Assembly (NCBI GenBank): GCA_025454755.1
Contig: JALONV010000007.1
Span: forward strand, 1-56,848
Direction: 5' to 3'
DNA: 56,848 nt
Origin: Bacteroidales bacterium
GTDB lineage: Bacteria > Bacteroidota > Bacteroidia > Bacteroidales > VadinHA17
In this document: positions 1-56,848 of the stretch, in pieces
Layout of the letters: each line of letters begins with the position of its first letter
Position numbering within the stretch: position 1 is the stretch's first letter
Position numbers and translations under genes: made by a program
Notes under the pieces: model-generated
Databases searched by the model: none
What the model saw: only the letters and a program-made list of their open reading frames with translations
Told to the model about the DNA's origin: nothing

Positions 1-492
1 GCTGGCATCTATTGAAGCCAGCGGTTCGTCAAGAAGAAGTACCTTCGGATATGTAATGAGGGTTCGGGCCAAGGCCACCCGCTGAAGCTCGCCTCCTGAG
101 AGATTATTTGTAAAGCGGTTGAGAAGGTGACTTATATTCAATTCACCAGCTATTATATTTACTCTCTCATTTATCTCTTTCTTCGCAATCTTTCTGCAGT
201 GCAGGGAGTATCCAATATTGCCGGATACGGTCATATTCGGGAAGATTGCATAGTCCTGGAATACAAGTCCGATATTTCTGTCCTGTATCTTCTTATTCGT
301 AACATCTTCATTATCAACCCATATGCTGCCTGAATCAGGTTCATTTAATCCTGCGATAAGTTCAAGGAGCTGAGTCTTTCCGGAACCTGATCTTCCCAGG
401 AGGACAAAATATTCACCTTCCGGTATGTCGATGCTGATGCCGGAGAGCCTGAAATCGCCAAGCTTCTTGTTTATGTTCTCAAGTTTCAGCAT
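1..492 (-). CDS. wtpC: Tungstate/molybdate ABC transporter ATPase, 3' part cut by window edge
   Basis: Translation of the minus strand from an ATG at 492 gives 164 open codons that run off the left edge. Walker A (GRSGSGKT) is at about residues 33-40, followed by a Q-loop, the LSGGELQRVALA signature and the Walker B stretch LLLDEPL, so this is an importer nucleotide-binding subunit. The start overlaps the end of the permease gene by 14 bases, as in a translationally coupled operon. Assignment to tungstate/molybdate uptake comes from the neighbouring permease and WtpA-like binding protein; the C-terminal regulatory domain lies outside the window. It would hydrolyse ATP on the cytoplasmic side to drive oxyanion import. 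Confidence 0.85.
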   Translation of the reverse strand, partial: MLKLENINKKLGDFRLSGISIDIPEGEYFVLLGRSGSGKTQLLELIAGLNEPDSGSIWVDNEDVTNKKIQDRNIGLVFQDYAIFPNMTVSGNIGYSLHCRKIAKKEINERVNIIAGELNISHLLNRFTNNLSGGELQRVALARTLITYPKVLLLDEPLASIDAS

Positions 493-1285
493 CGGGAGAT
501 AAATGAGTTTCTTTTTTCCTGGAAGGTATGAGACGCAGGAGTATGAAGACAGCAAGAGCGACAACAATAAAAACTACGGATGCGGGACGTGCGTAATTGA
601 GCCCGAATGAGCTGAAACGCTCATATATAAGCACAGGAGCAATCATCGGATGGTAGGCTACAATTACCACTGCTCCGAATTCACTCATGCCTCTGGCAAA
701 CATCATCACAAATCCTGTTATGATGCTCCGCCATGCTATGGGCAGCGACACTGTAAAGAAGACTCTGGAGCGGCTTGCACCAAGAGTGAGTGCCGCCTTC
801 TCAAGTCGTTCAGGAACTGCTGCAAAACCGTCGCGGGCAGAGTTGATAAGGAATGGAACGCTCACAAAAGCCATTGCAAGAGCGATACCTGCGGGATTAT
901 TGATCAGTGAAAGGCCAACAACATCTGCCGCTTTTCCTAAAAAACCGTCCCTCGAAATGAAGCCGAGCACTGCAAGACCCGCAGCAGTATGTGGCAGAAC
1001 TACGGGAAGGTCGATGATCCCCTGCACCACTTTTTTCAGCGGGAAGTTTTTCCGGGCAAGAAGCCATGCAAGAGGGACTGATCCTATTGCAAAAAAGAAA
1101 GTTGCAGCAAATGCCACCCAGAGAGTCAGCCAGATGCTCTCCTGAACATCTTTATCATTGATCGTTTCAAGCAACTCCGTCCCCCCGGTTTTAAGGAACA
1201 TCCCTGCCAGCGGCGCCAGTATGAAGAGCAGCACGAGAGATGAAAGGATAAGCATTATCCAGTTGAAGGGTGTGTTCTTTGTCAT
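479..1285 (-). CDS. wtpB: Tungstate/molybdate ABC transporter permease
   Basis: A 268-residue integral membrane protein with a first hydrophobic helix near residues 9-31 and several more through to residue 255. The cytoplasmic EAA-type loop, which contacts the ATPase, is visible around residues 163-185 (EKAALTLGASRSRVFF), typical of the ModB/WtpB/CysT permease family. The length fits the family. Its ATG overlaps the stop of wtpA by four bases, and its end overlaps the wtpC start, so wtpA-wtpB-wtpC form one operon. Substrate is inferred from WtpA and the upstream tungsten-type oxidoreductase; the permease alone does not separate tungstate, molybdate and sulfate. Confidence 0.85.
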   Translation of the reverse strand: MTKNTPFNWIMLILSSLVLLFILAPLAGMFLKTGGTELLETINDKDVQESIWLTLWVAFAATFFFAIGSVPLAWLLARKNFPLKKVVQGIIDLPVVLPHTAAGLAVLGFISRDGFLGKAADVVGLSLINNPAGIALAMAFVSVPFLINSARDGFAAVPERLEKAALTLGASRSRVFFTVSLPIAWRSIITGFVMMFARGMSEFGAVVIVAYHPMIAPVLIYERFSSFGLNYARPASVVFIVVALAVFILLRLIPSRKKETHLSPDAET

Positions 1286-2229
1286 TTCAGATATTGCTTA
1301 AGCTTATCAGGTATCAGATCTGGTTGTTCTGTTGAAAATGGAACAATCGGTTCCTGGCCATTTTTTCTGAAGATCTCCATACCTTCGGGACTAATCATAT
1401 AGGCCACAAAATCGATGGCTTTCCTGCTATTCGGAGCATTCTTCAAAACCGAAAGACTGTAATTTATATACTCCCCTCTTACCTCCATTGTACTTTCCGG
1501 CTTGCTGCCTGCAATCTGTAGTGAAGCCCTGGAATAGACATCATTCATTTGGGAGTTGCCCAGATTTATTTCATCAGGCAGTTCAATGAATCTCAGGTTG
1601 TGTTGCAGGGCAACTGACTTATACTGAAACATATAATCAACTGCATTAGACTCGACAAGAGCCACCAGGTCGACCTCCTTGGGTCGTATAAAGTAACGGT
1701 CTTTTATTTGCAGTTTATGGGCCAGGAATGGCTTATCATAATACTTTTCTGCCAGTATAAACATCAGCACACTGCGGTAACCGCAGGGATCTGAATTAGG
1801 ATCGGACCTGGAATAGGTTACATCATCTCTCAGAAGAATATCCATCCAGTTCTGTGAGTTTATTTCACCGGCATATTTTGATTTCTCCTGGAATGCGATC
1901 ACAATCTCATTTGTAGCAAAACGAATACTCCATGACGCATATTCGGGAATAATGAGCTGGTTGATGACAAAATAATCGGCAGATGCAATAATATCGCATG
2001 GCTTTTTGAGCTCGGTTATTTTTCTGGCACAGACTAGACTACCTGCAGGTTCCATGAGGATTCTCACTCCTGGATTTTTCTTCTCATATTCATCTGCCAG
2101 CTGTTTAAACGGGACTGAAAGGCTGCCGGCATGAAAAATGATTATTTCATTTGCTTTTGAGCCGGAATTGCTCCTGCAACCAGCCAGAGAGAATGTCAGA
2201 ATTATTAATAGTGAAAATAAACGCCTCAT
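1282..2229 (-). CDS. wtpA: Tungstate/molybdate-binding lipoprotein, WtpA type
   Basis: A periplasmic binding protein of 315 residues. I place the start at the ATG at 2229, which gives a lipoprotein signal with the lipobox LAGC near residue 18; an in-frame ATG at 2316 would bury this signal behind 29 extra residues. The motifs FHAGSLSVPF, EPAGSLVCARKITEL and IIASADYF follow the pattern I recall for archaeal and bacterial WtpA better than ModA, favouring high-affinity tungstate/molybdate binding. A TAACTTTCGG box at 2233-2242 (minus strand) ends only three bases before this ATG, suggesting an almost leaderless transcript and supporting the short start. The oxidoreductase gene upstream is the likely user of the metal. 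Confidence 0.82.
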   Translation of the reverse strand: MRRLFSLLIILTFSLAGCRSNSGSKANEIIIFHAGSLSVPFKQLADEYEKKNPGVRILMEPAGSLVCARKITELKKPCDIIASADYFVINQLIIPEYASWSIRFATNEIVIAFQEKSKYAGEINSQNWMDILLRDDVTYSRSDPNSDPCGYRSVLMFILAEKYYDKPFLAHKLQIKDRYFIRPKEVDLVALVESNAVDYMFQYKSVALQHNLRFIELPDEINLGNSQMNDVYSRASLQIAGSKPESTMEVRGEYINYSLSVLKNAPNSRKAIDFVAYMISPEGMEIFRKNGQEPIVPFSTEQPDLIPDKLKQYLK

Positions 2230-2232
2230 AAT

Positions 2233-2268
2233 CCGAAAGTTAAATATTTTATCGGTATCCGTAACAAA
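2233..2268 (-). promoter_or_regulatory. Predicted Bacteroidetes-type promoter of wtpA
   Basis: Read on the minus strand, TTTG (2268-2265) is followed after 22 bases by TAACTTTCGG (2242-2233), close to the Bacteroidetes -33 TTG / -7 TAnnTTTG pattern. The box ends three bases before the chosen wtpA ATG. The same ten-base box occurs before the thiF unit at 4715-4724. The spacer is slightly long, and no transcription start is known. Confidence 0.45.
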
Positions 2269-2368
2269 GAAACCTATTGACATGAGATAAGGCCACTCCT
2301 GCGGATAAACTTTCATTCTGATACTACAGTTATTCCTGTCAGCAGTGGCGTCAATATGCTATTTTCAC

Positions 2369-4522
2369 CTACTGGTAGTTCTTAACGACCTCAATAACTT
2401 CCGGCAGATCCATCTCTATTTTCTTAAGGAATTCAATCGTCGGAACGCCATTGTTGTTCCAGCCCCTTCTCCTGTAGACGGCATCGAGAAGCCCTTCATA
2501 CTGATCCTCCCTGTACTTTCTGAGGATTTTCATCTTCTCCTCTGTCGTCATTCCTTCGGTCTCTGTGCCAAGTTTTTCCCGGAGCTGTTTGTCGTATCTC
2601 TCCGCACGGGATTCATACTCTTCCTTTGTCACAGGGCCGGCAGCACGGTACGGCTGCCTGTCATGAATCCTTGTTCCAAAACCTCTCCTCAGATTAAAGA
2701 CCCTCTGGAAATTATATACCCTTTCTGAATCTTCAATTAATCTCTTCTTGTCAAATTCTCTTCCTGTAACTGCTTTATAAATAGTCACATAATTATCTAC
2801 ATGTTCCGGCACTTTTGCTGGTTCATCGGTCTGGGCATTGGTTTCAGGTTCCACATCGTTCCATGGAAGCTTGCAGAGGCCTACCAGGCCAAACCATGTC
2901 CGGAACATAGGGAAATAATGCAGCGCCTCAGCCTTGTTCTCAAATGTCGGGATCTGGTTGTTCACCATATCCATGAATATCAGCCAGGCTTCATCGTGCT
3001 GTGGCCCTTTGTTTGTCATGGCATATCCTCCCTGCTGGGCAAGCGACTCCTTCGACATATACTGCGAGTACTCAAGTCCTTTGTTCTCCATTGCTATATT
3101 GAACAGCAGGTCAGTATCTCCCCATCCCTTTTCAATGAACATTTCTTTCATCTTCCTCACACCCATGCCGGCAATTTTTCCGAAACCCTCACCTCTGGCA
3201 ACCATATGAAGCAGTTCGAGGGAGCCTGCAGCATCACCGAAATGGAGATCGAATCCCTGAGCTCTTTCCTTGTTGAGTATTCCTCTCTGGAAGCACTCCA
3301 TTATAAAAGCGACAGACGTTCCCCAGGTGATAGTGCAAATGCCATAAGTATCGCAGTAGAAATTAGCTTCAATTATGTACTCAGGATCAAATATTCCCCC
3401 GTTGGATCCCAGTCCGGCAGCATTTTCATACTCAGGACCGTCGACCATCACTTTTTGTCCTTTGTATGGTCCGGTCTTTATTTCGAAATCGTCAACTGCC
3501 TTGCTGCATGCCATGTTACAGCCTATCCAGCAGCCATCGGGTATATTCTGGGTGAAATTTCTCTTCCAAACCGAAGAGTCGATCTTAAAGGCATCCTTGT
3601 GGCTCCCGTACTGGTAATTGTTAGTTGGGAGAAGATCGTGGTCGTTCATTACCTCCATCAGGTGGGCAGTACCGACCTGTCTCATCTGGCACTGCTTGTC
3701 GTCGAGTTCCCGAATCTCCCTGTTGAACCTTCTTCCCCTCTCCATGATGGATTCAAGGTCAACCACATTATTCAGATTACCTTTTACTCCCGGGATCTTG
3801 CAAACAAGCGCTTTAATTTTTTTATTCCTGAAAACTGTACCAATGCCTCCGCGGCCTGCCTGTTTCATCCTGACTTTCTTACGTTTAGGATCATAAAAAG
3901 TGAAATTCAGCATGCCAATGAGAGTATGTTGTGCAGCTGAACCTGTTGTTACAACTCCTATATTCTTCTTCTCATTGTCAGTATCGGCAAACATATCTGT
4001 CAGCTGTTCTGCCAGCACATGGCTGTCGGGGCCTTCTTCAGGAGCTTCGAAAATTTCTACTTTATGGTTAATGCCATCGATGAAGATTATCACATCATTT
4101 TCTGCTTTTCCCTGCAGCTCCAGCGCATCGAAGCCTGAGAATTTCAGAAAGGGACCAAAGAAACCTCCCACATTGCTGTCCATCACTGATCCGGTCTGAG
4201 GCGAAAGGCTCACAACCAGTGACTTGCCTGTGCCTGAGTACTGGGTTATTCCACCGATCGGTCCTGAAGAAATTATGATCTCATTTTCAGGATCATCCCA
4301 TTTTGTACCCGGTGTCGTGGCATCCCACAGAAGCCTGAGCCCATATCCTTTACCGCCGATGAACTTTTCCTTCATCATCAGTGGAACATCTTTTTCCCTG
4401 ATCTCTGCTGAACCGACATTTATATAAAGGATTTTGTCGGTATATCCTTTGCTGAGGGGTGTCCAGTTATAGTCCCACCTCTTAAGGGTCCTGTTCTGTG
4501 CCTTAATTGAATTTATATCCAT
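2369..4522 (-). CDS. Tungsten-type aldehyde:ferredoxin oxidoreductase family protein
   Basis: A 717-residue cytoplasmic protein of the AOR family, whose members oxidise aldehydes (or related substrates) to acids with ferredoxin, using a bis-pyranopterin tungsten centre and one [4Fe-4S] cluster. The N-terminal domain shows IGGKGYGLRLLW and the GPIGG and SGTGKS loops. Cluster ligands are likely C331, C335, C339 and C550. The first three are spaced CX3CX3C, unlike the CX2CX3C I recall for the Pyrococcus enzyme. GPEYE near residue 363 is another family motif. The protein is about 100 residues longer than the archaeal enzymes of about 605. wtpABC lie downstream on the same strand and a ThiF/ThiS pair lies divergently upstream. 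The exact substrate cannot be read from the sequence. Confidence 0.9.
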   Translation of the reverse strand: MDINSIKAQNRTLKRWDYNWTPLSKGYTDKILYINVGSAEIREKDVPLMMKEKFIGGKGYGLRLLWDATTPGTKWDDPENEIIISSGPIGGITQYSGTGKSLVVSLSPQTGSVMDSNVGGFFGPFLKFSGFDALELQGKAENDVIIFIDGINHKVEIFEAPEEGPDSHVLAEQLTDMFADTDNEKKNIGVVTTGSAAQHTLIGMLNFTFYDPKRKKVRMKQAGRGGIGTVFRNKKIKALVCKIPGVKGNLNNVVDLESIMERGRRFNREIRELDDKQCQMRQVGTAHLMEVMNDHDLLPTNNYQYGSHKDAFKIDSSVWKRNFTQNIPDGCWIGCNMACSKAVDDFEIKTGPYKGQKVMVDGPEYENAAGLGSNGGIFDPEYIIEANFYCDTYGICTITWGTSVAFIMECFQRGILNKERAQGFDLHFGDAAGSLELLHMVARGEGFGKIAGMGVRKMKEMFIEKGWGDTDLLFNIAMENKGLEYSQYMSKESLAQQGGYAMTNKGPQHDEAWLIFMDMVNNQIPTFENKAEALHYFPMFRTWFGLVGLCKLPWNDVEPETNAQTDEPAKVPEHVDNYVTIYKAVTGREFDKKRLIEDSERVYNFQRVFNLRRGFGTRIHDRQPYRAAGPVTKEEYESRAERYDKQLREKLGTETEGMTTEEKMKILRKYREDQYEGLLDAVYRRRGWNNNGVPTIEFLKKIEMDLPEVIEVVKNYQ

Positions 4523-4732
4523 GGCTGAGAATTATTTTGAGTTTATCGCAGTGGTAAAATTCAAATTTACATTTTTTTATGTTGGTCTGGCATGATTAAA
4601 GTCAGGATGGAGTGCTCCGTGATGATGATATTCAGCATCACTCTGCTTAATATTAAATATGAATCATCATTCTCCGTTGGTATTGGGAACCTTGCAAATG
4701 GTTTAAAAGGTTTGTAACTTTCGGTACTAATA
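4523..4732. promoter_or_regulatory. Divergent regulatory region between the oxidoreductase and the ThiF unit
   Basis: The space between the two divergent units is 312 bases to the thiF start, or 210 to the small upstream reading frame. On the minus strand, TAAATTTG at 4569-4562 is a good -7 box for the oxidoreductase, with no clear -33 element. On the plus strand, TTG at 4692-4694 and TAACTTTCGG at 4715-4724, with a 20-base spacer, form a good promoter for the thiF side. Between them is a weak inverted repeat (ATGATGATATTC at 4622-4633, GAATCATCAT at 4661-4670). I could not recognise a molybdenum or tungsten cofactor riboswitch. Confidence 0.5.
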
Positions 4733-4813
4733 ATGGAAACAAAAATTAATTACCTGAAACCTATTGTCTGGGCAATAGAGCTGGACAGTATAAAAGCAGT
4801 ACCAGGCAGATAG
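4733..4813 (+). CDS. Possible 26-residue peptide leader of the ThiF unit
   Basis: A short frame with ATG at 4733 and TAG at 4811-4813 encodes 26 residues beginning METKINYLKP and ending KAVPGR. It starts nine bases after the predicted -7 box, so it would be the first frame on the transcript, and it ends 21 bases before the thiF ATG. The composition is plausible for a real small protein, with several aromatic and aliphatic residues. It could be a leader peptide, a modified-peptide precursor adenylylated by the adjacent E1-like enzyme, or a chance frame in a 5' leader. I do not recognise it. Confidence 0.3.
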   Translation: METKINYLKPIVWAIELDSIKAVPGR

Positions 4814-4834
4814 TTATTTTACCAGGATATTTTA

Positions 4835-5440
4835 ATGAGATTTTCAGAGATCAGGGATCATCTTTCGCAATTCAGGGTCGGCATTGCCGGAGCAGGAGGT
4901 CTTGGATCTAATTGTGCCATTTCTCTCGCAAGAAGTGGTGTAGGGACTTTGGTTCTCTCAGATTTTGATGTTATCGAGCCTGCCAATCTCAACCGTCAAT
5001 ATTATTTCGCCAGCCAGATAGGAATGCTTAAAACAGTCGCCCTGAAGGAGAATATAACCCGTATCAATCCTGATATTACAGTATTAGCCCACACTGAAAG
5101 ACTTGACAGCAAAAACATTCCGGAGATCTATGCCGGCTGTCACGTAATGGTGGAGGCTTTCGACAGAGACGACATGAAGGAGATGCTCATAGAAACTGTT
5201 CTCACCACGATGCCCGGAATCCCGGTTATTGTTGGCTCAGGACTCGCAGGCTGGGGAAACAGCGAGGCAATCAGGTACAGGAAGATTGACGATACCATTT
5301 ATATTTGCGGGGACGAGACAACAGTAGCAGGTGAGGATCTTCCGCCGATGGCTCCAAGAGTTGGCATGGTGGCTAATATGCAGGCCAATACTGTCATAGA
5401 GATCCTTATGAAAAGAACAAGAGATTACTTTCACTTATGA
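4835..5440 (+). CDS. ThiF/MoeB-family E1-like adenylyltransferase
   Basis: A 201-residue Rossmann protein of the ThiF/MoeB/HesA family. The nucleotide loop GAGGLGSN is near residues 19-26, the acidic FDVIEPANLNRQYY segment near 48-61, and the adenylate-site Asp in VEAFDRDDMK near 105-114. Family members adenylylate the C-terminal Gly-Gly of a small sulfur carrier. The gene overlaps the downstream ThiS-like gene by four bases (ATGA), so that protein is the likely substrate. It is short and lacks the paired CXXC zinc motifs of MoeB, resembling stand-alone ThiF types. Its position opposite a tungsten oxidoreductase suggests cofactor sulfur delivery rather than thiamine synthesis, since no thi genes are present. 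Confidence 0.85.
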   Translation: MRFSEIRDHLSQFRVGIAGAGGLGSNCAISLARSGVGTLVLSDFDVIEPANLNRQYYFASQIGMLKTVALKENITRINPDITVLAHTERLDSKNIPEIYAGCHVMVEAFDRDDMKEMLIETVLTTMPGIPVIVGSGLAGWGNSEAIRYRKIDDTIYICGDETTVAGEDLPPMAPRVGMVANMQANTVIEILMKRTRDYFHL

Positions 5441-5640
5441 AGATATTGCTTAATAACAGGGAAGAGGAGTTCAATGCCGATGCAATGAGCATAAAAGAGA
5501 TGCTTGAGCTGAAAAAGTTCTCTTTCAGAATGAGGATTATAAAGGTAAATGGCCGTTTGATCCCAAAGGATAAATATGAGTCGACATATATACATGATGG
5601 AGACAATGTACTTATGATCTACCTTATGAGCGGCGGATGA
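5437..5640 (+). CDS. ThiS/MoaD-like sulfur carrier protein
   Basis: A 67-residue beta-grasp protein ending in Ser-Gly-Gly, the C-terminus that E1-like enzymes adenylylate and convert to a thiocarboxylate. Central features are the KVNGRLIPKDKY segment and the DGDNVLMIYLMSGG end. Length matches ThiS (about 65) better than MoaD (about 80). It is translationally coupled to the ThiF-like gene. ThiS/ThiF-type pairs beside tungsten oxidoreductases have been proposed to help build the tungstopterin; here that role is inferred from context only. Classical thiamine use is the alternative. Confidence 0.85.
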   Translation: MKILLNNREEEFNADAMSIKEMLELKKFSFRMRIIKVNGRLIPKDKYESTYIHDGDNVLMIYLMSGG

Positions 5641-5666
5641 AAAAAAAGTTTTAACTTTGTTTCATA

Positions 5667-6005
5667 ATGCTAAGGTTCAAGTTTATAGATAAAATCCCCC
5701 CATCACTCAGGAATAAATATATTCTCACAATTCTTATCTTCCTGCTCTGGATTTTTCTTCTTGATTCAAATAATCTGGTAGCCAGGTTCAAGGATATGCA
5801 TGAACTCCGCACCCTGAAGAGCGAAAAGGAATACTACACTAAAAAGATCGAGATCGACAAAAGGAAATTAAAGGAGCTTAAGACAGATAATCAGAACCTT
5901 GAGAAGTTTGCCAGGGAGCAGTACCATATGAAAAAGGCCGATGAGGATCTTTACATTGTACTTACCCCAAAAGAAGACAGGCAGATTAAGCGAAGGACTA
6001 ATTAG
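5667..6005 (+). CDS. Septum formation initiator, FtsB/DivIC family
   Basis: A 112-residue bitopic protein: a short basic N-terminus, one transmembrane helix at about residues 19-34, a coiled coil (about 40-80) rich in Lys/Glu/Leu, and a short EKFAREQYHMKKADEDLY segment typical of FtsB/DivIC. Such proteins bridge FtsL and FtsQ/DivIB in the divisome. A perfect TAnnTTTG box (TAACTTTG, 5652-5659) lies only seven bases before the ATG, so the message may have almost no leader. The stop overlaps the end of the convergent glycosyltransferase gene by four bases. Confidence 0.88.
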   Translation: MLRFKFIDKIPPSLRNKYILTILIFLLWIFLLDSNNLVARFKDMHELRTLKSEKEYYTKKIEIDKRKLKELKTDNQNLEKFAREQYHMKKADEDLYIVLTPKEDRQIKRRTN

Positions 6006-7264
6006 CTATTTTTTTCAATCAAGCGGTATTGAAGGAGAAGATCAAAGGGATCTTTTGATTTTATCTGTGGCCCGATCACTGACAAGAATTCACAGGCAGC
6101 TTCCTGAACCGGCAGTTTTCTAAAAAAGGCGGGATGCACCTGGTTAAGGTATTTGACTATCCTGAACATATTGAACCAGCTAAAAAATCTCTTCACAAAA
6201 GACTCCTCTCCTGAAGTGTTACTCCTTATCTCTGAAATCTTCAGAGTCCATTCTTCAGGGCTGATAAATGAATTCATGCTTGCAGGAAGGCTTTTGTAAT
6301 AAACACTTATGCCGGATGCATCATTGTAAAAAAGCTTCTCAATGCAGCAAAATAAGAGATGCAGGTCCCTGAATGCTCCGGGATTGTAAGTCAGGAACCC
6401 ACCTGTCTTTCCTTCAATCAGTCTGGCGATAACTGCGCCGGTGCCGAATGGAACCCTTCCGGATGTTCTCGGAGAAGGATATATCGTTGTTGAATTAAGC
6501 TCAAAATAACCCCCCTGGGGAACAAGCTTCTGGATAAAATAAAAATCTTCCCCTGCCTGTTTCCTGTTCATACCTCCTGCCTTCAGATATGCCGAAGCCC
6601 TGAAGGCAATTGCAGATCCTATTGTATGAAAAGACCAGGGGTACCCTGAATATCTGACAGCCTGATAGAAATACCTCATATGCAGCTCGTACATTGCCGC
6701 ATATCTGTATATTTCTTCAGGAAATTCATTGCCTGAAAGCGGATGTTCAAATCTGATTGAACAGGCATTGCGGTTTTTTTTATTCAGAAGCTTTCCTGAT
6801 ATCTCAGTGAAGTAATTTTCTTCAACTGTACAGTCTGCATCCAGACTCACTATAACTCCATCGGGATTTCCGATTGCATTGAATCGCCGAAGGGCTTCAT
6901 CCATTCCGGTTTTTCGTGCCAGGCCCGCTCCCCATCCAGGAATTGATGGCTTACCTGCATCAAAATAATAAAGCCTGAAGAATGAGTTTCCGTGTTCCTT
7001 TTTCCACTCTTTTATGCTATCAATAGAGATTGAGTTGTTCCTGAGGGAATCAGCCCCTGCTTCCTTAGGGGCATTTACAATTATTATGATCTCAACACCG
7101 CACTCCGGTTCTTTGCACGCAGAGAGTGAATTCAGGAGCACAGCAATGCCGCGTTCATCAAATGCTGGTATAACGACTATTATACCTGTGTGATTCTCAG
7201 GCGATTCAGAAAATAATTCCGGAAATAAGGCTCTTTTTTCAAGCCACGATGTGGCAAAAGCCAT
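6002..7264 (-). CDS. Glycosyltransferase family 2-like protein
   Basis: A 420-residue protein with a GT-A fold at its N-terminal half: IIVVIPAFDERGIAVLL near residue 28, the VIIIVNAPKEAG turn, and a DXD-type metal/nucleotide-sugar motif in SLDADCTVE near residue 138. A later AGEDFYFIQKL segment matches the acidic acceptor-side motif of family 2 enzymes. No transmembrane helices are obvious, so it is probably cytoplasmic or peripheral. The donor and acceptor are unknown; it is not in a polysaccharide cluster. It begins five bases after the OmpH-like gene stops on the same strand. Confidence 0.75.
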   Translation of the reverse strand: MAFATSWLEKRALFPELFSESPENHTGIIVVIPAFDERGIAVLLNSLSACKEPECGVEIIIIVNAPKEAGADSLRNNSISIDSIKEWKKEHGNSFFRLYYFDAGKPSIPGWGAGLARKTGMDEALRRFNAIGNPDGVIVSLDADCTVEENYFTEISGKLLNKKNRNACSIRFEHPLSGNEFPEEIYRYAAMYELHMRYFYQAVRYSGYPWSFHTIGSAIAFRASAYLKAGGMNRKQAGEDFYFIQKLVPQGGYFELNSTTIYPSPRTSGRVPFGTGAVIARLIEGKTGGFLTYNPGAFRDLHLLFCCIEKLFYNDASGISVYYKSLPASMNSFISPEEWTLKISEIRSNTSGEESFVKRFFSWFNMFRIVKYLNQVHPAFFRKLPVQEAACEFLSVIGPQIKSKDPFDLLLQYRLIEKNS

Positions 7265-7269
7265 TCTTG

Positions 7270-7866
7270 CTATTTTTTCTCGGTCTGGTATTTTTGATTA
7301 AGAGCATCGAGCACCTTCTGAGTTATGTCAAGACCTGTGTCGCCATACAGAACGACGCTTCCGAAACTCCTGCCCAGGATATACTGGTAGTTGTACTGAG
7401 ATTTGTTCTCTTCAAGATAAGTTGTGATATAATCTACAATCTGTCTGTTCATAACCTGTTCTTCTTCCATAAGGTTATTCTGAAGGTTCTGGCTTAGAGC
7501 TGCAAGTTCCTGCTGCTGCTGGTATAGAGCCTGTTCCATTTCGGCAGCCTGAGCCCTGGTAACCAGGCCTTTATTTACTTTCTCCTGAGCATCCGCGGCA
7601 CTTCTTTTCAGTTGATTCTCCTTCGAGGTATATTCAGCCTCAGCCTTCTTTTGTTTTTCCATAAGATCTGCTCTTCTGTCGAAGAACATATCGAAATTAT
7701 AGATTACAGTATCGATATTTATAAAAGCAATTCCCTCCGACTTAATTTCGGTCTGGCTAATATTCCTGGTCGATTTTTTATCTTTTTTGCCTGTAAAATG
7801 CAGAAAATATAGAAATGCAACTGCAAGAAATAACACAGCAAATAGTGCAATGGAAAGTTTCTTCAT
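7270..7866 (-). CDS. OmpH/Skp-like protein with N-terminal membrane anchor
   Basis: A 198-residue protein. Residues 5-24 form a hydrophobic helix with no clear signal peptidase site, followed by a basic stretch (GKKDKK) and a region beginning IAFINIDTVIYNF, which resembles the start of Skp/OmpH chaperones. Residues 65-135 form a long Gln/Glu/Ala-rich coiled coil, and the C-terminal strand region (YQYILGRSFGSVVLYGDTGLDIT) also fits OmpH. It is probably tethered to the inner membrane facing the periplasm. Two further OmpH paralogues follow bamA near 30 kb; this one is separate, just upstream of the glycosyltransferase. Confidence 0.75.
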   Translation of the reverse strand: MKKLSIALFAVLFLAVAFLYFLHFTGKKDKKSTRNISQTEIKSEGIAFINIDTVIYNFDMFFDRRADLMEKQKKAEAEYTSKENQLKRSAADAQEKVNKGLVTRAQAAEMEQALYQQQQELAALSQNLQNNLMEEEQVMNRQIVDYITTYLEENKSQYNYQYILGRSFGSVVLYGDTGLDITQKVLDALNQKYQTEKK

Positions 7867-7940
7867 TTCAGATTAGATATTTGTTAAACAATTGTCAGCC
7901 GCAAATATACGGAATAAAATTTAACGGTAAAAGATGTAAT

Positions 7941-8933
7941 TTAGAATTCGGGACAAGGGATTGCCCTTATACGTTTCCTGCCAGTACTGATAGAGAACGA
8001 TGTGAATTCATATACAAGCGATATTTCATGTGCACCGCCTGTATTTGCCAACAGGTTGGATATTGTAAAATCGTAGCTGTAACCGATATGCAGCTGACTT
8101 GTCTTTATGCCTACGAGCCCTATAATTGCATCGCCTGCCTGATTGGTAAGGAAAGGGATACCTCTGTACCATAATCCGAAAATAAGCGGATCTCTGTAAT
8201 AATAGAGTCCTATATCAGCTTGATTAAACTTTGACTGTGTCTGGTAATTTACCGCTACCGACAGCACCTCTCTCAGCTTGGTCCTCAGTCTTGTTTTCTT
8301 ATATAGCTGTACACCGCCGTAAAGGTTAAACTTGACCGGGACTTTTGCATCGTCACCATAGAAAGATGTCTTTGGAACGAGCAAATGATCGAGTGTAAAA
8401 CCGCCCCAGATCCTGTCGTTATACACGAGTGCGGAAGCTGCGAAGTCTACATCTGCGACGCTTTCGAACGGAGGAGGATAAATTGAAGGCATTGTGCCGC
8501 TTCCCGAGAGCTGGCTGTTGAAGACCAGTTTATAAATATCAAGCCCCAGGTAATAGAATTTGAAGTTAACCCCAGGCCTGATATGCCACTCTTTAGTTAT
8601 GTTGAAATCGTATGAATAAAGGATTCCTATATTGGTAGTACTGAGGTTACCTGATCCAGCAACGTCGTAAGTGGCAAGAACCCCGATTCCTGAATTGAAA
8701 TTTGGCATTGCCATGTCAAATGAAACACTATAGGTATGAAAAATGGCTTTGGGTATAGAGGGCCACTGATTCCTGTAATTCAGGCCAAGCCTGTACTGCT
8801 CGGTTGCTCCAGCAAATGATGGTGAAAGATAGAGTGGATTTGCATAGAACTGGGAGAATGTAGGATCCTGACTATAACAATCTACATAAAAAATAAAAGC
8901 CAGCAGAAAAATATATTTGATCCTTTTCAGCAA
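7941..8933 (-). CDS. PorP/SprF-family type IX secretion outer membrane protein
   Basis: A 330-residue protein with a signal peptide (cleavage likely near residue 21), then the family hallmark QDPTFSQFYANPLYLSPSFAGA and repeated amphipathic beta strands ending in an aromatic-rich C-terminus. PorP/SprF proteins are outer membrane barrels; in Flavobacterium SprF is needed for secretion of the SprB adhesin. Many Bacteroidetes genomes pair such genes with cargo bearing a type B sorting domain, and here such a gene lies just upstream on the same strand (9128-10453). The intervening 194 bases hold a small inverted repeat (8982-9005) but no convincing terminator. Confidence 0.92.
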   Translation of the reverse strand: MLKRIKYIFLLAFIFYVDCYSQDPTFSQFYANPLYLSPSFAGATEQYRLGLNYRNQWPSIPKAIFHTYSVSFDMAMPNFNSGIGVLATYDVAGSGNLSTTNIGILYSYDFNITKEWHIRPGVNFKFYYLGLDIYKLVFNSQLSGSGTMPSIYPPPFESVADVDFAASALVYNDRIWGGFTLDHLLVPKTSFYGDDAKVPVKFNLYGGVQLYKKTRLRTKLREVLSVAVNYQTQSKFNQADIGLYYYRDPLIFGLWYRGIPFLTNQAGDAIIGLVGIKTSQLHIGYSYDFTISNLLANTGGAHEISLVYEFTSFSISTGRKRIRAIPCPEF

Positions 8934-9127
8934 AACTGATCGGGTTAGTTTACCTTGACGAAAATAGTTAAATCAATTCACAATTCCGTAGTATTTAACG
9001 GAATTTTATCCTAAATCTGATGAACAGCACATGAATTTTTAATGAAGAAATGAAAAAGATGGATGAACGGCTTCTTTTCATTGATGAACGGAAACGCCGG
9101 GAATCTGAGTGTCCGGGATAATAAATA

Positions 9128-10453
9128 TCAGTTCTTAAGCAGAGTAACGTCGCCCATTCTGGTAAATTGTTCACCGCTCATGAAGTTGCCGCGCACTTTC
9201 CAGATATATACACCAGGATCGCACAGCTGGCCTTTATAATATCCATCCCAGCCATAATTTACATCATTGCTTTCGAAAATAAGCATACCCATTTTGCTGA
9301 AAATCCTTAACTGATAGCTAGTTACACCGGAGAATACGGGATGGAATATCTGTGAACCCTCATCGCTCTTTGGAGTAAAATATCCTCCTGACGGGCCGTT
9401 TGCATTCGGTATAAAGGCATTGGGGAACTCTATATAATTACCCGATGTTGAAAATGTATTATATATAACAAGTGAATCCGAACAACCAAACTCTGATATT
9501 GCAATAAGCCTGACATTATAATTTCCAAATTTCCTGTATGAATGATGTGGTTCGTACAATTCTGATGTTGCCCCATCACCAAAGTCCCATTTATAGCTCT
9601 CAGCGCCATCTGAATAATTTCGAAAAGTTATTTCATCGTTCGGCAATACAGCATTTTCAGGGCTTATCTCAAACTTAGCCTCGGGTTTGGGATGGATAGT
9701 AATAATTACCGATGATACTGATTTTATGCCTGAGCTGAACACATTCAGCGTTACCTTATACTCTCCTGCATTGTCGAATAACCATATTGGGTCTCTCAGG
9801 GAAGAGTATCCTCCATCGCCGAAATACCATGTGCACGAGTCATATGGAACAGCCAGGCATCTGAAACTGATCTTCAAAGGTGAACATCCGTCAGTGGCCG
9901 AGGCGCTGATATATGAGTCCTTCCTTAAATTACCTCTCAGCTTATTGTTTTCAGGAAGTGCCATTGCCAGAACATCTTTATCCGGAACCGGATTTACCTT
10001 TCTGTCTTCAGTTGATTCCACTTCTCTAATCTCAGACTGGTTGGATCGGGTCTTTTCATTTACAATTATCTCTGATCCATTTTTCACTTCAGGCTTTCTT
10101 TCATTCGATGCGGTCTGTGTTTTCTTTTCTACATTATTTAATGCAGTTGATAAACTGTTTTCAGTTCCTTTCAGAACAGATCCGGTGCTGATTTCAATCT
10201 GTGCAGGAGCCTGAATTTCTTCTGTTTTCAAGTCAGGAGATGATGAGAGAATAAAGGCAAGTGCAGTTCCGGCAGCAGCCACCGCTCCGACATACCAGAT
10301 ATTTATCCTGGCAGGATTAAAACGCAGGAATTCCCTTCTTCCCACCGTGCGCATCAGATTTGCGCCAACCGATGGTGAAGGGATAACCTCTGCATTTTCA
10401 AGCTTTTGCCTGAAGAGATCACTTAACATCTTATCTTCTCTTCCTTCGTCCAC
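9128..10453 (-). CDS. Membrane-anchored PKD-domain protein with type B sorting domain, possible anti-sigma factor
   Basis: A 441-residue protein in four parts. Residues 1-50 look cytoplasmic and contain LFRQKLENAEVIPSPSV, resembling the N-termini of predicted Bacteroidetes anti-sigma or sigma-linked membrane proteins. Residues 52-71 form one transmembrane helix; no cleavable signal peptide is evident. After a Ser/Glu/Lys-rich linker come two PKD-like domains (about 185-253 and 257-332) with FGDGG and WDFGDGA motifs. Residues 340-441 form a gliding-motility type C-terminal domain (type IX type B sorting domain) with FPNAFIPN, YQLRIFSKMG, GWDGYYKG and GVYIWKV. The ECF sigma gene is 22 bases upstream and porP follows. 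The domain calls are firm; the anti-sigma role is inferred. Confidence 0.85.
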   Translation of the reverse strand: MDEGREDKMLSDLFRQKLENAEVIPSPSVGANLMRTVGRREFLRFNPARINIWYVGAVAAAGTALAFILSSSPDLKTEEIQAPAQIEISTGSVLKGTENSLSTALNNVEKKTQTASNERKPEVKNGSEIIVNEKTRSNQSEIREVESTEDRKVNPVPDKDVLAMALPENNKLRGNLRKDSYISASATDGCSPLKISFRCLAVPYDSCTWYFGDGGYSSLRDPIWLFDNAGEYKVTLNVFSSGIKSVSSVIITIHPKPEAKFEISPENAVLPNDEITFRNYSDGAESYKWDFGDGATSELYEPHHSYRKFGNYNVRLIAISEFGCSDSLVIYNTFSTSGNYIEFPNAFIPNANGPSGGYFTPKSDEGSQIFHPVFSGVTSYQLRIFSKMGMLIFESNDVNYGWDGYYKGQLCDPGVYIWKVRGNFMSGEQFTRMGDVTLLKN

Positions 10454-10475
10454 TTTCTTTTACTTTCTCTTTTTT

Positions 10476-11042
10476 TTATTCATTACCTGAAGTGTAGCTG
10501 CTTTTCAGTGTCCGCAGTTTATCGAGTTTGTCCCTTAATGCTGCTTTTGCCCTGCTGTACTGCGATTTGGATGTATTGGTATCAATTCCAAGCATTTCAG
10601 CTATCTCCTTATGTTTATAACCTTCAACGGCATAGAGGTTGAAAACCATCCTGTACCCTGCAGGCAGATCATTAAGGACTTTATACAGCTCATCAGAGGT
10701 AAAAAAGTCCTCTTCAAAGCTTGTAACACCGGTCTCAACCGACACATATTCCTCAATTTCAATATGATACCTGAATTTAAGGTTTTTATGATAATGAGTT
10801 ATGGCAGTATTGACTGCAACTTTTCTTAACCAGCCTATGAAAGAACCTGTACCTGAATAATCCTTAATGTTGAAGAAAATCTTTAAAAAACTATCCTGTA
10901 ATATATCTTCAGCCTCTGCCTTATCTGTGGCATACCTCAGGCAAACACCAAGAAGGAAGCGGGAATACTTGTCGTACAGCAATTGCTGCGCCCTTCTTTC
11001 ATGCTTTGCGCATCCTTCTATTATTTGCTGGTCGCTCATCAT
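10476..11042 (-). CDS. ECF-type RNA polymerase sigma factor
   Basis: A 188-residue sigma-70 family protein. Region 2 covers about residues 15-90 with YATDKAEAEDILQDSFLKIF and the GWLRKVAVNTAITHYHK segment; region 4 covers about 118-172 with LPAGYRMVFNLYAVEGYKHKEIAEMLGI and an SQYSRAKAALR recognition helix. Length is normal for the ECF group. It is the first gene of a probable operon with the PKD/type B protein, whose cytoplasmic N-terminus may bind it. Targets are unknown; an obvious guess is the type IX-related genes nearby. Confidence 0.92.
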   Translation of the reverse strand: MMSDQQIIEGCAKHERRAQQLLYDKYSRFLLGVCLRYATDKAEAEDILQDSFLKIFFNIKDYSGTGSFIGWLRKVAVNTAITHYHKNLKFRYHIEIEEYVSVETGVTSFEEDFFTSDELYKVLNDLPAGYRMVFNLYAVEGYKHKEIAEMLGIDTNTSKSQYSRAKAALRDKLDKLRTLKSSYTSGNE

Positions 11043-11228
11043 AAGCTGAGGACATTTTTAAGACATACCATAAAAATAAATGGTTGCATAACCTGAAAAA
11101 TTATTCCAAAATAAATATTTTCATTTTTCATACTTCCGTTTCAATGACAAAGGTCATTAAAAAATATGTGGCTACAACTTTATTTAGCATCTTTAAAACG
11201 GAGTATTTCAATTTTATATTATAAAGTC

Positions 11229-12140
11229 ATGTTCAACAAGTTCATTGCCTCTATAATGCCATACTTCCCCAAGAAATTCATATGGCTCTTCTCAAACTCA
11301 TATATTTCCGGAGAAAAGGCTGAAGATGCCATTCGTGTATCAAAAGAGCTCAACAACAGGAAGATTAAGGTTACCCTTGATGTGCTGGGGGAATTCATAA
11401 AGAATCTCGATGAAGCCGAAGCAAATAAAAAGGAGTATCTCGATCTTATTGATTTCTCACAAAAAAACGGGATTGACGGTAATTATTCCGTGAAGCCTAC
11501 AAGTTTTGGATTGTTGATTGACAAGGAGGCATGTTACAAACACATCAGGGAGATAGTGGCAAAAGCAGCTTCCTACAATAACTTTATCAGGATCGACATG
11601 GAGGATTCTCCATGCACAACACTCGAAATCGAACTTTTCCGCAGGCTTAAAACCGATTTCCCCAGAAATGTCGGTCTGGTAGTACAGGCTTACCTGAAGA
11701 GAACACTTGATGATATCAAGGGACTTACCGACCTCAACAGCGAAGCAGTTCCTCTGAACTTCAGACTGTGCAAAGGTATTTATGTCGAACCGGAAGAGAT
11801 ATCATATAAAAAATACTCAGAGATCAACCAGCACTATCTTGAAGATCTGGAATATATGCTGGCAAACAAGATATTTGCGGGAATCGCCACACACGACAGG
11901 CCGCTGGTTGAAGGAGCTTACTCTCTTCTGAAACAATACAATGTCCCAAAACATCTTTATGAATTCCAGATGTTATACGGGGTTACTCCAAATCTTCGTG
12001 AAAGCATTGTGAATGAAGGACATAATATGAGAGTTTATGTGCCCTTTGGGGAAAAGTGGTTCGGTTATTGCACCCGCAGGATGAAGGAAAATCCAAGAAT
12101 GGTGCAGGATATTATTAAGGCGATATTCTATAAGGGATAA
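11229..12140 (+). CDS. Proline dehydrogenase
   Basis: A single-function, 303-residue proline dehydrogenase (FAD-dependent TIM barrel), which oxidises proline to pyrroline-5-carboxylate and passes electrons to quinone. Family motifs in order are RIDMEDS, RLCKGIYVEPEE (usually RLVKGAY), IATHDRPL, FQMLYGV and the C-terminal YCTRRMKENP helix carrying the substrate carboxylate-binding arginines. I chose the ATG at 11229 over one at 11166, because the extra 21 residues are not part of the family core. No P5C dehydrogenase is adjacent. A long palindrome at 12176-12244 follows and could end transcription. Confidence 0.92.
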   Translation: MFNKFIASIMPYFPKKFIWLFSNSYISGEKAEDAIRVSKELNNRKIKVTLDVLGEFIKNLDEAEANKKEYLDLIDFSQKNGIDGNYSVKPTSFGLLIDKEACYKHIREIVAKAASYNNFIRIDMEDSPCTTLEIELFRRLKTDFPRNVGLVVQAYLKRTLDDIKGLTDLNSEAVPLNFRLCKGIYVEPEEISYKKYSEINQHYLEDLEYMLANKIFAGIATHDRPLVEGAYSLLKQYNVPKHLYEFQMLYGVTPNLRESIVNEGHNMRVYVPFGEKWFGYCTRRMKENPRMVQDIIKAIFYKG

Positions 12141-12175
12141 CCGAGAGTTTCAAGTAACAAGTTTCAAGTTGTTCT

Positions 12176-12244
12176 GCTGGCGCGGATTTGTAATCAGTGC
12201 CTTAACGACACTGAATCTGGCACGGATTTCAAATCCGCGCCAGC
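12176..12244. repeat. Long palindrome (20-base arms) between convergent genes
   Basis: The left arm at 12176-12195 begins GCTGGCGCGGATTTG. The right arm at 12225-12244 is its reverse complement at 19 of 20 positions. The 29-base centre holds a second small stem (CAGTG 12195-12199, CACTG 12208-12212). It lies between the proline dehydrogenase end and the stop codon (12248-12250) of the convergent gene. It looks like a REP-type palindrome of the sort scattered through Bacteroidetes genomes, and could serve as a two-way transcript end. Confidence 0.85.
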
Positions 12245-12247
12245 AAA

Positions 12248-12976
12248 TCAATCCGTTCTTCTCTCTTTCTTAATTACTTCCATATACCTGGAAATAATCA
12301 GGTCTGTTTCCTGATCCGTTACCACAGGTTTGACTGCAGCCGGTTTTTCAGGTAATCCATTTATTAACAGATATGCTGCCGGGATAAGCAGCAACGGACT
12401 AAGGCCGACAATCTTGTCAGGAGGAATCTGCCCTTTTGAGTAGGCGTCATTTTTTTGCTGCTGCCTGAGCAATTCGTAGTTCATGGAAGGATCTCCCAGT
12501 TTACCCTGATTCACCCTCCCCTGGTATGCCGAAACCGCAAGATTATATCTCGCATTCTCGACTTCTTTGCTTGCTTCCGAAGGAGGTCTTAACAGGTCCG
12601 ACTTCAGGGAAGCGATACGTGGCACAATGACTACTTCAGGAATATTAACCGTGTCAGGATGCAAAAAGATGCCTGCCAGAAACTCCCTGCCATTCAGAGT
12701 GTCGTTGATGAGCATCAAAGCCGGGCTATAACCCAGAGTCCTGAAAATCACAGTATCATGCCGGTTCACATAAAAGGCAAACTTGCCTTCCGCATCACTG
12801 ATGGAAGCGAAGACCCTGTTTATAAAGATCTGGGAATGAGGCAATGGAGATTCGGTACCTGCATCGAAAATAATTCCATGAAAAAGGATCACTCCTTCTC
12901 CGGTCTTCAACAACTGAGAAAAAGCCGGAAGAAAGAAGTTAAGAGCGATAACCAGCAGTATAATCTGCCTCTTCAT
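12248..12976 (-). CDS. Exported protein with carboxypeptidase-regulatory-like domain
   Basis: A 242-residue protein with a signal peptide (residues 1-20). Residues 33-115 have the pattern of the CarboxypepD-regulatory-like beta-sandwich seen at the N-termini of Bacteroidetes surface proteins (FHGIIFDAGTESPLPHSQIFIN ... GKFAFYVN ... TLGYSPALM). The rest is a charged region without a barrel, with one short hydrophobic segment (LLLIPAAYLLINGL, about 194-207). It is probably periplasmic or membrane-associated. It follows the nitroreductase gene by ten bases and may be cotranscribed. Function unknown. Confidence 0.7.
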   Translation of the reverse strand: MKRQIILLVIALNFFLPAFSQLLKTGEGVILFHGIIFDAGTESPLPHSQIFINRVFASISDAEGKFAFYVNRHDTVIFRTLGYSPALMLINDTLNGREFLAGIFLHPDTVNIPEVVIVPRIASLKSDLLRPPSEASKEVENARYNLAVSAYQGRVNQGKLGDPSMNYELLRQQQKNDAYSKGQIPPDKIVGLSPLLLIPAAYLLINGLPEKPAAVKPVVTDQETDLIISRYMEVIKKERRTD

Positions 12977-12986
12977 TTTAAGAATA

Positions 12987-13559
12987 TTAAAAATTTAATA
13001 TGATCTCATCAAGCTTTCGCTTGGGTACATGATGATTTTTCAGGCTGTCTCTCCAATACTTCACATCGTTATCCTTAATATCATCAATTATTACATTTTC
13101 GACCGGTTTCCCCAGGGCAAGTATCAGAAGTATTTCAAATCTTTCGGGGATCTTTAGTTCGTTTTTCAGCTGATCGCGTCTTATGGATGCGATCATACAA
13201 CCACCCAATCCTGCCTCAGTAGCTCCCAGCATCATGCTCTGAGCAGCAATGCCGTGGTCAACTCCGAATCCTTCGGCAATCGTTTTATCGCCGAGGATTA
13301 CAATATATCCTGAAGGTCTTTCACCTGGTTCCGGACCATCCCATTCCTTCAGGTATGCAGCCCATACTACAGAGGGGAATACCCTGGCACAATCAACTTC
13401 AGTATTAAAAATAAGGTATTTCAAAGGCTGGCGGTTGGCGCCTGAAGCAGAAAGCCTTGCCAGGTTAACCAATCCTTCAAGTGTTTTGTATTCAATGCGA
13501 TGCGACTCGTTGAACCTTCTGTAAGAACGTGTCTTTAATACAAGATCTTCTAGTTTCAT
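12987..13559 (-). CDS. Nitroreductase-family flavoprotein
   Basis: A 190-residue FMN-dependent nitroreductase-fold protein. Visible motifs are the N-terminal RSYRRFNESHRI (phosphate-binding arginines), ASGANRQPLKYLIF, and GIAAQSMMLGATEAGLGGCMIASI. Such enzymes reduce nitroaromatics, quinones or enones with NAD(P)H; the physiological substrate here is unknown. It sits between the M28 peptidase (upstream by 12 bases) and the exported protein on the same strand, making a likely three-gene operon. Confidence 0.9.
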   Translation of the reverse strand: MKLEDLVLKTRSYRRFNESHRIEYKTLEGLVNLARLSASGANRQPLKYLIFNTEVDCARVFPSVVWAAYLKEWDGPEPGERPSGYIVILGDKTIAEGFGVDHGIAAQSMMLGATEAGLGGCMIASIRRDQLKNELKIPERFEILLILALGKPVENVIIDDIKDNDVKYWRDSLKNHHVPKRKLDEIILNF

Positions 13560-13571
13560 ATATAGATTAAA

Positions 13572-15128
13572 TCATTTCTTCTCTTCTTCAGCATATAATC
13601 CCTTTCGTGAAAGAAGATGGTCGAGATTTGCTATTCCATAAACAACCACAGCTGTAGTAAGAGCAGTGTGCTCCTGGAATGCCGGAACACTTTTATTGAA
13701 CAGGTCATTTTCTGTGTGCCAGATCTCACCATAACTGAAGTTATTGCCTCTCGGATCGGATTCAGAAAGGCCTACAGTCGGCACTCCGTTCATGGCAAAA
13801 TGTGCATGATCGGAACCTCTGGCCTGGGTTGGTCTGGTCCTGGGAGGTTGTGTATTCTTATTTAATCTGAAAGGAAATTCAGGATTGACATTTTCAAGAG
13901 GTTTGCATATCTTTTCAAAATCTTCATACATAGCCTCATTTACAGTAATACCGGTTGCAACTGTCGAACCAGGATCACGATTAACATAATTTGAGATTTT
14001 CGGGAGCTTCTCCTTATTTGTTTCAACCCAATGTTTGGAACCATTCAGCCCGAATTCCTCACCGGCCCAAAGGCAGACAAGTATTGTCCGTTTTGGCCTG
14101 CCGTCTGCTGCCATAATGAGCCTGGCTGCTTCCATGGTTGTGGCAGATCCTGAACCATTGTCAATACAGCCGGAGGCAACATCAAAAGCATCCAGATGGC
14201 TCCCCACCATAACATATTCATCGGGAAATTTTGTTCCGCGGATCACACCTATTACATTATGGTATGGGACAGGTCCCGGCCTGAAGTGATTTCTGATATC
14301 AAACTCCAGCAGGAAATACCTGCGCTCCTTCACCATTTTCTCTATCACAGTGTACTGGTTCTCATCAATTTTGATGTCACATACCGTCGGAAGCGTCTCG
14401 AAGGTCATCTTATCGATGTTCTTCCTGTCATACAATGCTATGATAGGAATCTCAGAGGACTGGATTATTCCCAGAATTCCTGCCTCGCACATTTCCCGGT
14501 AGAACAGGGCCGGTTCTTCTTTCAGCTTTATGTTTGAAGGTGCAAGTGGTCCACCGGGACCTCCTCTTCGGCTTTCCCTGTCGGCTTTCAGAAGAGAATC
14601 GTTATAGGCAATTACTCTGGCCCGTATTGAGTCTCCTTTTACTGACCAGTCAATTGGCCATCCGTCGTTTTTACCGTTGATAAGCACCCATGCTCCCTTA
14701 AGAGCCCCCTTCATCCTGTCGAAATCAGCCTTTGTTTTGGGTTCAATCAGAACAGGTCCGCGCTGAACACCTCTGGTACCTGCTGTATATGAGGGAGTTG
14801 CAAAGTGAAGTATCATGCCGTTATCAGAGAGCATGCGGCCAAACCATGGTCCGCGGTCGAATCCTACAGGTAAAGTACCTGCCTGATCCAGTATCACTTC
14901 CATACCCCATTTCTTAAACTCCGAAGCACACCATTCTGTTGCATTCTCATAAGCATAAGAACCGATAAGACGTCCGCCGATACGGTTGCAGAGAACATCA
15001 AGATGATGCATTGCATGGTTATCTTTTTTTCCCAGTTCTATGATCCTGTCGGTAACCTTGTTCTGTTGGGAAAAAGTCACCATGCTCAATAACATAAGGG
15101 CTGAAAGTGAAAATAATTTTCTTATCAT
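13572..15128 (-). CDS. Secreted M28-family metallopeptidase
   Basis: A 518-residue exported protein: signal peptide 1-20, a PA-type insertion (about 100-240), then the M28 dizinc catalytic domain. Likely zinc ligands and catalytic residues are H311 (GSHLD), D323 (IDNGSG), E357/E358 (AGEEFG), D385 and H441 (GSDHAHF). M28 enzymes are aminopeptidases or carboxypeptidases. A periplasmic or secreted role in peptide use is likely. No type IX sorting domain is seen at the C-terminus, which ends in a charged EEEKK tail. First gene of the group with the nitroreductase. Confidence 0.9.
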   Translation of the reverse strand: MIRKLFSLSALMLLSMVTFSQQNKVTDRIIELGKKDNHAMHHLDVLCNRIGGRLIGSYAYENATEWCASEFKKWGMEVILDQAGTLPVGFDRGPWFGRMLSDNGMILHFATPSYTAGTRGVQRGPVLIEPKTKADFDRMKGALKGAWVLINGKNDGWPIDWSVKGDSIRARVIAYNDSLLKADRESRRGGPGGPLAPSNIKLKEEPALFYREMCEAGILGIIQSSEIPIIALYDRKNIDKMTFETLPTVCDIKIDENQYTVIEKMVKERRYFLLEFDIRNHFRPGPVPYHNVIGVIRGTKFPDEYVMVGSHLDAFDVASGCIDNGSGSATTMEAARLIMAADGRPKRTILVCLWAGEEFGLNGSKHWVETNKEKLPKISNYVNRDPGSTVATGITVNEAMYEDFEKICKPLENVNPEFPFRLNKNTQPPRTRPTQARGSDHAHFAMNGVPTVGLSESDPRGNNFSYGEIWHTENDLFNKSVPAFQEHTALTTAVVVYGIANLDHLLSRKGLYAEEEKK

Positions 15129-15155
15129 GTATCTATTAATGAAATTCGGGAACTG

Positions 15156-16004
15156 TTACAAAGATGTAAGAAATATCTTTTCGGGCAATTCCGGAATGAT
15201 CCCTTTTTCTCCTGCTCTGTTGAAAAGTTCTATGATAGCCTTTCTTCCTTCTTTACCAAGGTTTATTGTGAATTTATTCACAAACAGCTTGATATGATTG
15301 TTCATGACATCGCTTTCCATCTCCTTCGCGTTTGCCACGACAAAATCATATGAAGCCATTGAATTGTGGTAGGCAAATTCGAGGCTTCTTCGTATGATCC
15401 TGTTTACCTTAAGAGCTGTTTCATTGGGTATTCTTTTATTGATCACGATAGTGCCCAATGGTATTGGCAGTCGGGTCAGCTTCTCCCAGTATTCTCCCAT
15501 GTCGGCCACTTTATGCAGTCCCTTTTTATAATATGTGAACCGCGTTTCATGGATTATCAGGCCGGCATCAACCTCGTCATTAAGAAGAGCTCTTTCAATA
15601 TCCGTAAAAAGGTATTCTGTTTTATTCTGAGCTTCGGGCCAGGCGATGCTGAAGAGCATATTTGCGGTGGTATATCTGCCCGGTATCGCTATCCTGGCGT
15701 GTGCAATGTTAGAGAGATCCATCCTCTGTTTGCTGATAAGAAGCGGACCATTCCTGTGTCCGAGTGCGCTTCCTGAATCGAGTATAAGATAATCCTTTGC
15801 CGCAAGGGCATAGGCGAAATAGCTCATCTTGGTGATATCGAGCTCATTTTTAAATGCGCGTCTGTTTAGCTCTTCAACGTCAGCAAGACAATAGTCGAAC
15901 TCCAGATCCTCGGTATCGATACGGCCATGCACCATTGCATCGAAAATGAAGGTGTCATTCGGACATGGTGAGAATCCCAATGTAAGTTTAATCTTTTCAG
16001 TCAA
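15156..16004 (-). CDS. mqnD: 1,4-dihydroxy-6-naphthoate synthase (futalosine pathway)
   Basis: MqnD converts cyclic dehypoxanthine futalosine to 1,4-dihydroxy-6-naphthoate for menaquinone. The protein shows the family opening LTLGFSPCPNDTFIF, then ITKMSYFAYALA and the SGSALGHRNGPLLIS substrate loop, with a periplasmic-binding-like fold. I place the start at a TTG at 16004, since homologues begin just before KLTLGF. It overlaps the mqnB end by eight bases. An ATG at 16052 in the same frame would give 298 residues and a 56-base overlap. mqnA and mqnC are not in the window. Confidence 0.92.
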   Translation of the reverse strand: MTEKIKLTLGFSPCPNDTFIFDAMVHGRIDTEDLEFDYCLADVEELNRRAFKNELDITKMSYFAYALAAKDYLILDSGSALGHRNGPLLISKQRMDLSNIAHARIAIPGRYTTANMLFSIAWPEAQNKTEYLFTDIERALLNDEVDAGLIIHETRFTYYKKGLHKVADMGEYWEKLTRLPIPLGTIVINKRIPNETALKVNRIIRRSLEFAYHNSMASYDFVVANAKEMESDVMNNHIKLFVNKFTINLGKEGRKAIIELFNRAGEKGIIPELPEKIFLTSL

Positions 16005-16677
16005 GAGATAAAATATATTCTTTGAGCTTTTCTGACAGATTATCAAGGGCAAGCCGGATATTCCAGTTGTCTTTGTTTCGAGGTTCTACCTTATTTGATA
16101 TCGACCTTAATGCCAGAAAAGGTATTTTTTCCCCACTGCAAATATAGAAAAAAGCTGCCCCTTCCATAGTCTCTATGTCGGGATTATATTTTTTTACCAG
16201 CCTTTCAATAGTCTGCAGGGTGCCTGAGGCAGTGTTGACTGTAATGGCATTTACAGGCTTCATTCTGTTGATTGCAGTTCTTATAAATTGATTGTCAGCT
16301 TCAATTTTCCCTTTTTTGAAAGGGAACTTGTCGGGATCAGCAAGTCCTGCTTCTGCCAGTGTCAGGAAACGTCCGCTCTCTTCAATCCCTGAGTCGGCAA
16401 AACAATCCTCCACGGGGACGACAACCTCTCCGATTTTTATTTCATCTCTGTAACTGCCTGCAATACCAATATTTACGGCAAGATCCGGACTGGGATTTGC
16501 CGATATCCATTTTGCCATTGCCCATGAAGTGGCAACGCATCCAACACCGGTTATCAGAACTGATATCTCACAGTCGCTTAGAAGAAATCCATCTACGGAA
16601 GTCCTGAGCTCCGGTATTCTTTTAAGAGCAGAGGCTTCAGCTTCAGTGGCGGTAACTATCAGGATTTTTAAAGACAT
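15997..16677 (-). CDS. mqnB: Futalosine hydrolase
   Basis: A 226-residue nucleoside phosphorylase-fold protein that releases hypoxanthine from futalosine. Motifs include ILIVTATEAEASAL at the N-terminus, NIGIAGSYRDEIKIGEVVVP, and METMEG-like ETMEGAAFFYIC followed by ALRSISNKVEPRN, as in MqnB. Coupled to mqnD by overlap. The upstream region to queD contains a repeat with strong stems (16683-16813). Presence of the futalosine route agrees with an anaerobic, menaquinone-using organism. Confidence 0.92.
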   Translation of the reverse strand: MSLKILIVTATEAEASALKRIPELRTSVDGFLLSDCEISVLITGVGCVATSWAMAKWISANPSPDLAVNIGIAGSYRDEIKIGEVVVPVEDCFADSGIEESGRFLTLAEAGLADPDKFPFKKGKIEADNQFIRTAINRMKPVNAITVNTASGTLQTIERLVKKYNPDIETMEGAAFFYICSGEKIPFLALRSISNKVEPRNKDNWNIRLALDNLSEKLKEYILSLD

Positions 16678-16682
16678 AAGGT

Positions 16683-16813
16683 CAATCGTTTTCTTAAAAA
16701 AAAAACACCCGTCGGAGGAACTACCGACCCCCCAACCCCCCTAAAGGGGGGCAATAAACCCATTACTAAGCAATATCTTCTTATTGGGTTTCAATCCCGC
16801 CTAAGCAGGACAA
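16683..16813. repeat. Stem-rich repeat between mqnB and queD
   Basis: Two clear stems are visible: six C, TAAA, six G at 16736-16751, and AAACCCA (16756-16762) paired with TGGGTTT (16785-16791). The C/G-rich core CCCCCTAAAGGGG recurs in the repeat at 25415-25540, so the two belong to the same broad family of intergenic palindromes. It lies in the divergent space, next to the queD promoter. Confidence 0.7.
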
Positions 16814-16830
16814 GGGGTTTTTCAAATATA

Positions 16831-16861
16831 TTGCTTTTAATATATAAAAACCTTAACTTTT
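16831..16861 (+). promoter_or_regulatory. Predicted promoter of queD-folE
   Basis: TTG at 16831-16833, a 20-base spacer and TAACTTTT at 16854-16861 match the Bacteroidetes -33/-7 pattern. The position is 33 bases before the chosen queD ATG, which supports that start over an upstream ATG at 16862. Confidence 0.5.
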
Positions 16862-16894
16862 TTGGCTAATATTGTATATAAATCGCACTGTGAT

Positions 16895-17305
16895 ATGATC
16901 TACCTTACACGAAGAGAAAGATTCAGTGCTGCACACAGGATGTTCAGGCAGGACTGGTCTGATGAAAAGAACAGGGAGGTTTACGGCAAATGCTCAAATC
17001 CCAACTGGCATGGTCATAATTATATCCTGTGGGTCACTGTCAGGGGTGAGCCGTCTGATACTCATGGCTTTGTGATGAACATCAATATATTAAAGGAGAT
17101 AATCCTCAGCAATGTCATTAACAAGCTCGATCACAGGAACATGAACCTCGATGTCGATTTCATGGCAGGAAAGATAGCCACCACAGAAAACCTTGCGATT
17201 GCCATCTGGAATGAATTGAAACCCGATATTGAAAAAACAGGCGCTCATTTGCATTGCGTAAAAATTGAAGAAACAGAGAACAATTATATTGAATACTATG
17301 GCTAA
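16895..17305 (+). CDS. queD: 6-pyruvoyl-tetrahydropterin synthase family, probable 6-carboxytetrahydropterin synthase
   Basis: A 136-residue T-fold protein. Zinc ligands are the His in FSAAHRM and the two His in NWHGHNY; the catalytic Cys is in YGKCSNPN, and the C-terminal EETENN carries the pterin-anchoring Glu. QueD turns dihydroneopterin triphosphate, the product of the next gene (folE), into the queuosine precursor. The ATG at 16895 is preferred over 16862, which would add 11 residues starting at the promoter box. The gene overlaps folE by eight bases. A biopterin-type role cannot be excluded by sequence alone. Confidence 0.88.
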
Positions 17306-17945
17306 AAATAATCTATCAAAAGGCTGCGGACTGGAAAACGCAGGCAACGGATACAAGAAAACCGAAACATGGGACCAGGAGAGTATAAAAGAGCTCTCGG
17401 CACTATATAAAAGAGTGCTTACGATACTTGGAGAGGATCCGGAAAGGGAAGGACTCCTTAAAACTCCTGAAAGGGTTGCAAAGTCGATGCATTTCCTCAC
17501 TATGGGATATTTTATAAATCCCTGCGAAATAATAAACTCCGCCAAATTCAAGGAAGATTACAAGCAGATGGTTATTGTGAAAGACATAGATCTTTACTCA
17601 ATGTGCGAGCATCATATGCTTCCGTTCTTCGGTAAAGCCCATGTAGCATATATACCCAATGGATATATCACCGGACTGAGCAAGCTTGCCAGGGTTGTGG
17701 AGGCTTTCAGCCGGAGATTGCAGGTACAGGAGAGGCTTACTACCCAGATAAGGGACTGCATTCAGGATTGCCTCGATCCGCTGGGAGTAGCAGTTGTTAT
17801 CGAAGCCCAGCATATGTGCATGCAGATACGGGGTGTACAGAAGCAAAACTCTGTAACAACCACTTCTTCATTTACGGGCATCTTTCTCGATAACATAAAC
17901 ACCCGGGAGGAGTTCGTTCATTTGATAGGATCAAGACTGCATTGA
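17298..17945 (+). CDS. folE: GTP cyclohydrolase I
   Basis: A 215-residue FolE. The core motifs are [44 protein letters not shown] (zinc Cys and His) and [15 protein letters not shown] (second zinc Cys). It converts GTP to 7,8-dihydroneopterin triphosphate for folate and, with QueD beside it, queuosine. The start at 17298 overlaps the queD stop by eight bases; an upstream ATG at 17265 lies well inside queD and is unlikely. The first 30 residues are a poorly conserved extension. Confidence 0.95.
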
Positions 17946-17996
17946 TTTTTTATTTATTTTTTCTCGCCGTAAAATCGGTTTCAAATTAAATATTCC

Positions 17997-18881
17997 ATGA
18001 TGAGAGCCTATATATTCCCCGGGCAGGGTGCTCAGTTTGCCGGTATGGGCAAAGACATATATGAGAAGTATCCTATAGCCAAAGAGATGTTCGAAAAGGC
18101 AAATTCAATTCTCGGATTCAGGATCACCGACCTGATGTTTTCAGGCACCGACGAAGACCTTAAGCAGACAAAAGTGACACAACCTGCAATTTTTATTCAT
18201 TCTACAATACTTGCTGCAGTACTTGGAGAAAACTTTAAGCCGGAAATGGTGGCTGGCCACTCACTGGGCGAATTTTCAGCGCTGGTTGCAAATAAAACTC
18301 TTTCCTTTGAAGATGGACTATTGCTTGTCTCGAAAAGAGCAATGGCCATGCAAAAAGCCTGCGAGAAGACTCCCTCGACAATGGCCGCTATAATCGGCGC
18401 AGAGGACAAAGTTGTTGAAGAAGTTTGCGAATCAATCAGTGAGGTAGTGGTTCCGGCTAACTATAATAGTCCGGGACAGATTGTCATTTCAGGCTCGAAT
18501 GAAGGTATCGACAAAGCCATCGAAGCACTGAAGAATAAGGGTGTGAAAAGAGCAATTAAACTTGCAGTTGGCGGCGCATTCCATTCACCGTTGATGGAAC
18601 CGGCACGCATCGAACTCGAGGAAGCCATTAGATCAACCCATTTCAGCCAACCTGTATGCCCTGTATATCAGAATTTTAATGCAAAGCCTTCTTCAGATCC
18701 TGAGACTATAAAGGCCAATCTTGTTGCCCAGCTTACCTCACCTGTCAGATGGACACAGAGCGTTATTAATATGATCACCGATGGTGCAACATTGTTCACT
18801 GAAGTAGGTCCTGGTACCGTGCTTCAGGGACTCGTAAAAAAGATAAATTCCAGCGTAACTACAGAAGGTGTGGTTCTTTAG
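17997..18881 (+). CDS. fabD: Malonyl-CoA:ACP transacylase
   Basis: A 294-residue FabD that loads malonyl groups on acyl carrier protein for fatty acid synthesis. The GQGAQFAGMGKD oxyanion loop is at residues 9-20, the nucleophile S89 in GHSLGEFSAL, the malonate-binding Arg in SKRAMAMQ, and the catalytic H196 in GGAFHSPLM. Length is standard. A second ATG three bases downstream of 17997 could equally be the start. It stands alone, 51 bases after folE and convergent with the large protein gene downstream. Confidence 0.95.
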   Translation: MMRAYIFPGQGAQFAGMGKDIYEKYPIAKEMFEKANSILGFRITDLMFSGTDEDLKQTKVTQPAIFIHSTILAAVLGENFKPEMVAGHSLGEFSALVANKTLSFEDGLLLVSKRAMAMQKACEKTPSTMAAIIGAEDKVVEEVCESISEVVVPANYNSPGQIVISGSNEGIDKAIEALKNKGVKRAIKLAVGGAFHSPLMEPARIELEEAIRSTHFSQPVCPVYQNFNAKPSSDPETIKANLVAQLTSPVRWTQSVINMITDGATLFTEVGPGTVLQGLVKKINSSVTTEGVVL

Positions 18882-18929
18882 ATTGTCTTGCAGGTCCTGA
18901 AGTCTTGCAAGTCTTTTACCGTCATACCG

Positions 18930-21902
18930 TTATACCGGTTTCATAATTGCGCCTTTATGGCGTTTGCCGTCAACCAGTATTTCAAGTGGTTTATTGAAAT
19001 GAACGTGCCGGACGACACTATCTTCGTAGACAACATTCATCCGGTTCAGGTAATCAACATCATAGAAGCCTTCGTTGATATACGGGTTTATTGTGAAATA
19101 TCCGACTCTGAATGAAGTAAGGTTCTGGAAAAAATGTGTTCCCTGGCTCGGATCGATCCTGTAATTCTTCAAACCTGATTCAATGATTATCCTTGCTGCA
19201 GAGATCTGCGGCCATTTAACCGGGATTCCCAGCCAGGGATCGGTTGAGCCCCAGCGGCCCGGTCCAATAAGAACATATCCGGCACTCTGCTTCATGAACT
19301 TTGAATTTAGATTCTCGATGATGGCAACAGTATCTTTATTTTGCGCCGCATTGAAAGAATCAGGCTTCACATAGACAATATCGTAGATGCCTTTAAATAT
19401 TCCATGGCCAAGAGCAGATTCTGAAAAGATTATCGTTTGTTCTTTCTTTATATTATCGAGATTGATATTATAGGTTTCATCCGAATGTACTATAGGTCTG
19501 ATCTGCAGGAAATTGAATATTTTCGGAGTTCCTGCAGGTGTCTCAAGGTTTGCAGCAAACTCGATCTCGATGGGATTATTCATTTCCCTTTGTCCGAGAT
19601 CCAGGAGAGTTGTAAGTATTTCTGCAAGAGGGAATGATTTATGCTGAAGGATATTCGAAAATGTAATTACGCGCTTTCCCTGTGAAGATATCCCGTCGCG
19701 CAAAATATTGTTCACATGATCATATGTCGATGCCAGGGACTTCATAGCACCGTCGTTATTTGCATCCTTAATATCTATTCTGGGGATGTTAACGCCATCG
19801 TCGGTTGAAGGCACAAAACTGTCGATGTTGAGGTCCAGTGCACGGAACTCTTTCTGTGTATCGCGCAGAGCTCCTTCCGGTGAAGAGAGCTGAAGTATCT
19901 TTTTTGGTATCCTTGGACAGAAACGCAGCGACATTCCACCCTCCACTATAAGCTTGCCCAGTCCGAATGCTACATTGGCGATTCCATCTTCTGCCTTCTC
20001 AGAACCAATGGGATAGTAATTTATAGATCGTGCAACACCTGAAAAAGTCGGATAGAAAATATTGCCATGCCTGTTGCCGCATACTTCCTGCAGGATGATG
20101 CCCATCTTCTCTTCGTCGATTACGTTTGCAGTTGCTGTCATGTATGCCTTGCTGGCCTTATAATACACCGATGCATAAACCTCCTTGATGGCATCAGACA
20201 ATGCCTTGACCATAAGTTTATTATCGGCCAGCCTGGGGATCATGTAGGTTGAATACACCCCTGCAAATGGCTGATAATGTGAATCTTCCAGCTTACTTGA
20301 AGATCTTACCGCAACAGGGTGATTACGCGACACGGCAAGGTATGCATAAAAGTCCTGGTATACCCTTCCAGGCAGTTCGGCATTGATGAACCTGTTGAGG
20401 ATCTCATCGTCAGAAAGGTCTGAGAGGGCAACTGAATACAGGTTATTATGGTCCATGAACTCGTCAAAAATATCGGTGCTCAGGACGACAGTTCTGGGAA
20501 TAGTGATCAGAACATCAGGGAACCTGTTAAAGAGTTTGTTATTCTTGATGATCCTGTTTATGAATGCCAGGCCTCTTGCCTTGCCACCAATTGATCCTTC
20601 TCCTATCCTGGAGAAAGTCTGGTACTCATCAAAACTTGTCTTGTCGAACTTGGCTATTACGCCTCTTCCTTTACCAAGACGGAATGATGAGATGGCAACA
20701 TAAAGAAACCGTCTCATCTCATCCATGGTTTCGAAATCTTCTTTGCGGATATACTTAAACATCTGTGCCACAGGGAAGAGCGCCCTCGCATTAAGCCACT
20801 TTGAAAAGTGGTTGCGGGTTGCATGATACTCAAGTGTATTATCAGGTATCGTGAGCAGTTTCTGCTGAAGGCTCTGAAGGTCGGTGGCAATTGCTATCGG
20901 CTCGAGAGTATCAGGATTCTTAAAAACGAAAGGACCGAAAGCAAGGTTCTGTATGATGAAATTACGCAGCTCGAGTGACAGCGACTTTGAATATTTATGA
21001 ATAAAGCCTGCTCCCATTTCCTCGGCTTTGCGCTTATGGTCAAGATTTGAAGACTGAAGCAGGAAAGGCACTTTGTCGTCGTCGGCCATAACAACCTTGC
21101 ACAACTCAAAGCCTGCATTCTCGTCGGGAACGCCATCGCGCTTATAACTGATATCGGAAATAATGCCGAGAACATTGTACTTGTACTTAATATACAGGTC
21201 GATGGCATCGTTGAAATTGTTTGCCAGCAGGATCTTGGGACGACCTCTCATTTTCAGCATCCGCTGGTGTTCGTTAAGCGCCTCACGCTGAAAATCGAGT
21301 GACTGGAGAAGAACTATCCTGTAAATATTAGGCAGGTAAGATGAAATGTACCTTATTGAATTTTCAACAAGGATGATTGCCTGAACTCCGACCTGTTCAA
21401 TATCGTGCTCTGCATTCATCTTATCCTCGATAAGCTTAATAATTGCCAGGATAAGAGCTGCATCACCCAGCCAGCAGAATATGTAGTCAATTGCGCTCAG
21501 ATCTTCACCCTCGAGTCTCAGCGATACTTCACGCGAAAAATATGTAAGTACAACGATAGGGATGTGTAAATATTTCTCCCTGATCTTTTTGGCCATGGCA
21601 AAAACATCTGTCCCTTTAAGGCTGAGCATTGAAATTACAAGGTCTACATTCCCTGCGCTGAGTATTTTAAATGCATCATCGGCATTATCGGTCTGAACAA
21701 ATATCGGCGGGTATCTCAGGTTAAGGGAGACATATTCATTGAAGATCTGTTCGTCAATTCTTCCATCCTCTTCAAGCATGTAATTATCATAATTACTGCA
21801 TATTACAAGTACACGATGGATCCTCTTCTGCATAAGAAGGTCGAATGACGTATCAGTAAAATCATATTTCTGCAAATCGAGTATCCCGTCAATTATTGTC
21901 AT
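18930..21902 (-). CDS. Receiver-like plus PPDK_N ATP-grasp protein (990 residues)
   Basis: Residues 28-160 are a degenerate receiver-like domain lacking a phosphorylatable Asp (VDLVISMLSLKG). Residues 172-310 look like a second receiver with E180, D250 (IISDIS), S285-type residues (LLQSSN) and K303 conserved. From about residue 430 comes the ATP-binding domain of PEP synthase/pyruvate phosphate dikinase: GSIGGKARGLAFI, PVAVRSSSKLED near 532, and ILQEVCGNRHG. The swivelling His domain and the PEP barrel are absent. A C-terminal block (LIGPGRWGSTDPWLGIPV ... GTHFFQN) is shared with the paralogue 11 bases upstream. Known Bacteroidetes homologues carry a PEP/pyruvate-binding label; the reaction is unknown. 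Confidence 0.85.
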   Translation of the reverse strand: MTIIDGILDLQKYDFTDTSFDLLMQKRIHRVLVICSNYDNYMLEEDGRIDEQIFNEYVSLNLRYPPIFVQTDNADDAFKILSAGNVDLVISMLSLKGTDVFAMAKKIREKYLHIPIVVLTYFSREVSLRLEGEDLSAIDYIFCWLGDAALILAIIKLIEDKMNAEHDIEQVGVQAIILVENSIRYISSYLPNIYRIVLLQSLDFQREALNEHQRMLKMRGRPKILLANNFNDAIDLYIKYKYNVLGIISDISYKRDGVPDENAGFELCKVVMADDDKVPFLLQSSNLDHKRKAEEMGAGFIHKYSKSLSLELRNFIIQNLAFGPFVFKNPDTLEPIAIATDLQSLQQKLLTIPDNTLEYHATRNHFSKWLNARALFPVAQMFKYIRKEDFETMDEMRRFLYVAISSFRLGKGRGVIAKFDKTSFDEYQTFSRIGEGSIGGKARGLAFINRIIKNNKLFNRFPDVLITIPRTVVLSTDIFDEFMDHNNLYSVALSDLSDDEILNRFINAELPGRVYQDFYAYLAVSRNHPVAVRSSSKLEDSHYQPFAGVYSTYMIPRLADNKLMVKALSDAIKEVYASVYYKASKAYMTATANVIDEEKMGIILQEVCGNRHGNIFYPTFSGVARSINYYPIGSEKAEDGIANVAFGLGKLIVEGGMSLRFCPRIPKKILQLSSPEGALRDTQKEFRALDLNIDSFVPSTDDGVNIPRIDIKDANNDGAMKSLASTYDHVNNILRDGISSQGKRVITFSNILQHKSFPLAEILTTLLDLGQREMNNPIEIEFAANLETPAGTPKIFNFLQIRPIVHSDETYNINLDNIKKEQTIIFSESALGHGIFKGIYDIVYVKPDSFNAAQNKDTVAIIENLNSKFMKQSAGYVLIGPGRWGSTDPWLGIPVKWPQISAARIIIESGLKNYRIDPSQGTHFFQNLTSFRVGYFTINPYINEGFYDVDYLNRMNVVYEDSVVRHVHFNKPLEILVDGKRHKGAIMKPV

Positions 21903-21913
21903 GTTCCCTTTGT

Positions 21914-24900
21914 TTACTGATTCATGGTGATAACAGCTATTCCTTTCTTACCGTCCATTCTGATAAGAAGCGGCTTTTCAAAACTGATGTGCCTGAAATA
22001 GTTACCCTGCTCGATAACACTCTGCCGGTCAATTTTCTCCCAGTTTATTTTTCCGTTATGGGCGCCCACGTTTATTGAAAAATATCCGACGTTCATAGAA
22101 GTTACATTGTGGAAGAAGTGGGACCCCAATGAGGCGTCGAGCTGGAAATCGGGAAGGTCTATTTCTACAATTACTCTCGCATTTGAGATCTGCGGCCAGA
22201 CAACTGGTATGCCGAGGAATCTGTCTTTCGTACCCCATCGTCCTGGGCCGATCAGGATATATTTTTTGTTCTCTTTCAGCATCTTTTCATTTATCCTGTC
22301 TATTTCATCAGCCATTTGTATGGTGCGGAGATTATCGAATTTATCAGGTTCGATATATATTATGTCGCACACATCGTCTATAACCCCATTGCCCATTGCT
22401 TTAACCGATTCCAGCAAAAGATCATCATGGTTTACTGATTCCGCATCGATATCATATCCCGCACCGCTTCCCACCAGTGGTTTTATCTGTAAAAGGTAAA
22501 ATGAAGCATTGCCGTCTTTATCCTTTGTAAGATCTACGGCAAATTCTATTTCCGAAGGATTTCCTGTGGCTTCGGTTACTACATCAAGAATTGTTCTTAA
22601 TGTCGTGGCCAGTGGTATATGATTGTATTTCAGTATGTCTGCAAAATTTATAACCCTCGGACCAGGTGCATCAAGTCCGGGTATTATCGTATCATTGTCC
22701 GGATTAAGGACCGATGCGGAATGTTTCAGGGTGCCATGTTCTTCGGCCGCACTTATATCAAGTGTCACCAGTCCGGCATTCTCCCCTTCCAGGAGGTTAA
22801 GATTCTTCTTGTTCAGATCGACAGCATAGAAATAAACCTGAGAATTCCTGTAAAGGTCGTGATGAGAAATTATGTCGAGTGCCGGATATGAGGGAGAGAA
22901 CCTGAAGGCTCTTTCACCTTCAACCACATAATGTCCAAGACCAACAGCCATCACCGCAACGCCGTCCTGGGGAGTCATGTGGGCAACAGGGTAGAAGTTG
23001 AATGACTGTGCAGTGCCGCTGATATGAGGATAGAAGACTTCTCCGAATCTGTTACCCACCACCTCCTGAATTACTATAGCCATCTTCTCCAATTCTATCT
23101 TGTAATTGATAGCCTCAAAATAAGTACGGGCGCTGCGTGAATAAATTGAAGAGAATACGAGCTTGATGGCTTCTGAAAGCTGTCGCAGTCTCATCTCGAA
23201 GTCGGGATGGTTGTTAGGAAGCAGGTAGGTGCCAAAGATTCCCGAAAAGGGCTGACTCAATGAATCTTCGAACAAGCTTGAAGATCTTACTGCAAGAGGT
23301 TTTTCAACATGCCTGAGATAGATCCTTAGTTCCTTTTCCAGCGTGTAGCTGAGACTTCCTTCAAGAAAAAGTCGCTGCAGAGCGTCATAGTCCTTTTCTT
23401 CCTTGACGCTTTCCCACAGATGGTTGCGTTCCATGAACATGTCGAATTCATCGGTACCTATTATTGCAGTGATCGGGGCTTTGATATTAATCCCCGGAAG
23501 CAGCCTCCCCAGCTCAAAGCTGTAGATCAAGGTATTGATAAATGCAAGGCCTCTCCCCTTTCCGCCCAGCGAACCACCTGCCAGGCTCACCACATTCGTT
23601 TCATCAATGACGGCGGATTCTTCAAAATTAACAACCCGACCTTTATTTGCCTCCTTACGGCGCTTGCGGATAATATCAATCAGAAATTCTCTTAGTTCTT
23701 TGAGAGAATTAAAATCCGATACTTTTATCGGGTTTATGAGTTTGGCTATCTTAACCTCTCCCCTGGCCATGAGCCACAGGGAGAAATGGTTTTTCATTGC
23801 ATGATAAGCCAGTGAATCCTCCGGCACTGTTTCGAGATAAGCTTCAAACTCTTTCATCGACTTTGCCACAGCTATCTGGCGGCCTTTAGTGTCCCTGTAT
23901 ACAAAATGACCGAAACCAAGATAGTAGTTGATAAATGATTTAAGGTCCTGGAGCAGGCTCTCTGAGTTTTTGTTGATGAAGTTTGACTTAAGCGTATATG
24001 CAAATTTTGCATTTTCCGGATCAGAAGACTGAAGGACAGTCGGAAGGTTTGGTAATTCCTTCTTAATATGCTGGATAAGCTCAAACCCGGCAGTCTCATG
24101 AAGTGATCCGTTCATCGGGAACCGCATATCGGAAATGACACAAAGAATACTTTCCTTGTACTTATTATATATTGTAATGGCATCCTCCCAGTTTGAAGCA
24201 AGCAGTATTTTGGGTCTTGCCCTGAGTTTTAATACTTTATAGAGTTCGTCGGTTGAAACATCCTCAATCAGGCTTCTTGTCTGCTCCATAACAAGTGTGT
24301 AAAGCATCGGAAGGTAGCTCGAATAATATTCGGCGGAGTCTTCAACGATCAGTATTACCCTGGTAAGGCCTTTCTTTGTATCGTTATCGACATTTACTTT
24401 ATCTTCCAGGAGTTTAACCATTGCAAAGAAAACTTTCGATTCGCCGGTCCATACGAAATAGTTATCGAAAGGCACATCCATGCTTTTCTGTTTTATTACG
24501 AAAGGCACATCTCCCGGATTATTCAGAAGCAGGAATGTTGGCAGATAAGGATATTTGTCTTTGATCTTTCTACACAAGACCATGGGGCTCTCCTTATGGA
24601 CTCCGATCATGATAATTACCATATCGTAATGCCTGGCCTTCAGCCTGTTAAAAGCTTCATCCTCGCTTGATACCCCTGTTACTCTTGGCAATGATGTAAG
24701 GCTGAGCTGGTGATACTCACCAAGCATAAGGTCAGAAAACCTTCCTTCGCCTTCAATTGAATAGGCATCATAAAGGTTTGCTACCAGAAGGATCTCCTTA
24801 ACCTTGAATGGCTGGAGATCGTGAAAAACATCGCGCTCGGCATTATGACGTTCGAGGAACTTCTGAAGCAGTTTTCTGCTGGAGACATTTTTCGGGTCCT

Positions 24901-25372
24901 CATCTTCTTCCTTTATTGCCTTCGACATACGGATAATGTCGCGGGCTTTATAACTGTTGATGTACCCGGTAAGAAGGCTTGCAATATTACGGATGAGGTC
25001 CCGCTCCTCCTTCAGGAAAGGTCCTTCACTCTCCATACTGAACTCCCTGGTATAATAAATTTCGATTGTCCCCTTCTCGTTATCGATGGTATCAAAATCC
25101 TGGATCATTTTCCAGGTAGTCTCCTTAAAATCAGGCGTTTCAAATGATTTATCACAGAATCTTATCCTCGCTTCAGTAAATTCAGGATATTGCCATGCAG
25201 AAGGCAGTAAGAGGACAATCTGCTGGAGAGTCTCTTCAATTGGTTTTCCTTCTTTTAGAATATAGGTAGTCTGATTGATACAGGATAATTCCTTCACCCT
25301 CTCCTGCTGATCGTGAAGCAGACGGTTATATTCAGGCGGGATATGGTTATTTTCATCCATTGAAAGGAACAT
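21914..25372 (-). CDS. GAF-like, receiver-like and PPDK_N ATP-grasp protein (1152 residues)
   Basis: Larger paralogue of the 990-residue protein. Residues 20-145 resemble a GAF sensor domain (LQQIVLLLPSAWQYPEFTEARI ... ERDLIRNIASLL). Residues 190-325 are a degenerate receiver without the Asp. Residues 336-490 look like an intact receiver: E344/D345, D415 (VISDMRFP), S449/S450 and K468. The ATP-grasp part starts near 598 (GGSLGGKGRGLAFI), with AVRSSSLFEDS near 695-704 and LLQIKPL near 961 in place of the usual LQxRP. The unique C-terminal block (LIGPGRWGTKDRFLGIPV) follows. An alternative ATG is 12 bases inside. No His domain or PEP barrel is present, so it is not an ordinary PEP synthase. Probably coexpressed with its neighbour. 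Confidence 0.85.
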   Translation of the reverse strand: MFLSMDENNHIPPEYNRLLHDQQERVKELSCINQTTYILKEGKPIEETLQQIVLLLPSAWQYPEFTEARIRFCDKSFETPDFKETTWKMIQDFDTIDNEKGTIEIYYTREFSMESEGPFLKEERDLIRNIASLLTGYINSYKARDIIRMSKAIKEEDEDPKNVSSRKLLQKFLERHNAERDVFHDLQPFKVKEILLVANLYDAYSIEGEGRFSDLMLGEYHQLSLTSLPRVTGVSSEDEAFNRLKARHYDMVIIMIGVHKESPMVLCRKIKDKYPYLPTFLLLNNPGDVPFVIKQKSMDVPFDNYFVWTGESKVFFAMVKLLEDKVNVDNDTKKGLTRVILIVEDSAEYYSSYLPMLYTLVMEQTRSLIEDVSTDELYKVLKLRARPKILLASNWEDAITIYNKYKESILCVISDMRFPMNGSLHETAGFELIQHIKKELPNLPTVLQSSDPENAKFAYTLKSNFINKNSESLLQDLKSFINYYLGFGHFVYRDTKGRQIAVAKSMKEFEAYLETVPEDSLAYHAMKNHFSLWLMARGEVKIAKLINPIKVSDFNSLKELREFLIDIIRKRRKEANKGRVVNFEESAVIDETNVVSLAGGSLGGKGRGLAFINTLIYSFELGRLLPGINIKAPITAIIGTDEFDMFMERNHLWESVKEEKDYDALQRLFLEGSLSYTLEKELRIYLRHVEKPLAVRSSSLFEDSLSQPFSGIFGTYLLPNNHPDFEMRLRQLSEAIKLVFSSIYSRSARTYFEAINYKIELEKMAIVIQEVVGNRFGEVFYPHISGTAQSFNFYPVAHMTPQDGVAVMAVGLGHYVVEGERAFRFSPSYPALDIISHHDLYRNSQVYFYAVDLNKKNLNLLEGENAGLVTLDISAAEEHGTLKHSASVLNPDNDTIIPGLDAPGPRVINFADILKYNHIPLATTLRTILDVVTEATGNPSEIEFAVDLTKDKDGNASFYLLQIKPLVGSGAGYDIDAESVNHDDLLLESVKAMGNGVIDDVCDIIYIEPDKFDNLRTIQMADEIDRINEKMLKENKKYILIGPGRWGTKDRFLGIPVVWPQISNARVIVEIDLPDFQLDASLGSHFFHNVTSMNVGYFSINVGAHNGKINWEKIDRQSVIEQGNYFRHISFEKPLLIRMDGKKGIAVITMNQ

Positions 25373-25414
25373 GAAGATCAGGCACTAAAATAAATAAAAA
25401 AAAGGCAGGTGAGC

Positions 25415-25540
25415 ACCCCCCGCCACGCAAAAGCGTGGCTGCCCCCCTAAAGGGGAGCTAAAAACTGGTTAAAATATAAGAACCGAGTTGGTTTTAGCCC
25501 CCCTTCAGGGGGGCGTACCGCGAAGCGGGACGGGGGGTTA
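25415..25540. repeat. Large imperfect palindrome abutting korB
   Basis: Several nested stems lie in about 125 bases: CCACGC-AAAA-GCGTGG at 25423-25438, a CCCCCCTAAAGGGG stem at about 25442-25455, outer arms GCTAAAA (from 25457) and TTTTAGC (to about 25498), then a C6-TTCA-G6 type stem near 25498-25513 and CCGCGAAGCGG near 25518-25528. The right end runs into the stop codon of korB (25538-25540). It is related to the repeat at 16683-16813. Confidence 0.8.
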
Positions 25541-26560
25541 TTCCACTTTCCACACTGAACCGCTGTTCAGCAGATCATCCATGCATTTTATTTTAGCCCC
25601 CTTCTGAATTCCCATTATCTGCTCCTCAACATCAGTATCATATGTTTTACCTTCCACTGAACGGATAACACCCAGCGCAACAGGATAATCGGGATATCTC
25701 ATATTTGCAAGCATGTATTGAATACCGGGATTAGCTTCCTGTGCGTCATGTACAAGAAGATTTTTCCCGGATATGCCGTTTTCACCCAGTTTAACTACCT
25801 TGAGTTTAAGGCCATCAAGCACCAGTCCCTTTTCATTCTCTTTTCCGAAGATCATCGGTTGTCCATGCTTAAGAATAATGGTCCTGTCGTCCCTTACTTC
25901 ACGGCCTGCCACTTTATCATGTATGCCGTCATTGAAGATCACGCAGTTTTGCAGTACTTCGACTACTGATGTTCCCTTATGTTTTGCGGCTTCAACATAG
26001 ATCTGGGTTGAAAGTGCAACATTGGCGTCAATAGTTCGTGCGAAGAATTTACCTTTTGCGCCAATTACCAGTTCACCAACTGAGAATGGCTCCTCGACAG
26101 TCCCGAATGGTGATGTTTTTGTCATGAGACCTTTTTCGGAAGTCGGTGAATACTGGCCTTTTGTAAGGCCGTATATTTCATTATTGAACAAAAGAATATT
26201 AATATCAATATTGCGCCGGATCGCATGAATGAAATGATTACCACCTATTGCCAGTGCATCGCCGTCGCCGGTTATATCCCACACTGAGAGTTCCGGGTTT
26301 GCTGTCTTGACGCCGGTAGCTATTGCGGCAGCTCGTCCATGTATGCCATGAAACCCGTAGGTATCCATATAATAAGGGAATCTCGATGAACATCCGATTC
26401 CGGAAATAAACGCAAACTTTTCCTTCGGTATGCCAAGTTCTGTAAGCGCTTTCTGAACGGCATTCAGCACTGCATGGTCACCGCAGCCCGGGCACCATCT
26501 CACCTCCTGGTCACTCTTGAAATCTTTAGGAGTGTATTGAAAATTCTTTAGTTCTGCCAT
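25538..26560 (-). CDS. korB: 2-oxoacid:ferredoxin oxidoreductase, beta subunit
   Basis: A 340-residue thiamine-diphosphate-binding subunit. It has cluster cysteines in RWCPGCGDH and GIGCSSR and the TPP/Mg motif GDGDALAIGGNHFIHAIRRN followed by LLFNNEIYGLTKGQ. With KorA it oxidises a 2-oxoacid (probably 2-oxoglutarate) to the acyl-CoA, reducing ferredoxin. The gene starts one base after korA ends. The last 70 residues form the C-terminal tail typical of KorB. 2-oxoglutarate is favoured by the KorAB two-gene layout, but related 2-oxoacids are possible. Confidence 0.92.
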   Translation of the reverse strand: MAELKNFQYTPKDFKSDQEVRWCPGCGDHAVLNAVQKALTELGIPKEKFAFISGIGCSSRFPYYMDTYGFHGIHGRAAAIATGVKTANPELSVWDITGDGDALAIGGNHFIHAIRRNIDINILLFNNEIYGLTKGQYSPTSEKGLMTKTSPFGTVEEPFSVGELVIGAKGKFFARTIDANVALSTQIYVEAAKHKGTSVVEVLQNCVIFNDGIHDKVAGREVRDDRTIILKHGQPMIFGKENEKGLVLDGLKLKVVKLGENGISGKNLLVHDAQEANPGIQYMLANMRYPDYPVALGVIRSVEGKTYDTDVEEQIMGIQKGAKIKCMDDLLNSGSVWKVE

Positions 26561-26561
26561 T

Positions 26562-28406
26562 TTATTTCTCCTCCAGAAGTTTAATGCATTTTTCTTTTAA
26601 CTCTTTTATTGTGAAAGGAAGTCCCTGCACCTTATTTATCTGGGCATATTTGAAATCCTGATATTTCATTCGCAGGTAATCGGCAAATTGTCCCATGTTA
26701 AGTTCTGCCACAACTATCTTCCTGAATTTGCTGAATGCATCATTCACATTTTTTGGCATAGGATTTATGTAGTTGAAATGGGCCAGTCCCACCTTATAGC
26801 CTTCGGACTGCAGTTCACGTACTGCTGTCATTAAATAGCCTTTTGTACCGCCCCATCCCACAACAAGAAGATCGCCTGATTCCTCTCCCCATATTTTGAG
26901 ATCGGGAATATTGTCTGCAACCTTCGCTACCTTATCAGCCCTGAATTTCACCATCATCTCATGGTTCTCAGGAATGTATGATACTGTACCTTTAAGTGTC
27001 TTTTCAAGTCCTCCTATCCGGTGTTCCAAGCCGGGAGTACCCGGGATGGCCCACGATCTTGCCAGTGTTTCACAATCCCGTTTATAAGGCAGGAACGGAA
27101 TCTCTTTTTTGTCAGCAAATGGAGGATTTATCTTTGGAAGATCCTTCATAGAAGGTATTTTCCATGGTTCAGAACCGTTGGCCAGATAGCCGTCTGTCAG
27201 AAGAAGGACCGGCGTCATATGTTCCACCGCTATCTTTGCCGCCTCAAATGCATATATGAAACAATCGGATGGGGTGCTTGCTGCAATAACCACAACCGGG
27301 CACTCTCCGTTTCTGCCATAGAGAGCCTGCATAAGGTCGGCCTGTTCGGTTTTTGTCGGCAGACCGGTTGAGGGACCGCCTCGTTGAACATTGATAACAA
27401 CTAATGGCAACTCGGCCATCACTGCAAGCCCGATTGCCTCAGATTTGAGGGCAAGTCCCGGACCTGAAGTAGAAGTAACAGCAAGGTTTCCGGCAAAGCT
27501 TGCACCGAGAGCAGTACAAATTCCGGCTATCTCATCTTCGGCCTGAAGGCTCTTAACTCCCAGATCTTTACGGGCTGCCAGTTCTTCGAGAATACCTGTA
27601 GCAGGTGTTATGGGATACGATCCGATGAAGACCTTCAATCCTGCTTTTTCTGCCGCAGCGATAATTCCCCATGCAGTAGCTGCATTGCCGCTGATATTCC
27701 TGTATGTCCCCTTAGCGATCTGTGCAGGTTCAATTTTGATTACAGGATTGAGTGCTTCGATAGTCTCGGCATAATAATAACCGGCTCTAAGGGCAACTTT
27801 ATTTGACTCTGCAATTTCAGGGTTCCTGGCAAATTTCTTATCAAAGTACTGCTCGGTGTATTTCAGCTTTCTGTCAAATAGCCAATATACCATTCCGAGG
27901 GCAAACATGTTCTTGGTCCTGAGCACTGATTTCGGATCGAGTCCGAAATCCTTCAATGCTTCTTTCACCATTGATGAAATGGGAGCAGCAATGACATTGT
28001 ATGTCTCAAGCTTTTCCTCAGAAACTGGATCGCTTTTATAACCGGCCTTTTCAATATTCTTATCAGTGAAATTGTCCTTATCAAAAATTATTGTTCCTCC
28101 CTGTTTTACCCATTTTGCATTTGCCTTCACCGCGGCAGGGTTCATTGCCACCAGGACATCGGCATAATCGCCCGGAGTATTTATTTCAGAATGTCCGAGG
28201 TGCACCTGGAAACCTGATACTCCGCCTACAGTTCCCTGTGGGGCGCGTATCTCTGCCGGGTAATCCGGGAAAGTCGACAAGTCGTTGCCAAACAACGCTG
28301 CAGTATCTGAGAACAGCGTCCCCGTAAGCTGCATGCCATCGCCCGAGTCTCCGGAGAAACGGATCACCACCTCTTCTCTTTCGATAACCTGTGAATTCTT
28401 AGTCAT
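26562..28406 (-). CDS. korA: 2-oxoacid:ferredoxin oxidoreductase, fused gamma-alpha subunit
   Basis: A 614-residue fusion. Residues 10-195 are the gamma domain (VIRFSGDSGDGMQLTG, GTVGGVSGFQVHLGHSEI). Residues 225-610 are the alpha domain with GSYPITPATGILEELA, LQAEDEIAGICTALGASFAG and the TSTSGPGLALKSEAIGLAVMAELPLV stretch. It binds the 2-oxoacid and CoA side of the active site. A perfect TAnnTTTG box (TAATTTTG, minus strand 28474-28467) lies about 60 bases upstream of the ATG and is a likely korAB promoter. Confidence 0.93.
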   Translation of the reverse strand: MTKNSQVIEREEVVIRFSGDSGDGMQLTGTLFSDTAALFGNDLSTFPDYPAEIRAPQGTVGGVSGFQVHLGHSEINTPGDYADVLVAMNPAAVKANAKWVKQGGTIIFDKDNFTDKNIEKAGYKSDPVSEEKLETYNVIAAPISSMVKEALKDFGLDPKSVLRTKNMFALGMVYWLFDRKLKYTEQYFDKKFARNPEIAESNKVALRAGYYYAETIEALNPVIKIEPAQIAKGTYRNISGNAATAWGIIAAAEKAGLKVFIGSYPITPATGILEELAARKDLGVKSLQAEDEIAGICTALGASFAGNLAVTSTSGPGLALKSEAIGLAVMAELPLVVINVQRGGPSTGLPTKTEQADLMQALYGRNGECPVVVIAASTPSDCFIYAFEAAKIAVEHMTPVLLLTDGYLANGSEPWKIPSMKDLPKINPPFADKKEIPFLPYKRDCETLARSWAIPGTPGLEHRIGGLEKTLKGTVSYIPENHEMMVKFRADKVAKVADNIPDLKIWGEESGDLLVVGWGGTKGYLMTAVRELQSEGYKVGLAHFNYINPMPKNVNDAFSKFRKIVVAELNMGQFADYLRMKYQDFKYAQINKVQGLPFTIKELKEKCIKLLEEK

Positions 28407-28542
28407 GATGGATAGTAATATTAATTATGGGGCATTTTTATTCTAAGTCAAATGCTTAACGAAATACAAAATTAGTCTTTTATACTTCGAAAAAAACTAT
28501 ATCAGTTGACAATGTATATGATTTTGATCATGCCCCGGAGAG

Positions 28543-29340
28543 TCAGCTCCAGATATCAGCCTTTTTCAGGTTGATTTCCCCTTCGAAAAACATCCTTGCG
28601 ATCTTCTCAAAATAAGGAGTATAGTCGGAGATGAAGAACTGGTCTTTTAACTTGTCCCCCATATTCAGAAGATCATTCTTTTCAAGGTTCTCCCTGAGTG
28701 CTTCCGCGACAATCCTTGCTGAATCCACAATGTCGATATTGAAATTAAAGATCTTGCTGATCTGGTTTTTGATTATCGGGTAATGTGTGCATCCAAGTAT
28801 CAGTGCCTGTATGCCTTTGAGCGAGGGGTCGGAAAGATATGTCCGGATTATTGCATTACTTATGTCATCGAATATGAATCCTTCTTCAATCATAGGGACC
28901 AGCAGAGGAGTTGCCAGCGAAACTACCGTTGTTTCACCTGTCCTATTCTTAATCTTGTTCTCATAGGTCCCCGAACTGATGGTCCGTTTTGTTCCAATAA
29001 CGCCGATCCGTTCATAATGTTTTGTAGCCAGATAATCGACGACAGGATTAATGACGTCTATCAGGATGGTCTGGCTGAATTCCTTTTTCAGAATATCGAA
29101 AGCAGATGCTGAGGCTGAATTACAAGCCACCAGCACTACTTTTACATTATGTTCCAGGAGGAATTCAGTTATTTTACGAGAGTATAGTTTAATTGATTCT
29201 GCAGACTTATCTCCATATGGCAGGTGGGCAGTATCTCCAAAATAAATAATGCTTTCGCCAGGCAGTATCTGTTTGATGGCATGTGCCACAGTCAGGCCTC
29301 CTACTCCGGAATCAAAAATACCAATCGGTCTTTCTTTCAA
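28543..29340 (-). CDS. murI: Glutamate racemase
   Basis: A 265-residue MurI, which makes D-glutamate for peptidoglycan. The motifs are GIFDSGVGGLTVAHAI, the first catalytic Cys C73 in VACNSASA, the YFGDTAHLPYG loop, and the second catalytic Cys C184 in LGCTHYPII. Length is normal. A strong terminator at 29354-29390 separates it from the upstream ompH gene on the same strand, so murI needs its own promoter or read-through, yet only 13 bases separate the terminator from the ATG. Confidence 0.95.
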   Translation of the reverse strand: MKERPIGIFDSGVGGLTVAHAIKQILPGESIIYFGDTAHLPYGDKSAESIKLYSRKITEFLLEHNVKVVLVACNSASASAFDILKKEFSQTILIDVINPVVDYLATKHYERIGVIGTKRTISSGTYENKIKNRTGETTVVSLATPLLVPMIEEGFIFDDISNAIIRTYLSDPSLKGIQALILGCTHYPIIKNQISKIFNFNIDIVDSARIVAEALRENLEKNDLLNMGDKLKDQFFISDYTPYFEKIARMFFEGEINLKKADIWS

Positions 29341-29353
29341 TGGATATTTGTAT

Positions 29354-29390
29354 TAAAAAAATGACCATCGGCCAGCTGGCGGATGGTCAT
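29354..29390 (-). terminator. Strong intrinsic terminator after the ompH genes
   Basis: Read on the minus strand, arms ATGACCATC and GATGGTCAT (29390-29382 and 29369-29361) pair perfectly around an inner GCCAG/CTGGC stem, followed at once by seven T residues. It lies 19 bases past the stop of the ompH gene at 29409 and is a textbook intrinsic terminator for the bamA-ompH-ompH transcript. Confidence 0.9.
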
Positions 29391-29408
29391 CGGTATCTTA
29401 AAATAAGT

Positions 29409-29921
29409 TTATTTAATGCCTAGTTTTGCCTTTGCAAGAGACATTATGTTTATGCTCTTTGTCTCATCAAAATAGAGCAATACTCCGCTTCCCACATCAA
29501 ATACATAAACAAAGCCGTTCTCTTTGCTTACTTCTTTTATGGCCTTGTCGACCTTTTCCTGTATAGGTCTGAATAATTCAGCCTGTTTGTTCTGAAGCTG
29601 TTCCTGAGCATTGGACTGGAAATCCTGCATCCTTTTATTCAGATCGATGATTTCCTGTTCCTTTGTCTGCTTTACTATATCTGTCCAGTTTTTATTGTCT
29701 TTTGTATATGCATCATTCTTATTATTCAGCTCCACCGACATCAGTTCAAGTGCATTCACCAGTTCCTGACGGAATTTTTCAAGTTTGACGGTTGCCGAAT
29801 CAAATTCAGGCATGGCCTGGACCAGTTCATTGCCATTAATATGTCCGAATTTAAGGTTCTGCGAGTATCCGGCAGATGCCGCAAAGACCACAAGAGCTGC
29901 AATAGCTATAAATCTTTTCAT
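29409..29921 (-). CDS. OmpH/Skp-family periplasmic chaperone
   Basis: A 170-residue exported protein with a signal peptide (residues 1-20) followed by LKFGHINGNELVQAMPEFDSA, the usual start of the Skp/OmpH fold. A long coiled coil (about 45-120) contains many Lys, Gln and Glu residues, and the C-terminal strand region is VYVFDVGSGVLLYF. Skp-type chaperones hold unfolded outer membrane proteins on the way to BamA, and bamA lies two genes upstream. The nearest paralogue is immediately upstream (29957-30472). It is the last gene before the terminator. Confidence 0.9.
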   Translation of the reverse strand: MKRFIAIAALVVFAASAGYSQNLKFGHINGNELVQAMPEFDSATVKLEKFRQELVNALELMSVELNNKNDAYTKDNKNWTDIVKQTKEQEIIDLNKRMQDFQSNAQEQLQNKQAELFRPIQEKVDKAIKEVSKENGFVYVFDVGSGVLLYFDETKSINIMSLAKAKLGIK

Positions 29922-29956
29922 TTCAATAGTTTTATTTATTATGCAAAAGTAATTAT

Positions 29957-30472
29957 TTAATTGTTAATACCTAATTTTTCAAGTACCTGATCACTAATAT
30001 CATACTTGGGATTAGCAAACAGGATATTTCCGCCTGAAGCAGTGTCGAAAATAACTGCATAGCTGCCTTCCACGGCAATATCTTTTATTGCCTTCAGGAT
30101 CTCGTCCTGGACAGGTTTCACGAGTTCTTCCCTTTTCTTAAAGAGTTCCCCTTCCATCCCGAAATATTTATTCTGAAGATCCTTCATCTCTTTTTCCTTT
30201 GCGATGATTGCCTCTTCTCTTTTTGTTTTCATATCCTGTGAAAGAAGCGGGGCTTCGTTCTGATATGATTTATACATCTGTTCGACAACTGCATAGCCGT
30301 CTGCAACTTCTTTCTCCCACTGTTCCGAAAGCTTGTCGAGCTGCTCCTGAGCAGTAGTAAATGCGGGTATATTTTTCCTGATATAGTCAGAATCGACAAA
30401 TGCATATTTCTGTGCCACAGCTAAAGCTGAGGTCAGAATGAAGAATCCTATAATTAAAACTGCTTTTTTCAT
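29957..30472 (-). CDS. OmpH/Skp-family periplasmic chaperone
   Basis: A 171-residue paralogue with a signal peptide ending at about AVAQ. The mature part begins KYAFVDSDYIRKNIPAF and continues as a Lys/Glu-rich coiled coil (residues 45-115). I use the ATG at 30472: an in-frame ATG at 30493 would put seven residues before the signal peptide and overlap the bamA stop (30494). It follows bamA directly and should be cotranscribed. Two tandem OmpH genes after bamA is the common Bacteroidetes arrangement. Confidence 0.9.
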   Translation of the reverse strand: MKKAVLIIGFFILTSALAVAQKYAFVDSDYIRKNIPAFTTAQEQLDKLSEQWEKEVADGYAVVEQMYKSYQNEAPLLSQDMKTKREEAIIAKEKEMKDLQNKYFGMEGELFKKREELVKPVQDEILKAIKDIAVEGSYAVIFDTASGGNILFANPKYDISDQVLEKLGINN

Positions 30473-30493
30473 GATCGTTGATTTAATGTTCAT

Positions 30494-33013
30494 TTAAAAT
30501 TGTTGACCTATTACAAAGTGAAATTGTGAGTGATTTGCGCCGGATTCGCCTGTCATCACATCATCAAATCCATAACCCCAGTCTATCCCCAGGAGACCGA
30601 ACATCGGGAGATTTGCTCTAAGCCCTAAACCAGCAGAGCGGGGCATCTTGAAGGGATTAAATTCATTGAGTTTATACCAGGCTCTTCCTGATTCAAGGAA
30701 GGCGAGTCCGTATATTGTTGCCTGCTGATTAAGCGATATAGGATACCTGAGTTCAAAAGTCAGCTTTGAATAAACGTTACCTGCCGACGATCTTGAAGTG
30801 GCATCGGTTGGAGTAAGCGATCCGTTAGTATAACCCCTGAGGGCGATCACTTCCCGTCCGTAGAAGCTGTATCCTGTCATGCCATCGCCGCCAACATAAA
30901 AGTTCTCGAATGGTGAAGGGCCTATATCCTTGTTGTAGTAGCCGAGATAACCGAATCCAAAGCGGACATTCAGAATAAGCTTGTCATTCTTGGATACCGG
31001 GAAATAATAATCTGCCTTGAATGTCCATTTGTGGAATTCGATCCATTTGTATCTTTCATCCGCTTTCATTTCAGGATCGGACATATCTTTTCCACTTATA
31101 GAGCTATAAGGAGGAGTTGCCTGTATTGAAAAAGTGAATGATGATCCGCTTCTCGGGTAGATAAGGTTGGGACTTGTGGAGAACCGTGTAAGCTTAAGGT
31201 TCAGACTCAGGAGATTAGATTGACCTTCAGTAAAGAGAAAACTCTGCAAATAAGAGTAATTATTAAGGTCGTATTTTGAATAGGACAGTTCACCGTAAAT
31301 TGAGAAATAATCGTCCGGCCACTGAAGTCTCTTGCCAAGTCCTAATGACACTCCGTCAATAATCATAGAATTGTAGTTCTCAGCCGTCTTCTTGCTGCCA
31401 TTAGTCATGATCGACCTGTAAAGTGAAACTGAGAATGTATTGTTTTTCTTTCCGCCCAGCCAGGGTTCTACAAATGAGATATTATAAGACTGATAAACTC
31501 GTCCGTTCGATTGTGCCCTTATGCTTAATGACTGGCCGTCACCTGAAGGATAGGGTCTCCATTCATTAAGCTTAAAGAAGTTACGCATGGCGAAATTATT
31601 GAACCTTACCCCCACAGAACCTACCAGCATGCCTGCTCCCCAGCCTCCCGAAATTTCGAACTGGTCGTTAGCTTTCTCTTCAAGCTGATAGAGCAGATCC
31701 ACTGTCCCGTTAGTCTGGTCCTGCATTGGAGTAGGATTAATTTTCTCAGGATCAAAATGACCAAGCACACCAAGCTGACGGATAGACCTTATAATCTTTT
31801 CCTTGCTGAAAAGGTCGCCAGGGAGAGTATAGAGTTCCCTTCTGGCAACATGTTCATTTGTACGTGTATTGCCGGTTATAAATATGTCGTTTATATAGGC
31901 CTGGTCGCCCTCGAATATCCTGATCTCCAGATCGATAGAATCACCTTCAACCTTTGCCTCAACAGGATTAAGATTGGAGAACAGATATCCGTGATCGAGG
32001 TAAAGATTGCTTACAGCATCTTCAGCTCCGCTGCTGCCATTAAGCCTGTCGAGAATGAGCGACTGATTATAGACTGATCCCTTCTTAACATTGAATACCC
32101 TGTCGAGATCCTCTTTCAGGTAAACACTGTTGCCTACCCATTTTACATCTCTGAGGAAATACTGATTGCCTTCCTCTATCCTTAAAAGAATTCCAACACG
32201 GTCTTCGGAAATGTTGTACATCGAGTCGGAGAAGATCGTGAAATCCCTGAATCCGTTGTCATTATAGAATGTCGTCAGTTTATCCTTATCCTCCTCATAT
32301 TTTTCGGCGATATATTTTGAAGCCTTGAAGAAATTAATGTTCTTCTCCTTTGTTCCCTTCAGCTGACGACGGAGTTTTCCTTCCTTGTAACTTTCATTGC
32401 CAATGAAAGTCAACTCGCCTATTTTAACCTTCTCTTTCTTATCGATATTGATATAAAGGATAATATTATTAGGCTGGTCAGGATCATCTTTCTGAATAAA
32501 TTCAACAGTTGTGTTCAGAAATCCCTTTTCAATATAATGGTCGCGTATTATCTTCTGGGTGTTATTCAGAATATAGGAAGTTACCTGGGAGCCTATGGGA
32601 AGATTTATCTTTTCATTAAGATCCTGAGATTCGGAATCTCTTATCCCATTGAGTTTGACTGCAGAGATCCTTGGTCTTTCCTGAAGAAAAATATCGAGAA
32701 AAACAGTATCGGAATTTATTGAGACTATAGACATCCTGACATCAGAAAAGAGTCCCTGCTGCCATAATCTCTGAACAGCTCTGGTGACATGGTCGCCTGG
32801 AATCGTAACTTCCTGCCCTACTCTCAATCCTGAAATTCCGATAAGCGCATTGACATCCAGGTACCTTACGCCTGATATGGAAACACCTCCGATAATATAA
32901 TCTCCCTCATTTGAAAAATCGTAAATTTCCTGTGGTTGCTGGCCGCTGATTGAAATAGATCCCCATACCAGAAAAAGTACAGCAATAATCCTATTTAATA
33001 TTCTTCTCCTCAT
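30494..33013 (-). CDS. bamA: Outer membrane protein assembly factor BamA
   Basis: An 839-residue Omp85 protein: signal peptide (1-24), POTRA repeats (about 36-445), then a 16-strand barrel to the C-terminal Phe. Barrel marks include the ALRGYTNGS loop, the counterpart of the VRGF/Y motif on L6, and the final ...FVIGQQF strand, which fits a Bam signature with a terminal aromatic residue. BamA inserts beta-barrel proteins in the outer membrane, including the many barrels coded nearby. It lies seven bases after uppS and 22 before the first ompH gene, in one operon. Confidence 0.95.
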   Translation of the reverse strand: MRRRILNRIIAVLFLVWGSISISGQQPQEIYDFSNEGDYIIGGVSISGVRYLDVNALIGISGLRVGQEVTIPGDHVTRAVQRLWQQGLFSDVRMSIVSINSDTVFLDIFLQERPRISAVKLNGIRDSESQDLNEKINLPIGSQVTSYILNNTQKIIRDHYIEKGFLNTTVEFIQKDDPDQPNNIILYINIDKKEKVKIGELTFIGNESYKEGKLRRQLKGTKEKNINFFKASKYIAEKYEEDKDKLTTFYNDNGFRDFTIFSDSMYNISEDRVGILLRIEEGNQYFLRDVKWVGNSVYLKEDLDRVFNVKKGSVYNQSLILDRLNGSSGAEDAVSNLYLDHGYLFSNLNPVEAKVEGDSIDLEIRIFEGDQAYINDIFITGNTRTNEHVARRELYTLPGDLFSKEKIIRSIRQLGVLGHFDPEKINPTPMQDQTNGTVDLLYQLEEKANDQFEISGGWGAGMLVGSVGVRFNNFAMRNFFKLNEWRPYPSGDGQSLSIRAQSNGRVYQSYNISFVEPWLGGKKNNTFSVSLYRSIMTNGSKKTAENYNSMIIDGVSLGLGKRLQWPDDYFSIYGELSYSKYDLNNYSYLQSFLFTEGQSNLLSLNLKLTRFSTSPNLIYPRSGSSFTFSIQATPPYSSISGKDMSDPEMKADERYKWIEFHKWTFKADYYFPVSKNDKLILNVRFGFGYLGYYNKDIGPSPFENFYVGGDGMTGYSFYGREVIALRGYTNGSLTPTDATSRSSAGNVYSKLTFELRYPISLNQQATIYGLAFLESGRAWYKLNEFNPFKMPRSAGLGLRANLPMFGLLGIDWGYGFDDVMTGESGANHSQFHFVIGQQF

Positions 33014-33019
33014 TAACTC

Positions 33020-33766
33020 TTATTTTTCCAAAACCTGTTCACTTGTTTTTCCGAACCTTCTTTCTCTGTTTTGGAAGTCAATTATTGCGCTATACAAATC
33101 TTCCTTACCAAAATCAGGCCAAAGTTTTTCCGTAAAATATAATTCCGAATAAGCAAGCTGCCATAAAAGGAAATTGCTTATTCTCAATTCACCGCTTGTC
33201 CTGATCATCAGATCGGGATCCGGTACACCATGGGTCGAGAGATATTTCTCGAATTCAATTTCATTTATTGATTCAAGGTTGAGGGCTCCGCTCTTTACTT
33301 CCGAGGCAATTTTTCTTGCTGCCCCTGTAATTTCCCAGCGCGAGCTATAGCTCAGCGCAACCACAAGATTCATGCCCGTTGATCCTGATGTCAGTCTTAT
33401 TGTTTCAAATAATCTCTCTCTTACATCACCGGCAAGCCTGTCAAAATCACCAACAGATGTTAGCTTTATATTGTTTTTCAGCAATGTGTCAGTTTCATTA
33501 TTAAGCGACTGAACCATAATACCCATCAATGCGGAAACCTCATCATCAGGCCTTCCCCAGTTTTCGGTAGAGAATGCATAAAGTGTCAGGTATCTGATTC
33601 CGAGCTCAGCTGATGCCTCAATAATCTTCCTTACAGCTTCAACGCCCTGCTGATGGCCAAAGATCCTGTCCTTGCCGTGCTGCATAGCCCATCTCCCATT
33701 GCCATCCATGATTACGGCAATATGTACCGGGAGTTTTTGGGTATCAATTTTTTCACGCAATGACAT
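33020..33766 (-). CDS. uppS: Isoprenyl (undecaprenyl) diphosphate synthase
   Basis: A 248-residue cis-prenyltransferase. HIAVIMDGNGRWAMQ holds the catalytic Asp D21; then come GHQQGVEAV, LTLYAFSTENWGRP and the C-terminal DPDLMIRTSGELRISNFLLWQLAYSE motif. It makes undecaprenyl diphosphate, the lipid carrier for peptidoglycan and surface glycans. The position between the barrel gene (three bases upstream) and bamA (seven downstream) indicates one operon for envelope synthesis. Confidence 0.96.
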   Translation of the reverse strand: MSLREKIDTQKLPVHIAVIMDGNGRWAMQHGKDRIFGHQQGVEAVRKIIEASAELGIRYLTLYAFSTENWGRPDDEVSALMGIMVQSLNNETDTLLKNNIKLTSVGDFDRLAGDVRERLFETIRLTSGSTGMNLVVALSYSSRWEITGAARKIASEVKSGALNLESINEIEFEKYLSTHGVPDPDLMIRTSGELRISNFLLWQLAYSELYFTEKLWPDFGKEDLYSAIIDFQNRERRFGKTSEQVLEK

Positions 33767-33769
33767 AAT

Positions 33770-34447
33770 CTATCGCTTTCTTTTTCCATCCACATCCTCA
33801 TAAGCCGGACAGCCAGCCAGCTTATTATAAATCTTCCAGGTAAAAGCTATACCTGCAAATGAATACCAGTCATTATTATGGAGCCAGCCGTAATCAGCCT
33901 GAGCAACCATATCTTTCAGGCCGTCAAAGTTATCATAAAAAGTCTTACGAAAACCATATTCTGCTTCCAGTCCCATATTTTTATAAATATTGACTTTAAT
34001 TCCTCCGGAGAAGGGTATCACAGGCTGGAATGAGAAGGCTGTTGAGTTGATAACTGCAACACCGACTCCTGCCGCAAAATAAGGCGACCAATCCCATAGC
34101 TTCCCTGCAGTGGTATATGGCAGGAAATTAAATTCAAACTGGATTGCCAGTTCTCCCGTAATTCCTGTAAATGAGGCAGCCCTGGTTGTCTGGAATGTGT
34201 TATTGAAATCAAGGTCATTACCTCTCAATCCTCCTGCTAAAATATCAGCCCGGATAGCATGTCGCGGGTGCAGGTTATAGCGATAGAAAAAACCGGCTGC
34301 AGGAAGCGGTGAATACATTAGTCTCGAAGGATTTATGTCACCTATGTATGATGAGACCCCCCCCAGAATACCATAATCGGCATTGCGCTGCCCCGCTGCA
34401 ATAAGAGAAAGGCTTAAAGACAAGAGAATCCAAGGTATTCTTTTCAT
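33770..34447 (-). CDS. Small outer membrane beta-barrel protein (DUF6089-like)
   Basis: A 225-residue exported protein with a signal peptide (1-19), then RNADYGILGGVSSYIGDINPSR, which resembles the family I know as DUF6089, found beside uppS/bamA in Bacteroidetes. The rest alternates polar and aromatic strands (YSPLPAAGFFYRYNL, SPYFAAGVGVAVI, IAFTWKIYNKL), suggesting an eight-stranded barrel. Function unknown. The second barrel gene is 21 bases upstream and the two may be distant paralogues. Confidence 0.78.
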   Translation of the reverse strand: MKRIPWILLSLSLSLIAAGQRNADYGILGGVSSYIGDINPSRLMYSPLPAAGFFYRYNLHPRHAIRADILAGGLRGNDLDFNNTFQTTRAASFTGITGELAIQFEFNFLPYTTAGKLWDWSPYFAAGVGVAVINSTAFSFQPVIPFSGGIKVNIYKNMGLEAEYGFRKTFYDNFDGLKDMVAQADYGWLHNNDWYSFAGIAFTWKIYNKLAGCPAYEDVDGKRKR

Positions 34448-34468
34448 TAAAACTGATCCCGTTCATTA

Positions 34469-35215
34469 TCATCTGAAACGGGGCAACCCGTTAGGCCCTG
34501 TTTTCAGCTTATATGTGAGTGTAAGATTTAAAAAATAATAAACGTCGTTAGCCTTGGAATATTGTGAAGAATAACCGTCGAGATAATCAGTGAATGTATA
34601 CCTTCCTCCCACTTCGACTCCGAAATTCAAGTTTGGCGAATAAATGAGAGTGGCACCAAGTCCGGCAGGTATTACAGGAGTGAAACCGCTGCTCTTCATT
34701 CCATGTGAAACCAGTTCGTCGTTGCCATTAACCCAGAATGCTGCGCCTCCGATACCGCCAAAGGCATAGAAATCGAGTGACTTAAGCAGGTGAAAAATAA
34801 ATGATTCTTTGCGCCGGATAAAAAGATAACTGTTTTCGGAATAGTTCTTAATGAAGTAGTATTCACCCATGATGGCTGGTTCAAAGATAGACGTTGTGGC
34901 TTCCATGTTTCTTTCTTCATTAGATCCTCTGGCGTCAGAAGCATGAAATAAGGCATATGTCAGACTTACCCGTGCATTAACCGTACGGGTAATTCTGTAT
35001 TTCACGTTTCCGTTTATATCAAACCTTGTTTGCCTGTAGTTCATATCCTTTAATCCCAGGATATTCTTGGTTGGAGTAAAGCCTCCAATATCACCAAAGA
35101 AAAATGACGGGCCAACCCCTGCGGTAGCTTCCCATCTTCTCATCTTCCAGAGCTGGGAATGAGAAAGCGGAGCTGCAAGACAAATTATCAATAGGACTAA
35201 AATGGACCGCTTCAT
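34469..35215 (-). CDS. Outer membrane beta-barrel protein (DUF6089-like)
   Basis: A 248-residue protein with a signal peptide ending near SHSQ. I choose the ATG at 35215; an in-frame ATG at 35275 would add 20 residues ahead of the signal peptide. The mature part opens RRWEATAGVGPSFFFGDIGGF and continues as alternating strands to LTLTYKLKTG. It looks like a small porin-like barrel of unknown role, in the same operon as the next barrel gene, uppS and bamA. A 141-base gap separates it from nadK upstream. Confidence 0.78.
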   Translation of the reverse strand: MKRSILVLLIICLAAPLSHSQLWKMRRWEATAGVGPSFFFGDIGGFTPTKNILGLKDMNYRQTRFDINGNVKYRITRTVNARVSLTYALFHASDARGSNEERNMEATTSIFEPAIMGEYYFIKNYSENSYLFIRRKESFIFHLLKSLDFYAFGGIGGAAFWVNGNDELVSHGMKSSGFTPVIPAGLGATLIYSPNLNFGVEVGGRYTFTDYLDGYSSQYSKANDVYYFLNLTLTYKLKTGPNGLPRFR

Positions 35216-35356
35216 GATAAAACCTGTTTGTTGATGATACAAATATATATAATTAATTGATAATGCGTTTGGCAATAAAGAGATACAAAATTAACCAAAT
35301 AATCTCATCTTGCTATAATGCTGTCTGGCTCTATAAGTTAAAGTTTTCATAAACTT

Positions 35357-36190
35357 CTAATTCCTTCTGTCGACACCCCACATAAGCCTGTTCCTCAGTG
35401 TGCTGTAAAAATCCCTCCCTGAAAGCATTACTGTCTTTAATTTTGTTGCTGATCTTGCTATATGAATTTCCTCTTTGACCGGCAGACGCCTGAATCTGAA
35501 ATCACATGTTACGAGGTATTCTTCAGCTCTTGCCTCCATAACCATTTTAAGCCTGCTGTTACCAGAAACAAGGATAGGCCTGATTGTCAGGTTGTGAGGA
35601 GCAACAGGCGAAATAATAATACTCTCATCCCCGGGTGACAATATCGGGCCTCCGACGCTCAGATTATAGGCTGTTGAACCTGTTGCAGTAGAGATAATAA
35701 GACCATCGGCCCAGTAAGTATTCAGGAAAACATCATCGACATAGACATGGATAGTTATCATGCTCAGGTTTGCTTTCTGGATCGTTATCTCATTAAGAGC
35801 AATACCTGATTGATTATCAAATAGTTGTGGAGGTCTTATGATCTCCAGCATTGAACGTTCCACAATTTCATAATCATTTCTGCAAAGCTGATCAACTGAT
35901 TTGTCTATCTCTTCACCGGGTATATTGGCCAGAAATCCCATTCTTCCTGTATTAACACCGGCCACAGGAATGCCGAGATCCTTAACCTTCAGTACTGTTT
36001 CAAGGAAAGTTCCGTCACCACCCACACTGAACACAAGATCTGGCAATCCGGTGAGAGGTGTTGATTCCTCACCCTTATGGTAAAGCTGAACCTGAATGCC
36101 GCGAAGGTCTAGCTCCTTAACAAGTCTTTCTACTCCATCTCTGGTTTTTACGTTATTATCCTTGCTGTATATGGCAACTTTCTTCAGCAT
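35357..36190 (-). CDS. nadK: NAD kinase
   Basis: A 277-residue NadK, which phosphorylates NAD to NADP. The GGDG motif is in FSVGGDGTFLETV (about 54-66), followed by GVNTGRMGFLANI, the NE motif in LNEITI, and the SVGGPILSPG/ISPVAPH block of the C-terminal domain. Length is normal. It lies five bases downstream of the CBS-domain gene on the same strand, probably in one transcript. Confidence 0.95.
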   Translation of the reverse strand: MLKKVAIYSKDNNVKTRDGVERLVKELDLRGIQVQLYHKGEESTPLTGLPDLVFSVGGDGTFLETVLKVKDLGIPVAGVNTGRMGFLANIPGEEIDKSVDQLCRNDYEIVERSMLEIIRPPQLFDNQSGIALNEITIQKANLSMITIHVYVDDVFLNTYWADGLIISTATGSTAYNLSVGGPILSPGDESIIISPVAPHNLTIRPILVSGNSRLKMVMEARAEEYLVTCDFRFRRLPVKEEIHIARSATKLKTVMLSGRDFYSTLRNRLMWGVDRRN

Positions 36191-36195
36191 AGCAT

Positions 36196-36861
36196 TTACA
36201 TGTTTAAATATTTCATCAGCAGGTCAAACCTTTCAGAATAGAACCGGTCAATTGAATCATCGGTGGTCACCCAGGTTTTTATATTGTAGTTATATCTTTC
36301 AAAAGTCCTTATCAGCGCAAGAAGGTCAGTAGTGTTTACCTTCAGTGTGACTTCAAGTCTTGTTGAATCTTTGGGTGATGTTATATACATGCTCAGAACC
36401 TTGATGTTATTGCTTTCAACGATCTGAGCAATCTGTGTAAGTGAATAGTCCCTTTCAATCATCTCAAGGACTATTATTCCTCCAGGCTGGTCCATCGAAG
36501 AAATTCCGGCAATATGCCGTATTAGATCGCTGGTGGTTATTACACCTTTATAATGATTGTGAGTGTCAAGTACCGGAACTACAGAAAGTTTCAGCCGCGC
36601 AGCAAGGCCTACAACCTCAAAAAGATGCTGCTCACCGGTGACAAATGGTTTCAGCAGAGTCAGCTCATGATCACCTATTGGTTCCTCAGGCTGATTCATG
36701 TCATAAATATCCGTATCGGAGATCAGGCCCAGAAAATCCTGGTTGTTCACGATTGGAAGATGAGAAATCCTGAATATCTCCATCCAGTTCAAAGCGGTCT
36801 GCCCTGTATCTGAAGTTTTCAGCGATGGAATGATCTCGGATATCAAGTCGTTAGCGACCAT
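36196..36861 (-). CDS. CBS-pair protein with ACT-like C-terminus
   Basis: A 221-residue cytoplasmic protein. Residues 1-60 and 68-125 form a CBS pair (MEIFRISHLPIVNNQDFLGLISD and LKLSVVPVLDTHNHYKGVITTSD), which bind adenosyl nucleotides. Residues 127-205 (GGIIVLEMIERDYSLTQIAQIVE ... VTLKVNTTD) look like an ACT domain, as in AcuB-type proteins. It probably senses energy or redox nucleotides. Its position before nadK, and divergent to pdxJ, is frequent in Bacteroidetes, but the target is unknown. Confidence 0.85.
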   Translation of the reverse strand: MVANDLISEIIPSLKTSDTGQTALNWMEIFRISHLPIVNNQDFLGLISDTDIYDMNQPEEPIGDHELTLLKPFVTGEQHLFEVVGLAARLKLSVVPVLDTHNHYKGVITTSDLIRHIAGISSMDQPGGIIVLEMIERDYSLTQIAQIVESNNIKVLSMYITSPKDSTRLEVTLKVNTTDLLALIRTFERYNYNIKTWVTTDDSIDRFYSERFDLLMKYLNM

Positions 36862-36953
36862 TTTTGTTAATTTTCAACTAAATTAATAAAAAAAAAGGCA
36901 GTTCTGTTAATTTTGCATACTATTACAATACGAATAAATCACGCAATTATTTT

Positions 36954-37670
36954 ATGACAAAGCTAAGCGTTAACATAAACAAGATTGCCACACTCAGGAA
37001 TGCAAGAGGAGGTAATATACCGAGTGTCCTGAATGCCGCTGTCAACTGCCAGAATTTTGGAGCAGACGGAATTACTGTTCACCCGCGCCCTGATGAACGC
37101 CATATCAGATACAGGGATGTATTTGAAATAAGGTCTATCATTAAGACCGAATTCAATATTGAAGGAAATCCTTCCGACAGCTTTATTGATCTTGTACTCT
37201 CGGTAAAACCTGATCAGGTTACGCTGGTTCCGGATCGTCACGATGCCATTACCTCAAACGCAGGCTGGGATACTCTAAGAAACAGGGTTTTTCTGACCGA
37301 TGTTGTTTCCACCTTCAAAAAAGCCGGCATAAGGACATCTCTCTTTGTGGATACAAAGGCTGTTAACATTGAAAATGCGGTAGTTACGGGCACCGACAGA
37401 ATTGAGCTCTACACCGAACCATACGCTTCAGGTTTTAATGTCAATGCAGTGGAAGCAATAGCTCCCTTCATAAAGGCTGCTGAACTTGCCAGGGAAGCAG
37501 GACTGGGACTAAATGCCGGACATGACCTGAATCTTGACAACCTCGCATATTTTCATAAAAACATCCCCTGGCTCCTGGAAGTCTCCATCGGACATGCATT
37601 GATTTCCGATGCACTCTACCTCGGTCTTGAGAATACAATCCAGATGTATAAACGACAGTTAGCCGGCTAG
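36954..37670 (+). CDS. pdxJ: Pyridoxine 5'-phosphate synthase
   Basis: A 238-residue PdxJ (TIM barrel), which condenses 1-deoxyxylulose 5-phosphate and aminoacetone phosphate to pyridoxine phosphate. Motifs are [50 protein letters not shown] and [14 protein letters not shown] (catalytic His). A perfect -7 box TAATTTTG (36908-36915) precedes the gene; no clear -33 element. It is seven bases from the next hydrolase gene. Confidence 0.95.
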
Positions 37671-37677
37671 CTGAACG

Positions 37678-38478
37678 ATGAAACTCTATTACAGGAGATA
37701 TGGTGAAGGAGCTCCGCTGATAATACTTCATGGATTATATGGATCATCTGATAATTGGGTGACAATTGCCAGAAACCTGGGCAGGCATTTCACAGTTTAC
37801 CTTCCCGACCAGAGAAATCATGGTCACTCTCCGCATTCCGATGTGCATGATTATGAAGTCATGAGCGACGATCTCCTCGAATTTGTACATGATAATAAAC
37901 TCGGAAAATTCTTTCTGGCAGGTCACAGCATGGGTGGAAAAACCGCAGCCCTTTTTGCTTTAAAATGGCCGGAATTACTTGATGGACTGATTATTGCCGA
38001 CATATCTCCTTTTAAAACAAAAACCGACAATAATAAATCATTTAATCAGCACCTGGCAATTCTGAAGGTACTTGAAGATACGGATATTTCACAGGCTGTT
38101 TCAAGATCTGAAATTGAGAAACTGCTTGCCAACAGGATAGATTCTGAAAGGATCAGGGCATTGATTCTGAAAAATATACAGAGGAATACCGATGGGTATT
38201 TTTCATGGAAAATCAATAATGCTGCACTCCTCAAAAATATTGACAAAATCCTGGATAGTATAACCGGCCAGGAGTCGGCTTACGAACCTGTAACCGGATT
38301 TCCGGTAATCTTTCTTAAAGGAGAGAATTCCGATTATCTTCCACCTGATGATAAATCAAAAATCCTGAAGCTCTTCCCGGCTGCAGAATTCAGGATCATC
38401 ACGAATGCAGGACACTGGCTTCATACAGATAATCCGGAGGCAGTTACAGCAGCACTAATTAGCCTTATAAATCAATAG
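37678..38478 (+). CDS. Alpha/beta hydrolase (YbfF-like esterase)
   Basis: A 266-residue hydrolase with the oxyanion segment LIILHGLYGSSDNW, the nucleophile elbow GHSMGGKTA (about 81-89) and a catalytic His in TNAGHWLHTDNP near the C-terminus. The LPDQRNHGHS segment also fits the YbfF group. Cytoplasmic, no signal peptide. It follows pdxJ by seven bases, so is probably cotranscribed. Substrate unknown; small acyl esters are usual. Confidence 0.85.
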   Translation: MKLYYRRYGEGAPLIILHGLYGSSDNWVTIARNLGRHFTVYLPDQRNHGHSPHSDVHDYEVMSDDLLEFVHDNKLGKFFLAGHSMGGKTAALFALKWPELLDGLIIADISPFKTKTDNNKSFNQHLAILKVLEDTDISQAVSRSEIEKLLANRIDSERIRALILKNIQRNTDGYFSWKINNAALLKNIDKILDSITGQESAYEPVTGFPVIFLKGENSDYLPPDDKSKILKLFPAAEFRIITNAGHWLHTDNPEAVTAALISLINQ

Positions 38479-38483
38479 CTTTC

Positions 38484-38557
38484 AATCAGCGTTGATCTGC
38501 GTGATCTGCGGGAAAACAATTTTTCTTCCCGCTGATCTCGCTGATTTTCACAGATTA
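38484..38557. repeat. Imperfect palindrome with about 31-base arms
   Basis: The left arm at 38484-38513 contains GATCTGCGTGATCTGCGGG; the right arm at 38525-38555 contains CCCGCTGATCTCGCTGAT. They pair at about three positions in four around an 11-base centre. It fills the space between the hydrolase and the convergent exonuclease, and the exonuclease stop codon (38555-38557) falls inside its edge. This is a dispersed palindrome type I know from Bacteroidetes genomes. It may end transcription both ways. Confidence 0.85.
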
Positions 38558-39280
38558 AAATATTGTCACAGACTCGATCCTGTCGTCAGGAATGGCAGGC
38601 AGGTTAATAAAACGAAGCAGTATCCGGGCAATAGCCAGGACGTCCTTTTCACAATACCTGATTATCCTCTTCAGGTCCTTCTCTTCATAAAAGACCCTGG
38701 AAACCATGCTGCCATCAATATCATCTTTTGGTGACGGAATTCCAAGTATTGAAGTCAGCAGGTCAAGTGATGTATAATTTTTATAATCTCCGAATTTCCA
38801 CAGTTCCATTGTATCGAGATGTTTTACTTCCCAGGGCTTTTTCCCGGCGTTGTCGAGAATCTCAGGGATTATAATACTGTTGATGATCATTCTCCTGGCA
38901 ATGTAAGGAAAGTCAAATTCGCGTCCGTTATGTGCACAGAGTAATGCTTCTTTTCTTGTCAGGCAGAATTTTGAAAGCATACCCGAAAATTCTGTGAGCA
39001 GGGCTTTTTCGTCGTCATTGTAAAACGATTTCAGCCTGAATCTGGAAGGATTCTTTTCCCGTATAAATCCTACTGAGATACAAATTATCCTTCCGAATTC
39101 AGCATAAATACCTGCGCGTTCATAAACATCTCCGGCCGATTGTTCAGGCAACCGGAACAATTTTGATTTCTTATCCCACAATACCTGCATGGATTCATCG
39201 AGTTCCATCATTGATGGCGCCTGCGGGACAGTCTCGATATCGAGAAAAAGAACATCCTCAATTTTAACGTTTCCGAGCAT
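38555..39280 (-). CDS. DnaQ-fold 3'-5' exonuclease, PolB-like
   Basis: A 241-residue protein resembling the exonuclease domain of family B DNA polymerases. ExoI is FLDIETV (Asp and Glu), exoII is AHNGREFDFPYIARR, and exoIII is IIRYCEKDVLAIARI. All four acidic residues are present, so it should be active on DNA or RNA 3' ends. No polymerase domain is attached. I use the ATG at 39280, which overlaps the udk end by 17 bases; an ATG at 39316 would overlap by 53. Confidence 0.85.
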   Translation of the reverse strand: MLGNVKIEDVLFLDIETVPQAPSMMELDESMQVLWDKKSKLFRLPEQSAGDVYERAGIYAEFGRIICISVGFIREKNPSRFRLKSFYNDDEKALLTEFSGMLSKFCLTRKEALLCAHNGREFDFPYIARRMIINSIIIPEILDNAGKKPWEVKHLDTMELWKFGDYKNYTSLDLLTSILGIPSPKDDIDGSMVSRVFYEEKDLKRIIRYCEKDVLAIARILLRFINLPAIPDDRIESVTIF

Positions 39281-39905
39281 TTTTACCTTTTTGTTTATTC
39301 TGCATATTCTTTTCAATAATAGAGATAAGCACTTCGATGCCTACCTGGTTTTCTCCTCCTCCCGGTATGATTATGTCGGCATACCGTTTTGACGGCTCTA
39401 TAAACTGGAGATGTGAAGGTTTCACAGTATCATGATACCTTTCCAGTACTTTCATTACCGAGCGTCCGCGTTCAACTATGTCGCGCTGAATTACCCGCCC
39501 CAGTCGGTCATCAGCATCAGCGTCCACAAATACCTTAATATCAAGCATATCACGCAATCCCGCATCAGCAAGGATCAATATGCCTTCCACAAGGACTACC
39601 TTAGCCGGTTTGATTTGAATTGTTTCCCTGGATCTGACACAGGTAAGGTAGGAATAGATCGGCATCTCAACGGATTTGCCTTTTTTCAGCTGCTTAAGAT
39701 GATCAATGAGAAGTGTGAACTCAAGTGAATCAGGGTGGTCAAAATTTATCTTTTGTCTCTCCTCCAGGGGTATATCGCTGTTATCCCTGTAATAAGAGTC
39801 CTGAGGCATCACCACCACTTCACCTTCAGGCAACACATTCATCAGTTTCCTGACGACAGTGGTTTTTCCTGACCCTGTACCCCCTGCTATTCCAACAATA
39901 AGCAT
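39264..39905 (-). CDS. udk: Uridine kinase
   Basis: A 213-residue P-loop kinase. Walker A is GIAGGTGSGKTTV (5-17), followed by MPQDSYYRD and the NFDHPDSLEF motif typical of uridine kinase, then KVVLVEGILIL and the lid region QRDIVERGRS. It phosphorylates uridine or cytidine in pyrimidine salvage. The gene is divergent from manA and overlaps the exonuclease gene downstream. Confidence 0.93.
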   Translation of the reverse strand: MLIVGIAGGTGSGKTTVVRKLMNVLPEGEVVVMPQDSYYRDNSDIPLEERQKINFDHPDSLEFTLLIDHLKQLKKGKSVEMPIYSYLTCVRSRETIQIKPAKVVLVEGILILADAGLRDMLDIKVFVDADADDRLGRVIQRDIVERGRSVMKVLERYHDTVKPSHLQFIEPSKRYADIIIPGGGENQVGIEVLISIIEKNMQNKQKGKNARKR

Positions 39906-39955
39906 TTATTTGTATTTTTGTGTTCAATATCCATCAAAAATAATCAAAAGTTATA

Positions 39956-40966
39956 ATGTCTGAGCTCTACCCACTTAAATTTGAACCTATACTGAAAGAG
40001 AAAATCTGGGGCGGCCAGGCACTGGTAAATCGTTATTACAAGAAAGCCGATCCTTCAGTAAAGTATGGCGAGAGCTGGGAGATCTCTGCGGTATCGGAAA
40101 ATCTATCTGTTGTAAGCAACGGTTTCCTTGCAGGGAATAATATTGAAGAGCTTATTGAAGTATATATGGGAGACATCACCGGTGACGCCGTATATGATAA
40201 ATTTGGTTTGGAATTTCCTCTTTTAATTAAGCTTATTGAAGCAAGGGAAGATCTTTCTATCCAGGTTCATCCCGGCAACGAGATGGCCTGGGAACGGCAT
40301 AAGGGATACGGGAAGACAGAAATGTGGTACATTCTTGAAAGTGAAAAAGAGTCCAGAATTTTCACCGGATTTAAAGAACCAACAGATAAGGATACATATC
40401 TCAAGGCACTTAAATCAGGAGATCTTTCGCAGATAATGAATGTTGAAAGTCCGGAACCGGGAGATGTATTTTTCACTCCTGCAGGAAGGATACATGCTAT
40501 CGGCGCAGGAATAATACTTGCTGAGATACAGCAGACCTCGGATATCACCTACAGGATCTTTGACTGGAACAGGAAGGATCAGGACGGCAACGAAAGAGAA
40601 CTACATACCGATCTCGCTATTGAGGCAATAGATTTTGAGGCTGCCGGGACGAACAGCATAAGGGTAAATCCGACACTGAACAAAACAGAGAACCTGGTTA
40701 ACTGTGAATTTTTTATAACAAACATCATCTGCTTTAATGAGCTGATAAGTAAAGATTATAACCTGATAGATTCCTTTATAATATATATTTGCATCGAAGG
40801 TGAGTTTCTCATTCGATGGGATGGAAACTCGGAACCTGTAATTAAGGGAGAAACTGTCCTTCTTCCGGCAATGATAAAGGATGTCGTGCTGGAACCGTCA
40901 CCACAAGCCAGGTTACTCGAGATCTTTATAAACGAAGACATAAATAAATATAGATCAAAAAACTAG
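39956..40966 (+). CDS. manA: Mannose-6-phosphate isomerase, class I
   Basis: A 336-residue cupin enzyme that interconverts mannose 6-phosphate and fructose 6-phosphate. The zinc ligands are visible in SIQVHPGNEMAW (Gln and His), YGKTEMWYIL (Glu) and TPAGRIHAIGAGI (His), and the LAEIQQTSDITYRIFDW stretch is typical. Slightly shorter than the E. coli enzyme, as is usual for the Firmicutes/Bacteroidetes type. A -7 box (TATTTTTG, 39913-39920) lies 35 bases upstream. The lipoprotein gene begins four bases after its end. Confidence 0.93.
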   Translation: MSELYPLKFEPILKEKIWGGQALVNRYYKKADPSVKYGESWEISAVSENLSVVSNGFLAGNNIEELIEVYMGDITGDAVYDKFGLEFPLLIKLIEAREDLSIQVHPGNEMAWERHKGYGKTEMWYILESEKESRIFTGFKEPTDKDTYLKALKSGDLSQIMNVESPEPGDVFFTPAGRIHAIGAGIILAEIQQTSDITYRIFDWNRKDQDGNERELHTDLAIEAIDFEAAGTNSIRVNPTLNKTENLVNCEFFITNIICFNELISKDYNLIDSFIIYICIEGEFLIRWDGNSEPVIKGETVLLPAMIKDVVLEPSPQARLLEIFINEDINKYRSKN

Positions 40967-40970
40967 CAAC

Positions 40971-41738
40971 ATGAAGAGATTATTGTATTCACTTTTTATT
41001 ATTATCCTGATAGCAGCAATAGGTTGCAAGGGAAAAGGTCCGGGGAAAAAAGATACCGGCACTGCCACCGCTATTTCAACAGTTGCTGATACCGGATTCA
41101 CAGGAATTAAGAAGATGATGAGCGGGCAGTATGTTGTAAGCGAGATTACATTCAAGAATGGAGTTCGCGACGGACTTATGAAAACTTTCTACCAGGGCGG
41201 ACAGGTAAGGACTACCTTCTGGTATGAGAACGGCCTCAAGCAGGACTCTGCACGTTGGTATTACGAAGCAGGCCAGCTGTTCAGAACTACTCCTTTTAAA
41301 AATGATACCGTTGACGGAATCCAGAAACAGTTCTACAGAAATGGCAAGATTAGAGCTAAGATTGGCTGGAGTAAAGGGATGCGCACTCCGTTTATGCAGG
41401 AGTTTGATGCAAACGGCAAGCTCATGGGCGGATATCCGGAGATCGTCGTAAATGTCAAAGATCAATATGTTTCCAATGGCACATTCAGGATCGACCTGGA
41501 ACTCTCTGACAAGAGTAAGTATGCCATGTTTTACCTTGGTGAATTCACTGATGGCCGTTTTGATACAACCCGGTGCAAACTGCTTACAAAGGATACCGGA
41601 ACTGCAGGAATTGTGCTTAAGAAAAGCGGAACTCCCGGTCCAAATTATATAAGCGTGATTGCGAGCATCAGAACTCCCCACTTGAACAGGTATCTTGAAA
41701 GTAAGAGGATTGAACTTCCCTACAGTGATCTGAAGTAG
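40971..41738 (+). CDS. Lipoprotein with YwqK/MORN-like repeats
   Basis: A 255-residue lipoprotein; the signal ends at a lipobox-like AAIGC (Cys near residue 19). Residues 60-145 hold three or four repeats of about 23 residues of the type GxxDGLMKTFYxGGQVRTTFWYENG, as in the YwqK/MORN_2 family. The C-terminal 100 residues form a beta-rich domain without a recognised family. The annotation 'toxin-antitoxin YwqK antitoxin' is often attached to such proteins, but no toxin is nearby, so a surface-exposed structural role is more likely. Probably cotranscribed with manA and engB. Confidence 0.75.
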   Translation: MKRLLYSLFIIILIAAIGCKGKGPGKKDTGTATAISTVADTGFTGIKKMMSGQYVVSEITFKNGVRDGLMKTFYQGGQVRTTFWYENGLKQDSARWYYEAGQLFRTTPFKNDTVDGIQKQFYRNGKIRAKIGWSKGMRTPFMQEFDANGKLMGGYPEIVVNVKDQYVSNGTFRIDLELSDKSKYAMFYLGEFTDGRFDTTRCKLLTKDTGTAGIVLKKSGTPGPNYISVIASIRTPHLNRYLESKRIELPYSDLK

Positions 41739-41747
41739 AATTTTATT

Positions 41748-42356
41748 ATGATAATCCGGTCAGCTTCGTTCGTCAAAAGCAGCACAGCATTAAAACAATG
41801 TCCTGCACCGGAAAATCCGGAATTTGGCTTCATAGGGCGTTCGAATGTAGGCAAATCATCATTGATAAACATGCTGACCGGCTGGACGAAGCTGGCAAAA
41901 ATATCGGGGGAGCCCGGCAAAACAAGAACTGTAAACCATTTCCTTATAAACGGGAAGTGGTTTCTTGTTGACCTGCCTGGCTACGGATATGCAAGAGTGC
42001 CTATAAGTATCAGGAAGAATTGGATGAGGGTTGCAAGGGAATATATCCTTGGCAGGGAAAACCTGGTGTGCCTTTTCGTACTCCTTGATTCGCGACTGAA
42101 ACCACAGAGACCGGATATCGAATTCATGGAATTTCTCGGGTTGAACGGCGTACCAATTGCCAGGGTCTTCACAAAAAGTGATAAGATTACACCTTTCAAC
42201 CTTGAAAAATCCATAAAACTCCATGATACTGAAATGCTCAAAAGATGGGAGTCTCTGCCTGTGACATTCATCACTTCGTCTGTAAAAAAGAAAGGAAGGG
42301 AAGAGATTCTTGATTTCATTGAAGAATCTATCAACAACTTTTCAAACAAGGTCTGA
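41748..42356 (+). CDS. engB: Ribosome biogenesis GTP-binding protein EngB/YsxC
   Basis: A 202-residue GTPase acting in late assembly of the large ribosomal subunit. G1 is GRSNVGKSSL, the G2-region Thr is in GKTRTVNHF, G3 is DLPGYGYA, and G4 is FTKSDK. The family ITSSVKKKGREEIL (G5) is also present. Length matches. It starts nine bases after the lipoprotein gene. Confidence 0.96.
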   Translation: MIIRSASFVKSSTALKQCPAPENPEFGFIGRSNVGKSSLINMLTGWTKLAKISGEPGKTRTVNHFLINGKWFLVDLPGYGYARVPISIRKNWMRVAREYILGRENLVCLFVLLDSRLKPQRPDIEFMEFLGLNGVPIARVFTKSDKITPFNLEKSIKLHDTEMLKRWESLPVTFITSSVKKKGREEILDFIEESINNFSNKV

Positions 42357-42418
42357 TATCATCAGGAATAATTAATTTTGCAGGAGACAATCAGGATAAT
42401 TAAGCAAAAACAAGAACA

Positions 42419-43357
42419 ATGTACGGAAAAGCTCCAATGAAACTCTTTTCCTGCAGGGCTTCAAGAGAGCTCGCTGAAAAGATAGCAGAGAAACTTGGGA
42501 TTGAATTAGGTAAGAGCTCTGTCACCAGATTTTCAGATGGAGAGTTTCAGCCATGCTTCGATGAATCGGTCAGAGGCGATATGGTATTTATTGTTCAGTC
42601 TACAAATCCGCCGGCTGAAAATATGCTTGAGCTTCTGCTGATGATCGATGCGGCGAAAAGGGCTTCAGCTTATAAAGTGATTGCAGTGATCCCTTATTAT
42701 GGTTATGCCCGTCAGGACAGGAAAGACCGGCCAAGAGTATCGATCGGATCCAAACTCACGGCTGACCTGCTCAGCGCTGCAGGAGTCGACAGGATAATAA
42801 CCATGGATCTCCATGCCGATCAGATACAGGGATTTTTTAATGTCCCCGTCGACCATCTTTACAGCTCTGCACTCTTTGCCCCATATATTGAAAAACTCAA
42901 GCTTGATAACCTGACAGTTTCTGCACCCGACATGGGCGGATCAAAAAGGGCCAATGCCTATTCCCGCCACCTTCAGTCAGAAATGGTTCTTTGCTACAAG
43001 CTGAGAAAAAAACCCAACATAATTGAAGAGATGTCGATCATCGGCGAGGTCGAAGGAAGAAATGTTGTAATTGTCGACGACATGGTGGATACGGCAGGGA
43101 CACTGGTGCTGGCTGCCGACATGATGAAGGAAAGAGGTGCTACAAGTATCAGGGCATTCGCCACTCACCCTATCCTGTCGGGCAACTCGGTCGAAAGAAT
43201 AAACAACTCTGCAATCGAGGAACTGGTTGTAACTGACTCTGTTCCATTAACTATTCATTCAGATAAGATCAAAGTGCTTTCAATAGCAGATATATTTGCC
43301 AGGACAATCAAGGCAGTAAATGAAAACGAGTCGATAAGTACACATTTTGTATTTTGA
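42419..43357 (+). CDS. prs: Ribose-phosphate pyrophosphokinase
   Basis: A 312-residue PRPP synthase. SVTRFSDGEF begins the ATP-binding part, YYGYARQDRKDRPRVSI is the flexible loop, MDLHADQIQGFF is the metal-binding part, and VVIVDDMVDTAGTL is the PRPP loop. A perfect -7 box (TAATTTTG, 42373-42380) is 39 bases upstream. Two possible starts (42419 and a Met six codons on) are hard to separate. Order prs-rplY-pth-S4 is a familiar Bacteroidetes arrangement. Confidence 0.96.
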   Translation: MYGKAPMKLFSCRASRELAEKIAEKLGIELGKSSVTRFSDGEFQPCFDESVRGDMVFIVQSTNPPAENMLELLLMIDAAKRASAYKVIAVIPYYGYARQDRKDRPRVSIGSKLTADLLSAAGVDRIITMDLHADQIQGFFNVPVDHLYSSALFAPYIEKLKLDNLTVSAPDMGGSKRANAYSRHLQSEMVLCYKLRKKPNIIEEMSIIGEVEGRNVVIVDDMVDTAGTLVLAADMMKERGATSIRAFATHPILSGNSVERINNSAIEELVVTDSVPLTIHSDKIKVLSIADIFARTIKAVNENESISTHFVF

Positions 43358-43376
43358 TACCTTTGATATATATTTG
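43345..43376 (+). promoter_or_regulatory. Predicted promoter of rplY
   Basis: TTTTG at 43345-43349, a 19-base spacer and a perfect TAnnTTTG box (TATATTTG, 43369-43376) form one of the best promoter matches in the window. The -33 part lies inside the last codons of prs. The predicted leader to the rplY ATG is about 75 bases. Confidence 0.55.
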
Positions 43377-43458
43377 CAGTCCAATTTTTTAAATGTCGAA
43401 CGTGTGATGGGGAGCTTCCATAGTGGCAGCTTTTAGTAGCACAATAACACAATTTGAA

Positions 43459-44172
43459 ATGAAGACAATTGAGATCAAGGGAACGTTCAGAAATGAACTG
43501 GGTAAAAAAAGCACAAAGAAAATCAGGAAAGAAGATGGTGTACCATGCGTGATCTACGGCAAGGAAAAAAATATTCATTTCCAGGCACATGAACTCGCCT
43601 TCAAGAATCTTGTTTATACACATGAAGCACATCTCGTAAAACTGGATATCGAAGGACAGGAGTATAAAGCCGTTCTTCACGATATGCAGTTTCATCCTGT
43701 AACTGATAGAATAATTCATGCTGATTTCGTTCAGATCTTTGATGACAAGCCTGTTTTGATTGACATCCCGGTTACCGTTACCGGTGAGGCAGACGGTGTA
43801 AAAGCCGGTGGAAAATTGATTGTTAAGAAGAGACACCTTAAAGTAAGAGGATTTGCAAAAGACCTTCCGGAGAAACTGGTTGTCGATGTCACAGATCTGA
43901 AAATAGCACATTCCATTAAGGTCGGCGAACTTAAATATGATAAAATTGAACTGATCGATCCCAAGATAACCACAGTCGTTACTGTTGCAACTTCACGCGT
44001 GGCACTCAAAACAGAAGAGGAAGAGGCTGCTGAAGCTGCTGCTGCCGCTGCTGCTGCTGAAGGTGTTGAAGGTGCTGAGGCTGCTGCTCCTGCCGCTCCT
44101 GGCGAAGAAAAGGGAAAGGAAAAGGGCAAAGAGAAGGAAAAAGAGAAAGACAAAGACAAGGAAAGAAAGTAA
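43459..44172 (+). CDS. rplY: 50S ribosomal protein L25/CTC family with low-complexity tail
   Basis: A 237-residue CTC-type L25. The N-terminal domain (1-93) binds 5S rRNA: IKGTFRNELGKKSTKKIRKE, VPCVIYGKEKNIHF, DMQFHPVTDRIIHADF. The C-terminal TL5-like beta domain runs to about residue 180. The ATG at 43459 is used; an upstream GTG at 43423 would add a 12-residue lead not typical of the family. The last 55 or so residues are an extreme tail: Glu, then a run of Ala, then Gly/Glu, then alternating Lys/Glu/Asp. Such tails exist in Bacteroidetes L25 but this one is unusually long and charged. Confidence 0.95.
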   Translation: MKTIEIKGTFRNELGKKSTKKIRKEDGVPCVIYGKEKNIHFQAHELAFKNLVYTHEAHLVKLDIEGQEYKAVLHDMQFHPVTDRIIHADFVQIFDDKPVLIDIPVTVTGEADGVKAGGKLIVKKRHLKVRGFAKDLPEKLVVDVTDLKIAHSIKVGELKYDKIELIDPKITTVVTVATSRVALKTEEEEAAEAAAAAAAAEGVEGAEAAAPAAPGEEKGKEKGKEKEKEKDKDKERK

Positions 44173-44199
44173 TAATTTAATGCATAACATTCAGGCACA

Positions 44200-44787
44200 A
44201 TGAAATATTTGATAGTTGGCCTGGGAAACATAGGTGACGGTTACTCTGATACACGTCACAACATTGGATTTACAGTATTGGATGCCATGGCTGAAGCATC
44301 CAATGCTGCTTTTAAGGATAAACGATACGGATTCATAGCTTCCGTAAAATACAAAGGGAGGAATTTCATCCTGCTTAAACCTTCCACTTTCATGAACCTC
44401 AGCGGGAATGCCGTAAGATACTGGATGAAGAAAGAAAACATCCCGGTGGAAAACATCCTGATTATAGTCGATGATATTGCTCTTCCCCTCGGAAGTTTCA
44501 GGATGAGACCTAAAGGAAGTGACGGCGGCCACAATGGTCTCGCACATATTACAGCAGTCCTTGAAACTGATGAATATGCCAGGATAAGAATTGGTATTGG
44601 AAATAATTTCAGGAAGGGTACTCAGGTCAATTATGTGCTTGGCAGATGGGATGAGGAAGAAAAGAAGATACTGAGTGAAAAGATCCCCGTCGTGATTGAT
44701 ATGATCAGGTCGTTTGGAACATCAGGTGTCGAGCTTGCAATGACTGCCTTTAATAAAAAAGGAAAGCTTCCGGCCACAGATGACTGA
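44200..44787 (+). CDS. pth: Peptidyl-tRNA hydrolase
   Basis: A 195-residue Pth that recycles peptidyl-tRNA. The N-terminal loop GLGNIGDGYSDTRHNIGF carries the catalytic His; then KPSTFMNLSG (substrate Asn), VDDIALPLGSFRM and GSDGGHNGLAHI. The gene overlaps the next (S4 protein) by eight bases and follows rplY by 27. Confidence 0.96.
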   Translation: MKYLIVGLGNIGDGYSDTRHNIGFTVLDAMAEASNAAFKDKRYGFIASVKYKGRNFILLKPSTFMNLSGNAVRYWMKKENIPVENILIIVDDIALPLGSFRMRPKGSDGGHNGLAHITAVLETDEYARIRIGIGNNFRKGTQVNYVLGRWDEEEKKILSEKIPVVIDMIRSFGTSGVELAMTAFNKKGKLPATDD

Positions 44788-45175
44788 AAAAGACTCCGTA
44801 AGAATAGATAAGTATCTCTGGGCAGTCAGGATTTATAAAACCAGAAGCCTTGCCTCAGATGCCTGCAGGATGGGAAGGATCCTTATAAACAATTTCGCCG
44901 CCAAACCTTCAAGAATGATTGAAGGAGGAGAACTCATCACTGTAAAAAAGCCCCCTGTAATTTTCACTTTTAAAATAAAGATACCTATAGAAAACCGCGT
45001 TTCTGCAAAACTGGTTCCGCTCCATCTCGAAGACCTGACACCGGAAAGTGAGAAATTGAAGGTTGCGATCAGTCGTTCAGGGGCAGCAGGTTTAAGGCAA
45101 AAAGGCAGCGGCCGCCCGACAAAGAAAGAGAGACGCATCATCGACAGGTGGCAGGACGATTATAATGGCAATTAA
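44780..45175 (+). CDS. S4-domain RNA-binding protein, HslR/Hsp15-like
   Basis: A 131-residue small basic protein. Residues 8-67 are the S4 RNA-binding fold (VRIDKYLWAVRIYKTRSLA ... RILINNFAAKPSRMIEGGELITVKKP), as in Hsp15, which helps rescue 50S subunits with stalled nascent chains. The rest is a basic C-terminal tail (GSGRPTKKERR). Overlap with pth suggests joint translation. Confidence 0.9.
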   Translation: MTEKDSVRIDKYLWAVRIYKTRSLASDACRMGRILINNFAAKPSRMIEGGELITVKKPPVIFTFKIKIPIENRVSAKLVPLHLEDLTPESEKLKVAISRSGAAGLRQKGSGRPTKKERRIIDRWQDDYNGN

Positions 45176-45313
45176 AGGGTGGTATAAAGACTTAAATCTT
45201 GATTAAATTGCCCTAAAATCCCATATAATTTATAACAGCAAATCCATTTTTTATAACTTGCATACTGTCTCAAGCAAGCCTTACCGAAGGGGTCTGGCTG
45301 AGATTTTCCGGGA

Positions 45314-46642
45314 ATGGGTAAGCAAAACATTGAAAAATATTCTAAAGGGTATGCTCTTTTAAAGGCAACTTTCGGACTCTGGCATAATAATGTCTTCTAT
45401 AGAAAGGTTATTGTGCTGGGCCGTGATAATATAAATCCTGACCATCATCTTATTTTTGCACCCAATCATCAGAATGCGCTGATGGATGCCCTTGCAGTTA
45501 TTTTTACTCAAAAAGGTCAACAGATCTTCCTTACACGGGCAGATATTTTCAAAAATAAATTTATTGCAAAGATCCTCTATTATCTTAAGATGCTTCCCGT
45601 ATACAGAATAAGGGATGGCTTCAGAAGCGTTATAGGCAATGATGAGATTTTCGACAAGACAATAGATGTCATCAGGAGTAAAAACGGCCTCGTTATCCTT
45701 CCGGAAGGCAACCATGAAGGCCACCGGAGACTACGCCAGCTTAAAAAGGGTATCTGCAGGGTTGCATTTCAGGCTGAGGAAGCCTCTGATTTCAAGCTTA
45801 ATATAAAGATCATTCCGGTAGGACTCGAATTCAGCCACTACACACGGTACAGGCAGGTGCTTACCGTGATATATGGCAAACCAATTGAGGTTTCAGAATA
45901 CTGTGAGAGCTATAGGAAGAATCCGGAAATTGCTCTTAATGAACTGCGAAGCCGTCTGTCCGACGAAATGAAAAAAATCATTGTTCATATCGACTCGGAA
46001 GAGGATTATGAAGCAATAGATGAGCTGAGGACTATAATAAACGGGCGCTTCGCAGATAATATTAAATTGCCAAAACTATTCAGGGACAGGATGCTCATAG
46101 AAAAGTTGAACCGCCTGAAAGTTACTGATCCCCTGCTTTACAAAAAAATATGTTCGCTAAGCCTGGATGTAAAACAAAAAACAGAGAAACTTAAAACCGG
46201 CTACCGGCTTCTTTCCAAGAAAAAACATCCGCTTGGATGGCTTCTTGCAGGATCGCTGGGTTTATTAGCAACATTCCCGCTATTCCTTTATGGGAATATT
46301 TTTAATCTGACATTGCTCCAGATACCAAATCTTCAAAGCCAAAAAATTAAAGATAAACAGTTTCAATCATCAATAAAGTTCGGGTATTCACTGGCGATCG
46401 CACTGATACTGACGCCAATTATACTAATCCTTATGCTTGTTCTTATCCCCACGTGGTGGATTGCCATCCTGATCTTTCTTTCACTCCCATTCGCAGGCCT
46501 ATTTACATGGAACTATTATCTAATTGCCCTTCGTATAATAGGCGGATTCAGGATCAGAAATTATTTTGGCAACAAGAACCATGAGTATTTGCAGCTCAGG
46601 AAAAACTATGATGAGCTTGTTAGTCTCGTAGCAAGTCTTTGA
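45314..46642 (+). CDS. 1-acylglycerol-3-phosphate acyltransferase-like membrane protein
   Basis: A 442-residue protein with a PlsC-like acyltransferase domain in the first 230 residues: block I is PNHQNALMD, in which the Asp is one position further from the His than in the usual HX4D; block III is PEGNHEGHRRLRQLKKG. Hydrophobic helices near residues 309-336 and 363-402 anchor the C-terminal part in the inner membrane. It probably acylates a glycerolipid, but the substrate could differ. The start at 45314 lies within a possible hairpin (45278-45323). The SDR gene follows two bases after its stop. Confidence 0.82.
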   Translation: MGKQNIEKYSKGYALLKATFGLWHNNVFYRKVIVLGRDNINPDHHLIFAPNHQNALMDALAVIFTQKGQQIFLTRADIFKNKFIAKILYYLKMLPVYRIRDGFRSVIGNDEIFDKTIDVIRSKNGLVILPEGNHEGHRRLRQLKKGICRVAFQAEEASDFKLNIKIIPVGLEFSHYTRYRQVLTVIYGKPIEVSEYCESYRKNPEIALNELRSRLSDEMKKIIVHIDSEEDYEAIDELRTIINGRFADNIKLPKLFRDRMLIEKLNRLKVTDPLLYKKICSLSLDVKQKTEKLKTGYRLLSKKKHPLGWLLAGSLGLLATFPLFLYGNIFNLTLLQIPNLQSQKIKDKQFQSSIKFGYSLAIALILTPIILILMLVLIPTWWIAILIFLSLPFAGLFTWNYYLIALRIIGGFRIRNYFGNKNHEYLQLRKNYDELVSLVASL

Positions 46643-46644
46643 CA

Positions 46645-47451
46645 ATGAAGGGAAAGAACCTTTATAATGGAAAAAAGGTCTGGATTACAGGTGCTTCATC
46701 TGGTATCGGCGAAGCCCTTGTATATGCTTTTGCCTTGCGGGGTGCAAAAGTTGTCATCTCTTCGAATGATATTCCCGGACTCGAAAGAGTTAAGGAGGCT
46801 TGTCTCGGGAAGTCAGCGAATGTTTTTTGCGCTCCTTTTGACCTTTCAGACACTTCAGGCATAGAAGAGCTGGCAGAACAACAGATTAAAATCCTCGGAG
46901 GGATCGATTATCTCATCAATATAGGAGGAATTAGCCAGAGGGCAAGGATAGATGAAACACCATTATGGCTCGACAGGAAGATATTTGAGATAAATTATTT
47001 CGGGACGATCGCACTTACAAAAGCCATCCTTCCACACATGATAAAGCAAAAGTCGGGTTATATTGCTGCAACCAGCAGTATTTCAGGCCGGTTCGGATTC
47101 CCATTGCGGTCAGCATACTCAGCCTCCAAGCAGGCTCTCCATGGCTTTTTTGAAACACTATACCTTGAGAACAAGAATAATAATATAAAGACATCCGTGA
47201 TAATACCCGGCAGGGTAAGAACCAATATCTCACTACATGCTCTGAATCAGGAAGGGAAAGAGCACGGGAAGATGGATCCGGGACTGGCAGGAGGGATTTC
47301 GGCAGAAAAGGCTGCAAAAAAAATAATCAGAGGGATAGCCCGTAATAAAAGGGAGATACTCGTTGGCGGCGGAGAACTAACAATGCTGTATATAAGGAGA
47401 ATATGGCCCTGGCTCTTTTTCAGAATAGGAGACAAAATAAAATCAACTTAA
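46645..47451 (+). CDS. Short-chain dehydrogenase/reductase
   Basis: A 268-residue classical SDR. The nucleotide motif GASSGIGEALVYAF is at about residues 16-29, the catalytic Ser in TSSISGRFG, and YSASK gives the Tyr/Lys. The C-terminal part has a hydrophobic patch (WPWLFFRIGDK) as in DHRS7-like members of lipid metabolism. I use the ATG at 46645, two bases after the acyltransferase stop. The coupling to a PlsC-type gene suggests a lipid-related oxidoreduction. Confidence 0.9.
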   Translation: MKGKNLYNGKKVWITGASSGIGEALVYAFALRGAKVVISSNDIPGLERVKEACLGKSANVFCAPFDLSDTSGIEELAEQQIKILGGIDYLINIGGISQRARIDETPLWLDRKIFEINYFGTIALTKAILPHMIKQKSGYIAATSSISGRFGFPLRSAYSASKQALHGFFETLYLENKNNNIKTSVIIPGRVRTNISLHALNQEGKEHGKMDPGLAGGISAEKAAKKIIRGIARNKREILVGGGELTMLYIRRIWPWLFFRIGDKIKST

Positions 47452-47468
47452 TTCATAAATCATAAGCT

Positions 47469-48545
47469 ATGAAGGGATACGTTATCTGTGGCATACAACA
47501 GATTGGAATCGGGGTTAGCAACCTTAGGGAAGCCTGGAAATGGTATATCAGTCAGTTCGGGATGGATTGCAGGATATTTGAAGATGAAGCGGAAGCAAAA
47601 CTCATGCTGCCATACACAGGTGGTCAGCCAAGAAGCAGGCATGCTGTCCTGGCACTTAACCTCCAGAGCGGAGGGGGATTTGAAATATGGCAATACAAGG
47701 GAAGAGAGCCTCTTCCGGTAAGCAGTGAGATAAGGCTTGGGGATCTTGGCATCATTTCCTGCAAAATGAAAGTTAAAAATATCGATGAGGCTTATTCTTT
47801 TTACAGGAACAACGGTATCACACTCGCTGCAGAACCAAAGGAAGATCCTTCCGGAACAAAGAGTTTTTTTGTGAAAGATCCTTTCGGAAATATATTTCAT
47901 ATGGTCGGGCGCAACAGCTGGTTCATGGATGAGAAAAAGGTTTCTGGAGGTTCATACGGCGCTATCATAGGCGTTTCTGATATTGAAAAAGCAAGGATTG
48001 TCTATTCTGATATACTTGGCTATGATGAAGTTATCTATGACAAGACCGGAGTTTTCCCCGATCTTGCCATTCTGCCCGGCGGTTCGGATGAGTTGAGAAG
48101 AGTACTGCTGAGAAGAACCCAGCCGGTAGCAGGTCCATTCAGCAAGCTTTTCGGACAAAGTGAGATCGAACTGATTTCTAAACCGGGCAAATCCGGCAAG
48201 AAGATATATGAAGGACGCTTCTGGGGCGATCTGGGATTCATTCACCTTTGTTACGACATACGCAACATGGATGAACTTCAGTCCTTCTGCACCGAAAAAG
48301 GATTTCCTTTTACCGTCGACAGTAAAAAGGCACACGAAGGAAACAGCTTCGATATGGGAGAGGCAGCAGGGCATTTCTCGTATCTGGCAGATACTGACGG
48401 CACACTCATCGAGTTTGTTGAATCACACAGAATACCCCTCGTGAAGAAGCTGGGATGGTACCTTGATCTCAAAAAAAGAGATCCGTATAAATCACTTCCC
48501 GACTGGATGATTAAAACATTGAGATTTTCAAGGGTAAAGCTATAA
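47469..48545 (+). CDS. Two-domain VOC (glyoxalase/dioxygenase-fold) protein
   Basis: A 358-residue protein made of two vicinal-oxygen-chelate modules, about residues 5-140 (IQQIGIGVSNLREAWKWYISQFG ... KDPFGNIFHMVGRN) and 158-325 (AIIGVSDIEKARIVYSDILGYDE ... DTDGTLIEFVES). Such proteins act as isomerases, dioxygenases or epimerases with a metal; the exact reaction is not evident. The last 30 residues are a basic tail. It follows the SDR gene by 17 bases. Confidence 0.8.
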   Translation: MKGYVICGIQQIGIGVSNLREAWKWYISQFGMDCRIFEDEAEAKLMLPYTGGQPRSRHAVLALNLQSGGGFEIWQYKGREPLPVSSEIRLGDLGIISCKMKVKNIDEAYSFYRNNGITLAAEPKEDPSGTKSFFVKDPFGNIFHMVGRNSWFMDEKKVSGGSYGAIIGVSDIEKARIVYSDILGYDEVIYDKTGVFPDLAILPGGSDELRRVLLRRTQPVAGPFSKLFGQSEIELISKPGKSGKKIYEGRFWGDLGFIHLCYDIRNMDELQSFCTEKGFPFTVDSKKAHEGNSFDMGEAAGHFSYLADTDGTLIEFVESHRIPLVKKLGWYLDLKKRDPYKSLPDWMIKTLRFSRVKL

Positions 48546-48551
48546 AGCTCA

Positions 48552-48590
48552 GGCTTTGCAAGCCGTAGCTTCAGCGAAGGCTTGGCGCAG
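48552..48590. repeat. Small palindrome between convergent genes
   Basis: CAAGCC (48559-48564) pairs with GGCTTG (48579-48584) around a centre containing GTAGCTTCAGCGAAG. The surrounding sequence is another short palindrome of the type scattered in Bacteroidetes genomes. It lies between the VOC gene stop and the dipeptidase stop (48596-48598), where it could end transcription from both sides. Confidence 0.65.
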
Positions 48591-48595
48591 GGCAA

Positions 48596-49798
48596 CTAAA
48601 TACCGGCGACTTTCTGCACTTCGCCAAGCACACGCATAACATTACCGCCCCAGATCTTTTCGATCTCGGTTTTTGAGTAGCCGCGGCGCAGCAGTTCAAT
48701 GGTTATGTTTTTCATTTCGGCAACTGTTCTGCAACCATCCACTCCTCCTCCGCCGTCAAAATCGGTTCCTATACCGACATGGTCGATGCCAATTACCTGG
48801 ACAACATGGTCGATATGATCCGCTACATCAGATACTGTTGCAAGTTTCCTGTATTTATTCCGTAATTCCCATCTTTCCTCCCGGAACTTAGCTTTCTGTT
48901 CATCAGAAAGCTTGCTGAAATCTCCGTACCTTTCTCTGAGTTCCTTCATTGCAGCTTCGAGTTCCGGATTTGGTTCAGGAGTCTTGATATAGCTGCTGAG
49001 AATGCATATCTGGATTACGCCCCGATTCGCCTTCAATGCCTGTAGCATATCATCTGACAGGTTTCTCGGGCTTGAGCAGAGCGAACGGCATGAAGAATGA
49101 GATGCTATTACGGGTGCTTTAGAGACGTTAATCACATCATAGAATGCCTTATCGGAAATATGTGAAACGTCTATCATTATTCCCAGGCGGTTCATTTCAC
49201 TGACTACCTCGGTGCCAAAAGTTGAGAGTCCGTTATTTTCTGCTCCTTCAGGATCGGTGGATGAGTCACAGATGTCGTTATTCCCTGAATGACAAAGTGT
49301 TATGTATCTTGCACCAAGATCAAAGTATTCCTTGAGACGGGATATGTCCTTTCCAATAGCATATCCGTTTTCTATACCGATGAATGCTGAAATCTTGCCA
49401 TTTTTCTTTAATCTATATGCGTCATCCGGGTTGAGAGCGATCTCTGCCATCGAGAAATTCTTTTCAACGTTTTTATGTAATGCATTCAGAATGGAAAGTG
49501 TTTCTTCATGAACCAGGATATAAGCCGAGTCATTCCTGGGTCCCTGTGCCAGGTAGGCTGCAAAGAATTCAACATCAAGGCCACCCTCTTTCATCCTTGG
49601 AAAGTCGACACATCCCTTGTCGTGCCTTACGCCTAGGTCGAAACTCTCTTCCATAAGGCTCATTGGGGTATCGCAGTGGGTATCAACCGTAAGTATCAAG
49701 CGGTGTATTTTGTCAGCATCCTTTACCAGTCTTTCCTCTGTGGTGCCGCATGCAGATATTATCAGAAAAGCAAGTAAAACAGGTAAGAGTGATCTCAT
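48596..49798 (-). CDS. Membrane dipeptidase (M19 family), lipoprotein
   Basis: A 400-residue renal-dipeptidase-type zinc enzyme. The start at 49798 gives a lipoprotein signal with lipobox IISAC (Cys near residue 17); an ATG at 49873 would precede it by 25 residues. The metal motifs are VDTHCDTP (HxD), GIENGYAIG (bridging Glu), CHSGNND, IDVSHISDKAF and ASHSSCRSLC; GTDFDGGGG is near the C-terminus. It cleaves dipeptides, possibly those with D-residues, in the periplasm. Length is normal. Confidence 0.93.
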   Translation of the reverse strand: MRSLLPVLLAFLIISACGTTEERLVKDADKIHRLILTVDTHCDTPMSLMEESFDLGVRHDKGCVDFPRMKEGGLDVEFFAAYLAQGPRNDSAYILVHEETLSILNALHKNVEKNFSMAEIALNPDDAYRLKKNGKISAFIGIENGYAIGKDISRLKEYFDLGARYITLCHSGNNDICDSSTDPEGAENNGLSTFGTEVVSEMNRLGIMIDVSHISDKAFYDVINVSKAPVIASHSSCRSLCSSPRNLSDDMLQALKANRGVIQICILSSYIKTPEPNPELEAAMKELRERYGDFSKLSDEQKAKFREERWELRNKYRKLATVSDVADHIDHVVQVIGIDHVGIGTDFDGGGGVDGCRTVAEMKNITIELLRRGYSKTEIEKIWGGNVMRVLGEVQKVAGI

Positions 49799-49891
49799 CT
49801 TCCGGTGTTTTTTGTCAATGCAATATAAGAAAATCGGAAGCCTCTGATATTTACCTGACAACTGATTTAACACAAATTAACTTAAGAAAGC

Positions 49892-49918
49892 AAAAAGCCC
49901 CGAGACTTCGCCCGGGGC
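49892..49918 (-). terminator. Intrinsic terminator hairpin, copy A
   Basis: Read on the minus strand, GCCCCGGG and CTCGGGGC pair (with one G-U) around a short loop, followed by TTTTTG. It has no minus-strand gene directly upstream (the region 49919-50085 has none), unlike the two similar copies at 51781-51808 and 54001-54026. Confidence 0.75.
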
Positions 49919-50085
49919 AGCCATATAAAGAATGGAAAAATTTCATAAGAATGCATATTTTTCTAATAATTTGTAATAAACGTTCATTTCTTGCCAATCA
50001 TAAAATATATTTTGAACAGGTCTTTTAGCTCAATAATTCTTCGGAATTATTTACCTTTATTGATCAATTATAATTTAAAATCATT

Positions 50086-50595
50086 ATGGAAAATTTAACA
50101 AATGGTCAAACTAAAGTCCGGTATGCCGGGTTTTGGCTTCGTTTCGTTGCTTACATTATTGATGATATTATTATGGGATTTGTCGGATTCCTTATCTCAT
50201 TACCTTTTATCGGAGGTATTATTTTTTCAGCTATTGGAATAGGAGAGAATGCCGAGAATACTGAAAATATGGTTAAAGGTATAGCAGGAATTCTCGGATC
50301 GGTTATTGGCCTGACAGTAGTAGTAGCAATTCTGGGATGGCTGTATTTTGCTTTAATGGAATCCTCAAAAACTCAGGCTACACTTGGGAAAATGGCATTA
50401 GGACTTAAAGTAACTGATCTTGCAGGTAATCCAATAAGCTTCGCGAGAGCGACAGGGAGATACTTTGGGAAAATAATATCTGGCATGATCATGTATATTG
50501 GTTATATTCTCGCCGGTTTGACAGAAAAGAAACAAGCTCTACACGATATTATGGCTTCCTGCCTTGTTGTCAGGAAAAATGAAGCAGCGTCCTGA
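50086..50595 (+). CDS. RDD-family membrane protein
   Basis: A 169-residue membrane protein with the RDD opening YAGFWLRFVAYIIDDIIMGF (Arg, Asp and Asp in helix 1), a second helix at about 29-48, and a third near residues 67-92 followed by the conserved GKMALGLKVTDLAGNPISFARATGRYFGK segment. RDD proteins are small transporters or transport accessories of unclear specificity; ion transport is the usual guess. It stands alone; 290 bases upstream hold a terminator hairpin and an A+T-rich stretch with nothing else seen. Confidence 0.88.
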   Translation: MENLTNGQTKVRYAGFWLRFVAYIIDDIIMGFVGFLISLPFIGGIIFSAIGIGENAENTENMVKGIAGILGSVIGLTVVVAILGWLYFALMESSKTQATLGKMALGLKVTDLAGNPISFARATGRYFGKIISGMIMYIGYILAGLTEKKQALHDIMASCLVVRKNEAAS

Positions 50596-50799
50596 TCCTT
50601 GACACTCCACACAATAGCTAAAGATATCCATTTTTCAGGGTCGAGTGTTAAGAGAGCAGCCAATGGCTGATTTCAGCAATGCGCATGCTCAGGAAAAGAA
50701 TGAAAAATATGCTTCCGGACAGTAAAAGCCCGATTTTTTGATACATATTTGACTGCCATATTTCCTATATTTGTTCATTGGAATCAAAAATTTAAAGCA

Positions 50800-51717
50800 A
50801 TGAAAAGAATCATATTAGTGTTTTTGTGTTTACAATTTTATATTGGAGCCAGCAGCCAGAAAAGCCTTGATATTCTTACCCTGTCAGGACGTTATGGTTT
50901 CCCGTCCTCTTATGAAGAAACATACACTGAAAAGGCAACAGAAACGGGTTCAATGGTGGCTCTTACTGTCCCTATTCCTCTCAACGAAAAATCAACCTGG
51001 ATAGTTAGTTTTAATCACTTTTATTTTAATGTCCATGGTGATCCAGCTATTCCTGAGGGTATTACTAATCCTGTTAACCTGAATGGATTCATTTTAAGGA
51101 CCGGATTATATCAAAAATTTGGAAATGGATTGGGCATTCAAATCCTGTTTGTACCAAGATATATGACCGATTTTAAAGGAGGCGGAGGAAGTTGTTTCCA
51201 GCTCGGAGGGGTTTTACTGCTTGAGAAAGTATTCAGTGAAAGATTGACTATGAGTTTTGGGGCACAATATAACCAGGAGTTTTTTGGTCCTCTTTTGGTT
51301 CCAATAATCAATGTTGACTGGCAGATATCTTCAAAGTGGAAATTCACCGGGATGCTGCCAGTTTATTCAAAGATCAGCTATAAAGTAAATAAAAATCTGG
51401 ATATGGGATTAGCTCATTTTGGACTTGTAACGAGCTACTACCTGGGGCAATCAGACTATGCCGGAGACTACATCCAGCGTAACTGCATTGATCTGACACT
51501 ATATGGCAGGCAGCGGATCGCCGGAAACATCTTTTTTGAGTTGAGAGGAGGCATGGCCCTTGGTAGAAGTTATGACCAATATGCAGGTGATCAGAAAGTC
51601 ACGCTTGGTTTGCCGCTGGTTTACATTGGTGATGACAGAACTATTAAAAGTACAAATTTTAAGAGCGGACCAATTTTGGATCTGAGGTTAGTCTATAGCA
51701 TTCCATTACCGAAATAG
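50800..51717 (+). CDS. Exported beta-barrel-like protein (DUF6268-like)
   Basis: A 305-residue protein with a signal peptide (MKRIILVFLCLQFYIGASSQ). The ATG at 50800 is preferred: a good -7 box TATATTTG (50766-50773) lies downstream of an alternative TTG start at 50749. The mature part alternates strands with glycine turns (FVPRYMTDFKGGGG, LTMSFGAQYNQEFFGPLLVP, DLRLVYSIPLPK), resembling the DUF6268 family of putative outer membrane proteins. Function unknown. Confidence 0.75.
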   Translation: MKRIILVFLCLQFYIGASSQKSLDILTLSGRYGFPSSYEETYTEKATETGSMVALTVPIPLNEKSTWIVSFNHFYFNVHGDPAIPEGITNPVNLNGFILRTGLYQKFGNGLGIQILFVPRYMTDFKGGGGSCFQLGGVLLLEKVFSERLTMSFGAQYNQEFFGPLLVPIINVDWQISSKWKFTGMLPVYSKISYKVNKNLDMGLAHFGLVTSYYLGQSDYAGDYIQRNCIDLTLYGRQRIAGNIFFELRGGMALGRSYDQYAGDQKVTLGLPLVYIGDDRTIKSTNFKSGPILDLRLVYSIPLPK

Positions 51718-51780
51718 ATAATAACCTCTGGTACATTCAATTTCATCATGAAAGATTAATTTTTTCGTGACCAGGGCATA

Positions 51781-51808
51781 AAAAAAGCCCCGAGATTTCG
51801 CTCGGGGC
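51781..51808 (-). terminator. Intrinsic terminator hairpin, copy B
   Basis: On the minus strand, GCCCCGAG and CTCGGGGC (8-base perfect arms, 51808-51801 and 51794-51787) enclose CGAAAT and are followed by six or more T residues. It lies 37 bases past the stop of the S9 peptidase gene and should end that transcript. Confidence 0.88.
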
Positions 51809-51844
51809 AGCCATGAAAAGAATAAGAAGAAAATCTCAGGAATG

Positions 51845-53764
51845 CTATTTCTTATCTTCCTTCAGGTATCTGGCAAGGAATTTCTCCATAGAATTGTAAA
51901 AGTCGAACTGGTTTTCCTGATTATAGAAACCGTGTCCTTCATTTTGCTTTACCATGTACTCCACCGTGACGCCACGACTCTTTAATGCTTCAACCATCTG
52001 GTTGCTTTCATTTATATTCACCCTGGGGTCATTGGCACCCTGAGCAACAAACAATGGGGTTTTAATTTCCTTAGCAAAGAATACCGGCGAAGCTTCACGC
52101 AGAAGAACACTGTCCTTTAAAGGGTCTCCAACCATTTCATACATCATTTCCAGCATTGGTTTCCAGTATGGGGGAATTGTTTTCATAAAAGTGAATAAAT
52201 TGGAAACTCCTACATAATCAACTGCGGCCGCATATACATCGGGGGTGAAAGCCACGCCTGAAAGAGTTGCGTATCCGCCGTAACTGGCTCCATATATTGC
52301 AATCTTTTTCTTGTCAGCTATGCCTTTATCGATCAGCCAGTTAACTCCATCGGTAATATCATTCTGCATTGTCTTCCCCCACTGCTTGAATGAAGCCTGC
52401 CAGAATTCCTTCCCATAACCTGTCGAGCCGCGGAAATTCATCTGTAAAATGGCATATCCTTTATTAGCAAGAAATTGAATTTCGGGATTAAATCCCCACT
52501 GGTCGCGGTACCATGGCCCACCATGAGGATTTACAATTACGGCCATATTCTTTGCATTTTCAATAGTATATCCCTTTGGAAGAGTCAGGTAACCATTAAT
52601 TATCAATCCATCGCGGCTTTTATATTCGATTGGAACCATGCTGGCCATTTCATTTACATCCAGCCATGGGGTTATATCCGCTATCTTTTCAAGTTTTCCT
52701 GTTTTCTGATCATATAAATAATATGTACCTGAGGATTTATCACTTGATGCGAGAACAATTCGTACATCTTCAGCTTTACTTGAAGAGGTGATCCCAAATT
52801 CAATATCGCCCAGCTTTGCTTTAAGGTCATTTATTAACTTTTCAAATCCCCCGTCAAAAAAATGACGTTCCCTTTTCCAGGAGGTATAACGGGCTCCTGT
52901 CAGAACTTTTCTTGCCCGTGAGTAATTTAACTGGTCAACATCATATTGAGGATTTTCGTATAATACTTTTTCCTCTTTCCCAGCTTCAAGATTAAATTCT
53001 ACAACTGCTGTTTTATCCCTTCCAAGGTTTGATATTGCATATAAATTCTTATTATCAAAAGTAAAAAATGCAGGGTTAAGAGTTTCTTTGAAACTGGTGG
53101 TTATAATTGTTTTGAATTGGTCTTTTTCGGTGTTGCGGTAAAGAAGTGAATTATTTACCCCGTCTGAAATGGATATTGCCAGCCGTAATTTCCCGTCATG
53201 GTCTGTAATCCAGGCTGTTATATTACCAGGATTTTCAGCCAGCATTGTTAGCTCACCTGTATTTATATCCAGACGATAAGGATCAAATATCTGAGGATTT
53301 CGTTTATTTAATCCGACTATCACAAACTCATCAATATCAGGCAGATCGTCAATAATAGTAGTACGTACCTTTTCGAAATCAGTCAGTCCTTTAAGATTCG
53401 CTCCGCTTATATCAACGCCGAAGAGCTTATAATTTTCATCTCCGCCGGTGTCTTTCAGATATAGTATCCGGTTATTGCTACCCCAGAAAAAATCTGAAAT
53501 GCTTCGAGCTGTATCACTTGTTAATCTTACAGCTTCTGTCTTTCCTATCTCCTGTACGAAAACATTTAGCCGGTCCTTGTAAGGGGCCATGTACGCGTAA
53601 TACTTTCCATCAGGTGAAAGAGTAAAATTTACTTTTTCAGGATTTCTGAAAAAGTCTTCGACTGCATATTGTTTTGCTGGAATAACATTCTTGTCATTAC
53701 AACCAAATGCTATAATCGCAAGAACCAAAGTAACCGCCATGCAAGATGATAATAACTTTCTCAT
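51845..53764 (-). CDS. S9-family prolyl oligopeptidase-like peptidase, lipoprotein
   Basis: A 639-residue protein with a lipoprotein-like signal (IIAFGC, Cys near residue 22), an N-terminal seven-bladed propeller (about 40-370) and a C-terminal alpha/beta hydrolase domain. The likely triad is S494 (GASYGG), D579 (GANDPRV) and H611 (NEGHGF). The NPHGGPWYRD oxyanion segment is typical of dipeptidyl/acylaminoacyl peptidases of family S9C. It should degrade short peptides in the periplasm. Confidence 0.92.
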   Translation of the reverse strand: MRKLLSSCMAVTLVLAIIAFGCNDKNVIPAKQYAVEDFFRNPEKVNFTLSPDGKYYAYMAPYKDRLNVFVQEIGKTEAVRLTSDTARSISDFFWGSNNRILYLKDTGGDENYKLFGVDISGANLKGLTDFEKVRTTIIDDLPDIDEFVIVGLNKRNPQIFDPYRLDINTGELTMLAENPGNITAWITDHDGKLRLAISISDGVNNSLLYRNTEKDQFKTIITTSFKETLNPAFFTFDNKNLYAISNLGRDKTAVVEFNLEAGKEEKVLYENPQYDVDQLNYSRARKVLTGARYTSWKRERHFFDGGFEKLINDLKAKLGDIEFGITSSSKAEDVRIVLASSDKSSGTYYLYDQKTGKLEKIADITPWLDVNEMASMVPIEYKSRDGLIINGYLTLPKGYTIENAKNMAVIVNPHGGPWYRDQWGFNPEIQFLANKGYAILQMNFRGSTGYGKEFWQASFKQWGKTMQNDITDGVNWLIDKGIADKKKIAIYGASYGGYATLSGVAFTPDVYAAAVDYVGVSNLFTFMKTIPPYWKPMLEMMYEMVGDPLKDSVLLREASPVFFAKEIKTPLFVAQGANDPRVNINESNQMVEALKSRGVTVEYMVKQNEGHGFYNQENQFDFYNSMEKFLARYLKEDKK

Positions 53765-54000
53765 AGGATTGAAATTTAGAGATTAATAAATACCAAAATA
53801 ATTTTTGAATTTTAGAATCATATTAAAACCTGGACTTAAGTTTCAGATCATTCCTCATTATGTCTTGAATTTCCCTGGTACAAAAAATGAACTTACTGAT
53901 AATCAAACAATAAAGTTCAAAAGAATTTGTCATTAATACAAATATATTTATAGGTACAAATATCTGACATATTTGGTTTGTCCTTTACCATATTGACGAA
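53765..54000. other. Intergenic region with no gene seen
   Basis: About 235 A+T-rich bases between the S9 peptidase start and terminator copy C. It must hold the S9 peptidase promoter, but I saw no box good enough to name, and no reading frame or RNA structure that I can support. Confidence 0.5.
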
Positions 54001-54026
54001 AAAAGCCCCGAGATTTCGCTCGGGGC
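54001..54026 (-). terminator. Intrinsic terminator hairpin, copy C
   Basis: The same 8-base arms and CGAAAT loop as copy B (54026-54019 and 54012-54005 on the minus strand), followed by six T residues. It ends the transcript of the short type IX cargo gene. The flank on the gene side (54031-54069) recurs without the hairpin at 50691-50729. Confidence 0.88.
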
Positions 54027-54089
54027 AGCCATGAAAAGAATGGAAAAATTGCTTTTGGACAGTAAAAGCTTCTTTAAAGTTTTACAACT

Positions 54090-54515
54090 TTATATACGTT
54101 TGATGTCCTGAAGGTTGATCTGCTTTTCAACAGTCGTTGCCTCGATAACTATGGACTTGTACAGCTTGCCCTGCGAATTGATAAGCACTACATTAACTTC
54201 ATTATCCAAAGGTTCCTCGAATTTAATGTTTACATTATCGCTTGCCGGATTGGGAAAAACCTTTACAGTAACCAGGGTCTCAAGGTTTTCCTCGATAGTG
54301 GTTATAATGACCTGATACTGGAATCCATGGGTAAGTATCAATGAGTTATCCGGAGCTTTGAAATTTGGGATTATGGTTTCTCCCAGCGTCCAGCTTATTG
54401 TTATGCCGGTGGCGGTATTATACCCTCCGGCGCTTGCAATTACATCCTGCTTATACTGAGATGAGGCAGATATAGCAAAAAATAGCGTGACTAAGATGAG
54501 AATGGAGCGCTTCAT
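54090..54515 (-). CDS. Short type IX cargo protein with type A sorting domain, probable frameshift at the end
   Basis: A 141-residue exported protein in its intact frame: signal peptide ending near SASSQ, a short domain with SAGGYNTATGITISWTLGETI and LILTHGFQYQV as in many small Bacteroidetes surface proteins, and a C-terminal region VFPNPASDNVNIKF that opens a type A sorting domain. The frame stops after INLQDIKRI. The +1 frame then reads TSNVYKVVKL and stops at 54076-54074, exactly the expected end of such a domain (usually like GVYxVKL). A one-base loss near 54107 would explain this. The ATG at 54515 is chosen over an upstream one at 54575, which would bury the signal peptide. Confidence 0.8.
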   Translation of the reverse strand: MKRSILILVTLFFAISASSQYKQDVIASAGGYNTATGITISWTLGETIIPNFKAPDNSLILTHGFQYQVIITTIEENLETLVTVKVFPNPASDNVNIKFEEPLDNEVNVVLINSQGKLYKSIVIEATTVEKQINLQDIKRI

Positions 54516-54722
54516 TTTGAAAGAGTTTTGTTTAAAAACTAAAACTACACGTAAAAATATACTAAAAACAAACAAAAAGCAAATATTTTGTTCATTTTCA
54601 TCAGTGTCGGAAAAAAATGGATGAACTACGGTTTTAATGTGGTGAACATACCTATTATTAAAAAGTTATGACCTGACAATCCAGGTGTCATTTCTTATGC
54701 TATTTTTGTGGATTCTGATTTT

Positions 54723-55616
54723 ATGCCTGGAAAAAGAAAGATCTGGCACTGGCTCATCGTAGCTCTCCTTTCTGTAATATGGGGCACCAGCTACATTTTA
54801 ATGAAAAAGGGACTTGAATCCTTTTCCACCTTCCAGATAGGATCCCTGAGAATTATAATCACCTTCATCTGCCTGCTGCCTGTAGCTATCCGCAATCTTC
54901 CAAAACTGAACCGCAGCAATATACTCTCCATTGCAATCATCGGATTCTTCGGGAGCGGGATTCCGGCATTTCTCTTTCCGCTGGCACAGACCAGGATCGA
55001 CAGCTCGCTGGCAGGCATGCTCAATACATTAAGCCCTGTTTTTACTCTTGTAATAGGCATAATCTTCTATAACCAGAAAGTTATCAAGTCGCAGATTGCA
55101 GGGGTTTTTCTGGGCCTTGCAGGGGCTATCGGACTGCTTTACAGCGGTTCATTCACTTTTAACTACTATGGGTTGTTTGTGGTGCTGGCTACCATTCTCT
55201 ATGGTATCAGCTCAAATGAAGTCAGTAAAATACAGGGGATCAATGGTTTGCAACTAACCTCACTGGCGTTTTTCATCCTCAGCCCTTTTGCAATTGCCGT
55301 CTTTCTCTTAACTGATATCGGGGCAGCAACAGAAACTGAGGACTGGCTTCAAAATCTGGGTTATATTTCCATACTTTCCATATTCGGAAGCGCATTAGCC
55401 CTGGCTCTCTTTTATCTTCTCATACAGGATACATCACCGGTATTTGCATCCATGATAACCTATTTCGTGCCTATAGTTGCCACCTTGTGGGGCATAGCCG
55501 ACGGAGAACACTTTACCTCCTCAATGTTCATATCTGTACTGCTCATTTTGGGAGGAGTATACCTTATTAACCGGCCGGGATTACTGCGAAACGTGAAAAA
55601 AATCCTTGGAAAGTAA
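54723..55616 (+). CDS. EamA/DMT-family transporter
   Basis: A 297-residue membrane protein of ten helices in two EamA repeats (about 1-135 and 145-290). Typical motifs are VIWGTSYILMKKGL in helix 1 and the LNTLSPVFTLVIGIIFYNQ and LIQDTSPVFASMITYFVPIVATLWGIADGE regions. The ATG at 54723 is preferred: a -7 box (TATTTTTG) sits at 54701-54708, overlapping the alternative GTG at 54708. Substrate unknown; metabolite export is usual in the family. Confidence 0.9.
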   Translation: MPGKRKIWHWLIVALLSVIWGTSYILMKKGLESFSTFQIGSLRIIITFICLLPVAIRNLPKLNRSNILSIAIIGFFGSGIPAFLFPLAQTRIDSSLAGMLNTLSPVFTLVIGIIFYNQKVIKSQIAGVFLGLAGAIGLLYSGSFTFNYYGLFVVLATILYGISSNEVSKIQGINGLQLTSLAFFILSPFAIAVFLLTDIGAATETEDWLQNLGYISILSIFGSALALALFYLLIQDTSPVFASMITYFVPIVATLWGIADGEHFTSSMFISVLLILGGVYLINRPGLLRNVKKILGK

Positions 55617-55691
55617 TACAGCCATGGGTTTCTATGGGCAATTTAGCCCGTCGGATTTACGTTAAAATAGTAACTTTACATAAAAACCAAC

Positions 55692-56342
55692 ATGAAAAGA
55701 TTCATACTCATTCCGGCTATTCTTTTCCTGCTTGCCTCGGCTTCTTATTCCCAGGAAGCTCAAGGTGAATTTGAATATTATAAGGACAGAGACGTTAAAA
55801 CTCTTCTGGGCAAGGACAGATCAGGAGGAAAATACGGGGCAATCTCCCTTGGATATTCAGGTATCGACAGCAGAAAAACTCTGGTTTTCGGTCAGAAGTT
55901 GACCTGGCTTCCGGTTCGTTCAGTTGGTGTTGGCATGGGAATCAATGAATTTCTAAGCGAATACCGACATGATGCAATAACTGATCGTGATATTTACCTC
56001 ATGGGCGGTTATGGAGGAATGTATATTGAGGCAATAGTTCTGCCACGCTTCCCGATACATGCTTCATTCCCGGTACTTATGGGAGCAGGAGGAATATCCC
56101 AGATGTACAGTGATGAAGAGTTCCTGGTAGGCAATATGTTTGACGAATTTCAGACTTTCCTGATCCTGGAACCGGGAGCAGAGGTGGAGCTGAATCTTAC
56201 AAGATCCATGCGTCTGGCAGCCGGGATCACCTACAGGTTCACCACTCCCTTTGAACTAAAGAGCTCGGAATCATACACAACTGATATTAAATCGCTCAGA
56301 TCGCTGACCTTCAAACTGGTTTTTAAATTCGGGAGATTCTAG
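55692..56342 (+). CDS. Exported protein, probable small outer membrane barrel
   Basis: A 216-residue protein with a signal peptide (residues 1-20). After a polar start it alternates strands with glycines (GGKYGAISLGYSGIDS, YLMGGYGGMYIEAIVLPRFPIHASFP, RLAAGITYRFTTPF) and ends in a basic/aromatic strand (LTFKLVFKFGRF), all suggesting a small barrel. No family recognised. A TAACTTTA box lies 13 bases before the ATG. It converges on the DsbD-like gene with a four-base overlap. Confidence 0.7.
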   Translation: MKRFILIPAILFLLASASYSQEAQGEFEYYKDRDVKTLLGKDRSGGKYGAISLGYSGIDSRKTLVFGQKLTWLPVRSVGVGMGINEFLSEYRHDAITDRDIYLMGGYGGMYIEAIVLPRFPIHASFPVLMGAGGISQMYSDEEFLVGNMFDEFQTFLILEPGAEVELNLTRSMRLAAGITYRFTTPFELKSSESYTTDIKSLRSLTFKLVFKFGRF

Positions 56343-56848
56343 TATTTATTATTAAATAGCTCAACTCCTTCATCAAGCCATTGCTTGTACTCCTCAATGT
56401 TCAAATTTGTGGGCATCGGCTTATTGAGAGGATTTCCATCATAATCAGCAATTACATAAAGCGGAAGTGCATTGGTTTTGTATTTAGAGATCTCAAGGTC
56501 TTCATTCTGTTTCCCAATCGTCTTTTTCTGCTTGCCATCAAGATCAGATACATACCATTCATTTTCAGGCAGTTGAGTCCTATCGTCAACATAAAGGGAA
56601 ATAATGACGAAGTTCTCCCTGAGCCGCTGTAATACCTCCGGATCTGACCACACTTTTGCTTCCATCAGCTTGCAATTGGCACATGCATGCCCCTTAAAAT
56701 CGATAAGCGCCAGCTTACCCAGTTCTTTTGCACAGGCAAGCCCCTGCTCAAAATCGTAGTACCCTGATAAACCCAATGGCATTTTAAATATGTCGCTATA
56801 TTCCGGTTCGCTGCAGAGCTGACTGACTGAAGGAGACAATACTGAAGG
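56339..56848 (-). CDS. C-terminal part of a DsbD-like thiol:disulfide interchange protein, cut by window edge
   Basis: The frame stays open to the right edge, so the start is outside the window. What is seen is a thioredoxin-fold domain: ALIDFKGHACANCKLMEAKVW with an active-site CANC (CXXC) pair, then VIISLYVDDRTQLPEN and LPLYVIADYDGNPL (cis-Pro). This is the C-terminal thioredoxin of DsbD/cytochrome c biogenesis-type proteins, which carries reducing power to the periplasm. The membrane part is not visible. Confidence 0.8.
   Translation of the reverse strand, partial: PSVLSPSVSQLCSEPEYSDIFKMPLGLSGYYDFEQGLACAKELGKLALIDFKGHACANCKLMEAKVWSDPEVLQRLRENFVIISLYVDDRTQLPENEWYVSDLDGKQKKTIGKQNEDLEISKYKTNALPLYVIADYDGNPLNKPMPTNLNIEEYKQWLDEGVELFNNKY

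Follow-up and report, generated by a model that had tools for sequence, protein, structure and literature searches.

Tandem receiver/ATP-grasp proteins of a Bacteroidales bacterium represent a Bacteroidota family that is linked to glutamate dehydrogenase genes and probably carries a divergent swivel domain

The window, a stretch of 56,848 nucleotides from a Bacteroidales bacterium, contains two related genes, P0001 (class A) and P0002 (class B), which lie in tandem on one strand, with the P0002 gene 11 bp upstream of the P0001 gene. The two proteins are 36% identical over 975 columns, and both open reading frames are real and conserved. Two genes for a 2-oxoacid oxidoreductase lie further upstream, and the gene order korA-korB-B-A is seen again in other genomes. 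The features of the locus are:

18930..21902, reverse strand: P0001 (class A, 990 aa), consisting of degenerate receiver, receiver, helical linker, PPDK_N ATP-grasp and swivel-like domain
18933..19466, reverse strand: swivel-like C-terminal domain of P0001 (residues 813-990), with GPGRWG and SxG[ST]HFF
19134..19136, reverse strand: codon of H923, the candidate phospho-accepting His of P0001 (238/238 unique sequences)
19467..20621, reverse strand: PPDK_N ATP-grasp of P0001 (residues 428-812), with K441, R533, E781 and Q800 invariant
20928..21389, reverse strand: second receiver of P0001 (residues 172-325), with the canonical site E180/D250/S284/K303
21153..21155, reverse strand: codon for D250, acceptor Asp of the second receiver of P0001 (79/79 rows)
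21408..21824, reverse strand: first receiver of P0001 (residues ~27-165), without acceptor Asp and with its own invariants Y38, D39 and F142
21914..25372, reverse strand: P0002 (class B, 1152 aa), consisting of GAF-like sensor, degenerate receiver, receiver, DUF5752-like linker, PPDK_N ATP-grasp and swivel-like domain
21917..22447, reverse strand: swivel-like C-terminal domain of P0002 (residues 976-1152)
24878..25372, reverse strand: GAF-like N-terminal sensor of P0002 (residues 1-165), common to class D proteins
25538..26560, reverse strand: korB-like 2-oxoacid:ferredoxin oxidoreductase beta subunit, on the same strand as P0002 and 165 bp upstream of it
26562..28406, reverse strand: korA-like 2-oxoacid:acceptor oxidoreductase alpha subunit

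A first-pass annotation had recognised a PPDK_N ATP-grasp domain in both proteins, and Pfam agrees, with scores of 118.8 bits for P0001 and 120.2 bits for P0002 (cut-off 27). K441, R533, E539, D540, E781 and Q800 are invariant in 93/93 aligned members; the last five are also invariant in 238/238 unique cores, and K441 is found in all 219 unique cores that are long enough to cover its position. Loss of the ATP site across homologues, which that annotation had named as evidence against an ATP-dependent function, was looked for and is thus ruled out. When the family profile is aligned to PEP synthase (probability 99.4%), these ATP-site motifs are paired, and the alignment extends past the ATP-grasp to residue 857, within the initial strands of the swivel. 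By its PPDK_N domain with the Lys/Arg/Glu/Gln ATP-site residues, the ATP-grasp belongs to the PPDK/PEP-synthase dikinase superfamily. A PDB sequence search with P0001 yielded receivers and one weak match to an RPH/PEP-synthase ATP domain (E 0.72).

The PEP/pyruvate barrel is absent, as had been noted before: the chain ends right after the swivel-like domain, and Pfam detects only PPDK_N, receivers and DUF5752. The P0001 model also lacks a RIF-binding domain between the ATP-grasp and the swivel-like domain. An ordinary PEP synthase or PPDK is for practical purposes ruled out by the missing barrel and by the best NCBIfam PEP synthase model, whose 50.6 bits fall well short of the cut-off (883), although PPDK_N is real and a public record gives the annotation "PEP/pyruvate-binding domain-containing protein". 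The genome of the window (97.8% complete) moreover has a separate, ordinary PPDK, which contains its only PF00391 match, and a search of this genome for a separate His- or PEP-binding partner that could complete a PEP synthase revealed none. An anti-phage system of the PADLOC list was likewise ruled out, with no match at E <= 0.1.

The swivelling-His domain had been regarded as missing as well, and this is probably wrong, as the modelled fold points to a divergent swivel with an invariant His. The last 178 residues of P0001 gave a predicted model with a pLDDT of 94.6 and a pTM of 0.91. When this model was compared with known structures (VIA), the first 13 rows listed were chains with swivel-type domains at Z 5.6-6.9, all below 8 and hence in a range where chance arrangements are common. 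They include RPH (5fbu, Z 6.9, 3.3 Å over 112 residues), PPDK (5jvn, Z 6.8, 3.3 Å over 116), EI (5woy, Z 5.9, 3.0 Å over 106) and one pyruvate kinase, the extra C-terminal domain of which we take to be swivel-like. For the full-length P0001 model the top structural matches were RPH (Z 26.2 and 26.0), on a par with PEP synthase (2ols, Z 25.7, 4.0 Å, 358 residues, chain 4-467), while PPDK reached Z 18.0 (1dik, 4.8 Å, 350 residues, chain 6-510). The alignments to 2ols and 1dik run through the swivel region in the native domain order, and the swivel-like domain follows directly after the ATP-grasp, as in PEP synthase.

Conservation is far above chance. In the C-terminal domain R883, W884, G885, E908, S919, H923, F924 and F925 are invariant in 238/238 unique sequences, and the block GPGRWG...LGIPV was rightly described as conserved. 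H923 starts a helix in the predicted model, and the phospho-His position would coincide with it, a placement that we infer by matching element order, not superposed coordinates, to what we take to be the succession of secondary-structure elements in PPDK. The pLDDT around this residue is low in the full model (blocks of 68 and 74 for residues 911-930) and higher, at 83 and 89, when the domain is modelled by itself. A global profile alignment had paired GPGRWG...LGIPV with GGRTSHAAI..ELGIPAV of swivel domains; this pairing was rejected, because in the predicted model the succession of strands and helices puts H923, and not the GPGRWG loop, at the phospho-His place.

Other results speak for an alternative in line with the first-pass annotation, in which the block would be an acceptor or ligase domain of a new type and H923 would act as a general acid/base. 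The fold search that had been proposed at that time found swivel domains as best matches in VIA, but the Z scores are modest and Foldseek returned no match at E <= 0.001. No PF00391 (PEP-utilizers) match was found in the domain at E values up to 10, a comparison with swivel-only profiles gave a probability of 0.1%, and a PDB search with the C-terminal profile did not uncover a convincing relative. The usual motif before the phospho-His is T/SxxGGxxxH (PMC12167813). Neither this motif nor GG-x-[TS]-[SC]-H occurs in the C-terminal domain, which has SxG[ST]H in their place and is thereby unlike the swivel sequences collected for comparison, and GPGRWG...LGIPV has no clear counterpart. On the other hand, all of the 13 first VIA rows belong to the PPDK/RPH/EI/pyruvate-kinase group, the domain occupies the native place of a swivel, and the PEP synthase profile alignment reaches into the swivel strands. 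A new domain type therefore seems rather unlikely to us, and the C-terminal block is probably a divergent phosphohistidine swivel domain.

The N-terminal parts of the proteins point to signal input. The alignment supports the earlier description of a degenerate receiver followed by an intact one. In P0001 the Response_reg match (33.5 bits, Pfam cut-off 30.2) lies on the first receiver (residues 69-142), for which no conserved Asp was found in the alignment at positions 91-94, the end of strand 3, and in which Y38 and D39 are invariant in 79/79 rows with receivers. The second receiver is canonical, with E180, D250, S284 and K303 in 79/79 of these rows and D181 in 75/79; P0001 is one of the four rows with N181 instead of Asp, which may weaken its receiver. 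D415 of P0002 is aligned to D250, while the second receiver of P0002 scores 21.9 bits and stays under the Response_reg cut-off of 30.2. The full-length P0001 model matched receiver structures at Z 14.4. At three loci (L187, L188 and L195) HisKA_3 PAS kinase genes adjoin class A genes. The first 166 residues of P0002 contain no Pfam family above cut-off; they are homologous to the N-termini of proteins of class D (six matched in phmmer, with E between 6.6e-25 and 7.6e-16), so that a real domain is present. Of the GAF-like sensor proposed earlier the domain thus stands, whereas the label was assigned by eye.

The distribution of the family was surveyed in genomes of GTDB Bacteroidota, using a phylum-wide draw and a draw of relatives. 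Of 119 genomes sampled from the order to which the window belongs, 103 carry the C-terminal domain, Bacteroides and Parabacteroides are among the carriers, and beyond Bacteroidota one short Fusobacteriota match was obtained in plasmid searches. Of the 41 phylum-draw genomes that match the core strongly (E < 1e-80), 33 have a glutamate dehydrogenase (GDH) gene directly next to the family gene and 8 do not; this set leaves out the window's own genome and grew from 31/38 by G125 and G199, which have the neighbour, and G073, which has not. In the 38-genome set the adjacency covers 27/33 genera and 10/11 family codes, and the neighbour that ranks second in frequency is seen in 10 genomes. Within a 9-kb span, GDH was found at 33/40 family loci of the phylum draw, compared to 0/30 control loci of ordinary enzymes (8.4-11 kb long; 20 PPDK from the relatives draw and 10 PEP synthases from the phylum draw), which further separates the family from ordinary PEP synthase and PPDK. 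The linkage is present at 10/30 family loci of the relatives draw and is weaker in the window's order (10/26 loci); it was found at none of three class A/B loci from the same genus that have long flanks, and the GDH genes of the genome from which the window comes lie away from the P0001/P0002 operon. The GDH gene can lie upstream or downstream, on the same or the opposite strand, and at least 27 changes of adjacency were counted on a FastTree tree of cores (169 rows scored). The GDH subfamily was checked in five proteins, four of which adjoin a family gene. The family is thus linked to GDH genes beyond chance and across arrangements. This indicates a shared pathway and is not proof that GDH is the phospho-acceptor, but it makes GDH a testable candidate and suggests an undescribed control of nitrogen metabolism in Bacteroidota.

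The core is fused to varied inputs, GAF-like domains and receivers, and in class D to a nucleotidyltransferase-like region, the class D gene coming after genes for a receiver-less core and for GDH. Such fusions, together with the adjacency to GDH, might also be expected of a non-catalytic ATP sensor, in which the ATP-grasp/swivel unit would bind a nucleotide, change shape and relay this change to GDH through direct contact, no phosphotransfer being involved. However, some residues of a pure sensor would be expected to drift, whereas the ATP site and the candidate His are invariant, and we regard a sensor as quite unlikely.

From the computed domain order, the invariant ATP-site and receiver residues, the C-terminal model, the invariant His at a helix start and the GDH/korAB linkage, we infer, tentatively and with a probability of about 0.4, that the proteins are signal-gated ATP-to-His phosphotransferases of the PPDK/PEP-synthase superfamily, which lack the barrel and serve a separate partner, GDH being most favoured. 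The ATP-grasp would bind ATP and phosphorylate the His of the adjacent swivel domain (H923 in P0001, H1085 in P0002). The two N-terminal receivers, with the GAF-like sensor in P0002, would gate this transfer, and a histidine kinase with its gene elsewhere would phosphorylate the second receiver on D250/D415. As the proteins carry no acceptor domain, the phosphate would be passed to a separate protein, for which gene linkage favours GDH, or something acting on GDH, most. Flux at the 2-oxoglutarate/glutamate node, be it in ammonia assimilation or in glutamate catabolism, might thereby be adjusted. A signal-controlled, ATP-dependent system with an unknown acceptor, as first proposed, is still the best reading in view of the invariant ATP site, whereas the assertion that a phosphotransfer His domain is lacking probably does not hold. 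More speculatively, and unlikely in this full form, the proteins could be a separate signalling branch of ATP-grasp/swivel "histidine kinases", unrelated to HisKA/HATPase and controlled by receivers or GAF, which would charge the invariant His from ATP and pass the phosphate to GDH, possibly also to their own receiver Asp (a His-to-Asp relay in cis), and would constitute a nitrogen-control system of Bacteroidota, with class D suggesting a phosphorylation/nucleotidylation cascade around GDH.

The proteins could instead be small-molecule dikinases, in which ATP-grasp and C-terminal domain would jointly phosphorylate a metabolite from the glutamate/2-oxoglutarate node, or ligate it, in a pocket formed by GPGRWG, E908 and H923, the receivers being only regulatory. 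The comparable dikinases RPH and HpeHI are reported to act on small molecules (PMC4844700, PMC12167813), and the C-terminal domain has many invariants beyond the His (R883, W884, E908). Yet RPH, PPDK, PEP synthase and HpeHI each have a separate domain for the acceptor (PMC4844700, PMC12167813), while no domain is left for it here, and the attached receivers and sensors suggest signalling and not metabolism. We therefore consider a small-molecule dikinase unlikely.

Among the matches listed in open-licence PMC, no title or abstract describes a receiver/ATP-grasp/swivel-like family. Bacteroidota are major gut bacteria, and GDH is one of the main routes by which ammonia nitrogen enters and leaves metabolism. 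If GDH were controlled by ATP-to-His phosphotransfer, a signalling enzyme would have been built from a metabolic dikinase, and how Bacteroidota switch ammonia assimilation would become a directly testable question in tractable gut Bacteroides.

With PEP synthase and PPDK (PpsA, PPDK) the proteins of the window share the order of a PPDK_N ATP-grasp followed by a swivel-like, here divergent, domain and the invariant ATP-site residues, but they lack the barrel, have SxG[ST]HFF in place of GG[RM]T[SC]H, carry two receivers in front and are members of a family often encoded beside GDH. RPH and the two-component dikinases HpeHI, CreHI and PpsAB resemble them in that ATP-grasp and swivel chemistry would have been recruited to a new acceptor, and differ in their small-molecule acceptor domain, whereas here the swivel-like domain comes straight after the ATP-grasp and signalling inputs are attached. 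PTS Enzyme I is similar in that its swivel domain is a structural match (5woy, Z 5.9) and in the idea that a His phosphate is handed to a separate protein, but the phosphate source of the window proteins would be ATP and not PEP. Like two-component receiver proteins, finally, they have a receiver with a full canonical site, and unlike these, their output is an ATP-grasp/swivel-like enzyme.

The two proteins are encoded in tandem, with 11 bp between the ORFs, and share 36% identity across 975 columns. The genes of this part of the window are:

17997-18881, fabD, downstream of the P0001/P0002 pair and facing it
18930-21902, minus strand, P0001, ORF of 990 aa
21914-25372, minus strand, P0002, ORF of 1152 aa
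25538-26560, minus strand, upstream of P0002, korB-like subunit of a 2-oxoacid:ferredoxin oxidoreductase
26562-28406, minus strand, upstream of P0002, korA-like subunit of the same type of enzyme
30494-33013, Omp85/POTRA protein
33770-34447, Type IX secretion protein PorG (NCBIfam, 166.5 bits)

The PorG and Omp85/POTRA genes nearby are in keeping with a Bacteroidota genome. P0001 (class A) consists of a degenerate receiver, a second receiver, a helical linker, a PPDK_N ATP-grasp domain and a C-terminal domain, and P0002 (class B) starts with a GAF-like sensor and has a DUF5752-like linker. In Pfam, PPDK_N matched P0001 and P0002 with 118.8 and 120.2 bits, and Response_reg passed its cut-off in P0001 and stayed under it in P0002. 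P0002 also matched DUF5752 with 25.3 bits (cut-off 23). A separate normal PPDK is present elsewhere in the genome.

The first-pass annotation had held that a phosphotransfer His domain is lacking. This is probably wrong, because the C-terminal domain has swivel-type structural matches in native order and an invariant histidine, H923 of P0001, at a helix start. AlphaFold2 models made with 93 family sequences had a pLDDT of 89.0 and a pTM of 0.82 for full-length P0001; modelled alone, residues 813-990 reached a pLDDT of 94.6 and a pTM of 0.91. With VIA-align, the full model matched rifampin phosphotransferase (RPH; Z 26.2), PEP synthase 2ols (Z 25.7, 4.0 Å over 358 residues, chain 4-467) and PPDK 1dik (Z 18.0, 4.8 Å over 350 residues, chain 6-510), and the chain ranges covered in the latter two indicate that the alignments pass through the swivel region in native order. 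For the C-terminal model alone, the top 13 rows were chains with swivel-type domains, with Z values of 5.6-6.9, under the tool's comfort level of 8; they comprised RPH, PPDK, Enzyme I, EI-Ntr and a pyruvate kinase with an extra, swivel-like domain. A profile alignment to PEP synthase (99.4% probability) ran past the ATP-grasp domain into the first swivel strands and ended at residue 857. Helix 923-930, which sits between strands 903-909 and 934-939, opens with H923 in the full model and has it as its second residue in the domain model; the helix start is presumably the site of the phospho-His in the PPDK fold. Local confidence is lower around H923 (pLDDT blocks of 68 and 74 in the full model, 83 and 89 in the domain model). 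Foldseek gave no match to the C-terminal model at E <= 0.001, PF00391 did not match the domain, and a swivel-only profile comparison failed. The block might alternatively be a new acceptor domain; the structural matches and H923 argue, with moderate confidence, that it is probably a divergent swivel domain.

Conservation was analyzed for the family core, i.e., the ATP-grasp/swivel-like pair (268 rows minus 7 short ones, 261, reduced to 238 unique cores, many of them close relatives). Invariant in all 238 are R533, S534, S535, E539, D540, E781 and Q800 on the ATP-grasp side, and G882-G885 (GRWG), E908, S919, G921, H923, F924 and F925 on the C-terminal side. K441 is unchanged in all 219 unique cores that reach this position, and in 93/93 rows of the alignment behind the structure model. 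The loss of ATP-site residues across homologues, against which the first-pass annotation had weighed its proposal, was thus not observed: R533, E539, D540, E781, Q800 and K441 are invariant, and therefore the ATP site is kept. In the second receiver, E180, D250, S284 and K303 are present in 79/79 rows and D181 in 75, with Asn in P0001; the first receiver lacks the acceptor Asp, yet has strict invariants of its own in the 79 aligned rows. The domain layout would suffice for the whole ATP-to-His half-reaction and includes no acceptor domain. A phosphate of ATP would be transferred to the candidate His on the swivel-like domain, a step that may be gated by the receivers, and, as an acceptor domain is absent, the phosphoryl acceptor would have to be a partner protein. 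A small-molecule kinase or a nucleotide sensor would be alternatives; for the phosphotransferase with a separate partner, gene linkage points to glutamate dehydrogenase (GDH) as a putative target.

The family is widespread. P0001 was matched in 54/60 relatives, and the C-terminal domain was found in 103 of the 119 genomes of the window's order (97/109 genera); 14 of the 16 order genomes without it are smaller than 3 Mb. A scan of genome contigs confirmed at least 592 relatives, and Bacteroides, Parabacteroides, Phocaeicola, Prevotella and Lutibacter are among the 80 matches listed. A public Parabacteroides record carries the annotation "PEP/pyruvate-binding domain-containing protein". Class B proteins have one to several GAF-like repeats (by eye) and up to 1550 aa (L044). 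In the phylum draw, class C is the core without receivers (about 580 aa), and class D proteins, mostly of about 1060 aa, combine a P0002-type GAF-like domain, a helical stretch, the core and a nucleotidyltransferase-like C-terminal region. Six class D proteins were compared with the GAF-like domain of P0002, and all share it (phmmer E 6.6e-25 to 7.6e-16). NTP_transf_2 was found in two of five class D/E proteins (L165, 22.7 bits; L180, 30.1 bits; Pfam cut-off 21), and by eye a GS...DID motif can be seen in L166. In a same-genus 878-aa core protein (L053:4294-6927), a RecA/KaiC-looking N-terminus (by eye), without a Pfam match, replaces the receivers. A single core combined with several inputs is what one expects of an output module.

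After the family itself, GDH was the commonest cluster of neighbouring ORFs (84 loci). GDH is the immediate neighbour of 77/185 family genes, a count that excludes fragments, ORFs below 100 aa and short-flank loci, scores contig-end genes as without GDH, and includes some genomes in two draws (e.g., G289 is apparently the genome of L111). By class, the numbers are 51/120 (A), 11/32 (B), 9/12 (C) and 6/21 (D/E), with GDH upstream or downstream, on the same or the opposite strand. The phylum draw comprised 247 genomes. A match to the core was found in 75, in many of them just to an ordinary PPS/PPDK, and 41, the window's own not counted, match at E < 1e-80. GDH is adjacent in 31 of the first 38 of these (27/33 genera) and in two of the remaining three (G125 and G199, not G073), i.e., in 33/41 genomes. 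Within 9-kb spans, GDH was found at 33/40 family loci from the phylum draw and 10/30 from the relatives draw, versus 0/30 ordinary control loci (20 PPDK from the relatives draw, 10 PPS from the phylum draw) in retrieved stretches of 8.4-11 kb. In a FastTree phylogeny of 190 cores, 169 of which were scored, a raw count gives a minimum of 27 changes of GDH adjacency. Four family-adjacent GDHs were typed; two fall into two different NCBIfam NADP-GDH models, and for the other two the archaeal GdhA model is the top match, with scores under the cut-off of that model. Class D directly follows a receiver-less core in 11 loci (L165-L174 and L183, e.g., L166:8024-11215); GDH immediately precedes this pair in nine, and histidine-biosynthesis-like or metallophosphoesterase-like genes (by eye) often follow it.

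Within the window's order, GDH linkage drops to 10/26 loci, and the same-genus loci L049, L050 and L054, which have long flanks, lack GDH (0/3). The window's genome has two GDH copies, both on contig C40 and not on that of P0001/P0002: the first is split over two reading frames (L264:4783-6068), the other is intact (7544-8884, 446 aa), and a dprA-like gene (by eye) lies between them. In the window's genus, the P0001/P0002-type operon comes after korAB, and loci such as L025, L029, L061, L064, L069 and L086 unite korA-korB-B-A and GDH in a single cluster. If korAB encodes the 2-oxoglutarate enzyme, it would meet GDH at 2-oxoglutarate. In L187, L188 and L195, the class A gene adjoins a PAS-HisKA_3 histidine kinase, from which the second receiver could plausibly take its phosphate; the GDH-A unit is present twice in these clusters.

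Taken as a whole, the best explanation is a signal-gated ATP-to-His phosphotransferase with a separate partner, GDH being favoured, to which we assign a probability of about 0.4; phosphorylation, receiver gating and target are the parts that we infer. That ATP-grasp/swivel "histidine kinases" form a separate branch of signal transduction controlling nitrogen in Bacteroidota seems rather unlikely. Confidence in both is lowered by the same-genus loci without GDH and by the low model confidence at H923. The parts are already known; neither the domain combination nor the GDH link is described in the titles and abstracts that searches of the open-licence PMC literature listed. In RPH, His825 on the swivel domain is charged by ATP, and the swivel then moves to the acceptor domain (PMC4844700); RPH has its own acceptor domain, whereas P0001 and P0002 do not. 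In the two-component dikinase HpeHI, the ATP-grasp domain resides on a separate protein (PMC12167813). The same paper gives T/SxxGGxxxH as the canonical motif before the phospho-His, and where known systems carry this motif, the P0001/P0002 family has SxG[ST]H instead.
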